Assembly: GCA_028622995.1 (NCBI GenBank)
Contig: JAJQJQ010000002.1
Span: 4,216,001 to 4,280,000, forward strand
DNA: 64,000 nucleotides
Direction: 5' to 3'
Origin: Panagrolaimus kolymaensis
Lineage: Eukaryota > Nematoda > Chromadorea > Rhabditida > Panagrolaimidae
The notes under the pieces: model-generated
What the model was told of the DNA's origin: nothing
Databases searched by the model: none
Seen by the model: only the letters and a program-made list of their open reading frames with translations
Translations under genes and position numbers: made by a program
Part shown: positions 1 to 64,000 of the stretch, one piece after another
Layout of the letters: every line of letters begins with the position of its first letter
Numbering within the stretch: position 1 is the first letter of the stretch

Positions 1-3000
1 CAAAAAAGTTATGAAAAACTACAACCACGTGCAAGGTTAGAAAAATATTTTAAAGCTGAAACTTTTCTTTTAATAATTAAAATTTAGATATAAAGCTGCA
101 ATTGATCCCACAATAGATTATATTAAAAAATTATGTGCTGGTATGAGGCGAAGTGCTAAAGAAGAACGGGTTTTATTTCATTTTAATGGCCATGGTGTGC
201 CTAAACCAACAGATGCTGGGGAAATATGGGTATTTAATAAAAATATTACGCAGGTTAATATTGGGTATTTTTTATTTCATTCAATAATTTTATGTTTTTT
301 AGTATATTCCTGTTTCAATTTATGATTTACAAGCTTGGATGGGCACTCCATCGGTATATGTTTGGGATTGCCATTCAGCAGGCACAATAGTAAAAAACTT
401 TAAAAAATTTGCAATGGATCATCATGTTCTTTGGATGAAAGATATGAATGATCCCAATAGTTATGCATATAATTCAAAACCACCCGAATTTAGCGAATGT
501 ATTCAACTTGCTGCATGCGACGAAAATGAATTATTACCTACGGATCCATTTTTACCAGCCGATTTATTTACTTCTTGTTTAACAACACCAATTCAAACTT
601 CAATGTTATGGTATGTTCTCAAAACAAATACACAAGATAAATTTTCTGTTCAAATGATTGAATCCATTCCTGGTTCATTAACGGAGAGGAGATCAATATT
701 GGGTGAATTAAATTGGATTTTCACGGCCATCACAGATACAATAGCTTGGAATCGACTTCCAAAAGATACATTTCAAAAATTATTTCGTCAAGATTTACTT
801 GTGGCATCATTATTTCGAAGCTATTTACTCGCAGAAAAAATTATGAGGGATCATGGTTGTAAAGTTGTTTCAAATCCTGCTCTTCCACCTGTGCATGATC
901 ATCCATTATGGGAATATTGGGAATATGTAACTGAATTAACTCTCATAAATATGTATAATCAAAATCATAAACCACCTATGTCGCTTCATTTTAGTCATCA
1001 GGATTGCTTTGTACAAACTTCACTCTTTCATTCTTGTAAGCCATCTCATAATAATTTTAGTAAACATCCTTTAATATTTCTTTTTTTTTCAGTGTTGATT
1101 GAATTACATCCTCCATCACTTGTGGATGATTTTTCTTTTAATTGGTTTTTCGTTGAACAATTACAAGCTTTTGAAGTTTGGCTTAAATTTGATGCCACAA
1201 GAACTCAACCACCCGATCAACTTCCAGTGGTTTTACAAGTTTTATTGAGTCAAGTTCATCGAGTTCAAGCTTTGGAATTATTAGCCCGTTTTGTGGATAT
1301 TGGATCATGGGCTGTTTTAGAAGCTCTTTTTGTTGGAGTTTTTCCATATGTTTTAAAACTTTTAAAATCTGGAACGAGAGAACTTCGAACAGCGCTCGCA
1401 TTTATTTGGGCAAAAATTTTAATAGTTGATCCAAAATGCTGTGAAGATTTACTCAATGATGATGGTTTCATGTATTTTATTGAAATAATTAAAGATCGCA
1501 CCGTACAACCTCGATTTAAAATTATTCCTGCTTTTGTTATTTGCACTTTAATGAATTATCATGGACGGTGAGAAAAAAGAGACACTCGCAAGAAAATAAT
1601 AATTGATCTCGAAAATTTTCAGACATGCGCAAGAAAAATTCTTTTGGAGTAATTTACTTGAAATTGCAATAGAACTTTTAGCTCAAACTGAAGTACAAAA
1701 TTGCAAAATGCTTTGTGTTTGGCTTTTAATAGGTTTGGGAAAATTATGGAATAATTTTGATAAAGCTCGTTGGCAAGCTGTAAGAATATCCGCTTTTGAT
1801 GAAATTGCATTATATCTCAAAGATGATGTACCCGAAGTTCGAGCTGCTGCCGTATATGCTTTAGGGCAATTAATGAGGAATAAATCAGTTAATAATGAAC
1901 ATGCAACAAATGTACGTTCTTTAGACTCTAACTAATTATTTTAAAATTTTAAATTTTGTTCTTTTAGACAAATGGGATCATTTGTGATTCGTTAACAAAC
2001 GATTGCGGTTGGGATGGCTCGGTATTAGTTCGCCTTGAACTCGTTGTTGCAATTCAATGGTTTATTATTGATTATCGAAATAAATTTGCTGAAACTTGTC
2101 TTGAACTTGATAAAAGAGTCTTCACCGATGTTTGTTTTTATCATGTCGTGAAATAATACTTTTCCTTTATTTTAGGCTCAAAGAATAAATGATACAATAA
2201 GTTCAACAAATGGTGGATCTGTTGTAAATCTTACGACATTGGGAACTCCAAATGGGCGAAGAACAATTTCCACTTGTAGTCAATCTTCGGATGGTAATGG
2301 ATCCATGAGTGCTTCAGCTTTCACTGTTGATACAAATTTAACCGGAAGATTATATTCAAGAGAAAATGTTTATCAGCAATGGCAATTACTTGAGAGAAAA
2401 CCCCTTTTAAGCCCATTCGAAAGAATATGGGTTATTGCTCTTCGATTAAGTTTTGATCCAATGTCACAAGTTAGAGAACTTGCTAAAAAGCTAGTTTCAT
2501 ATGTTACATTTGAAGCGGAAGAAATTCGTAAAAGAATAAATGAAACAAATATAATTGATGCATCAAAAGTGAAATTTGTAGTTGGTTCTCCCACAAATCG
2601 AGTAGATTCAGAAGCTATGAATGTAATTAAAAATAATATTAATAAACAACAACGAGCGAGAAATTCATCATCTGGTGGAGAAAATAGTCTCTCAATGTTA
2701 CCGGGTTTTCATTCAACAACATTATTTACTCCAAAACGAAAAGTAAAAATTTTAAAATTTGCATTTAACGAAAATTATTTCAATTTATAGATGTTTATTA
2801 ACGATACACCAAGCAAGCAACATATCCCAATAAATGATACAGATATATTGGATCCAATAATAACAACAGAATTTGTTGAATGGAGTGGCAAAATATTTAA
2901 TAAGCGTATTTATCGTACCCTGTATGATGAAGAAAAAAGTGGAGCTCGTGATTGGATGGTTGATGGAGTGACAAGGTATACGAGTTTAATTCCATCCGAT

Positions 3001-4370
3001 TGGGCCCTTCATACAGCTGAAGGTGTGGAACAACATTCAGAAAAAGATATCAGTAAAGTACAAAAAGGTGAAGGAGCTATTTTACCTACAGGTTTCACAT
3101 TAAATTTTGATCGAACCATTCATTGCCTTGCATGGTCATATTTAAGACCATATGTTTATATTTGTGATGGAAGAAAAGTTGAAGTTTATAATACCATTAA
3201 CAATACTTTACCACCCAATCCCAAAGTTAATAATAAACCATCCCAACCTGCATTTGAAATTCTGGTAAATGATGATCCACTTTTTGAAGATCCATTAAGC
3301 GAAATTATTGTGGTAAATGAAAAGAATCATGAAATTTTACTTATGGGTACTCAGGATGGTCTCATATCAATTTGGGATCCTACCTTCAATGAGCATTCTC
3401 ATGAAATTATTGATACACCAAAAATGCTTACATCCAATCACATTTTTAATGATCAAACTCGAATTTATAATAATCAAAATTCTATTGGAAGACGAGGAGT
3501 AACAAGCAGCGAAAAAAGCTTTACTAAATATAATTATGATAGAAGCAATCATACTCTTTATAGGTAAGAATTTATTGGAAGTATTTGTATGACATTTTTT
3601 ATTGTTTTAGTTGGGATCAAAATAATGGACGATTATTATGCGGAGGAAATGTTCGAATTGCAAGAATTTGGGATGCATGGGCAGAAAAGAATAAAGTTGA
3701 TATAAAATTAGAACCAAAAGATGGAATAACTTCTTCTCTTTGTACTGATTTTAATCAAGCATTGGTGTGTGTTGGATTTAATACAGGGATGTCAGCGGTT
3801 TATGACATACGTATGCCACATAAATTTTTTAAAACTATGGTAATGCGAAGTGAAACTCGCTCCAAAGTTGTTGGAAGTTCATTTCTTGGAGAAACATCGG
3901 TATTAACGATGGGATACGAGGATGGCATTATTAAAGTTTATGACCCAAGACAATTTCAAGAACCATTAGAAATTTTTAAAGCTCTTGAATCTAAACAACA
4001 ACAACCAAAGCCTGTAACATCTTCCTTATTATCCTTCGGGGCATCGATTAATAATGCTCCAAGAAAGCCAAACTTTCCTTTATCTATGACTAAAATGGTT
4101 GTTCAATCCTCAAATTATGTAAGTCTTAACGCATTAGGTTTTTGTAACCATTTATAAATTTAGTTGGCTGCTTGCGCTATGAATGATAGCACAATTCGAC
4201 TATTTGATTTAAATGGTAAAAGGCATCGATTATTAGATTATGTATTACATCCCCAAGCAACTTTACTATCAACATATTCAACAATTTCCACAATGAACTT
4301 TCATTCGAGAAGAGTTCATCTTGCAGCTGCAACGTCAAACAATGTTTTTGGTATTTACAATGTCAATTAA
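1..4370 (+). CDS. daf-15: Raptor (TORC1 scaffold), 5'-truncated by window edge
   Basis: Regulatory-associated protein of TOR, which brings substrates to TORC1 kinase at the lysosome. Exons by splice sites and homology: <1..35, 88..253, 303..1035, 1093..1567, 1623..1911, 1968..2129, 2176..2742, 2791..3563, 3611..4118, 4164..4370, giving 1,304 residues in one frame. The N-terminal caspase-like (RNC) domain is visible with [12 protein letters not shown] and VWDCHSAG, followed by HEAT-like repeats ([38 protein letters not shown]) and a C-terminal WD40 propeller ([24 protein letters not shown]). The family is about 1,300-1,400 residues, so only a short N-terminus is missing. The 57-bp intron at 1036-1092 is a multiple of three and stop-free; I treat it as an intron because it has GTAAGC and a TTTCAG end and interrupts the alignment with animal Raptor. 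The symbol assumes orthology to C. elegans daf-15. Confidence 0.95.
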
Positions 4371-5198
4371 ATCTTTTTTATTTTAGTACTTATGTTATTA
4401 GGTTTCTAGTTTTATTTTTCAACAAATGCCATTCAAAATTTTGCTAGTTTTTAATTTGGGTATTTCATGACAAAGATTTTTATATTATTGTTTCTTGTAC
4501 ATACATACATTTCCTTATTCTTTTGTTTTGTTTCGCTTCAACTGCCATTTGTACATTATTGCTTTTCTTTTCTAATATGTTTATATTGTTTCATTTTATA
4601 TTTGCTCAAAACAAAACAAAAAAAAACCTGAGTGTGCTGTTACTTTTGCTCAAAAACAAATTTTGTAATTTAGAGATGTTTGATAGTTTTATTTATGTAC
4701 AGATTTTATTATACACATATTATTTTTGAGATGATAAAAAAATTACTGTTAAATATATTCAGTTTCATACTTTTATTATTTATTTCACAAATAAATATAT
4801 ACAAAATACATATTAAAATTTAGAAACAATATGCTGGGGGCCATTACCATCTTTTATTCTAAAACGTCACTAACATTCTACCGAAGCTAATTGTGCTATA
4901 ACTTAGAAAGTCACAGAAATGAGATTTAATTAATTTAAACTTTTTTATTGTTTTCAACAAAACAAAAACATTTTTGAAAAAAAAATTCGTTAAAAATTTT
5001 TGATGGGAAAAAAGTGTTTCAAAATTTATCTTGGCAACGAGCGCTCTCTCCTCTTTTTTGTTGTTTCGTTAAAACTTTTTTGCGTGTTTTACCTTTAAAA
5101 AAAAGTTTGTTACAAATTAGTTAAACCTTTTTTGCTTCCATTTTTAGTTTTTTTTTTATTAAACTTACCTTCATTTTTTAGATTTAACTTCAATAATT
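4371..5198. other. Intergenic: Raptor 3' UTR and CIAO2B leader
   Basis: No gene is supported. There is an AATAAA-type signal near 4790. A slightly less AT-rich block (about 4825-4920) has no recognisable RNA family. A pyrimidine tract with a 3' splice site (AG at 5180-5181) stands 17 bp before the CIAO2B start and has no matching upstream coding exon, which suggests a trans-splice acceptor. Confidence 0.6.
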
Positions 5199-5681
5199 AT
5201 GGGTGTTGAAAAACTTGATAACGCTGCTCCTGTTATTTATGATGTAAAATCTCGAGAAATTGATGATCGTAAAGCTGCTGATTTTGATGAAAATGTTGAT
5301 GATCCAATTGATGCAAGAGAAATATTTGATTATATTCGTGATATCAATGATCCTGAACATCCATATTCTCTCGAACAATTAAATGTCGTTCAAGAAGAAC
5401 TTATCAAAGTTTATGATACAGAAGATCCATGGGTAGACATAAGTTTTACACCTACTATACCTCACTGCTCTCTTGCAACTTTAATTGGTTTAGCTATCAA
5501 AGTTAAACTTTCTCGTTCACTACCGCCAAATATGAAAACTGTTGTTCGAATTACTCCTGGTACTCATAATACTGAAGCTGCAATTAACAAACAATTGGCT
5601 GATAAAGAAAGAGTTGCTGCTGCTATCGATAATCCTTCAGTGATGAGAACTGTTAATCAATGCTTGAAAGGTCGAGAATAA
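5199..5681 (+). CDS. ciao2b: MIP18-family Fe-S assembly factor (CIAO2B/FAM96B)
   Basis: Single-exon gene for a 160-residue protein of the MIP18 family (DUF59). With MMS19 and CIAO1 it forms the targeting complex of the cytosolic iron-sulfur assembly pathway, delivering 4Fe-4S clusters to DNA polymerases, helicases and other apoproteins. Family signatures seen: DPIDAREIFDYIRDINDPEHPYSLEQLNVV, then TPTIPHCSLATLIGL with the family's reactive cysteine at C90, then LPPNMKTVVRITPGTH and the C-terminal NKQLADKERVAAA. Length matches animal CIAO2B. The start is the first ATG after the trans-splice-like AG at 5181. ERAL1 follows 209 bp downstream on the same strand with its own acceptor, so the pair looks like an operon. 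Confidence 0.95.
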   Translation: MGVEKLDNAAPVIYDVKSREIDDRKAADFDENVDDPIDAREIFDYIRDINDPEHPYSLEQLNVVQEELIKVYDTEDPWVDISFTPTIPHCSLATLIGLAIKVKLSRSLPPNMKTVVRITPGTHNTEAAINKQLADKERVAAAIDNPSVMRTVNQCLKGRE

Positions 5682-5890
5682 GAGTGAAGATTTTAATCGA
5701 TGTTCTTGATTATTATTTTTTTACGTGTATATGTTTATCTTTTTTCCCGGTTACTTTTAATAAATATTTTTTGTTGTTTGAATATTTTGTTTCATTTATC
5801 GATGTTTTATCTTTAACAATATTTTAATAAACTTTTTTTAAAGTTTTTGTAAGAATTAAAATTTCAGCTTTTCGATTCATCATTAATATA

Positions 5891-7186
5891 ATGCTTAAAG
5901 TTAAATATCTTCATCAAATATCTGTAAATCGTTGGTTAAGAACCACAATAACTCTTCAACCTGAATCACCACCAAATCGAAGAGCTCTTAAAGTTGCTGT
6001 TATTGGACCACCAAATGTTGGGAAATCAGCAATTACTAATGAAATCATCAAAGCTGATCTTTGTGCAGTTTCAAAGAAAATGGATACCACTCGAAGCAAT
6101 AATATTGCTGCAATAACCGAAAATTCCTGCCAACTTATTGTTGTTGATAGTCCTGGTTTAGTTGGAATTAAACATGCTAGAGAATCGATTGGAGCTCATT
6201 CAGAATCTCCAATCTTAACTGATCCTGAAAGAGCTATTTCGAAAGCTGAACATTTACTTGTTATTCATGTAAGTGGTTTAAAGATGTTTAATTAATTAAT
6301 TAATTAATTATTCAATTCATTTTAGGACGCAACATTACCTGGAAAATATATTTCACATCGTATTTTGCATATTCTTCACCGATACAGTCATATTCCTGCA
6401 ACGCTAGTTATCAATAAAATTGATTTGATAAATCGACAAGCTGATTTACTTGAATTAGGAAAAATACTTACAAATGGAGTAGTTGGAGGCCAAAAAATAA
6501 CAACTCAACCTGTGAATCTTGGAAAGCTGGGACGTGTACAAACAAAAGATGAAATCAAATTACATTTGCCGATTGAGGAAAAAGATGAAAATTGGAAATT
6601 ACTTTACAAGTAAGTATTTTAGAGTTACTTAACCAAATTTCATTGGTGCCTTTTTAGTCGCCTTTTGAATAAACCGACGTATAAAATAAATTGGGGTGAA
6701 ACTCGTAAACTCTTTGGTGATCAATGTGGATGGCCCAATTTTGATCGATTATTTTTTATTTCTGCACATACTGGTAAAGGAATTGATGAGCTTCGAAGTC
6801 ATCTTCAAAATGTCTCATTTCCTTTGGAAGGCGATTTTCCTTTCAATGAAGAAGAAATGACTCACAAGAGACCTCGTGAAATTTGCTCTGAACATATTCG
6901 ATCTGAAATTCTCAATGCTCTTCCTGGTGATATCGCTTATAAACTTCGTGTCAACGTTCTTGAATGGGATATTATTGTTTCGGAAGAAAAGGGTGAAGCA
7001 CAACGCATTCAAATGCTCGCTGATATAAATTGTGATAAACTTCGATGGGCTCAACTTTTAGCAAACGCAATACCTCATATTGAACGAGAAGTATCCCAGC
7101 ATCTTCAAAATTTATTTGGTGGAATTGCTGATGTCAAAATTAGACCAAAATTTCAAACAGAGATAATTGGGCCAAAAGAAGAGTAG
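5891..7186 (+). CDS. eral1: Era-like GTPase, mitochondrial (ERAL1)
   Basis: Mitochondrial Era GTPase that chaperones 12S rRNA during small-subunit assembly. Exons 5891..6268, 6326..6609, 6658..7186 give 396 residues. The first ~25 residues are basic and lack acids, fitting a mitochondrial presequence. G motifs: GPPNVGKS (39-46), threonines of switch I in MDTTRSN, DSPG (86-89, family usually DTPG), NKID (156-159) and SAHTGKG. The C-terminal third carries the KH domain (LRVNVLEWDIIVSEEKGEAQ, then an Arg/Lys-rich end). The acceptor CAG at 5865-5867 lies 23 bp before the ATG with no upstream exon, so this may be the second gene of an operon with CIAO2B. Confidence 0.93.
6288..6311. repeat. (AATT)n microsatellite in ERAL1 intron 1
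   Basis: About six tandem copies of the tetranucleotide TTAA/AATT fill the middle of the 57-bp first intron of ERAL1 (6269-6325). It is expected to be length-polymorphic. Confidence 0.85.
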
Positions 7187-7275
7187 TTTATATAATTGTT
7201 ATGTTGTTAATAGTTGTTACAGAAAAATAAATACTTTATTAAACGCTTTATTAAAATTTCCTATTATACATAAAC

Positions 7276-7785
7276 CTATTTTTTGCTAAATTGAACTTTC
7301 AAAGCTGCTTCTTTTACGTCGACGTGTTCCAATTCAGCTTCGAGCAAAGTCGTATCTTTTCCAGATTTTCTTGCAGCTTGAATTTGATCTCTCAGAATTT
7401 TTCGTTCTAAATTTGAAGAAAGAAGGTGTGGTGGAGCATCCATAATAGCATCAAGATCACTAGCTTCTCTAAAAAAAGTCCATATATAAATAAAAAGAAA
7501 TAAACAAAATGAAACGCACCTTAACCATCCAAAATAAACAATAAGCAGATTTATAGATAATAAAGCAGACAGCAATTTTTTGTTACGATAAGAATGAGTT
7601 TGGTAATAATCAGGCTCCCATGTGGATTTTTTGAGATCAAATTGTCGTCTATCAAGCCCTTGATAAGCACTTGTTTCACTGAATTTAATTTCACGATTTC
7701 CAGGTTCACGTAGCAATTTTGTGGACGTAGAAAATGACGAAAGCGAAGTTGTCGCTCTTAAATATGGTAATCCAGAGCGTAACAT
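7276..7785 (-). CDS. UQCC4/CCSMST1-like mitochondrial membrane protein
   Basis: Complement of exons 7520..7785 and 7276..7468 gives 152 residues. The N-terminus is a mitochondrial-type presequence (Arg/Ser/Leu-rich, RSGLPYLRATTSLSSFSTSTK). Then come REIKFSETSA, one transmembrane segment (LLSALLSINLLIVYFGWL) and LREASDLDAIM, the order and spacing of the CCSMST1 family (IEFSSSKA ... LREESEADQWL in human UQCC4, a complex III assembly factor). A charged C-terminal helix follows. The 51-bp intron (7469-7519) is in frame and stop-free; splicing restores the WLREAS junction, so I treat it as an intron. A 3' splice site ends 2 bp before the ATG. It lies 143 bp downstream of MRTO4 on the same strand, like a downstream operon gene. 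Family assignment is by short motifs and is moderate. Confidence 0.6.
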   Translation of the reverse strand: MLRSGLPYLRATTSLSSFSTSTKLLREPGNREIKFSETSAYQGLDRRQFDLKKSTWEPDYYQTHSYRNKKLLSALLSINLLIVYFGWLRCVSFCLFLFIYIWTFFREASDLDAIMDAPPHLLSSNLERKILRDQIQAARKSGKDTTLLEAELEHVDVKEAALKVQFSKK

Positions 7786-7928
7786 TACTAAAAAAATAAG
7801 TACAAGTTTTTTAATCCAATGTTTACTCTAAAGTAATAATGGAAGAAACCAACGTTGTGTAAAAAACGCAAAAGAACAAATTATAAATTTATTTTAAAAC
7901 TCAACAAACAATGTAATAACAACAAATT

Positions 7929-8525
7929 TTAATCCAACATAGTAAGACCTTCATCCTTAGACCAGTGACCATCAAGTTTGAATTCATAATCACTTTCGGA
8001 TAAATCATTGAAGAATCTAAAACCAAAATAAAAGAGATGTTTGGAATTATTGTAAAACATACTTGACAACATTTTCTTGGCTTTCATTGGTAAACATTAA
8101 ACCACGTTTTCCTTTGAGAAGTTTACTGACTTTGTGTAAACCATTAGCTTTTTCTGTGGTAGCATCACGACCAAGAGCAACGCCCATCAAAGTGTTTTTA
8201 CCATTAAAAAATTTTGAATTCTTTTTGAAATGTTGCCGAATCTAAAATAGTCAACTTATAAATCTTTGAATGTAAAAAAAGGCAAACCTGTGTCATTTTA
8301 GTAGTATTCAATGAGCCAATGGAATATACGAAAAGATGTTTATGTTCTCCAAGAGATGTTGTTACCTTGCTGATGATATTTTCCTTATCTTCCTTTGTCT
8401 TTTTCTTGATTTTTGTGAGAGAAACTAAAAAGACATTTAATTAAGTTTGATTCTAGATATCGGGTTTTATCATTAAAATATCTTTAAAAATACTTACTTT
8501 CTTTATCACGTCTGGATTTGGGCAT
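7929..8525 (-). CDS. mrto4: MRTO4, ribosome assembly P0-like factor lacking domain II
   Basis: Complement of 8498..8525, 8288..8424, 8063..8241 and 7929..8016; 143 residues. It is the nucleolar P0 paralogue that occupies the P0 site on pre-60S particles. Identity rests on MPKSRRDKEISLTKIKKKTK at the start, the FVYSIG strand, MGVALGRDATTEKANGLHKVSK and GLMFTNESQENVVKFFN, which track human MRTO4 residue by residue. Human MRTO4 is about 239 residues. Here the protein goes from NVVKFFNDLSESD directly into YEFKLDGHWSKDEG and stops, so the insertion (domain II) is absent or the C-terminal half is lost. The last intron is 46 bp, leaving no room for a hidden exon. A 3' splice site lies 5 bp before the ATG. 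Confidence 0.85.
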
Positions 8526-8673
8526 TTTTGCTGTTGAATAAAAATATTTTAATAATTTTAGTGTAAAACCAATGATTTCAAATTTTTCTAAATTTTTTGA
8601 AGGCAGATGACATCCAAAATTAAAGGGCACATTGCCAAAATATGCTACAGTCAACTAAAAAACGGGGAGAGAA

Positions 8674-8721
8674 CACTTGCCCGACGGTGTGAAAAAAGTG
8701 TGAAAAGTTGCCCGACCTGGC
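8674..8721 (-). repeat. 48-bp dispersed repeat, copy A (upstream of MRTO4)
   Basis: Matches the segment 12717-12764 at 47 of 48 positions in inverted orientation. It contains two GTCGGGCAA boxes separated by CTTTTCACACTTTTTTCACA. It lies about 150 bp upstream of the minus-strand MRTO4 start. A third GCGTCGGGCAA box on the plus strand is nearby at about 8760. Confidence 0.9.
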
Positions 8722-8942
8722 AAAAAGTAATGAATGACAAGTGTGAAAAAATGAAAAGAGCGTCGGGCAAAAAAAGAAGCTCTTTAAAAGTTTCAAATTT
8801 GTGAAATTTTTTATTGATTTGTTTCAAAAATATATGCATAAATTTATTTACATTTTAAAACTATTATCGCTCGAATTTAATTACCTTGTTAACCAATTTT
8901 ATTTTTTAAAAATGTTGCAATTATTTTTACATTAAAAAAAAG

Positions 8943-9986
8943 CTAAAAAGACACAATTGGCTCAAAATGGTTCCCATTAACATAATCGACAAAAAGAGAA
9001 GGAACATTATTTACTGCTTTAACAACTTTATCTTCCGTCATTGTTAAATGGGGCGCAAAAATAAAGCCGTTGTTACTTGGGTATCTAAACCAAATATTTA
9101 GACCAATTAAATCAGATAAGCCATGGGCATCGTCGTTTCCGGCCCAAAGCTCCAGTGGTACACCTTCATTTTTGTAAAGCACTTTTAAAATTTCATCACG
9201 TTTTCGTTCAAATTCTTTCACGATTTTTGCGGAACCAATACTATGAATTGTTAATCCATGTTTGATGATATGGTCATAAGTTCTTAATCTTATTTGCCAG
9301 TGGTGTCGTTGATTTCCAGTTAACAATACTGAAGCTGAACGAAAGAAGCAATGTCCATCACCCCTTGCTTTACCTTTTCGAAAAGTCAACGGATTGTACA
9401 CATTATTCGAAGCGGTTAATAAAGGAGATTCTTCAACAAGGCTTGGATCTAATCCCAACCGCTTTAAAGATTCTATGATTTGATCTTTTGAAGGAGAATT
9501 AAAATAAACGTTAACATCATCATTTGGTATTATTCCACCTGGACGAAGTTTTTGATTGTCCTTTTTTTGAGAATTTAACATATTCTTGCTTGCCATAACT
9601 CGAGGATTATTTATACCATCGACTTTATCCATATCTTGCTGAATTTTTGGTTGAAGTTTAACTTCATCTTCAACCACTTCCACGCTTTCATTTGCCTGAA
9701 CAGAATTTAAAAGACGTTTGTTGAAGTTTGATGTTTCTGATTTAATTTTATTTTGAATTTCTGGGGCTTTAAAATTCAAAAAATCTTCTCTTCTTTGTTC
9801 ACCAGTAAGCTCATCAATTAAGGCATTAGCTTCGGTAATAGCTGACCAATCAAAGGGAATGGTTTCATTTAAACTTTCGGACAAAAGTTTTTGAACTCCA
9901 TTATTTTCTTCATCACCGACAATATCTGCTTCATAAGTTCTTGATGCTTGTTCATCGAAAGTTTCATTCATCTCCATTTCGACCAT
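8943..9986 (-). CDS. OTU-domain cysteine protease (deubiquitinase body)
   Basis: The open frame encodes 347 residues from the first ATG; the same frame is open further upstream (to about 10058) with Asp/Glu/Lys-rich coding-like sequence. The first ~160 residues are acidic and low in order. The OTU domain follows: GDGHCFFRSASVLLTGNQ with the catalytic Asp210/Cys213 pair, a helix region with HHWQIRLRTYDHI, LELWAGNDDAHGLSDLIGL, and the catalytic His in NGNHFEPIVSF (H340) at the extreme C-terminus. OTU proteases cleave ubiquitin from substrates; the linkage preference cannot be read here. It probably continues into the exon at 10217-10765, but the two are out of frame by one base near 10057 (see findings). 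Confidence 0.85.
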   Translation of the reverse strand: MVEMEMNETFDEQASRTYEADIVGDEENNGVQKLLSESLNETIPFDWSAITEANALIDELTGEQRREDFLNFKAPEIQNKIKSETSNFNKRLLNSVQANESVEVVEDEVKLQPKIQQDMDKVDGINNPRVMASKNMLNSQKKDNQKLRPGGIIPNDDVNVYFNSPSKDQIIESLKRLGLDPSLVEESPLLTASNNVYNPLTFRKGKARGDGHCFFRSASVLLTGNQRHHWQIRLRTYDHIIKHGLTIHSIGSAKIVKEFERKRDEILKVLYKNEGVPLELWAGNDDAHGLSDLIGLNIWFRYPSNNGFIFAPHLTMTEDKVVKAVNNVPSLFVDYVNGNHFEPIVSF

Positions 9987-10216
9987 TTTTTCGGCATTTT
10001 CAATAATTTTGTGTAAATCTTTTGATTTTTTAAAATCATAATCTTCATAATCATTATTTCATTTTTGTTTTTGATTTTGGTTATTTTTCCAGCAATGATG
10101 TTGGGTACTTGCTAAAAATTAACACGATTTTGATAAAACTTAAAAATCAAAAATCAAAAAAAGCTAAATTTAAGGTTAAACCAAATAGACACATTATGTA
10201 TTATTTAAATTCTCAC

Positions 10217-10765
10217 CTTTACTTTACTCATAAATGAATCAAATAGTGAATGGGATGGTGCCGATCGAGTTCGCTGTTGAACACATTTTCGAATTCTTGA
10301 CATTCTTCGTTCTTTGACATCCTCTGAATCCTCCTCTTCATTTTCAAGAATGAAGGGTTCTTTTGGTTCTTTATGATGGGTTAGCTGGATATCTTTTAAA
10401 ATTTTGAAGCAATTTGGTTTCTGGATTAATGGTTGATTTGTTTGAGCGATATCATTTCCACCACTATTTCCTGTTGCATTTCTTACTTGTGCTGCATTTT
10501 GTAATAAATTTTGAGCAGCTTCCATTGGATCAATCTTTATACCCTCTTTGGTTGCTGGTGGTTGTTGAATTAAATGGGAAGAAGATTGAACACATGTATT
10601 TCGGGATGAACTTGAAGAGGAAGAAATACGAGAATTTTGAGCAGTTTGAATAGGAGGATTATTCATTTCCTTTTTTAAATTCTTAAGGCTTTCCATCATT
10701 TGGGTTGGAACTTGAGGATCCAAACCCTTTGAAGATCCATCTTTCGATTTGCCATAATTAAACAT
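10217..10765 (-). CDS. Ser/Gln/Asn-rich exon, probable N-terminus of the OTU gene
   Basis: 183 codons from an ATG at 10765 to a good GTGAGA donor at 10216. The protein is polar and probably disordered: a poly-Ser run, a Gln/Asn-rich middle, then KEPFILENEEEDSEDVKERRMSRIRK and RSAPSHSLFDSFMSKVK. The 105-bp intron (10112-10216) ends in TTTTTAG and leads in phase to QVPNIIAGKITKIKNKNE, after which the frame runs into a dead end unless one base is added near 10057, where it would continue as the OTU protein. Alternatively it is a separate short gene ending shortly after 10000. No family is recognised for this part alone. Confidence 0.55.
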
Positions 10766-11095
10766 GGCTAAAAAATATTTAAGCCTTTAAAAAAAAGCAA
10801 ATCAAAACAAATATACACGATATTTATTTTTATATTGTACTTAAAAATTTTCTAAATAAATTATTTTTCTTCAAAGAAAAACACTAATGTACAATTTTTT
10901 GGTGTGCTTTGCGCAATGCTTTTTTTAAATGTCAAGAAACAAACAATTTGCCGTCTTTTTTGATCTTTTTATTCGGCTGTCTACTTTGATGAGAATAAAA
11001 AAAAACAGTCATTTGCTGAAAAAATTTCCATTTTATTTTTGCTTAAATTTCTTGGAAATAAAATCGATTGAAAACAATAATTTGACTGTTTTAAA

Positions 11096-12405
11096 ATGCT
11101 CGAATGGATATTGAGGCCAACTACTGGAATTGGTTATGTTGATAGACTTCTTACTCAATTCTTAGCATTTTCTTTTATAATCTGTGGCACGTTTATGGGT
11201 TATAAAACCTATGGAAAAGGCGGTATTAACTGCTTATCTAAAGCAGATTGGGTTGATTCATGGATCGGCTATGCCCTTGATATATGCCTCGTCGAAGGTT
11301 CATATGTTGTTTCTCAAAACCATCCACTTCCACCAACATATTCAGAACTTTTGGCGTCCAAAAAGATAAAATATTATCAAGCAAGTTTAAACTTTTATTT
11401 TAATTGTTTCCAAGTTGATTCTTTTAGTGGCATCCTATTCTTCTTATCATTTATGGCGGGTTTTTGCATCTACCTTTAATCTTTTGGGCATTTGTAAACA
11501 CTTTTGGCTGTAAGCGTAATAAGTTTTTTTGATGAAATGTATTTAATGATTTTATAGATTTTAATTGTGAAGCTTTTTGCAAAGCTACAAAGCAAGTTTT
11601 AAAAGGCCCTCACAAGGCTATTCTTTTTCAACGAAATGTAAATTCATTTGGACATAGTTTATTCGCTCCAGTGCCTGAAAGAAAAAAAAGAAATTGTTGT
11701 GTAACTATTTTCATGTAAGTTTAGATAATTATTTTCTAGTAAAAGCTTGAATTTTAGTTACCTCTTTAATTTATTGGAAAATAGTTATTTACCCGCCCTT
11801 TATTTATTTTTTAAAATTTGGAATCTTTTTAATATTGTTATTGTTGTAAGCTTTTCTTCATATAATTCAATGGACTTAAGTGATTTTAAATTTACTTTTA
11901 GTTTTTTGCCATTAATATTTTTTTTACTGAAGATGATGAAGATATATTTGGAGTATATACAATGGTTGGATTATATTCAAATAAATCAACTGCTTTCCCA
12001 TCTGTTACAACATGCTCCTTTCTTGTTCGCGAAATTGGCAACTCAGATCTTACAAGTATGAGTAAAAAATCCATCGATTGCTCATTGATTTTAAATTATT
12101 TATATAAGAAAGTTTACATTTCTTTATGGTTTATTCTCCCAGCATTATTCATAGTAAACACGTGGCAAATTTTAACGTCACATGCAAAGTTGTTTACCAA
12201 TAAAAGAAGCTATTTAACACGGCTTTTAATATCGGGAGATGTTGTTATTAATGAAAGTAATGTAGCAGCTGTGGATGATTTCGTTAAAAGTTTCAACTTG
12301 AATTGCCTTTTTGGTATCAAAATGTTGGAACGTACGATGGGTTATTCTTTTGCTGCAAAAACTGTTGTGCAACTTTTTAATGATTTAAATAAAGCTTGCT
12401 ATTAA
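11096..12405 (+). CDS. Innexin (gap junction protein)
   Basis: Exons 11096..11380, 11428..11509, 11558..11714, 11758..11845, 11902..12405; 371 residues. Innexins are four-pass proteins forming invertebrate gap junctions and hemichannels. Seen in order: GIGYVDRLLTQF (start of TM1), first extracellular loop with two cysteines (C46 in GGINC, C64 in LDIC), the family signature YYQW at 93-96 created by splicing, TM2 (HPILLIIYGGFLHLPLIFW), TM3 (YLPALYLFFKIWNLFNIVIV), second loop with FPSVTTCSFLVREIG and a second cysteine in SIDC, and TM4 (YISLWFILPALFIVNTW). The first intron begins with GCAAGT, a GC-AG intron; any GT alternative breaks the YYQW motif and the frame. The family usually has about 360-450 residues. 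Confidence 0.93.
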
Positions 12406-13065
12406 TTTTTTTATTTCGCTTTTTCTTCTCTCTTAAATGATCCTTAAAATAAATATTAAAAACTTTATTATAATTCAACAGCAAAAAAATACACTATCAA
12501 CAAGCAAAAAATTCCAAACAAGGTATTGGTAAATATTATTAAGAAAAAACAAAAATATTTTTGACATAATTAGGTAAAACATTAGTCAAAAAACATCGAC
12601 TAAATCAAAATGTCTAAACCATTTTATTGCTGGAAAATATGGCGAAGTTGCTTTTGGAAAGAGAAAAGAGAAAATTGCTTTTCAAACTTTCCGCCATTGG
12701 CGTTGATGCGCCTTTAGCCAGGTCGGGCAACTTTTCACACTTTTTTCACAGCGTCGGGCAAGTGAGGGCTCACCTAAAAAACATTGATATTTTTCGTGGT
12801 AAAAGAAAATTATCCATCGCGCAATGTGTTTTTCCCAAGTAAACCGCCATTTTTATTTTATTTTGCGTCGTGCTAATTTATTTCCGTTTTTGTTAGCTAC
12901 TTTTTTTTTCATGACCAACTTTTTATTTATCTTTTTTGTACCACCATTAAGAGCTTTTAGTTAATATATTCTAGTCATAAGTATACTCTTACTATTCATA
13001 TATTTTGTCCGTATTTCCACATTTTAAAAATATATAATACTCAAGCTTACTCTTTTAGGTGTGCT
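12406..13065. promoter_or_regulatory. Innexin-ARS2 intergenic with repeat copy B
   Basis: No gene is seen. It holds the innexin 3' UTR, the 48-bp repeat copy B, and a 3' splice site (AG at 13057-13058) 7 bp before the ARS2 start, taken as a trans-splice acceptor. Confidence 0.5.
12717..12764 (+). repeat. 48-bp dispersed repeat, copy B (upstream of ARS2)
   Basis: Same element as at 8674-8721, inverted in the window but in the same orientation relative to its downstream gene. There is one mismatch in 48 bp, next to the second GTCGGGCAA box. It lies about 300 bp upstream of the ARS2 start. Confidence 0.9.
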
Positions 13066-15579
13066 ATGTTTGATAGCGTCGAAGATAACCGTCCGCGTGA
13101 CAGATTTCCTCCTCGTGAAAGAGATTTCAATAATCGTTCGAGAGGTCGAGATGAATACAATGACAATCGGTTCGTTAGCAAAATTTTTGGTTCAATAATT
13201 CAATGTGAATATTTTAGTAATCGTCGTGACTTTTCTAATGGCTTTGGAGGAGGTGGCTTTAAACGACCAAGTGGTGGACCACGACGTGATGAAGAACCTA
13301 ATCCAAAAAGAAATCGTTTTGAGTATGTTTCTTAATTTTCTCGGACAAACTAAATCAATGATATTTTAGCTCAGCAAGTGATACATTTGAACCTCAATTT
13401 ACTACCAAAGAAGATACCAATGCTGTTGCACCTTTAATGACTTTTCGTAAGTTTCTGATGACTCAAGAAGAAGGTGTTTCTGATAATGCTGAAGCTGTTA
13501 AAAAGTACAACGAGTATAAAATTGAATACATGAAAAACGCTGTTCATCGCTTTTTCGAAGCTCATAAAGATGAAGAATGGTGAGTATTTCTTTTTCATGA
13601 ATAAAAGCTTATGGCTCTTTTTTAGGTTCAACCATAAATATTTTCCTGGTCAATATGAAAAGCGCTTAGACGAAAGAAAAGACGCCATTGAAAAGCGCTT
13701 ATCTGTATTTGAAAGCTTATTGTCATCCGGCGACTTTAGTTTTACTCTTGATTATACTTCAACAGAAGATATTATTCGTCTTCTTGATATTGGTAATTTT
13801 ATTGCTTATTCTATTGTTATAATTTGTAAACCATTGTTGTTTTTAAGCTGTTATCAAGCTTGAAGACGGTACTGATGAAGAGATCGAAGCAGCACGTACT
13901 GAAGAAATAATCGATGAAGCATTAACTGAACTTAAAAAGTTAAATGGCACACAAAATGAAAGTACAGCACAAAAAAACGGTAATAACTCAAACGGCACTC
14001 CAAAAGCGACCGAGGATCGAAAAAAGCAAGAAGCACATAAAACATCAAGCATTTACTTCAAAACCATTCCTCCCACTGTATCAGTGGACGAACTTGAAAA
14101 AGTGAGAAATTTCTTTGAAAATGATCATTTTACAGTAGCATTATCTTAGATTTGTAAAGAACATCCTGGCTTTCTTCGTCTTGGACTTTCCGATCCTCTT
14201 CCTGAACAAAAATTCACTCGTCATGCTTGGGCCAGCTTCCGTCGTGATGTTAATGTTAGAGAAATATTTTGGCGTCTTAAAGGTGTGAAATTGGCTGATA
14301 CTGACTTGGGAACATCTGTAAATCGTGATATACGAAGACGGATTCGCTGGGTTAATGGTATTACTAAGCATCGTACTGTATCACAAAATGATCTCAAATT
14401 GGCTGCTAAAATGGTTGTTTTACTTGATTTTAAATCTGGCCTCTATTCCGAAGGTGAAACAGGTTTGTACATTCTCAACATATTAATAAAGTTAAAGCTA
14501 TAATGTTTATTTAGACGCTCCATCTGATCTCGAAGTTGCTATTGCTCGAAGTAAAAATCCTGTTCTAGACAACATTACAGAATTTTTGATCGAAGAAGCT
14601 AATGCTGAAGAAGACGTCTTGCTTGGACTTAATGAATCAGAAAACTCTGAATCTAAGCAAGCATTTGAGGTGGATCAAGATATGTTAAAAACTTTGGACA
14701 AAATTATCGTTTATCTTCGTGTTGTTCATTCCTTTGATTTTTATGCTCATCTTCAATATCCTAATGAGGATTATATGCCTAACAGGTTTGTGTTCGCCTT
14801 TCCATTTTTCTTATTTTTGTTCTGGTTTATTGTTAAGAAATATCGCCTATTTAAATGCATTTGTTTTACAGGTTAGGTATGTTACACGTTCGTGGCATTC
14901 CACCAGATGGAAGTGAACATGGTAAAAATGCTAATGAACAACCTCTTCTTACTCAAGTTCAAATTGATGATTATATTAACAAATTCAATGAATTCTTTGT
15001 TAATCTTTTGAAATATGATGTTCCTTCCGAAGATGAACTTGTCAAATTAGGCAAAAAAGATCCTGATCAGTGAGTATTTGTTTGTTTGCAGTTGTTTATA
15101 TATCTTCTTTTAGGGCTGTTGATTTATTCGTTCTAGCTAACACCGTTGAAGTAGGAAAAGATAAATGGTTGTGTCCACTATCTGGTAAAAAATTCAAAGG
15201 TCCTGAATTTATACAAAAACATTTAACATCTAAACACCAAGAACGTCTTGATTTGGAACGTGATATGGCAATATATTATAATAACTATATATCTGATCCT
15301 GATAGGCCACAAGAAGCTGAAGTAAAACCTCAACCATTAGTTCAACAACCGCCTCAACAATCTTCGTCTAATAACCCACCACCTTCTGATGAAAGAAACT
15401 TCGAAAACAGGCCTCGTGAACGTGTTGTTGTAACTGAACGTGGATTCCCTCGCTTTGGTGGCGGTGGAGGTGGATTTGGAAACAATGGTGGCTTTGGTCG
15501 TGGACGTTACTTTGATCGTGGTGGTGGAAGTGGAAGAAACCAAACGAATTATAAAGATTTGGATGTTCCAGAAGAATAA
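13066..15579 (+). CDS. srrt: ARS2/SERRATE, nuclear cap-binding RNA-processing adaptor
   Basis: Nine exons (13066..13169, 13218..13322, 13370..13579, 13626..13792, 13848..14101, 14150..14462, 14515..14785, 14872..15069, 15114..15579), 695 residues. ARS2 links the nuclear cap-binding complex to miRNA processing, histone mRNA 3' ends and RNA turnover. Motifs: short Arg/Asp/Gly-rich N-terminus; [16 protein letters not shown] ... [10 protein letters not shown] ... [34 protein letters not shown] and the [11 protein letters not shown] region; [39 protein letters not shown]; the zinc-finger signature [21 protein letters not shown]; Gly-rich tail ending in YKDLDVPEE. It is shorter than the human protein, mainly in disordered regions. 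The next gene follows after 222 bp with its own acceptor, suggesting an operon. Confidence 0.96.
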
Positions 15580-15801
15580 GCTCTTATTTTGTATTCTTTT
15601 TATAAATCTCGTTTTTGATTATCTATAAAATTGTTGTTTTTGTTTTATGCTATTGTTTGTGATTTATTACTATGTTGAAATAGCACTTAACTGCAAAGTT
15701 TTGCTTTTACTCTACTTTCATCTCCAACAAGGTCTTATTTAACCTTTACTTTTTATTTTTATTTTGTTTGTTTCTGGATATAATTTATTTAGTTTTAAAT
15801 C

Positions 15802-16655
15802 ATGAAGGTTTTTTTGTATTCGAATGATTTAATAGAACAAGATGTGGTCGATAAATTATTTTTCTTTGTTAAAGATTTTCTCTCAAATGAAAAAGTTGTT
15901 TTATGGCTTCGGCGAAAGGAATTTAATGTTGCTCCGACAGAAAAAGCGATAGGTGATTTCGATGTTAACAAGCTTTCTTACTTGTTGCTTTCATATTGCG
16001 AGAGAAAAATTCGCGTGGAACTTGCTGAAATGTTAAGCGATTTATGGTTTGAGTCCGATAAGTCACTAGAAGATGAAGAACAAATTCACAAGTCTTTTGA
16101 TATATTTTTTGTAAGTTATTTAATTTTTTTTCCTATGATTGAGCCCTTTTTGCATATTCATTCATTCATGTGCTCTTTAGTTGCAGCCATACGTATAGCT
16201 ATGGGATTTTAAGTTTTTCTTACTTTGCAGCAAAATGCATTGAAGTAAAACGAACGTAATTAAGCAAATAAATAAAAAAAAAAAGACGTGATATCCGGCC
16301 AATATGTTAGGGTCAGTTGAGTGCACCTGTTTTATAAATGGACTCATCTTTTTTATCCTCCAACAAAAGCATTTGAATGGAAACGCTTTTTTCCATGCTT
16401 GAAGAAGCTCAAAAATTATAAACTTGTTTTTTTTTCTTCACATTTTCTAAACATTGATTTTTTTAGGTTGAAATGAAAGCTGTTAGTCCAAAATTTATTG
16501 ATGGTGTTTTTCCTATATTGATTCAAATTGAAAATGAACTGAAGAAACTAAATCAAGAAACACAAGTGATGGCTGCTCTTCCTGAGAAATGTTTCGATGA
16601 AAATTTAATCATAGGTTTTGAAAATGTTTGGAAAATAGAATTTTGTAAATTATGA
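15802..16655 (+). CDS. Unrecognised 165-residue protein, downstream of ARS2
   Basis: Exons 15802..16110 and 16467..16655 in phase 0, 165 residues. The 3' splice site AG at 15791-15792, 9 bp before the ATG, and the 222-bp distance to ARS2 suggest a downstream operon gene. The protein is helical in character, without signal peptide or membrane segment; notable stretches are VVLWLRRKEFNVAPTEKAIGDFD, SYCERKIRVELAEMLSDLWF and FPILIQIENELKKLNQETQVM. The 356-bp intron is long beside its neighbours and could hide a small extra exon. I do not recognise the family. Confidence 0.7.
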
Positions 16656-19600
16656 AAGCTACCATTGTTTTTTTATAATAAAAGATTTTTTGAAGTTGAC
16701 ATGTTTTTTTTTTGAAACTCCATTTTTTCCTTAAACAACAAAACCATCAATCATTTCCTCAGACTCGGGAGTTTCTTCTTGCTTGCTCTGATCTTTTATC
16801 ATGTTTTTGTTTCCATTTTGATTTTCTTTTTCATAAACTATTTTTTGCTTTTAAATGTTCTTTGAGGAAATGATCTTCGAGCTTACATATATTATATTGC
16901 CCCATAAAAAAATGGAACATATATACGTGAATTATCGGAGTTTGAATGAATGGAAGAAGCCTTAGGGGATTTTTCCATTCAACTAACCAAAACCACGAGG
17001 AAGAGGAGAAGAAGTACAATGAACGATGTGATTATTAGCGATGATGCATCATCATAAGATTCCCCAACCAACAAAAAAGAAACTTCTAGCGAATAATGAA
17101 ATGAATGATTTTTGAAGATAGATTACTTTTTTCTTTTTCTCTTATTGCTTTTGCTATAACGTCAAAGTGTGTCGTTGAAAAAAGATACTTCAAAAAAAAA
17201 CAGGGTAAATTTTCTTTTCTTTGGAAATTCATAAAGAACAAAAAGAGTAGCAAAGCACCCGATAAAGAACAACTTCTAAGACGTTTAACCACCAACAAAC
17301 AAAAAAACTGATTGATGTAACGGATATTTTATTTATCATACCCACCACATTCATCCCTTCTTTCTTTTTTTACCATTGGAATTAGGACATTTTTCAACTT
17401 GTACAATTTTACACGAAAAAAATATTAAAGCTAAAAACGTTTATTATGCTTTGCTTCAAACCTATTCTTTTTATCCATTATTTATTCAGTAATCAATGCC
17501 CTTATTAACATTGAAATTTTCGAATTGCGAAATAAAGGTTTCCGATTCTAAAGATATCAATTCAATGAATGAAGAAAAGGTTGTCATTGATATAAAGAAA
17601 TCATAGAAAAGTTTACGATGATGGATTAACATCGGACTTTTAGGCGATTACTTTTAGGTATCTTGGATTTGCTTTTATAGTTTGAGCTTTTGGTTTTTTT
17701 AGTTGTCGCCCAACTACGATATGACTTTTTAAATTGTTGAATTTTATGCAAGTTTTTACGAAAAATGTAAATATTTTGTGTCTTTGTGGTTGCAACCATT
17801 TAACAATAAATTGTTGAATACGGTATACGCATTTTTCAATAGCACAATTCTGTTTCTTGTGACCATGCTTTTTCATCTGTTTTTGTTACATTTGTGATAT
17901 TAATAAGATTAGTAATTTTGTGAAGACGTATTTGATCAGAAAGATTGATGTCGTCACATTTTTGTTGAATGTTTTAGTTCCGGGCTATAATTAACCCAAG
18001 CAAAAAAAAAATTAAATTTGCAAATACAAAAGCATAATGGTAGGAATTTCTTGCAAAAAAATTAGAACCAAAAATAGAAATTCGTTTTTGATCATTGCTT
18101 GATTATCGCCGTGTGTTTTGTTTCAAATTATAGTCAAAAATAAACATCGCCGATGAGAGAAGTTCAAAAATGGCCAACAATGTTTTGCAAAAATAAAAAA
18201 TTAATTTCTTTGCTTACGACCCAACAACCTTTCCGATTCATTGAACATTTTAAAAAGGTACTATTTTTAGGGACAACTTCAGTTCAAAACTTTTTAGTCT
18301 CCAACTTTATTGTCACAATCAATCAAGCACAACCTCCTCTCAAAAAATAATCACCATGAGCGAGAGAACGAAAAAAGATCGGTGCCCAACCCAAAAAAAG
18401 TTTGTTTCTAAAAAAAGACAAAAAGTGATTTTCAAAAGTTTTGATATTCAATTTTTAAAGACTCCTATTTCGTTAAAAAAACTAAAAAGGACTAATTTTT
18501 TTTAATTTCCATTCTAATTTTTTCTCCATTTATAAAATTCTGTTTAGCTTTTAGCTTAAAAAGGTCAATCCTAAAAATTGAAAAGATGGATGCAATCATT
18601 AAAAATTAATAAACAAAAAATCACTATCATTGAGATAAGGTGGTATGATTGTCGGTCTTTCATTTCTTCGTTCCATCTTTTGATCAAAGCAGCCGTTAAC
18701 ATTTGTCAACGAAATGCATTTGAGAAGTAAAGAAAAAACGTCTTGAAGTTAAAAAAAAAGACTAAAGCAATTTTTAAAATGTCAAAGTATTTTCTGCTCT
18801 AATTTATTGCGTCTTTATTTTTTTTTATCATTTCAGCAGTCGAAGATAATTTTTCACTGCTTTGAATGATGATTATAAAGTTTTGCAAGGAAGGCGACAA
18901 AAAAAAAAGAACCCGCAAAATGACAGCCGTACCGAGTGCGGATGTTAGGTTTATGCCCCTAAATATTGGTGAATGCATACTGTAGTATCTTTTATTTGTG
19001 GTGCGTTTAAGTTTAGGGCGATGTTGACTTGCAGAAACCGGTCCGAAGAAAGATGAATGCGGTTTTAACAAAGACACAATAAATATAGGTACAACGAACT
19101 ATGAGAAAAAATAGATGATTTGTGAAGTACAAAAAATGTTTTATATTTATCCTTTGAATAATGAGGTTTCTTGTTTGTTGTTAGAAAGATAAAGAAGATT
19201 GTGGAAGTTTGAATCAAGTATTGTATCAAGAAAATAAGGCGCAATAATAGCTTTACCTAAGCGTAAAAATTTGATTGTTGCATTAACAAAAATTTTAGTT
19301 CGTTTGTTTTTTTGTTTCACTTTTCATTTTTCAAAGTTATTGAAACAATTAAAACCCAATGTACTTTTTTTCTGTTTTGCCCCTTTATTTTTTTGGCATT
19401 TATTTCAAAGTTAAAAAACACTTGATAAATTTTTTTGATAACAAAGAAACTTTTCCTTTTCCCTTTTTAGACGATGCTATAAGAGTCAAAGGTAAAAATG
19501 CTAGAAAGAAAACAGGTTTATCAAACACTTTTGAGATGATTTTTTAAAAGCCCAAGTCGAGCTGATGATTTCACGAGAATGATGATCAAAAGAAGTCAGG

Positions 19601-22600
19601 AGGCCTCTCTTTCCAAAAAAGGAAAAGAAGATGAAGGCATTGATTAGGTCCATCAAAAAATGCTAATATTAGAACTTTTCCAACCCGGGCTGTGTCCATC
19701 TTTCCATTTCATGCAAGGCAGGCTCTTTTTCTGATGGATGACTTTTTAAAGTGAGGGAAAAAATCATCAGCCCTGTACTTTGACCGTTTTTAGGAAGCTT
19801 TCCTCCAAAACGAGATGGTTTCAATAGTTTCTAAAGATTTTTTAATGTAAAATCAAAGCAAGAATTTTTTTCATCGCTCCCTTTTGAATGAAAGAAAAAT
19901 CTTTATTGATAAAATCCTTTTTTAGGAATACACTTTTGAAATATTTAAAAACTGACTATGAGCAGGAAAAAAGATCTTTCATTGAAATTTTTTATTCCAT
20001 TCTCAAAGATTATTATTTACACTTTTTTTTCTGGATCAAACTGTGATGGGTGCTTCCGAGGGATTTCCTTCGTCCCATGACTTTGCCACTCTTTTGTCTT
20101 CTATGCTTTCTTCTTTTTTTTTTGTATACACTGTTGCTTTTATGTTTTCTCCTTTGTGCGGTTTAAATAAAAAAGAGGTATAAAAATTTTACACAAAACC
20201 AAAAAAATATATGCACGGAAGAAGAACACGAAGCAAATAGAAGCAACCGATGATGGATTGAGCACATCTGTACGAACGAATGAAAGAATATGAAAGAAAA
20301 AAGAAATGGTGCGAAGCTTTCATTGAATTATCAAAGAATGTGATATTCTAAAAAACTATGTCCATGCATGCGAACACTAAAAGAACCATACCACGTGGAA
20401 GCATCAGACCAATAGGCAACATTTTTTTCTCCACAAGAACACGCGCACTAATTCTTACACATACCCAAGGCTATAATAAGAACCAATTCATTCATGAATA
20501 CCTAAAGGCCAAACTAATAAACAATTATCAACAAAAGTGGTGATCGTTCCATAATTGAAAAGATTGCAATTATTAACCAAGCAAACAAGAGAGAGAAAAA
20601 TGATGAAAGGTTATTTCTTATTCCATTAAAGAAACATATTTACTTGATAAACAAACACCAACCATCTTCAAAAGTTTTGATAAGATTGAATCTTTTCCAC
20701 TACCATAATCCCTTTATTTTAAAGTTAATTTTTTGCCGCTTGAATGCTTTTTTTAATGATTTCGTTCTTTTTGATCCTAACTTTTAAAAGTGAATATGTG
20801 TGTTGTAATTCGATCAAATGAAAAATGAAAGACAAGTCGTTAACAATCTATTTAAAAAAATCTTTTCTTGATTTTCAAAAAACGCTGCAAAAATCATGAA
20901 AGAAGGCAAAAAAAAAAGAAAAATGTGTGGGTTAGTTTTTTGGTTGTCATCCCTTAAACTGCATCGGTTAGTTACTACTTTTCCTTGATAATGCGACTTT
21001 TTTGTTCGCTCGCTCTGCGCCTGTCCCATTAATTATCAAAAAAGACACTTTTATTAATCATTTCCTTTTTTTCCGCTCATCTTTAAAAAAAGAATTATTC
21101 TTTCATTCATCGCGCTGCAAATTTGTAAAAATCATTGCAGTAAATTTCGAAAGATATGTAACATTCGATTAAAATTTATAAAGTTTTGTCAATTTGTTCA
21201 TTGGAGCAACTTGAGGACTATCAGAGTTGTGCAAGACCGTCGTAGAATGGTAGAATGAAGGGAAAAAAAGATCAAAAGTTTAGTGAAAGATATTTTTGGG
21301 CTAAAAATTGCAAACCCATTTTTTGGTGGTGGTGATTGCACAATTTATTTGTAGCCCGAAGCCCACACAATATAAGAATTATTGTTCGTGCAATAAAATG
21401 CAATAAAACTTTTTTTCGCTCTAAAAATGTATCTATCACAAAAAAGGAAAAAGACAAATCACAAAGTTGGAACAACGACATCAACTTGAAACTACAAAAT
21501 AAAAGCACAATGAGGAATAAGAAGAAGCACGAGGTAAAAAATAAATTTATTGCAATTTCTTAAATTTGAATTATTTGCTACACACGGAGTTAATTATTTA
21601 CAACCCAAGAAGAAAAAGAGAGAGAGACAATTTAGTAAACAATAAAACATTCTTTATTGGTTAAAGAAGAAAAGAAAAAATGTGTCACTTTTAAGAGTGA
21701 TACCGTAATCGCCAAAAAAGACACGTCTTTAAAAAGTCAAAAACTTGTATGTTCTTTCTTTCTTTAACGAAAAACTGAATTGCTGAACATTTGGACTTAT
21801 CAATGATTTTTTGGCTGGTAACTCGTTGAAGGAATATTATTAAGCAAATAAGCTTAACACATATAATGCATTTACAATCGAGGCAATATTCAAAGCTAGT
21901 TGGGGTAAATAAAAAGTTAACGCATGTTTGGGAAATTTTTGTGTCATCATTAGAACTTTTACATCCATTTTAAAACAAATTAAAATGTTCACGAGTTTAG
22001 CACAAAGCTGAAGAAACGATTTTACAATCAGCAAAAAACCTAAGATGACTACGGCAGCAGCTATAATTAGTCTTCGACAAATCGCGTTATTATCTTCCCT
22101 TATCTAAAAGAAGAAGCAAGCCACAAACCTAATTTTTTTTTATCATAAAATCTTTGTTATTTTAAAAACGATCACAATCATTCAAAATCAACAAAACATT
22201 CAAAAAAATTTCATAATTTAAGAAAGCATGACTCGTAGTTTACATATTTTTTTCTTTTCTTTGAGGATCAATATTATTATTTTTTTAATTTATTATTGAG
22301 TTAAAACAAAAAGAAAAAGTGATATCAAGAGAGAGAAAGAGAAAAAAACACATAGATTCTTCTTTTTGGTTATACGTAAATATTTATTATAAAAAATTTT
22401 TGCGAAATTTATGAATGTGTGAGTGAGGGTTAGTTAGTTATTTTTCTCAACCCTCATTTCAATTTCAATTTCATTTAAAAACAATATATCAAAAATTAAG
22501 ATTAAATAAAGTGATAGCTGCTTGCTTATTATTATTTTTATTTTTTCTTTCTCTTTTTTACCTTGTTTATGGTTTATTTGTTTTGATTTCGCATTCATTT

Positions 22601-24101
22601 AATATTTTCATACTTTTTTTTGCCTCTATGATGAAAACCGTTTACATATTTCTCATTCTCACGTACTCGTTGTCATCTCTCGTTTGATGACATTAATATA
22701 TGAAATAAGTTTTTGAATATACAAAGCTTTCTATTATCGAAAAATAAGATAGGCAAAAATATTGAAATTTTTTGTTACTGTTTATGCTTTTATTTTTTGT
22801 CAACGAAAATGATGAAACCATGGCACATAAAATTTTTGTACATACACTAATGTCTGGCATTTCCGGAAGCTTGATTGCTTTTGTAGTTTGATTTAAAGTG
22901 ATTTACTTATTTCTCTAATGGTACTATTACAACAATATGTAATAGTAAAAAAATGAAAAATCATACATAAACTAAAAAAGTTAATAAATCATTATTATTC
23001 ACAAAACACAAAAGTACTAAAAAGGAAATGTTATCACAAATATGTATTTGATATTTTGTTCTAAAAAAGTCTTTTTTTAACTTTTGGTGCTTGTGTTTCC
23101 GAAAATGGGTTCATGCATAATCTTCAAAGTTTAAAAGAATTCTTTTTGACAGATTTTTGTTCTTGAGATGCTCCAAAAATAGGTATTAATTTTTTAACGG
23201 ACCCACCGAAATGGATTTTTTTAGTTCGCGTGATTACATACTTTCCAAAATAGAAATCACAAACTTGTAACATTTGTATGTATCTCTTCTATTTTATCTT
23301 TTTTGTTTTCTAAGTTTAGAATCAGAAGTCAAAAGTTATTTTTGTGCTACCTCTTTGATGATTTTTTGAAAATTATCATCAATCAAATAATTCTATTTTT
23401 TATTTGTCGCGCTCATTAATGCTTTAAGAGTCTAATCTTGTCCTTTGAACTTCTTTTTTTTCACTCTTGTCTGTCGTCGGAGTGATTTTTAGAAGATTGA
23501 GTATCAGAGATTCTGATTTTTGAAGAAAGAGCAGCATGAGAGAGAAAAAAAGAAGGAAAGACGAATGGCCTCGACACTCCTCGGCATCATATCATCTCTC
23601 TCCATTGTCGTCGTTGTCGACGTCGGCGATCATAGCCCTTCTTTCAGTGGCGCTCGCTCGCTCGCTGATTGATGAGATGTCAAATATACCAAAAATAGCC
23701 ATTCTTTTGATACCCTATTTCTCTCTTCAGAAATCATTGTATTTCTTCAGAGTTTTTTTTCTCAAAAAAGATAACGTTTACATAAATGAGAGCTGTCTCT
23801 TTTCTTTTCTTCTTTCTCTATCTTTTGTCACTTTTTTCTTCTTCTCAAACACGCGTAAAAAAAGAAGTAAAGAATCAGCTATGACAATTAGAAGCTCCAC
23901 CCTTTAAAGGTAAAAATGGGCGGAGATAAATTTAAAAAAGAAATTTTTTGAGTTAGAATAAATAGGCATCGGAAGCTGCTTGAAATCAACAGTTTAATTA
24001 CTGAAAAACTCAAAAAGTTTATTGTGTTTTATCACAAAGTTTTATGGAAAATAGCTCTCAACGAGCTTATTATTGTTATACGTTAAATCAAAAAATTGAT
24101 A
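16656..24101. other. Gene-poor AT-rich stretch with possible minus-strand exon fragments
   Basis: No complete gene can be supported over 7.4 kb. Much is poly-A/T-rich non-coding DNA. Two places look weakly coding on the minus strand: a C-terminal-like piece ending at a stop at 16731 (EETPESEEMIDGFVV) with a 49-bp canonical intron upstream, and a less AT-rich block at about 18950-19100 that could be an internal exon. A cluster of GTCG/CGTC triplets at 23470-23660 lies upstream of the secreted-protein gene. Confidence 0.4.
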
Positions 24102-24166
24102 ATGACCCTCATCAGCTCTTTCGTCGTGTTCGTAAGCGTAATCGTTTCCTTGGCAGTATTAACTAA
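24044..24166 (+). other. Overlapping upstream ORF (40 codons)
   Basis: An ATG 58 bp before the start of the secreted protein opens a different frame (MENSSQRAYYCYTLNQKIDN...) that runs through nearly all of its first exon and stops 2 bp before the donor. It could regulate translation initiation or be chance. Confidence 0.4.
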
Positions 24167-24901
24167 TGGTTAGTTCTTTTTTATTTTAGTTTATTTCGAA
24201 CTTTATTTTATCTTTCTTTTTATTCTTTAGGAAAGCCTGCAAATCTTATGGCTATTGCTTGTGCAAGAAATCCATCCCTTGCCATGTGTGCTGGAAATTC
24301 GGATGATGCAACCTTCCGTGCCTTTGATGCTCCTGAAGATTCTGATACTCGATTCATGAGAAGTATGCCCAAACTCGATTTCGATGAACTTCAAATTGAA
24401 CGATATTGTGATCGCCATCAAGAACATTACTCTCATTATTGCACTGGAGAAGGCCGAATTGAAAATAAACTCATGTCGAAGATCCTTAAATTCTGTCCAT
24501 CATTTGAAAAATTCTGTCCTGAAATTGCCACCCAACTCAATTCAGCCACAGCTAAACGTTCTCTTGATGATGAAAGCTTCAGAGATTCAGGTGTTCCACT
24601 TGTTGAACCTCCACCACTTCCCTTTGCTTCTCAAATGGGTGGCATGGCTTTCGATTCCCCAATTGATGCTGAACGAACTGCACAAATTCCTGAACGTCGT
24701 CCTGAAAGCGCTCTCTCACCTGAAATCATTCAAACTTGCACTCCGGATTGTACTGCTCCTCACTGCACTCGAGAATGCAAATGTGCCAACACTCATCCAT
24801 CAGTTCATTCAAAATGTAATCCTCCTGCCACTTCTGCTCTTGTTGGTGTTTGTCAAGCATGGTACAACAAATGTCCCATGTTCAAACCTGTTAGTTATTA
24901 A
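24102..24901 (+). CDS. Secreted Cys-rich protein, nematode-type
   Basis: Exons 24102..24168 and 24231..24901; 245 residues. The first exon encodes a clean signal peptide (MTLISSFVVFVSVIVSLAVL) with the donor just after it. The mature part has an acidic first half with Cys pairs (YCDRHQEHYSHYC, FCPSFEKFCPE), a Pro/Ser linker, and a C-terminal Cys cluster (CTPDCTAPHCTRECKC ... CNPP ... CQAWYNKCPMF). There is no transmembrane segment after the signal peptide, so it is probably secreted or extracellular. I know no functional family; the pattern resembles nematode-restricted secreted proteins. The start was chosen because only this ATG gives the signal peptide in the main frame; an upstream out-of-frame ATG lies at 24044. 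Confidence 0.8.
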
Positions 24902-25746
24902 ATCAAACCCATTCCTCTATCACATATCCCGGTAATAATTCGGTGCGCATATTTAATCCTAATACTTTCCCATATTCTCATTTCATGTAATTTATAATCT
25001 TTCTTCTTTTTTTATATTGTAAATAGTCGCACCAAGTCACTTTACTTTACTTACTTTAAGGGTGAAATAGCCTCGTTGATTTTTTCTTTTTCTTTGTTGC
25101 CATAATTACTGTTTCTCTCATCTTTTAAATATTCGAGTGCTTAACATTATTCACCCAGCATAGGTCGATCTCTTGGGTTTCTTGGAAATCCGCTTTAGTG
25201 ATCATATCTCTTACCCCACTATCACATTTATTAGCATTAGTTTAAGGGCGGAAAACTAAAAACAAAAAATGACAAATGTTTGTTTTAAACTAATATTTAG
25301 TTTAAAACAAACATAATTTTAATACCAAAGAATTTCTGGACAATGAAGCTTTCCGCTCCAACTAACTTGCATACATTTATCTTTTAAATGTTAGTATTTG
25401 TAATTTTGTTCTAATAAATTTTCTTGTTTAGTTAAAAACTATTAAAAATAAAAACATTTAAAAAAATCTTAAATTTTGTTTGGTACAAAAAATATTAAAT
25501 ACAGTTTCGTCCAATTCAAAACTATGCTTAGAGGGAGAGCAATTCTTATATAGGAATGGTTTACTATTCTGAAATTTCATACCTAAGAACTACACACACA
25601 AATCGTACACTTTAATAAAACATGATGAATGACTATTAGATAAGATGTAAATCATCAAAAGATAAAACTTTGTATAATAATGCTTCATTAAATATACGAT
25701 CATAAAAACAACTATTATTTATTTATAAGAAATATAAAAACAATTT
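24902..25746. other. Intergenic between convergent genes, with palindrome
   Basis: 3' ends of the secreted-protein gene (+) and the small Notch gene (-) face each other. AT-rich, no coding signal; it contains the 39-bp palindrome at 25276-25314. Confidence 0.6.
25276..25314. repeat. 39-bp perfect inverted repeat (18-bp arms, 3-nt loop)
   Basis: The arms ATGTTTGTTTTAAACTAA and TTAGTTTAAAACAAACAT are exact reverse complements around TAT. It lies between two convergent genes, where a hairpin would form in both read-through transcripts. Confidence 0.9.
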
Positions 25747-28165
25747 TCAACTCTTAAAACATAATCTTTGTTCATCATTTGTAATAGGCAGTGAAGAAGA
25801 GGCAACTTGATAAACTTCTTGAATTGGTGAGGAGACATGATGAACTTCTTGAACGGAGGAGGAATCTTGATCAACTTCTTGAATAGGCGAGGAAACTTGA
25901 TGAATTTCTTGAACTAAAGAACAACCAATCTGATGAGGCGGCATACGAGCATTACGAAGAACTTTTTCAATCTCAATGAAACCGCGCTTTGTTGCTTCTT
26001 CCATAGGCGTCTCATTGCAATCATTCGGAGTGTTGATTTCATCTTTCGAAAGTTTCATGTAATGAATTAAATACGAAACAGCTGGAAGTTGATTGGATTT
26101 GACGGCGAGGAAAAGAGGAGTATTTTGCTGTAAAACAGAGTCAGAAAAATAAAAACACCAAAAGTAAAAAACTAACATGAGCATCGAGTCCAGATACTGC
26201 TGCACCTTTACTAACAAGCGATTTCATAATTTGAATAGAATTGCAAGCAGCAGCTTCATGCATCGCCGATTTACCATTGTAATGAGTTGCAAATTTTTCA
26301 GCAGTTTTATCAACAAGAATTTTAGGATGTTTCAAAAGCAGCTCAACAAATGGAAGCATTTCATCACCCAATCGACAACATTTGATGAGTGGAGTATCAT
26401 TCGTGTATGCAAGAGCATTAACATCAACTCCATTAATTCGAAGGATTCTTTCAACAATATCCAGAGATTTCGTTGCGACCGCATCATAAAGTGCTGTTCT
26501 TCCATCATCATCCGGAATATTGACATCAATTTTACCAAGTAGAAACATAGCCACATCTTTTCGATTACTTCTTATAGCAAAATGAAGGGCTGTTGCACCA
26601 GTATCATCTTGAGCATTGAGAGGACATCCGATTGAAACCAATTTTTTAATATCTTCAATAACCATAGCATCACTCTTTTCTTTAACACTTTCTACTGCCC
26701 AATGAATGCAAGTACGGCCATCAGAATCAGCTATTTTAGCACAGCTTAGTATTTCAGGTGTTTCAATTTGTTCTCGAGTAATTGGTTCACTAGCAGAAGC
26801 ATATTGATGAAGTAGCGTGAAAACATCTCTTCGAAGTGGAGGATCCTGTCGATATCTTTTTGCAATTGGTTCACCAACATTGATACTGTATACACCACTT
26901 AATGAAGGTAAACTTGTTGGAGATAAATCAGACAAAAGAGATTGTCGATCGAATAGACCATTATGCTGATGTGATGATTTTATCATTACTTCTTGAGGAT
27001 TCTTGGTATAATCGTCGTCAGGAGGAGGATAATAGACACCACTAACTCTAACATGTTTGCGTTTAAGAGGTCTATGAGAAGCAATATTGACCGCACCAAT
27101 AGCGAAAAGAATACTACCAAAGACACAAATAAGAATGTAAGGAAGATAACTTGACGAGCTCTCTGCCTTCCTAGGTTGAACTTGAGCATCATAAACAGCG
27201 ACACCCAACTGAGTAAAAGCCTAAAATCACAACTAATAAAGATATTAACTTTTGTAAAGTAACTTACTTCTTGATTCGTTTCAGTAGTTATCATATTAGC
27301 AGCCAATTTAGCATCAGTAAAGCATGAATGTTCACCATTGACAGCGTGTGTTTCGACGTGAAGCAAATTATTCAAAGACGAAAGTTGTTCACAGACAGAA
27401 GTATCCAAACGCAAATAAACCATCACCCCTTTCTGACCCTTGACATAGCGGTTATGTCTAGAAATTACAGTTGTTGTTTCCATCTTAATAAGAGATCCTT
27501 GCCCAATAGTTGAAGACCATTCATAAATCATAGGAAATCCATCATTATCAAGTTGATATCGAGCTGATACATGCAGAAGTTGAGATACAATCATCAAAAG
27601 TTTAGGCGCAACATGTTCAACGAAATTTCGTGGATCAGTGATGAGAGTGAGCACGAGATTATCCGAAAGTACATCATGTTTAGTTGTACAATCACCACCA
27701 TCCCAACCACATGCAGCTGAATTACATTCAGGATTGCAGATACCATTTGCATATTCTTTTAAACAATATTCTTCGTCAGGACACCTTTTTGCTAAACATT
27801 TAGCATCAAAACACATACTCTTATTGTATTCACAAAAAAGACCACGAAAATCATCGACGCATTGACAAGAATAAGAGCTAAAAGTTTCAAATTTTAAAAA
27901 GTAGTAAGTAGGATAATACTTACTTGTAATCTTCAGATGTATGACATTTACCAGAATTCTTGCACAGGTTACCATCGCATGGGTTCGGTTTTGCACGATC
28001 ACATGTGTTTCCATAAAATCGATCAGGACATTTACAAAATTCTTCACCATTAGAATCTTTATGACAACTTCCACCATGCATACATAAAAGTTTATTACAA
28101 AACGATGTTTCATTGAGCGCATGAATGAAGTGAATACCAATCAGAAAAATGATTAACCATTTCAT
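25747..28165 (-). CDS. Miniature LIN-12/GLP-1-like Notch receptor (2 EGF, 1 LNR)
   Basis: Complement of 27924..28165, 27268..27877, 26177..27220, 25747..26127; 758 residues. Signal peptide MKWLIIFLIGIHFIHAL; EGF-A (about 23-55); EGF-B (about 63-96, split by intron at DYN|SYSC); a single Lin12/Notch repeat (about 113-144, CPDEEYC...GWDGGDC); heterodimerisation region with a furin-like RHNR at 221-224; transmembrane helix (about 309-328); basic stop-transfer and RAM-like VYYPP; ankyrin repeats (DTGATALHFAIRSNRKD, DDDGRTALYDAVATKS, NGKSAMHEAAACNS). It ends in a short tail with four 10-residue repeats instead of polyQ/PEST. Notch receptors normally carry 10-36 EGF repeats and 3 LNRs. Introns match the large paralogue at 37906-45974. 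A trans-splice-like AG sits 22 bp before the ATG. All exons are in frame with no breaks, so it looks functional. Confidence 0.92.
25795..25914 (-). repeat. Coding 30-bp tandem repeat (4 copies) in the mini-Notch tail
   Basis: Encodes VQEIHQVSSP, IQEVDQDSSS, VQEVHHVSSP, IQEVYQVASS in a row. It is absent from the large Notch paralogue and fills the place where the PEST/transactivation tail would be. Confidence 0.85.
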
Positions 28166-29639
28166 AGCTGAACAACCAAGCAGGAGTCTGCAAAAAAAAA
28201 AACATATGATTACAAAGAAGTTAGAAAAGTTTCTAAAAAAAGCGGGATTCATTAATCTTTTGAAAATTTGAATAATAAATGTTTTGTCAATGGAAAAATG
28301 GCTTGTGAATGACTGTTGGACAGATTTTTCAGATTGAATAATACCCAAAACCTTATTAACTAACCTTTAGAATAATAATAATACCGTGTAAAAGACGAAT
28401 AAAATTATGTTAAAATAAATTTTATCACTTTTTGCTGCATTCACCAAAATCATGGAGAAAAAAAGAACAAAAAATTGATACATAGAAAAAAAAATTCCAT
28501 TGCACCAATTTTCGGGTTCTCAACGCGCTCATGTGTTACTGTAACGAAATGGCGGCAATCAAAATCGTTGATGAATGATGCTTCCTTTTTGCTGAATATT
28601 TGTTTGGAGATCCTAATTCCCAAATGATTTTAAGGCTTTTACGATTATAAAATACCTATATTTAAAACCCATTTATTCTAATAATAAAACATTTATTAAA
28701 GCAAGAAAAAGACAATGTTCATTTCATTTCAGAAAATTAAATCAAGCGGAAGCTCAAAAGTTATTTTTGATAGGTATTTTGATTGTAAGCTAGCTTACTT
28801 TTTTATAAACGCTTTCTTAACAAATTAGATATTTAATCTTTTCTTATCACCAGTAATATAATAAAATGGGCTGAGTTTACTTTACAACTTTTGTATTTCA
28901 TTTTTTGAACAATTATTTTAATCACTTGATAGAGAAAAAAAACATAAGACATTTCTGTCAAAGCATTAAACTCAAACCCAAAGTTAGGCAAAAATTGTTT
29001 ACAATGATTTTAAGTTGCTTATTCGACAAACTGGTTTTTATTTTATTGAAAAAAGGTATACAGATAATTTTTAGGTCATAAGAAGCAATACATTTTTTTG
29101 TTGCTAAAAAGCGAAAGCTTTTGAAAAACTCCACCCGAACTCACATAAAACATTCGAACTCTTTTAATGCGTGGGCTTAATTTCATTCACCATGTATGCT
29201 AGCGTTGGATGATGGTAATGGAAATTCGTGAATGGTCATTATAAATATACAAACAAATGAAGCCTTCATAATATAAGCAAGCATTGAAAGATTCGAGGTA
29301 GACAAGTGTCGGAAGTTGTAATGTTTTTTTAAACCATAATTCGAAAAATAAAACAATGCTGACTAAACTTCATTAATTTATCTGCTTATATCACTTGTTG
29401 TTTGACAACTTTCATATTCCACAATCCCCCAAAATATGCAGTTGTCTTTTTTTTGCAAAGTTAAAGACAATTGTAATGTAAATAATACCCATAAAAGAAA
29501 AATCAAGAGACACAAAAATAATTTTAAATGAGTTTATTGGTAATAATACAAGATTGAAATAAGTCACAAAAAAGTATAAATCTTGATTGGATTAGTAGAG
29601 ATGTTATAGCAGCTAGCTAGTCGGCGAAGAGGAGAGAGA
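28166..29639. other. Intergenic between mini-Notch and Lys-rich gene
   Basis: Upstream region of the minus-strand small Notch (an AG splice acceptor at 28188-28189 on the plus map) and 3' side of the minus-strand Lys-rich gene. AT-rich with no recognisable gene. Confidence 0.5.
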
Positions 29640-30474
29640 TCATTCTTCCTTCTTTTCTTCATCTTTCTTTTCAACTTCCTTCTTATCATCTTCTTTCTTA
29701 TCATCATCCTTCTTTTCATCAGCGTTTTTCTTCTCATCTTTCTTATCTTCTTCATCCTTCTTTGGGTCGTCCTTCTTTTCGTCGTCTTTCTTTTCTTTCT
29801 TAGAGCCAGCAGCGCTTTCTTTCTTGGAACCATCTTTTTTCTCTTCTTTTTCATCTTTCTTGGAGGCTTCTTTCTTTTCGACCTTCTTATCATCTTCTTT
29901 TTTATCGTCATCCTTCTTAGATCCATCTTTCTTTACTTCTTTCTTGGAGCCATCCTTTTTGTCTTCTTTCTTGGAACCATCAGCAGCAGACTTCTTGCTC
30001 TTTTCCTTCTTCTCTTCTTCCTTCTTTTCTTCTTTCTTAGAGCCTTCCTTTTTAGAGCCATCTTTCTTTTCTTCTTCTTTCTTTTCATCCTTCTTGTCTT
30101 CTTCCTTTTTGACTTCTTCGACCTTGTCATCCTTCTTCTCTTCTTCTTTCTTTTCCTCTTCCTTCTTTTCTTCTTTCACAGATTGAGTTTTCTGTTCAGC
30201 GTTTTTGTTCAAGGGAGCTGGAGGAGGAGCAGCAGCAGGAGCAGCAGGAGTTGCAACAGGAAGTGGAGGAGGAGCAGGCTTTCCAATGGCTGAAGGTGGA
30301 GGAGGAGGTTTCTTACTGAAAATAATAAAATTAAAACATGTAAAATCAAAAAATAATGTAAACTTACTCTTTCTTTTTTCCACATTGTGTAAGAACGACG
30401 AATCCAAGAGCAGCACCAACACAAGCATTGAAGAGTTGAGCACCAAGAGCTAGGTGCATCAAATCAAAGGACAT
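29640..30474 (-). CDS. Membrane-anchored Lys/Glu/Asp-rich repeat protein
   Basis: Complement of 30368..30474 and 29640..30315; 260 residues. The N-terminal 35 residues form one hydrophobic segment (LALGAQLFNACVGAALGFVVLTQCG) ending in KKK, a signal anchor or tail-out membrane helix. A Pro/Ala-rich linker follows (KKPPPPPSAIGKPAPPPLP...), then about 200 residues made almost only of K, E, D, S and G in irregular units such as KKEEEKK, KKDGSKKE and DDKKEDDKK. No stop interrupts this low-complexity frame, and the hydrophobic exon joins it across a 52-bp canonical intron, so it is a real gene. Function is unknown; such tails are usually disordered. A TATA-like box lies about 140 bp upstream. Confidence 0.75.
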
Positions 30475-30610
30475 GTTGATTGAAGTAAGCAAAGTTGAGA
30501 TCAAACAGCAGTTGATGAAGAATTGACGATTGAGATTCGTTGATGAAGCAAGCCGACAGTTAGTGAATGCAGAAAAGCAATCAAATGATACAATTTTATG
30601 TCATGTCTTT

Positions 30611-30619
30611 CTTTTTATA
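30611..30619 (-). promoter_or_regulatory. TATA-like box for the Lys-rich gene
   Basis: TATAAAAAG on the minus strand, about 140 bp upstream of the start at 30474, in the short divergent gap to TTC27. A motif match only. Confidence 0.35.
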
Positions 30620-30853
30620 CTATTTGAAAGGGTCATTAATTTTTCATTCGAAAAATTAGAATAATGCAAATTTTGAAGAAGGAAATCGTGCTTGATAATT
30701 TTCAAATGTTTCAAATTCTTTCATATTTGCTTTATGCCTCCAAATGCCAATCATGTCCCATTCTTCGGTATTTCATTTCAACTAAACTTTTCTTGAACTC
30801 TTCTCAATTTTAGCTAATAAAATAAAACTTGAAAATATTTTTTAGCTGTTAAT

Positions 30854-33732
30854 ATGGATAATCTCATCTTGAGAGGATATTTACTTCATCCAACGTAAGT
30901 TTCTTCACCATTGTTTAAATTGTAATAACTTAAATTTAGGGTTCGTTCTTTGCTTGATGATTCTAAACTTGATTTCTCTGATGTCAATATTGAAGCCAAA
31001 TCTTTGTCGAATATTTCAAATTTGTTAGAAACCTTGTCTAATAAACAAAGACTATTTTTGGCTGATATTTGCCTTGAAAGAGTTAGCCTCAGCATCTTTG
31101 CTGGTTGTGTAAAAGAACAAGATCTCGTTTACACCTTGAATGAGGATATCGCTAAAAAGTATGAAGTTGAAATGGATGATTTTCAAATGATTCAAAACAT
31201 CGTCGAGGAAATCAACAAACTTTTTGAAGAAGAGCCATTATCATTCTTTATTTTTCTCAAATCAAATTCTATTGATGTTCATCCATTGACTTAGTTAGTT
31301 TTCTTTTGAAATTACTTTTTTCTTCAATCAATTTTTTAGTTATGTTCAATATTTTTTGCTAGCCTATCTTATTTTATATGATCGTTGGAATTTGCCAGAA
31401 GAAATAGAGAGCCAAATGTTAAGCTTTTTACGTGCAAAGTTCCTATATACCTATGCATCTATTCTGACCGATTCCTGCTTGGCTGTCAAAAATCGACTTG
31501 ATGAATTGGTATGTAAAAAGTTCTGCTGTCATTTATTTCTAAAAACACTTTTTCAGTATGCTGCATCGAAAGATTTTGTCTCAAAGCTCACTTTGGAAGA
31601 ACAAGTTGAATATTACCTTATCATTGCAAACTCTTATCTAATCTACTACGAAGTGGCTAAAGCGATTGAAGCCTTTTCAATAGCAAAGAAAGTATGCGGA
31701 GTTGATTTTGACTTTTTTGGTGAACTTGGTCGACGCACTTATTTTCAAGTTACAGATTTGCCTCAACTTTTTACACAGGTTTTTTACTTTTACTCATTTT
31801 AATAGCTCTTTTAATTTAATAGCTCTTTTAATAATGGAATTATTTTAGGCTTCTCTCGATGGAAATGTTGACACTGCACAATTCTCACATTTTTCGAAAA
31901 CAGAAGATGTTCCTCTTACTCTAAAAAATGATGATGATACTGTAATGACAGAAATCAAAAAAGCGAATGCGAATGAAACTGAAAAAGTTCAACTTTACCC
32001 AGTTCATCTTGCATGTATGGTCACATCACTTGTTATTATGCAAAGAAATGAAGCACCTGATGAAATCCTCTTTGAAAAGGCAGAATCATTTGTCCATGAA
32101 ATTGTCAAGTATCGAAAAGTTTATGGTGTTCAAATGCGTGCTTTACTTGCTCGTTGTTTAATTGAATGTGAACGTAAAAGAAAGATTGAAAGAGCAGTAA
32201 TGCAAGCTGAAGTTTTAAAAAATGATTTACTTGGTATTCATTCTGTAAATGGAAGTCAAGTAGTATGTTTTTTTTCATTACGCCTTTACTCTTTATGATA
32301 TTCTAAATTTTCAGGAACTTTCAATGTCACAATATCGAGCTCGTTTACCTTGGTTGCTTTCAAGCAACGTTAAACCTTTTTGGTTTTATGCTCGATCATA
32401 TGCTTCGTTATTGCTGCGACTTGGTTCTACAGGAGAAGCCCTTCGAGTTTATAGCGATATCTATGATTATGATTCTCTTGTGGAGTGTTACATTTCGATT
32501 GGTCAAAGTGATAAAGCTGAAACAATGGTTGGAAACTTGCTATCTGTTAAACAAACTCCATATCGTCTTTGTTTGATGGGAGATATTACAAATGAAATGT
32601 TATGGTATGAAAAAGCTATCGAACTGAGTAATGATAATTCTGCAAAAGCAAGAACAGCGCTTGGTCTGAATTTAATGAAACGTGGTGATTATAAAGGAGC
32701 TTTTCAAAATTTGGAACGAGCTGTTAAAATTAAACCTCTTCATGTATTATTTTAATTTTGGTTTATAAGTCTAACCTCATTTTTTTAGCCCGAAACTTTA
32801 TTTGCTCTTGGTCATGTCGCATACAAAATTGGTCAATATGCTGAAGCTGTAAGTGCTTATCGTCATTGTGTTAATGTTGAACCCACTGAATATGAAGCTT
32901 GGAATAATCTTGCCACCTCATTTTTACATTTAAAGAGACCAGAACAAGCTCAACGAACCATGAAGGTGAGTGAATTTGTCATTATTGAGCGCTAATCAAA
33001 AAGGTCATCTTTTAGGAAGCGCTGAGATTCAACCGCTCTCACCCTGAAATGTGGCGTAATTACGCAATCATGTCAATTAATGTTGATGATTATGCACAAG
33101 CAATTTATGCTATTCAAGAGTATATGAACGTCAGTAAAAAGCCTGATATTGAATCAATTGTTCAACAACTCATCTTGTCTATCATAGAAATCGAATCTTC
33201 ACCAAATTTTGAAACATTAAAAAAAGAAGCCATTACAATGATGGGTCAGCTAAGCTCCAAAATAATTCTTGATGCAAATACTCTCTTTTGTTATGCTTTA
33301 TTAAAAAAACCAAATGAAAATTGTATTGACAAAGCTGTATTAGAAAGTTTTTTGGCAACTGCGAGTAAAGCGGTACAAAAATTTATGAATGCAAATGTAA
33401 GTTTCCTTCTTTATCATTTTATGATTAATTAAATATTTTAGGCATGGAAATCTGATAATAATGTTATGTTTAAAACATTGCAACTTGCAACCTATATTGT
33501 CACTTATGAAAGATTGTTCAATTCTTTACTACCCGAAGGACGAGTAAGTTTCCTCTTCTTTCTCAACTTTTGTTAATGTTATTTATTTTAGAAAGTAGCT
33601 GAACATTCAAGTCGAGTAACAAGCATCTTAAAAACAGCTCGTGAAAATTATGGTACCAACTTTGAAAACCTCAAAGGTTATGATGGTTTACGATCATTAT
33701 TGGAAACTGCTGCTACAACAATCGCTTCATAA
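30854..33732 (+). CDS. ttc27: TTC27 (TPR protein, EMW1 family)
   Basis: Ten exons (30854..30894, 30940..31293, 31340..31508, 31557..31778, 31849..32262, 32315..32743, 32789..32965, 33016..33396, 33442..33543, 33592..33732); all junctions keep frame; 809 residues, close to human TTC27 (843). Tetratricopeptide motifs cluster in the last 350 residues: SAKARTALGLNLMKRGDYKGAFQNLERAVKIKPLHPETLFALGHVAYKIGQYAEAVSAYRHCVNVEPTEYEAWNNLATSFLHLKRPEQAQRTMKEALRFNRSHPEMWRNYAI is the family's signature block (shown by SAKARTALGLNLMKRG and EYEAWNNLATSFLHLKRP). Known function of the family is poorly defined (essential TPR protein in yeast). The AG at 30844-30845, 8 bp before the ATG, suggests trans-splicing. Confidence 0.92.
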
Positions 33733-36700
33733 AAATATCGTCTCATGATGTTCATTTTTGTTGATTTTGATTAATTAAATGGTTATTTAATAAATGTATT
33801 ATTATATAAATCTTTTTTTGGGCATTGTCAAAAACGAACTATCATTTTAATTTGGGTTACAGTAATCTAAGAAAACCTGCGTTTATTGATGCTCGATTAT
33901 TTCTAATCACGTTAATGTTTTTTTTGAAGTGTTCCATTTTTTGTTTAAATTTATCTCAAATATTTTAAACTTTTGCCTTTGTAATAACAAAAGGTTTCCC
34001 ACGAGAACCGGTCGAGTTTGCAGTTGCTGTTCTGCCTGCCCATGAGTAAAAAAAAGAAGCGACGAAGGAGCATCAATCTTAGCAAAGCACAAGATGTTTT
34101 TTTTAGAGAGACGACGCGCGCAAAAACTCGTAAAAAAAGTTTGGGAAGCAAAAAGGCAGGGACAAAAAAACCATTTTGATTTATGCGAAGTTGTTCCAAG
34201 CGACGACGGTAGCATTCATCGTTGTTCTGTTGAATGAATAAAAAAAACGTCTCCCCAATTTGATACATTTTTTTATTCAATAAAATAACAATCATTTTTT
34301 TCCCGTCAATTTTTTATTTTTTCTCTTCAATACCCATTTAAGAAAGAGGTTCATTTTATTAACGGAAATGAAAAAACGGGAGATGGTTATCCATCCGCAT
34401 TTTCCTTTATTTCGTGGGATATCAAACTCAAAAAAGAATTATAACATGTGTTTTTCCACATTGACACTTTGAAATAAAGTGATTGGAGGTTGGTTGTGGC
34501 TGGGCTTTATTGCGACCGCTGATGGGATTAATCTCAATTGAAAGCGGTATCGCTTTTACCATTCATATTTGACTCCCACGAAGGCTGTAAAAGAAATATA
34601 GGTTTTTTTTGCGCAATATCCGATAAATTTTTTAATATTTTTGCACAGAAGTGTCAAAAAAGTGGTCCTTTAAATTATTTTACAATTAATGGGAAAGTTT
34701 TTATCAAAGCAGAAGGTACAAGTTGAAAAGTTTAATAAGACGCCTCTCTGGAAGTAATGATCAAAGTCATAAAAATAAAAAATCTTCCATTTTTTGGATA
34801 ACTTCAACTTATTACTGTAGTTGCGGATATTTTCAAAAAAACTTTTACAAGTCTTTTTTTTTGCAAAAGAAAAGCGCGTTGTTTTTTATTTTTATTTTCA
34901 TCACAACCCAATTTTTATAAAGCTCCACCGTAATTTATTAGAAAGGATAGATAGTTGATGTTTTCAAATGATGCTGCTCGATACACGTGAAGAACATCAC
35001 TCACACAAGAACATATCCAAAAAACAGCTTTGATGCATATATTTTTTTGTGAAGCTATTCATGTTGTTTTTTTTTCGTAATTTTTGCTCTTTCAACCGCA
35101 AGCTTTATAAGTTGTTACAATTAAAAGCTTTATCATTTCGATGAAACTTATTTTGAATTTAGTTTAAATATGTATGTTTCAAAGGTCAAATTTTAAGTAA
35201 TAAAATATCCAGTATTAATTTTTTTTCATCATCCGCTAAAGTCGATCTAATACAACTTTTACTTTTTACTTTGAAGAAATGATAAAATAAAATTTATAAT
35301 ATTTTTTTAAATGCCACTTCTTCTTTTTTCGTTGACTAAAAAAGGAGAGAGAGAAAAAGGAGAAGCAAAAGCTATGACAAAAAAAATAAGCAGCAATTGT
35401 TGTCTTTATTTCTTTTCATCAAAAAATAGCGTGATTCAGCGACAAAAATGCGCAATTTTCTTTTTCAATAAAATTTCGTTCACTTTTTTGAAGCAAAAAT
35501 ACTTTTTTGCCATATTAGATCACAAAAACAAAAAAAGCAGCGTATCTGTTTTTGTTTTGTTTTTTTGCGCTTCGCTTTCTTGTAATACCGCCATTTGAAG
35601 TTAAAGTTATAGTTTTGGTTGGTGGATAACATGAATGAAACAAAAAGTATGAAGCAACCTTTGACAAAACAAAAAATTGTTTTTTAAGTAACACGATTTT
35701 CAAAATACTTTCTCTTATATTTTTTATAATAAGGTCAAAAGACTTTTGTTTTCTCCATGCAGCATGGACATGTTCTTGATTTTTCCCTAAACAATAAGTG
35801 CAACAAGTTTGCAACAGTTATTGTTATTTTTATTTGAAGCTTTTACGGAGATACTTTTGAGGATTGCAAAAAGAAAAAAACTAAAATTATGCAGTTGCCA
35901 CCTGCTCGATTTTCAACTATGGCACACGCGATGAATCTCTCCTTTTTATTTTATTTTTCTTTCATTCCTCTTCCAATTGCGCGTTTTCCCATCATTGTTT
36001 CCATCCATCCTTTTTCTTCGCCGTTTTTCTAAATCAGAAAAATAAAAAACGATGAAATGCCGCGACTAACAAAATGTTTTTGATGAAAAAGTTTTTTCAA
36101 AAAGGAGGAGACAAATTTTTTTTCTTTCACTGGAGAAGTTAGCGATCAGTATTTTTTTTCGGATGGTGGTGGTCAAACAGTTGTTGATACTTCTTCGATT
36201 TTTATTTCTTTGTCAATTTTTTTTAAGAATTATCGTAACTCTTTTTTTTGTGATCATATTTTGCTATGTGAAAAAGGCTGGTGAGAAAAAGAATTATAAC
36301 GGGGATTCGAGGAGCGAAAAAAAAAGAAAATGAGGGAAATCATCATGGAATGGCGCCGACCTCCTGCTTCTTTTCTGGGAACTTCATTTTTTTTCTTCTT
36401 GTTTCTTATTGCGCGACAACAACCTCCAAAGTAGTTAATTCAATGACGCAATTGTATCAAAGCTAATCAACTATGGGAAATAAAAACGAACGGTTCATTT
36501 GGAGAAACAATTTTCATTCGAATAATAAATTGTGCTATTTTTTAAATATGATTTTTAAATAAACTTTTTTTGTTGGGAAAGAAATAGAAATTATGGGTAC
36601 TTATTTACGCTTTAACACTTGCTTGTCACATTTTCAAGTGAATGTTTTTCATTGTTTTTAAACTTGTCAGGTTAAATTTTGACACTCATTGTTTAAAGTC

Positions 36701-37905
36701 TCACTTCCATTCCTTCTCCGGAAGTGTAAATCCCTTAAATCCAGAATTTTCAACAAAAAATAATATTTAAGTGTTTACTGTTAATTATTTTGTCATCACT
36801 CATCAAAAAATTTTTAAACTTTTTTTTAATTCTTTCCTTAACTATTTTTTTTCCAGCAGAGCCACACCCACTTTGTTTCGTTGATTTTTAGGATGCGTTT
36901 ACTCCCTTTATTTTTCTTTTTTTTTGCGCAGAAAAAGAAGAGTTTTTTTCATTTGCATATTCTTTTTTTCTTTTTCAATCGCAGAACACCCTGCATCGGC
37001 ACGACACTATTTTTTTTGACTTACGCAACAAGTCAGTCAGTGTTTTTGCTCATCTTTTTCTTCATAAAGGCAGAGACTTTTTGTTTGGACTCACAACCAT
37101 GACCGAGGTCCTGGCTAGCAGATCCCATCTTCTTGATTCTTCCTTCCATTCTTTTCCATAATTGAATTAGGATCAATTTGTGGCGCTCATTATCCTTGCC
37201 AAAAAAAAGTTGAGCCCGATTGTTTTTTTTGTGGGGCATTCAAATTTTTAATGTTTACTTTTGCCTTTTTTTAAGTTTGCTTTCTCACGAATTATCACTA
37301 AAAAACATTTTAGGTTTTCCTTTTATGTTATCTTTACTACCTCTTTTTCTATTTGAAACATCATCATCACCACCTAACAAAAACTGATAATTCTTTTAAA
37401 AAATCAAAAATTCTTTTCAATTCAAAAAAATCTATAGAATAAAGGTTCTTAAAACAAACGTCAGTCAATAAATGTAAGAAAGCGAAGAAGGAAAAAAATC
37501 GAAGATACACCATCTTTGATAAAATAAAAATAAAAAAATAAACGCAGAAATAAGCAAGAAAAATAACACGAATTTGCCCGCCATTTCGGCAATATTTTGG
37601 TTTTTATTTTGTTGATCGAGAAAAGGTGTATTTCGCGTTGTATGTATGTACATATTTCACTAACACTGATCTTCACCATTTTTTTTTTGTTGTAAATTCT
37701 ATTTTTTTTTTTGCTTGCTTTAATAGCATTTCTTTTTTCTTTAAGACGCGCAATTTTTTTTAGTTAGTTGTTGCTGCTTGCTTTCTAATTCAAAAAAAAA
37801 ACGAAACATTTTTTTAGGTTTTTTATTTTTCTGTGGTGCCATTTCCGGGCTTTTCGAATGTTGATTTGATCTTTATTTTTATTTAAATATTTTTACATTT
37901 ACAAA
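33733..37905. other. Gene-poor region upstream of the large Notch gene
   Basis: TTC27 3' UTR at the left, then AT-rich DNA with long T and A runs. Small open frames exist (for example 34042-34179, 45 basic residues) but have no splice or homology support. A less AT-rich block at 37080-37240 and a short inverted repeat around 34510-34560 are noted. It is a likely 5' regulatory region for Notch. Confidence 0.45.
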
Positions 37906-40900
37906 ATGGATTGGCATAATTCTATATTTTTGCTGCTAATCTTAATTATTAATTCTTGTTTACCCGTTTATTCTTCAGGTAAATATGTTTGCTTGTTATT
38001 TTTTACAAAGAAAGTAATTCTGGTAGGAATTGATTGAGGCCTAAAACCACAGAGATTGTAAAGCCTAAAAAAGACTTTTAATCTTTGACCTTTTTAAAAA
38101 AACATTTCTAACATTTTTAAACCATTCTTTATCTATTTTAAAAAAAGGCTTAATCGATATTCGGGTTTTCTAAAATAATGATGAAAAGCGGATGTTGTGT
38201 TGATCTGCAAACTGAACTATTTTTTTTCTTCAAGAGCAGCTAAAAAATATCATCACAGTAGATAAATAAAAAAAACCATGTGTTGTATTATTTTTGCTTA
38301 TCATTCCTTTCGTTTTTTCAGATAAAATTTGTAATATTGATTCAGATTGTTTAAATTTTGGAAAATGTTTATTACTTCCCGAACCGTTTACAGGAAAAAT
38401 GAAAAAACAATGCCAGTAAGTTTTACTTTGTTTATTGTATGTTGGATATTTCAAAATTTTTACCTTTATTTACGCGCTGCTTTCTTTTCTTCCTTTTTTG
38501 ACATTTTAGCTCCTCTCCATTTTTTTGATATTTTCTTTTGCGGACACAGAAAATAAATAAATTCAACAACTCTTCTCAAAACAAAAATCAATGGATGGGA
38601 GAAAAGAAAAGGGCAAAAACATACGCCATAGGGTTCTTTTTCGCACTTATTTAGGGTTTGTTTCTCGTCCTCAGCAGGTGTCCTTATATTAAATGGCCGT
38701 CACGCAAATTATAAAAAATTGTGATGGGAATATTCCTTTTCTGTGAATCCGGGAATACTTGAAAACAATTTTTAAGAAATTCAAAAGATACTTTGCATTT
38801 TTTTATAATTCCTTTCTTTTTGCAGCAATCATTCATTTGTATTAGATTTATACGCTAATCCACTTAATCAAAAAAAGATAAAAGTTACCTTTTTTTGTAA
38901 ATGGCATTGAAAGCGATTGAATTACTTTAAAGGTTTTTTTGACACTTTTTACAATTGAATTGCGGCAAAAAAGGAGGGGAAAGAAAAATGTCTGAAAAAA
39001 AAAACTTGAAAATGTGTGAGAGAGTTTCATTCCTTACAAGGCCATATCATCCATCCATCCATAGTATTTTCTCAGGTTCTTTCATTGGCATTCTAGTTTT
39101 TGATCGACTCACATACACAAAAAACGAACAATGTCAAATGTTCCGTGACTAAACGTTTTTCTTCATTTGATCATTTTTTTTTCTTCCTTCAAAGGGAAAA
39201 TGGGGAAAAGAAAATTTTGTTTTGTGAGTTAAAAAAAATATGTTTTTACCAAGTCGTCGTCAATTGAAGACGATATTGGTGGTGTTCATCATCATGGGAA
39301 AAGCAAACTTTAATAACAACACAGCAACTTTTTTGTAAATTGAAATTTAATCACATTTTTTATGCTTTTTTTTCAATCAAAAAACTTTATTTAATACGTT
39401 TTTTTTTCTTGCGAGAAAAAAGAGTTTGTTTTTGGATTAAATACAAAAAGATGGGCATGTTTGCTGAAGATTAATTGCCACCAAAAAAACCTTATTTCCC
39501 ATGACTGGAGTGGCAAAAGAAAATGAAATATCGGCAATGAAAAATGGATTGAATTTCTTACAAAAATATTGTTGTTGCTTTTTTGCAACTTTAGAAAAAA
39601 AGTTTAAAAATTTGAGTTTACAGTAGCAGAGATCTTAAAAGGAAGATAGTTAAATATGCATAAGAATGACAATAATTAAAATACAAAAATTTTAGATGCG
39701 CCGATGATTTTGCTGGAGAAACTTGTCAACTTCGAAAATGTCCAGAAAATCCATGTCTCAATAGCGGAATTTGTGAATGGACTGACCCCATATTTAAATG
39801 CCATTGTCCTCTTGGTAAGTATCTTTTGATTGACATTTGTACGAGAAAGAAACGAAACAAACAAAAAAAGTAAAAGCAATGATTCAGTCGTCTTAGAAAA
39901 TGAAAATAACGAATACAAAAAAAGCAAGCACAAGCCCCTGTTTTTTTTTCTCTTTCTCTAAATAAAGGAGTTTATTCATGAAGCATTCATTTTGTTTTTG
40001 GGCTCCAATCATTTGTTATTTATTTTTATTATTTTTTGCTTCTGATGACTTTTTCTTGAACTTTTATATTGCGGCGCGAAAAAGTTCATGCTACTATTTT
40101 ACCTCCTGCTTCTCATTTTGGACTTAAAAAATGGCAGCAACAATACATAGTAAAATTGCGCAGTTTTTAAGAATCGATGCTGCTGTTTTTTCCTTCTTCT
40201 TTCGTTTTGTCTTTTGACAAATGATCCTTCTTGAATGTGAAAAACGAGCAGCATCGTTGTCTCATCTTTTCCCTTTTGTAAAAAATAAAAATGGAGAAAA
40301 AGATGAGTGAAAAAAAAAACATTTTGTCACATTACATTTTTTTATTAGAGAAAAAAAGGCAGAATAAAGCAAGCAATATTACAGTTTTATAAAAAAATGG
40401 AATTAAAGAATAAAAGGCAAAAGAAAACATACGCTTGATAGTAGCAAAAAATTATTTTTACAATTTCATATCAATGCAAAAATTATAACTTGAACAAAAT
40501 TTTCAGGTTATTCTGGAAGTTTATGTGATACACCAATTCCTAATGCTTGTGACATTAAAGGTTGTGTTAATGGCTTATGTCGTCTTGAAGGATCCACTGA
40601 TAACGCAGTTTGTGATTGCCTTTATGGTTTCGGCGGTGATCGATGTGAATCAACAACTCTTTGTGATCCTGTTTCATGTTCCGGTCATGGCACATGTAGC
40701 AGCAATGGCACCTCCGTCAGCTGCTTGTGCGACGCTGGATGGAAGGGTGAAAGATGTGAAATCGATGTGGATGAATGTGTAGCTGATCCTGAAATTTGCG
40801 GCATAAATGGCGAATGCATCAACTCTCCTGGAACATATTTTTGCCGATGCAAACCTGGATTTATCGGAGTTCATTGTGAGAAATCTCATTCTGAAAGCTG

Positions 40901-43900
40901 CTCTCCACAACCATGTCAAAATGGTGGAACTTGTTCAACTGGATATTTGCAAAATTCTTTTACATGCAAATGCCCTCCAGGCTTCACTGGAGCTTTATGT
41001 GAAGAAAAGAACAATGAATGTGCCCCGATTGAAGATACAAACATTGGAGATTTAGTTTCCCGTTGCACCAATGGTGGATCATGCATTGATGACATTAATG
41101 AATTTCAATGTATTTGTGCTCATGGTTTTACTGGACATGATTGTCGACAAAACATTGATGAATGCAGTCTTTATGGTTCTTCACTATGCCTCAATGGTGG
41201 AACTTGTATGGATACTTATGGCTCCTATAAATGTGCTTGCGTCATTGGATTCACTGGAGATCGATGTGAAATTGATATCGATGATTGTGTAAATAATCTT
41301 TGTTATAAAGGTTCAAAATGCATTGATAAGCTTCGATCATATGAATGCGAATGTCCTGAAAATCGATTTGGAATTTACTGCGAATTTGACAATCCTTGCG
41401 CTAAGAAAAATAACAAATGCCTTCATGGTCAATGTCTTCCAAATTCTTCAAATGGAAATTTCACGTGTTTATGTGATCGTGGATTTACGGTAACCATTTA
41501 TTTTCTTTTGCTTTATGACTGACTCTATTTAATATTGAATTTTTAGGGAGAATTCTGTGATATTGATATCGATGAATGTACAGCTGCAGCCCGTTCACCT
41601 TGTTATAAAGGCAAATGCATCAATACCCATGGAAGTTATAAATGTGAATGTGAGATTGGATACGAGGGTGAAAATTGTGATATTTCAATCGATGAATGCG
41701 AAAATCGTCCATGTTTTAATGGAGCAACATGCCTTGATTTAGCTGGAGATTTTCAATGCATTTGTATGCCATCATGGTCTGGAAAACGATGTGAAATTCC
41801 AAAGCCTTATTCCCCTGGTTGTGAAAAGCACATGTGTATGCATGGTGGAGTATGTCGCAAAACTCCTTTCAGTGAAGAATATTGCCATTGTCCCGCACGA
41901 TTTAGTGGTCGTTCATGTGATATCGTGAAATCTGATCCTTGCGCTGATAATAAATGCAAAAATTCTGGTAAATGCATTGCCACAAATGATTACAAGTAAG
42001 CTTCGACAATTTTGAAAGCTTTCAATAAAAAAAGAAATAATTTTAGTTCATACTCATGTGAATGCCAAAAGGGTTTCAGCGGTCATTATTGTGAAAAGAA
42101 AAGTCAAAGTTGTAAAGAAAATCCATGCTTGGTTGGAGAATGCATTGATACCTTAAATGGTTTTCAATGTCAATGCCCTCCTGGGTATCGAGGAGATAAT
42201 TGCGAGGTTGGATTTAACTTTAATTTTAAACTTAAAACAACTTGAATTTTTAGATAAATATTAATGAATGCAAACCTGGTTTATGTAAAAATGGAGGAAT
42301 TTGTGTTGATGAAGTTAATGGTTATTCATGCAGTTGCCCTGCTACACATACAGGTGAACGTTGTGAAATAAATGTAACTGATCCATGTCAAAAGGATCCA
42401 TGCTTGAATGATGGAACTTGCATGACTCTTAGCGTGAATGGAAGGTTTACTTGCAATTGCAAAGATGGCTTTGATGGATTTCTTTGTCAAATAAATACAA
42501 ATATTTGTGATCCGTCAAGATGTCTAAATGGTGGATACTGTACCATTGAACAAAAATCTTGCAATTGCCCTGAAAATTTTAATGGAACTTTTTGTGAACG
42601 AAATCAAAACACATGTGCCAATGTTCAATGTCAAAATGATGGAATCTGTGAAAATTTCGATAATGATTTCTTTTGCAATTGTGGCTATGGCTTTGCTGGG
42701 AGATTTTGCGAGAAAAAGGTTAACATTGATAAATATGAACCCGAAGAAAAGAAGGAAAAGGATAGTTGCGAGAAATCTGAATGTTCCAAGCTTGCTGGAA
42801 ATGGAATTTGCGATCCCGATTGTAATTATCCCGGATGCGATTATGATGGCGGAGATTGTTCAGCATCTATTTTCAACCCATTTTCAAATTGCACATATGC
42901 GAATTATTGCAAATATGTTTTCCGGGATAATCATTGCGACGAAATTTGCAATAATGAAGGCTGTCTTTTTGATGGATTTGATTGTGAAGAAAAAGTTGCC
43001 ACAAAATGCCCAGACGAAGAAAATTGTTTAAAAGAATATGCAAATGGTATCTGCAATCCTGAATGTAATTCAGCTGCATGTGGTTGGGATGGTGGTGATT
43101 GTACAACTAAACATGATGTACTTTCCGATAATCTCGTTCTCACTCTCATCACTGATCCAAAAAATTTTGTTGAAAAAATTGCGCCTAAACTTTTGATGAT
43201 TGTATCTCAACTTTTGCGTGTATCATCTCGATATCAACTTGATAAAGATGGATTTCCTATGATTTATGAATGGTCTTCTATTAGCGGGCAAGGTTCTCTA
43301 ATTATGATGGAGACCACCCAAGCTACAGCGATTCGAGAAAAACGTGAAGATGATGAACTAAAAGGTGTCATTATTTATTTGCATTTGGATGCTTCTGTTT
43401 GTAAAGAACTTTCTTCGTTGACTACATTGTTGCATGTTGAAACAATTGCCGTGAATGGTAACCAAGATTGTTTTACCGATGCTAAATTAGCTGCAAATAT
43501 GATCGCCGCTGATACAAATCAAAATGTAAGCTTTTAACAAATAAAATTTAATGAATTATTTTTTTGGTTTTTAGGCTTTCACTGATCTTGGAATTAGCGT
43601 TTATGATGCTCGAGTTCAACCAAGAAAAACTTCAGAAACCTCTTCAAATTATTTTATTTATATCATAATTTGCACTTTGGGTGGCGTTGTTTTTATTGTT
43701 GCAATGCTAAACTCTGGAACACAGCGAGCGCTCAAACGAAAGCTTGTCACAATTCGGGGAGTTTTCTATCCTCCAACAAGTAATGAAATTAGAAGTCAAC
43801 AAATAAATCATCCCCAACAAAAGCCTCCATATGGATTGAATAATTATAATCTCGATCGCCAATCACTCATGTCAGAAACAGGATCATTTAATGGACCAAT

Positions 43901-45974
43901 GGCTAAAAAATTCCGTGAAGAACCAATTGAAACAGAAAGAGTATTTACAAAACTTCATGAATATGCGTCTTCAGCTGAACCAATAACTCAGGAACAAATT
44001 GAAAATCCAACCATACAACTATGCGCTTGTGTCAGAGATTTAAATGAACGAACTTGCATTCATTGGGCAGTTGAATCCCTTGCTGCTAAGAAAGACCGTG
44101 ATATTATTGAAGATATTAAAAAATTGGTTTCAATTGGATGTCCTCTCAATGCTCAAGATGATACGGGAGCAACAGCTCTTCATTTGGCTATAAGAAGTAA
44201 TCGAAAAGATGTGGCTATTTTTCTTCTTGATAAAATTGATGTCAATATTCCGGATGATGATGGAAGAACAGCACTTTTTGACGCAGTAGCAACAAAATCA
44301 TTTGATATTTTTGAAAAAATTCTTCGACTTGAAGGGGTTGATGTTAATACTCTTGCAAATACAAATGATACTCCACTTATCAAATGTTGTCGATTGGGTG
44401 ATGAAATGCTTCCATTTGTTGAGCTGCTTTTGAAACATCCTAAAATTCTTGTTGATAAAACTGCTGAAAAATCTACACAAAATTCTAATGGTAAATCAGC
44501 GATGCACGAAGCTGCTGCTTGCAATTCTATTCAAATTATGAAATTGCTTGCAAAGAAAGGCGTTTCTATCTCTGGGCATGATTGTTATGTAAGTTTTAAA
44601 AAATTAAAAAAGATTTAATTAAATATTATTTTTTAGCAACATACTCCACTTTTTATGGCCGTTAAATCAAACCAATTTGAAGCAGTTAAATATTTACTTA
44701 TTAACAAAGCTGATCCAAACGCTCCAAATGATTGTGATGAAACTCCTCTCAGTGAAGCGAAAAGACGTGGTTTCAAAGAAATTGAAAATCTTCTTTTAAG
44801 TGCTGGAGCTCAACCTTCTCCTTGTCCTACAGTTCCAGGAGGATCTTATCAACCACCATATCCTTCGTATACTGTACCATTAAATGAAGTAAAAGCTGCA
44901 ATTCCTAGTTTTCAATCGGTTCAAAATATTGAAAAGTCTTCAGCGAACAACAAAAGTGTTCGCAAAATTAAAGGCAAAGGAAATACTCCAGCTTCTGCTA
45001 ATTCTGCAAATGCTCCAAACCATTTGTTACAAATACAACATCAACAACATCAGCATGCTCAAGCAACTTTAATGCAAAATCAAATGAACAGCTTTTATGA
45101 TTATAGTCCATATGCGCAGCAATATCAAATGCAAATGCCACAATATCATAATCATTCGATGCCTCACCAACAAAATCAACAGTTTAAAATACCACATTCG
45201 ATTCCACCTTCACCGATGGCGCAAATGCAAGCTGCTTATAACCAACAGCAACAACACCAATTCCAACAACAGCAAATTAATGCTCAAGTTCCAACTTGTC
45301 AAAATCGAAAAAGACAGCTACAACAGCTGCAATTACAACCGCGCCAGCGTGATTCTCAACAACAGCAACAACAAAGGCAACAACCATATCAACCTCAACC
45401 TCAGCAGCCACCATTGCCACAAACATCAAATTATTCCAGTAGTCCACCATCCACTCAAATTCCACAATATCCTTTAATTAATTCCGAAAGTCCACATATT
45501 AGTGATAGCGCTTATGGAAGTCCTTCGCCCAATTCGTATCATAATTCTTCCACATCCACGAATACATCGGGACACAGTGATACCAGTAGCTTTGCCTCTC
45601 CTCCAGGCTCACACGATCAAGGGTTTTGGCCCAATACATCTCCAGATGCCGTTACTGTGATAGGTAGCAATTCAACCCTTGTTGCTCCAAATCAGCCATC
45701 ATATGCTCAAGAACAGCCCATAAAATCTGAATATGCCGTTAATCCCAATCATTATTTCGCCCCAGATCTTAATATGCCATATGTAATGTCACAAGCTACA
45801 TGGGGAGCTCAAGCAGCTTATTATCAGAATAATTATCAGCCAAATTATCCTTATCGACATTCTCAAGTGATTCCACATCCTCCAATACTTCCTTCAACAT
45901 CAGCACCATCAAATCAACATCATATGCAACGGAGTGCCTCGATGGCTGAGATATCTTATCATCATCACCCGTGA
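37906..45974 (+). CDS. Notch receptor, LIN-12/GLP-1 type, full length
   Basis: Nine exons (37906..37978, 38322..38415, 39696..39814, 40507..41489, 41547..41995, 42047..42206, 42254..43525, 43575..44588, 44637..45974), 1,833 residues. Signal peptide in exon 1 (ILLLLILIINSCLPVYSS region). I count 19 EGF repeats to about residue 778, several calcium-binding (DIDEC, DIDDC). Three Lin12/Notch repeats follow (about 798-828, 839-870, 878-909), then a heterodimerisation domain with a furin-type REKR (about 987-990), one transmembrane helix (about 1074-1095), RAM-like VFYPP, ankyrin repeats, a Gln-rich stretch and a Ser/Pro/Thr-rich PEST-like tail with WPNTSPDAV. Notch is cleaved on ligand binding and its intracellular part acts with the CSL factor LAG-1. 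The first three introns are long (343, 1,280 and 692 bp) and may hold enhancers; the others are about 50 bp. Which C. elegans gene is the closer orthologue cannot be decided. Confidence 0.95.
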
Positions 45975-48900
45975 AACAACTTATGTTAGAAAATTTCCCC
46001 TTTTTTTACTAATTCCATTTTGTTTCTGTAAATATAATAATGCGATTTGTTGTGCGTGTATTTTTTCTTATTTATTTTCTTTGCTCAATATTATTTTTTG
46101 TTTGTTTTGTTTTGGGATAAAAATCAGAGGTTTTATTATTTTTTTTATCAAAAAAAATTATATGTAATGTAAAAGGAAATGAATACGAGTTAATAATTAT
46201 TTAAATTTTTATTCATTCAACTTTGAAATTGGTATAATTTTGTTTGTTATTGTAAAAAATGAAAGACGAAAGAAAAAAATTGTGTAAAGAATTTATTAAA
46301 ATCTGCATGTTTTTTTTGTGGGCGCTGAATATTTTTTTATCACTGTAATGAGTATTGTTGTTATTCAAAAGTTGTTTGATCCTCAAACTTGCAATATATA
46401 TATATTTTCAATTAAACATTTGCACTCAGTTAAAACACTTCCATAACGATCGAGAAAATAACACCCAGTTATTTTATGAATTATTCAAATCAACTTCAAA
46501 TTTGATTCCATAGTACCTATTTATTTTGAAATAGATACGTGCAAAATCGAATTATTATTTTTTTTAAATAGCTCGTGAAAAAAAAAATGAACTACAGTTT
46601 ATTGTCACTTTTTATTTTAAAAATTTATTAAATTATACAAAAATTGTGACATTTTTGAATACAAAAAAGGTGAACATTGTGACTATTCTGACAGGCTTTT
46701 TTTCTCTCTTCCGCCCTATGATTATTATTAATTTTAATAATAAAAAAAAGCTGAGCAAAGGGAAGTAATTAAATTTTAGACTACAAAAAGTTTTTAATTA
46801 AAATTTTGAAAAAAATGCTTTGCTCTTTTTATTGAAGTAAATTAAACCCTTAGGATTTAAAATTACTATATTTAAAGTTAACTTTTGCCTAAATTTGACG
46901 TTCTTTGTTTTTTAAATTTCTGACGTAATGCCCTTTTTCAACTAATTTTTTTTATCTATTTTGTTTGCAAATATATATCGTCTGGCTGGTTGAGATTATT
47001 AATGAGAGATAAAATTTGACAAAATTTTGAAGAAGATGAAATGAAGCGTATGAGAAGGAGGTACTGTAATTATAGAAAAGAAGAAAAGTCGTATTATTTT
47101 TAAAAAATACAAATATTTAGAGTTACTACCCCTTACATAAATCTTATCTTAAATGATTAGTAAAATCAAAGTAATTAAAAAAAAGATCAAAAGTTATTTT
47201 GGAATGATATGGCCTTTTACCGTCCGTATCCACGTCTCCCACCTTTAACTTTTCCATATTTGGCATTATTTTAAACCATAAAATACAAAATATGCTTTGC
47301 CTTTTTAAAAGAAAAAATAATCTGCTTTTTAGTATATTTCTTTTATGTTTAAAAATTTCTATATATTAACTAACTTCTTTTCCATCCCTTCTATTCAGCT
47401 TTAATTTTTATTTTTATTTTAAATTGAAAAAAATGACATTGAAGGATAATGAAACAAAAAAAGGGCGCGCATTTATAATCCGATTTTTTATTTTTATAAA
47501 CCACGTGAAATTTTTTTTTCAATTGAATCTAATTGCAAAAAAAAGGCGACGACTTCTTGCGTAAAAAAGGAAAAAGAGGAATATTTATAATCAAAATGCG
47601 CGAGAAAAGCAAAAATCCATGGAAAGAAAGGAAATTAAAGTCGGGAGCTCAAAGAAGCAATGTGGGGATAGATAGATATAAGAAGGGATTAATAACCTCG
47701 TAAAAAGAATTATAAGAGGGAAGAAAAATAAATGTCAAAACGATTGAAACCTTTGAAAAAGAGAAATTTTTGTGGAGATTATTTTTATTTATTTGGACTT
47801 TTTTCTAATTTTATTTTATTAAATAAATAACGCACTTTTAAAACCAAAAATAAGAATGTTAAAAATTGAAAGAACCCATAGAAATAAGATGAGTTTTTAA
47901 AAACACCAAAACAAATAACATAATTTGAAGAAGAAAAAGAAGCTGACATATAAGGAGAAATAAATTCAAGTAAAAATTTTATAATAAAAATGATTGAGTT
48001 TTTTTTATCATTTGTTTATGGATTCTAAAAATTTTATGAAGCTTTAGACAAAAAATTAAATCTTCTCTGTGATAAAAGATAATCAAAGCCCAATGCAATT
48101 CATTAGGAAAAAAAGCATAAAATAAACTTAGTTTCAAATAGAAAATACCTAATTTAAACTTTTTTTAGCTTGACAAGCTTGCTTTATTATTATTACAGTT
48201 TTTGCCAGATAGTTGCCTGATATGTGGTATACCAATCATTTTTTAGTTTTATGTAATTTCTTAGAGTCATAAATCTTTAAACGATGATTTGTCCTTTTAA
48301 CGCATGAAGCCTAGAGCATTTCTAACCTAAAAATCGAGTTATTAAGCTTCTAATTACAATTACTTCCCATGACAAAAAAAGTTCATAAACTTTTAAGCTT
48401 CCTACTTTTTGGAAGAAAACAATTAAAATTTGAGCTAGAATAATCATAATTATTGCCTTCATTTAAATTTTATAAATAGTTTGTCAAGTGCAAAAGTCCA
48501 ACTATTTATTTTTTATAATCCATTTTTTCCTATGTTATTATTTATTTTTTTCTTTTACTCTTTAAATTGATTCACGCATTTTTTACTTATAATATATCCA
48601 TTAATTTGCTGGTGGCGGTCGAAATGTATAAATTTAATTATTTGTTGTTTCTGAGTAAATTTAATAAATAAAAAAAATTTTTTAAAAATAAACTTTTTAT
48701 TTTGTCGTGAGACAATTTGCACACACATTTATTAGTCTGCGCTAAAATATAAAAACGTTTTTCTTGCTTTAAATAATTATGTGCCTTTTTTGGTTATAAA
48801 CATTTGTATGAGACAAGAAAAAAGCCTTTTGGAAGACTTCATCTCGAACACTTGGTTGCTTTTTTCTTTTTATTCTCTCATACCAGACTTTTTTTGTTGC

Positions 48901-51253
48901 TTCAACTACTAACAAATACTAAACCCCTGGTGAAGTGAATGCCTTCAAGCAAGCTTCGTCGCCGCAGCAGCCATAGGCAATATTTTTTTTTGCGTCTGTT
49001 ATTCTTTCTTTTTTTGCATGTTTTGTGTTTTTTTTGTCGGCGAGAAAAAAATAACAACACAACAGTGAAATAAAAACAAAAACTCCGCCTTCGAATTGGA
49101 CGCGTTTAAAGTTAAAAAAAAATAGTAACAAAAATGGAACGAACGAAGAGCGCACTTTTGGGATTTGTCTATGATGAAAAAAAAAACAACAACATAAAGC
49201 ATAAAAAAAAAATTGTTTAGAACGACGCACTTTGGAAAAATGCATGGTGATGGAGAATATATATTAATAGTATGTATTTTTTTTGTCTAACGACGGACGA
49301 AAGGGAAATAGTATCTTTGCCTTATAACATTTTCAGTAATTTTTTTTAAAGCCATAAACCAGTCAGTACACGGTTTAGAATGCATAAATTTCTTTTATCA
49401 CCCCATTCGTGTGGCTTGCATCGAATAATCTTATTTTACTTCGAAAAATTATTCTGACTAGGACAATTTTCTTGTTTGCCTTTTCTTTATTGTTGTTAAC
49501 AAAGTTACGATAACCCTTGAACACTTTTTAAAATTTTACTTTTAACTTATAAAAGTATTTAAACCATTAGAAAAACTTTATTCTTCTTTTTTTTTTAAGA
49601 AAGGAATTCGTAGAACTCCAAAGCCATTTTCATTTTTCCATAAAAAGAGTGTTTAAAAATGGAACACATTTAAAGTCGATTGGTTTTGTTCTTTCATCAT
49701 TTTTTATTTAGGTCAAAAAAATAATAACTGCAGCTTTTTTGTTGCTGCGAATTTTGTTTTGTCATTGTTAAAAAAAAGAAAAAACTTTTTCCAGCTTTTT
49801 TACATCGCATAAAAAAAAGTTGCAATTTTTTTACGAACTTTGACCGTATTAAAAAAGGGGAGAGAAAGATGATGATGGCTGCGGGCTGCGGCTTCCGGGA
49901 ACAATTTGAAACTTTCCATGCATTTTTTTGTTGTCGAAACACACTTTTCTTTTCCTCATTCATCAAGTCCATCGACGCAGCATCAGCAACCAGGCCCCCA
50001 AAAAAGTCATACATTTTTTTGGTTGGAAACTAACTTTGTTGTTTTTTTTATGCTGCTTCGGGGCTTTTTTTTTTTGCTGCAAATGTTTTTTCAACCCCCT
50101 CAAATTCTGTCTCTCTTTTTTTTAAACTTCAAGCAAAAATTCAATTTGGCATTTTTTTCTTGTTCCCTTTTTTTCTTTTTATGAAGAAGGAAAAAAAAAG
50201 GGAAACAGCTTTTTTTCTGCAAAAGTTTTAAAAGTTTCGAGGAAAATGGAGACTACGGTAGCTTTTGAAGTTTCTCCTTTCACATTCACAGCTGCTTTCT
50301 TTTCTTTTTCTTGTCACTGCAGCTTTCTATGATGACAAAGACATGAGCAAATAAATTTGTTGTGTGGCGTGAAGCTTTAAACCTAATAAATTTATTTATC
50401 AAAATACAAAATAAATTAAAAATGTAATTTAATATATTGGAAATGAAAAGAAAGGTGAATTTCTTTTTCTTTATATTTATAAGAATTTAATTGATACCTC
50501 CTTATAAGATTAAGATGAAAACAAAAAAAACTACAAATATATTGCTTGCTTGTCTGAACGCTGTATGTCTAGTAATAACAGAGGATGCATTTTTTAATTT
50601 TGCTTACTAAACAAAAATACACACACACGCGTGAAAAATAAAAAGCATTTTTTCTTTTTTCATTCAAGCATAAATTTTGGAAACGTCAGATTTATGAAAC
50701 ATTTATGTCTTTTTTCATTCTCTATTGTTTCCGGTTCGAAACATGCTTTTTTGAAACTTATTGTATATATTTTTTGACTTCAAAGAATTACGCCTGCTCT
50801 TTTTTTCTTTCAAATTTTATGTTTTTTTGTGAATGCATTTTTGAAAACGAAAAAAGACTTTTAAAACAAAAGCAAAAAACACAAAACAAAACAGATGCAT
50901 GCAATCTTCGTTTTCGTCTAGTCTGTCGTCGGTCGTAAGTGTAATCTCAAAAAATTTTGTTTAAAAAAGTTTAAATAAAATCTTTTTTAATAAGAAATAT
51001 AAAATTTTCAAGCAGAGGCAAAAAACGACTTTTATGTATTTTTTTAAGAGCTGTTTTTTTTTGAATGCGTTGTCATCGGCTTTGAAAGTTGGGCGGGCGA
51101 CAGAGGTTTTTTAAATATTGAATTCACGTACATGTGTGTTTGTTTAGAGAAGGAAATATAAGTGTAAGCGTCTTGCTTTGACTACCGACATCTTCGACCA
51201 CGATGTTTGCTTTTTTGTTAAAATCCATAAATATTTTCTTTAAGTTGATCGAG

Positions 51254-51316
51254 ATGACTCTCGTAGACGCGACAGACTATCGAGATTTGTTGCGAAGAAA
51301 AAAAATAAAAATAAGG
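51254..51316 (+). other. Candidate first coding exon (21 codons)
   Basis: A TTTCTTTAAG acceptor is followed 8 bp later by an ATG, 21 open codons (MTLVDATDYRDLLRR...) and a GTAAGG donor. Splice phase 0 does not fit directly to the exon at 60572, so an intermediate exon would be needed. Speculative. Confidence 0.2.
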
Positions 51317-54300
51317 GTAAGGATGTGATTTATTTTTAAAACTAAACACACATACATCTCTTTACAAAACACAATTATTTGGTTGATACTAAAAATGGTT
51401 CTCACCATTTTGATGGAAGAGTTTCAATTTTATGTTAAACAGCGATTTTATCACGATTATGTCCTCAAAATAGTATAATCGAAGTCACGCTAAATGGAAA
51501 CTGTTTTGTGGAAGGAAAAAATCAAAGTTTTTTTCTTCAACAAAACACTTGAATTCAAAAACTTAGATAAAATACATTTCGATACGAAAGTGTCTAAAAT
51601 ATTTTTAATTAGAAGCTTTCCTATCGAACCAAACTTTACTGCAGCAATTTTTATTTATTTATTTTAGGAAGTATTATTAACTTGAGAAAATGTTGTACCT
51701 TTAATACGAATTTATTCCACCTCATCTAAATATTTTTTTTGCTTAATTATTTTAGTTGCTCTTTATCACAAAAAAAGTCTGTCTTTTTTCATATATGTTT
51801 TTTCATTGTTTCCAAGCAATGCTATTTTTCCGTACTTTCTCATATCTTTTCCCTCTCAAAATCGTAAGTAATGTTTCCCTTTTTTTTTTTGGGCGCGTCA
51901 AAGCCTTTCTTTAGCTACAAAAAACCACATGAGCTTAACTTACCTACATTTTTATCCTTTTCTTCTTTTTATAATATGTATAATGTTAAAAGGTTATTTC
52001 ATTTCATTTATATAACTTTTTTTGTCTTCCTCTTTTTTGTCAGACAGAAAGAAAGGGAAAAAAATTGAGATCCATTAAGATTAATAATTTACGTCCAAAT
52101 CCCTCCTCAAAATACCCCTTTTTTGATGACACTAAATACTCCGGCTTAAATTTATCTCTTTTGCCCTCCTTGAAATATTTTTTTTATCTACGTCAAATTT
52201 TGTTCATACAAAAATAAAACCAAAATCAAAGGTCGCTGTTTTTGTATAATTATTATTTCAATTCGTTTTTATATTTCCATTTGAGTTTCTATCAACAACA
52301 AAATACATAATTTTATCACCTGTCTTTAAAAGTCTCATTTTTTTATGCTTTCAAAAACCTGAGAAAAAAATTATTACGCCTTCGCATTTTTCTTTTTTCA
52401 AATAAAAACATTGTCGTGTATATTTTATACATACATATAAATTTATAATACCGTAACCCCATTGCAAAGCTTTATGCTTCTTATTTTTTTGTTGTTGCAA
52501 AAATTAAAAAGTATATTTTTGGTAGAATTTTCTTTTTTATTTAAAAGAGTTTCAATAGCTTAACCTTTTTTTTAATATTTCTTTTTCTTTTTTTCTTTTT
52601 GCAATAAAATAATATAACACCAAATGCGGTAGATTATGTATATGCAAAAAAACTCTTTTTGGTTATTTTAGAATGATTTATTCTTTAAGGAAATTTGAAG
52701 AATTTAATTTAAACCAAACATTCCCTTATGAATTCTTAATATCTTTAAAAGTGAAATTATGCCGAAAAAAATAGTAAAAAATATTTTAATATTTTTTAAG
52801 ACAATAATAATATCCATTTCTTGCGCACCAAAATAAACCTTCTAATAAAATTAAAAAAATATTTATGTCTACGTTATCAATTATCAAAGCAAAATTTCTA
52901 TGCTTTCAATTGTTTTGTTGTGTCTAGCTGCTTTTACGTATATATTTTTTATTTGTTTTTAACCTTTATTTACCGTAATTTTTTTCAAAAATTATTTTTG
53001 GAGTTTGTTTTTTCAAAGGTAAAGTTTTCATAGTTTTATCCTTTTTTTGGTGTGAGATTGTACGTGAACTATGCTTACGCTTGCTCCCCTCTTTTTTATT
53101 ATTTGTATTTATGGAAAGATATATTTAAAAAAGAAACTATAGTTCTGTCTGTTTTTTTTCTCTCTCTCATCCTTGAAAAATCACTTCAAAGCGAAAAAAT
53201 AATACTAATATTCAAAATAAAAATAAAAGGAATATAATCGTTGTCGCGAACGTGGATGTTGTGTTTGCGCGGGCAATAACAAAGTTCCAGATTTTTTCGA
53301 TTCTTTTCTTTCCAGCTGTTTTCCTTTTTTTGTTTTTCATCTTCAAAAAGACCTATATTCTTTTCTTTATTTTTTTTCGCATTTTTCACTCGTGTTTCAA
53401 TGAGTTTCAATTCTACCAACAACAAAAAAACGAATCCTATCAAATCCGGATTTATGGTTTTCGATCAAAAACTTTTCTTTGCTTTTTAAATCAAACATTG
53501 ATGAATGAAATAAAAAAAATGTTTGGCTTTGCTCTTGAAGATTATTTCCTGTCGACTTCTTTTTTTAAATTGCTTTTAATATCTGCAAAGAAAGCAGTCC
53601 AAAAAAAGAAATTTTCTGTTGAAGAAGCCTTTTTTCGCCGTCGCCCGTCGTCGTCAATTTGTCGACGTTGCTGGCTGGCGTTGATGTGAATGCTAAAAAA
53701 AAAGAGGCAAAAGCAAAAAAGGAAGAAGCATTAAGTGGCTTCACAAAGAAAAATCTATGAATGAAACATGGAAAAAAATAGTGGCTGAGATTAGCATTTT
53801 TTGGAAAAGAGCGAAGGTTTCTTTTATCTTTCACTGATTTTTTATTAAAAAAATGCCATTTTTAATACCGGAAATTTTACACGTGAAATCTTCTTGCAAG
53901 ATTAATATAAAGAAGAAGAAGAAATAGAACAACCGTAATCTCATACATACATAGTAGGAAGAAGATAAAAAAGATTTGCTTAAAGTAGCATTAAAAGGTC
54001 ATTATTGAGATTGAAGAGTTTGGATAGGAAAAGTTTAATTTCAAAGAACAAAAAATCCCCAAAAAAAACTGTGGTCAACTACATTCTTTCCGCTTCTGTT
54101 AAATATACTGTAAGATGCATCTACATAAAATTTTCCTAATGCTTGTATCTCTCATTTTGGGAACTATGTACATAGTTCTCTGATATTCCCTTATGACAAT
54201 CTCGATCGTTCGTAACCATTGAATTTTGTATTTTTGATGATAGATTGACTTTGCAATTTTTTGGTCTTAAAAAACCAAAATATGAATATTCATGTTAACT

Positions 54301-57300
54301 TGAGTCAGAGTAGGAAGAAGCATCATGGGATTTGTTTTTTCTTTTTCCTTTCATCGTTCTTTGTTTCGATAAACTTTTTTTATGACAAAATTATTAGTTG
54401 ATTTTTTTTCTTTCCTCTCGCCTAAGTAAGAAGAATGTGTGTGTATAGTTTCAATCCATATTTTTTCTAAAGCACGTGCATTAATCAATTTCTGAAAATA
54501 GTTTATTTTCTTTTTCTTCTTGTGCAGAAATAAAAACAATCAGTCTCTCGCTCTCCAATTTTTTCTGAAGATGATATTGTGTGAGAGAGAAGAGAAATAC
54601 TTTACATCATATTATTATTATTATCAGTCGCAAAAGGATTGCTTGCTATGGTTGTTATCGCATGGTTTTTTAGGAGCTTTTTGCTGACGGAACTTTAATG
54701 GCGCCAGAAGACTTGAAAAAAAAAACATTTTTTCTCTATCATTTTTTGTTGTCATCGGATGATTATTTTTTCTCAAATGAAACAAACTCTTTATTTTTTT
54801 GAGCAAAGTTATGAAGATGCAAAAAAAGAAGAAAAGAAAACATTTAATGAAAAGAAGAAAAGAAGTTTTTGATTCATCGAAAGCAAAAAACAATGATGAT
54901 TTTTTTCTTCCATAAGTTTAACGAAGGAGAAGCTGACGTCAGCATCAAAGCTCTCCATTCTTCTTTGCAATAAATGAAAAATAGTACATGATAATGATGA
55001 CCATGTAATAATCACCCACCGATCCTTCGTCTTCTTTGCTTCCGAGAGGAGATCGTCTTTTGGGTTTTTGAGGCGACGACGTTTTTCTTTTTTTCAAGTT
55101 TTTTACTTTGCTTTGCAACGGATGAAGCAAAAAAAGCCTGCTTCTTTTGAAAAATATTTATTTATTTTTTTCGAAATGTAAACACGTATTTTTTTTCCGG
55201 ACACCGACCAGTTTCTTGCAAAAGCAATAGCAGCACCTTCATAACATCGTCGTCGTCTTCCACGAAATCATTCCCATCTCAATCGAAATCGTTCCATCGT
55301 TTCGTCGTCTTGTATATGTATGTGTTTGTGTATATTGCGCATTGACGAAGACGACGAGCTTGCTTTTCTTTTTTCAAAAAGTCTGCGTGTTGTGTTTATT
55401 TTTTTATTTTTCGAAACTGGACAGTGAGCGCCACATTCGAGCTCAACAGCAACAACCAAAACCATCAGCCATCCATTCCAGCCACAGCCAAAAGCATTAT
55501 TACGCGAGCGAGCCTGCGCCACAAATAAATAAAGAAAAATAAAAATTGATGATTATTTATTTTTCTGCGAGCTGCATAGTTTTTTTTTCTTCCACCATCA
55601 TCATCATTCGTTTTATGTTTGTTCTTTCTTTTTTATAAAAAAAATTTTTAAAGAAAAAAAATGTGAAGGAGAGACGAAAAAATAAAAATAAAAAGCAAGC
55701 ATCAGGATAAAGAAAGACAGTGGTGGCGGCGGTGAAGGATCGGCATGTTTTGCATTTGAGTTTGTTTTCATCAGAAGGCTGTTTGTTGTATGCTACTTGA
55801 ATTTTTATCGCTATTTTTTTTTGTTGACGTCCATTCTTGTATTTCTTCAACAAAAAATTTTTTTGAACAAAAATTTAATATATGTTTTTGCAGTTTTTAG
55901 AGTGAAAAGTTTTTCGTTTATTTTAGGTCAAATTTTATTTTTATTAGTATTTTATTCTTTCGAAATTTGTTCAAAGCTCGAAGCAATTTGTATTGTTTTT
56001 CTTTACTGCATCACACGAGCATGTTGTCACACTTGTTCTCAAAAAGAAATCCTTTTTAATTAAGATATTATTAGTTGCTTATCACAAACTTGTTAGATTT
56101 TAAAGTAACTCTTAAAGTTCTTTTTTCTTTTTCATCACCTGTTTAGGCTACATAAATGTTTTCCTTTCCAACACACTCCATTTTCCAAATGACGTATACT
56201 ACTGTACTTTTAGCATCAAGCCTAAAAAAATCATCAACATTTTTTTTGTCTGTGATTCTTTTTCTTTATTTTTTGACACCTTGGATTTTTTTCTGCATTT
56301 TTTTCTCTTTTCAACGCTTTTTTTGCAAAACAGTTATTCGAGAAGAATAAAAAAAAAGAGACATAAGATGCTTTTTTTTCATTTGCTTCCGGTTTCATGT
56401 CGATCGCCAACGGGGAAAAATGATGACGAAAGCAATGTCCAGTTTTTTTGCTAGTAGTAGTCGTCTTAATGTTTTTCTTTCTCGTCTTATTTCAAATACT
56501 TCCGCGCAACCATCATCATAATTCTTTGGATTTGTTAAAAAAGACAACATTTATTACTAGTCTATGAAAAAGAAGAAAAAAAGATTTCATGTGTGTGTAT
56601 TTTTTATATTTGGTTATTATTTGTTTATTTTTGTCAAAGAAAATCTTTCACCCTTCCTTCTTCCGGAAAATATTCAATAAAAAAAAGTTTATGACTTTAT
56701 TTTCTTAAATGTCTTCTCATCATCACCATTCCCCCTTAGGGTGGAAAAGAAAGAATTAAACATAAAAAAAGTGCGTCGACTAACAACTCAAGAAAAGAGA
56801 ATAGTTTAGTCTCGACAGTGCAACTGGACTTTTAAAATATAATACAAACAATATTTTGATCCATTTTGAGAAGGGAATGAGTGAGTGCTGCGCAATTGTA
56901 TGTATATTCATTCCCATTTGCTTCCGGGGATGGATGGAGGCGGAAGAAGTGAATTTGTCAACAAACAAAAACCTCAAAGAAACAAAATGCTTTTTTCTTT
57001 ATTTTTCCTTCTTTCCTATTTCAACCATTTTTATAATTTCAATAACGGTTGAAATCTTTTTCCTTCCATATATTTTTATTTTCTTACAAAAATTTTATTT
57101 TATATATTTTTTCACCTGTTTTTTTTAAAGCGGGAAAAGTTTTTTATTTAGTCGCTTGATCTTTTCTCTTTCATTCTTTTTTTGTTGCTTTTTTAAAACT
57201 CTTAAAAATTCACATTTTTTTGATGCAGCATTTATTTTTTGTTCTTTTCATAGAAAAAAAAAATCGTTTTTCCTCGTGTGCTTATTTTTCGATTTGCGTG

Positions 57301-59106
57301 TATTTGTTTTTTTTTCTTTTCACAACACAAAAACTCTATCACCACACAAGTGTTTCTTCGGGACTGCATCTTTGTTGCCATCGACGTCCCAACAACACAG
57401 CAACAACAAAAAAAAAGCAGCTGTGTGTTTTTTATTTTTATTTTTTTTTCAACCACGCCTTTTTTGCGTGTGTTTAGACTGGAGGCTTGCTTGCTGATAT
57501 CGAATATGTTGTATATGTTTGTGGTTGTCTTTTGTTAAAAAAAATAAAATAAAACATAGACACAAAATGCGTCGCCTGCATGCTTGTGCTTGCTTGCTTA
57601 CTTTTGCCCTATGTCCTTTTTTATCGTCAGTCAGTCACAACATCCTCCCCCTTTTTTTAATTTAAAAACGCATAAGCACAATATTTTTGTGTTTTGAACT
57701 TTAACACACTTTTTTTCATTATATTCCACCGTATGTCTTTTAAACGACGGACGACTGCCAATAGCAAAAAAAGACGATGACGACCGGTGGTTGGAGGTCT
57801 TGTTGGTGTTGTTCGTAACATAAAAAATAAACTAACAAAACGAAGAATAAGAAGAAAAAAAGAGTTGTTGAATGATGGTGTTACGTTTTGACGGAGAAAT
57901 AGGAGAGATAGAAAAAAAGGTGCAGGAAAAGACACGCATTGCACACGCAGTCGTTTGTTGCTTATTTTGTTTTGTCCGCCCTGGTTAAAAAGTTGATTTT
58001 TTTTTTCATAACAGACGACGTTTGTTGTCGTCTAGTTGGTTTTGATTAAATCCTCCCGTCAAAAAAAACTTATAATAAAAAAATTGTTGTTCTGGTTTAT
58101 TTCAACATAAACTTTTTTCGTGATAAAGATGAGTCAATTCGAAAGTATGTCTCTCGCAACAAAAGTTTTAGATAATTTTTCTAAAAATGCTGCCTTATTA
58201 CTGTAGTCTTTTTATTTGATAAATTATTTAAGTAGCTAGTAATTTATCAAAAAAAATTTCTTTGAATCAAATGAAGAAAAAAAAGCCTTGTATATTTCTA
58301 ACTAACCTTTGGATTTATTGTTCATTATTAACCGAGAAATACCACGCTTTTCGTCGACTTTACTTATTTTTGGCTTCGATAAACATAAAAAAGAAGTAAG
58401 AAAAAGCAAAAGCTTTTTATCGACGAACATGTATGATTTAAAAAACTCGAATGTTGCATTTTTTTCTTCATTTCTCTTTTTCTTTTTTCGACGTTTCTTT
58501 TTGACCTTCACGAAGATGAAAAGAAATAAAAAAAAAACAACTGTCTAAAACTCAAAGACAATTTTTCATTGTTGTGTCGATGCACTCAAAAATAAAAGTA
58601 ATGAAATTCTATTTCGTAACAATAGACTGATGTTTGTTTTATTTTACCGTAATGATTTACCCGATATTTTTTTAAGCATCATAAAAAATTCTTTCATAAT
58701 CACGCGATTTTTTCTCCATAAGACCTCCCAAACATTTGATTCCTCTGATGTCTCATGTCGCCGTCGTCTGTCTATGATTTATCCCTTTTTTAGAATATCC
58801 TCTTCTGTGATACGTGATTTTCCGTGCTTTTACATACTTTTTTTCTTCTTCAAAGGATCGATGTTGTAACGTCGTCGTCTTCCAGACATCGCTGCTTTCT
58901 AATATTATATCTTCAATCATCAGATTCAAAAAAAAATTCGGGGGAGAAACAACCACCACCCTTCCTTAGCGTTCTCCTTTTTTTATTCATTTTTCCGCGC
59001 TTTTATGGAATCCTCGCTCTAATTTTTTATTCTATTTTTTCTTCTGATGGTGATTTCTCAACCATTTTGAAAATAAAAGTCATTGTTGCAAAATTCTCGC
59101 GCATTG

Positions 59107-59131
59107 TCGTGCCGCGCCCCCTCCGGCACGA
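59107..59131. repeat. GC-rich perfect hairpin
   Basis: TCGTGCCG and CGGCACGA pair exactly around a 9-nt loop (CGCCCCCTC), in otherwise very AT-rich DNA about 1.5 kb upstream of the forkhead exon. Confidence 0.7.
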
Positions 59132-60689
59132 TATTTTTATTTTTCTATTTTTTTTAACGTCGGACAAACAAGAAAAAATACTTTCAACCGCGGTGAAGCG
59201 GCTGACTGAGTGATCGGCGATGGCGGCAACGTTGGTATTGGCTCCTCCTAGTTTCATTAGTTTTTTTTCTTCTCAAAATGGATATTTTTCTTTTTCTTTT
59301 TTTTGCAGCCAAGTTTTTTTTGTGATTGTTTTTGTTTTTATTTTTTTGTCTCCTAAAAACCCTAAACACAATGTTAGGACTATTTTAAAATATTTTATTT
59401 CTTTCACAAAAAATAATGTTTTGGAAATTTGTTGATTATCTTTTTGTTTTGTCTCTCCCGTTTTTCTCTGAAGAAAACAAAGTTATTTTGACTGATTTTA
59501 TTTTTTGCAAGAAAATTTTCACAATTAAATGTTATGTTTTTTTTCTTGAAAAAAACAACAAAACAAAAACACGTTGGCCAAAAATAGGCCATTTTTAAAA
59601 GTTTTTTTTGATAAAATAGTTTCTTTCTTCTCTTTGAAAATAATTTACTGTATCATGATTCTTAGATCAATAGAATGTCACTGAATTTTTGTAGCCTTTT
59701 GAAGAAGCATCTGTTTATCTTTTGTCATTTTCCTTGAGTTTTAGAATGTTTATTTTTGTTATTATTAATCAAAATAAACTTGCGTCGTCTTTACACAGGC
59801 CAAAAATTTTCTTGACGTTGATGCCCTTAGGCATGGATCTCGCGCTGTGATCCTCTTTTTTATCTGTATTTCTCTCCCTTCCATGCATCCATCGAATACA
59901 TTTTGCTGCTATTGGTTTTCAATTATTTATTTCGTTTAATTCTTTTTTCTTCCTTTTGTGTATTTTTGTTTCTTCCAATGATGTTTTGTTTGTCATCGAT
60001 GAAGAAGAAAAAAAAAATAGATTCAGGATGCGCTGCCCTGAGGGCCCTCAAAATCTATGATGATTTCGAAATGGGATGACCGCAGCCTCCGTAAAAAATG
60101 TGAATTGAGAACTCTGCATGATATCTAAAAAAAGAAAGGCGAAGAACAAACTATCCACAACCATTTTACTTTTTTTCTTGAACAAAACAAATAGTTTTTT
60201 CCTTTAAAAAAATTATATAAAATTTTCAATTCTTATGTTGGAAAGTTATGTCCCTTATTCACACCTTCCCTTTTTTCCGCCTTTTTTTCTTACGATATCG
60301 AAAACAAAAATAACTGTGAAAAATCTGAGTCGTGCAAAAAATTATTTTTTTTTTCAAAAAAATTGTTTCATCACTTTTTGTTTTTTTTATTGATGGTTGC
60401 GTCTAGTTTTAACTTTTATGCATTCACTCATTTTTGCCTTATTGTTGTTGTTGATAAATATTAAATAACTGTTTACGTGATCTTTATTTTTGCCAAATGG
60501 CCTCTTTGAACTTTATCGTGAAATTTTTATACAGATTCTTTAAAACTTATCATTTATTTTATTTTTTTAAGATTATTCGCAATTTGGACATCATTCAATA
60601 ATCCAACCGTTTTCGGTGACCTTCTCCCTCAACTTCTTCGCTTTCAAAATAATACTGTTAACGGCGACGACAAAAATAAAACAGAAATA

Positions 60690-64000
<3,311 letters not shown>

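Follow-up and report, generated by a model that had tools for sequence, protein, structure and literature searches.

The usual switch of Notch signalling is a ligand. In a 64-kb stretch of DNA from Panagrolaimus kolymaensis (the window) we find a small gene, mini-Notch, that may have dispensed with this switch: we give about an even chance to the reading that it encodes a ligand-independent Notch whose output is gated by its own transcription. Slightly more tentatively, we propose a natural, selectively maintained and constitutively active Notch of 'two-hit' architecture (an opened negative regulatory region, NRR, and a lost tail), with an output set by transcription and a core kept matched by gene conversion. 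The sequence itself shows how the gene is built, its descent, its near-saturated divergence and its constraint, as well as the tracts that look converted and the modules that are missing. Codon alignments and shared introns support common descent with a full Notch, and mini-Notch is a member of the Notch gene family by descent but not a canonical Notch receptor, because two features are wanting: the many-EGF array (two EGF-pattern modules plus a stump, where a large paralogue has 19 EGFs) and the three LNRs (one, where the paralogue has three). The heterodimerisation domain (HD) is present, as are both the RAM-like motif and the ankyrin repeats.

Structure of mini-Notch and its large paralogue

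Removal of three GT-AG introns from 28165-25747 on the minus strand leaves an intact frame of 758 codons, which confirms the four-exon, 758-residue gene of the preliminary description. The features of this gene and of the large paralogue are as follows.

28188-28202 (approximate), minus strand: candidate splice acceptor (poly-T followed by GCAG), with its end 22 nt upstream of the ATG
28165-27924, 27877-27268, 27220-26177 and 26127-25747, minus strand: the four mini-Notch exons
27923-27878, 27267-27221 and 26176-26128, minus strand: the mini-Notch introns (46, 47 and 49 bp), GT-AG
28118-28165, minus strand: putative signal peptide, residues 1-16, judged by inspection, with the ATG at 28165
28001-28099, minus strand: EGF-pattern module matching EGF13 of the large gene, residues 23-55, from the cysteine pattern
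27832-27979, minus strand: EGF-pattern module matching EGF14, residues 63-96, split by the intron 27923-27878
27796-27813, minus strand: EGF15 stump CFDAKC, residues 103-108, directly before the LNR3 junction
27688-27783, minus strand: the single LNR, equivalent to LNR3 (LNR-C), residues 113-144, Pfam PF00066
27149-27687, minus strand: heterodimerisation region, residues 145-308, with a NOD match and the intron 27267-27221
within 27205-27176, minus strand: S2-like position GVA/VYDAQ, from an alignment to the human sequence
27080-27148, minus strand: transmembrane (TM) segment, residues 309-331, by inspection
27023-27040, minus strand: RAM-like motif GVYYPP, residues 345-350, from motif alignment
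25954-26782, minus strand: ankyrin region, residues 431-690, from Pfam, with the intron 26176-26128
25747-25953, minus strand: 68-residue tail and stop codon, containing a 30-bp tandem repeat
37906-45974, plus strand: large Notch paralogue, 9 exons, 1833 aa, with 19 EGFs, 3 LNRs, HD, TM, ankyrins and a long tail
42767-43102, plus strand: the three LNRs of the large gene, from Pfam
43334-43345, plus strand: REKR furin-type sequence motif in the HD of the large gene

Domain prediction with Pfam bore out the one-LNR, HD and ankyrin architecture of a truncated Notch paralogue. The LNR is matched at residues 111-144 (E 1.2e-11), and its top PDB matches are Notch negative regulatory regions; the HD is matched by PF06816 NOD at residues 152-202 (E 4.4e-05, 23.2 bits with a cut-off of 20), with the NODP model absent from the mini-Notch Pfam listing, and the ankyrin repeats are matched at E 7e-31. 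None of the Pfam EGF models reached E 0.001 against mini-Notch, so the two EGF repeats claimed earlier are called from the six-cysteine pattern and from 54.5% amino acid identity (77 aligned codons) with EGF13-14 of the large gene, a region retained at an omega of 0.24. The ectodomain has an even number of cysteines, 22, and no calcium-binding EGF (cbEGF-type) motif. The EGF13 module (28001-28099) reads CMHGGSC, which we take to be an O-fucose-type consensus, where the large gene has CMHGGVC.

The jump from the start of EGF15 to LNR3 is as originally claimed: the stump CFDAKC keeps the C-x4-C spacing of EGF15 (CKENPC in the large gene) and is followed by the CPDEE of LNR3. Beyond the membrane, the RAM-like motif is kept in all four aligned sequences, as GVYYPP in mini-Notch, GVFYPP in the large gene, and SVFVPP and AVFYPP in the relatives P0005 and P0006 described below. 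The REKR motif is absent from mini-Notch, where the aligned HD loop (27462-27436) reads RHNR; this fits just the minimal furin pattern R-x-x-R. The tail is 68 residues long compared with 387 residues, rich in Q, P and S, in the large gene. Much of it is encoded by the 30-bp tandem repeat at 25799-25913 (3.8 copies, 77% matches), and VSSPIQE, which occurs twice, fits only a relaxed form of what we take to be an Fbw7-like pattern.

Additional EGF or LNR exons joining the locus from upstream, which the preliminary description had asked about, were found neither by tblastn with both proteins across the window (E 0.01, upstream of 28165 on the minus strand) nor by a six-frame cysteine-pattern scan, a scan that is blind to intron-split modules. 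The candidate acceptor before the ATG is as would be expected of a trans-splice (spliced leader) site or of a 5' UTR intron.

The 19 EGFs reported for the neighbouring gene are upheld by the cysteine pattern, with 18 regex matches and EGF2 counted by eye because the first regex match runs into it. In the last ankyrin repeat of this gene (44637-44800) four residues are missing that are present in both mini-Notch and Panagrolaimus P0005, and the large copy therefore looks derived at this point. Between the two Notch genes lies a minus-strand open frame of 269 residues (29640-30449), apparently of low complexity and with no Pfam match at E 0.01. On the other side, a cluster of cysteines with EGF-like spacing (24737-24817) is found at the end of the plus-strand ORF 24167-24901, for which Pfam gave no match at E 0.01. 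Other open frames in the neighbourhood have matches to Raptor (303-1571), an iron-sulfur assembly domain (5163-5681), innexin (11902-12405), ARS2 (15067-15579) and forkhead (60522-61022).

Descent, gene conversion and constraint

All three mini-Notch introns have the same positions and phases (2, 0 and 0) as introns of the large gene, as calculated from exon lengths; the sharing first noticed for the intron inside EGF14 thus extends to the other two. Because the introns match in position and phase the copy was made at the DNA level, and a retrocopy origin is rejected. We assume from the family norm that the neighbour did not gain the extra modules but that they disappeared from mini-Notch: the block EGF15 to LNR2, together with all that precedes EGF13.

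Synonymous divergence between the two genes is patchy, and a uniform recent duplication is rejected on this ground. Outside two tracts, 120 of 215 same-residue degenerate codons are identical, where a fraction of 0.50 is expected from the codon usage of both genes, while inside them the count is 186 of 206, a contrast that is descriptive because the tracts were picked on the same data. GC3 is 0.22 and 0.21 in the two genes, and their codon usage has a correlation of 0.94. Synonymous sites outside the tracts are near saturation, indicating an old duplication, and the near-identical codons within them point to gene conversion between inverted neighbours.

27514-27777, minus strand: inferred gene-conversion tract 1, residues 115-202, LNR3 and the first part of the HD, boundaries approximate
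26207-26659, minus strand: inferred gene-conversion tract 2, residues 472-622, mid-ankyrin, boundaries approximate

The longest identical runs between mini-Notch and the large gene are 35 and 33 codons. Among 20,000 permutations 0.085% reached a run of 35 codons, and in none did the second-longest run reach 33. A segment test gave P <=0.0006 with mismatch penalties of 3 and 4 (5,000 permutations) and was not significant with a penalty of 2 (P 0.35 and 1.0); a two-state segmentation produced wider tracts (residues 23-207 and 421-692), with just 208-419 left as diverged. The tract boundaries are soft, because one of the three penalty settings is non-significant and the two-state segmentation is wider.

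Two Notch relatives were found for comparison: P0005 from Panagrolaimus sp. PS1159, which carries the UniRef name Notch, and P0006, a metagenome protein. These were the top two of 76 matches to exon 3, and the only ones taken as Notch relatives; a protein search with the whole of mini-Notch returned four weak ankyrin proteins, and one with residues 109-320 returned zero matches. Few nematode proteins were matched, and no mini-type relative was found in these searches with the whole protein, residues 109-320 and exon 3. The sequence of P0005 starts at the TM exon, so that mini-type and large-type cannot be told apart from it.

Within tract 2, where mini-Notch and the large gene are 87% identical, the amino acid quartet sites with P0005 and P0006 split 22:0:0, all joining mini-Notch with the large gene. 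Over residues 285-471 the quartet sites split 2:2:2 and the pairwise identities are similar (mini-large 48%, P0005-P0006 44%, mini-P0006 49%, mini-P0005 42%, large-P0005 47% and large-P0006 45%); a FastTree of the same residues paired mini-Notch with P0005 at a support of 0.40, that is, with no resolved grouping. These outgroup quartets cover tract 2 and residues 285-471, tract 1 being outside the reach of P0005 and P0006. We read this pattern as a duplication dating from about the time when these lineages split, probably followed by gene conversion.

Over the 399 codons outside the tracts dS is 1.31, dN 0.34 and omega 0.26 (bootstrap 0.18-0.35), an omega that is rough because dS is high. When 638 codons were evolved neutrally in simulation, none of 200 replicates stayed free of stops at any of four distances. 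The two copies have also changed at similar rates: with P0005 as outgroup there are 33 changes on mini-Notch and 31 on the large gene (P 0.80), and with P0006, over residues 285-622, 17 and 20 (P 0.62). The P0006 row for residues 623-690 (22 columns, with 0 changes on mini-Notch and 6 on the large gene) was left out because P0006 appears to run into an intron beyond residue 632; including it would bring the counts to 17 and 26. A neutral pseudogene is rejected on the intact frame, the omega outside the tracts, the equal rates and the simulations. Mini-Notch shows no sign of decay and appears to be an old, intact second Notch gene under constraint.

A related possibility is that mini-Notch is a dying or silent duplicate that has stayed intact only because the large copy has recently converted it. 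Such repair could account for the HD and ankyrin regions, and protein searches returned no orthologue, but the codons outside the tracts are free of stops at a near-saturated dS and have evolved no faster than those of the large gene, and we regard this explanation as very unlikely. An assembly artefact, in the form of a chimera or a collapsed copy of the large gene, we find scarcely credible. Two identical stretches of 103 and 94 nt could in principle be polishing errors; against this, the copy is inverted, lies approximately 10 kb away with other open frames on either side, possesses a start and a tail of its own, and shares ~75% DNA identity from LNR3 to the ankyrin region. The collapsed copy raised in the preliminary description thus fails on sequence, and a misassembly or collapsed allele is rejected for an inverted and diverged copy. 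As a whole, that description was right in recognising a truncated Notch paralogue; it missed the old duplication, the apparent conversion of LNR3-HD and the mid-ankyrin region, and the absence of the long tail and of REKR.

Gating modules and proposed activity

The S2 site of human Notch, an A/V bond, is shielded by LNR-A, the A-B linker and LNR-B, and taking away all three together is reported to lead to ligand-independent activation (PMC3145759, excerpt). Removal of LNR-A and the linker is insufficient, LNR-B having to be removed as well, and work cited in the same source reports S2 cleavage in vitro when all three are absent (PMC4537882, excerpt). In LIN-12, RAM and ANK are enough for the nuclear complex and for target activation, and LIN-12(intra) without PEST and Cterm has strong constitutive activity (PMC5100865, excerpt); a missense change in the third LNR, lin-12(n302), is a weakly activating allele (PMC6829150, excerpt). 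LNR-A, the A-B linker and LNR-B are all missing from mini-Notch.

We propose that an inverted, DNA-level duplication would have given rise to an old and functional second Notch gene. With LNR-A, the A-B linker and LNR-B gone, S2 would be unmasked in its product, and an ADAM-type protease followed by gamma-secretase would free the RAM-ankyrin domain in the absence of ligand. The released domain would be comparatively stable, because the long tail is missing, and would enter the CSL/Mastermind-type complex that the large receptor also uses. Control would thereby be shifted from ligand to promoter, so that cells expressing the gene would receive Notch output, and gene conversion would stop the LNR-C/HD and ankyrin core from drifting away from that of the large receptor. 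An open NRR, cleavage, stability, nuclear activity and transcriptional gating are what we infer for mini-Notch. As a counterpoint, widespread expression of a Notch that is freely active would do harm.

Ligand-independent activity appears the best-supported of the three options offered in the preliminary description, because human Notch is reported to be released when the segments absent here are removed together. The role of a ligand decoy seems less likely, because constraint has preserved the TM, RAM-like and ankyrin parts, and the calcium-binding EGF motif is absent.

The proposed opening of S2 can be questioned. Loss of LNR-A and LNR-B alone may not suffice, because in simulations the HD stays intact and the S2 site inaccessible once the LNRs have been lifted (PMC3145759, excerpt). 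Mini-Notch might thus be a receptor that is still gated, in which LNR-C and a compensating HD close S2 until a new trigger, either force or a partner in adhesion, works through the two EGFs or the junction cysteines to open it. The near identity of LNR-C and the first HD part to the large copy, the retention of EGF13-14 and the even cysteine count are consistent with this. So is a change beside the plug void in HD helix alpha3 (27271-27324 in mini-Notch, 43469-43522 in the large gene), which reads AANMITTE in mini-Notch and AANMIAAD in the large copy; speculatively, its TT could pack the adjacent void, which in human Notch1 is occupied by the A-B linker, and keep S2 closed. The alignment of alpha3 to human Notch1 is tentative, that to human Notch3 is a weak (-1.7 bit) stretch, and an AlphaFold model of exon 2, with a mean pLDDT of 44, was uninformative. 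The in vitro cleavage noted above and the lack of a cbEGF-type motif weigh on the other side, and we judge continued gating to be unlikely. A role as modulator, in which the mini protein does reach membrane or nucleus but acts mostly by competing against the large receptor for proteases, CSL or Mastermind, so lowering the output of that receptor, we consider quite unlikely. Mini-Notch is indeed without the large Q/P/S-rich tail and its possible activation functions, while its ankyrin core is matched to the large receptor; however, the RAM-like motif is conserved in every aligned sequence, and the LIN-12 results, in which RAM and ANK suffice and loss of PEST and Cterm raises activity, weigh against it (PMC5100865, excerpt).

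Mini-Notch among known Notch genes

NOTCH2NL corresponds to the N-terminal part of Notch and is not known to have a TM or ankyrins. Like mini-Notch, the human NOTCH2NL genes are truncated Notch paralogues, and 'gene conversion' is a recurrent term in two NOTCH2NL papers (24 and 29 occurrences). Unlike them, mini-Notch keeps the C-terminal signalling half; a secreted decoy of the NOTCH2NL kind is rejected for a protein with a TM segment (by inspection) and ankyrins (Pfam).

The Notch duplicates of Caenorhabditis resemble the present pair in having diverged ectodomains and a RAM-ankyrin core, with fewer EGFs in one copy (13 and 10; PMC6457397, excerpt), and differ from it in that both have three LNRs. 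The origin of those duplicates has been put at the base of the Caenorhabditis Elegans supergroup (PMC6457397, excerpt), and the present pair is for this reason probably independent of them. The planarian genes DjNotch1-6 have incomplete domain sets, with EGF, LNR, ANK and TM together in DjNotch1 and 2 alone, and no 2-EGF/1-LNR receptor is described among them in the excerpt of PMC10970066. Nor was a natural Notch of this architecture found in the open-licence literature, among the matches listed.

Parallels are also seen in activated forms of Notch. Human Notch1/2 NRR truncations, T-ALL alleles, and LIN-12 NRR-missense and intra-deltaPEST forms have, in the excerpted sources, lost NRR gating and/or the tail, as mini-Notch has. 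These are engineered or mutant alleles, whereas mini-Notch is carried in the germline and shows signs of long-standing constraint.

Mutants and leukaemia have shown what it is for LNR gating to be lost, and the routes to ligand-independent Notch activity found in excerpts of the open-licence literature, among the matches listed, concern trafficking and disease. If our reading of mini-Notch is true, it would show that an ungated receptor can serve as a normal developmental tool, and the gene would be nature's own experiment on how much of the NRR silence requires. The pattern of divergence and conversion, in turn, suggests which parts a pair of Notch genes needs to keep matched.
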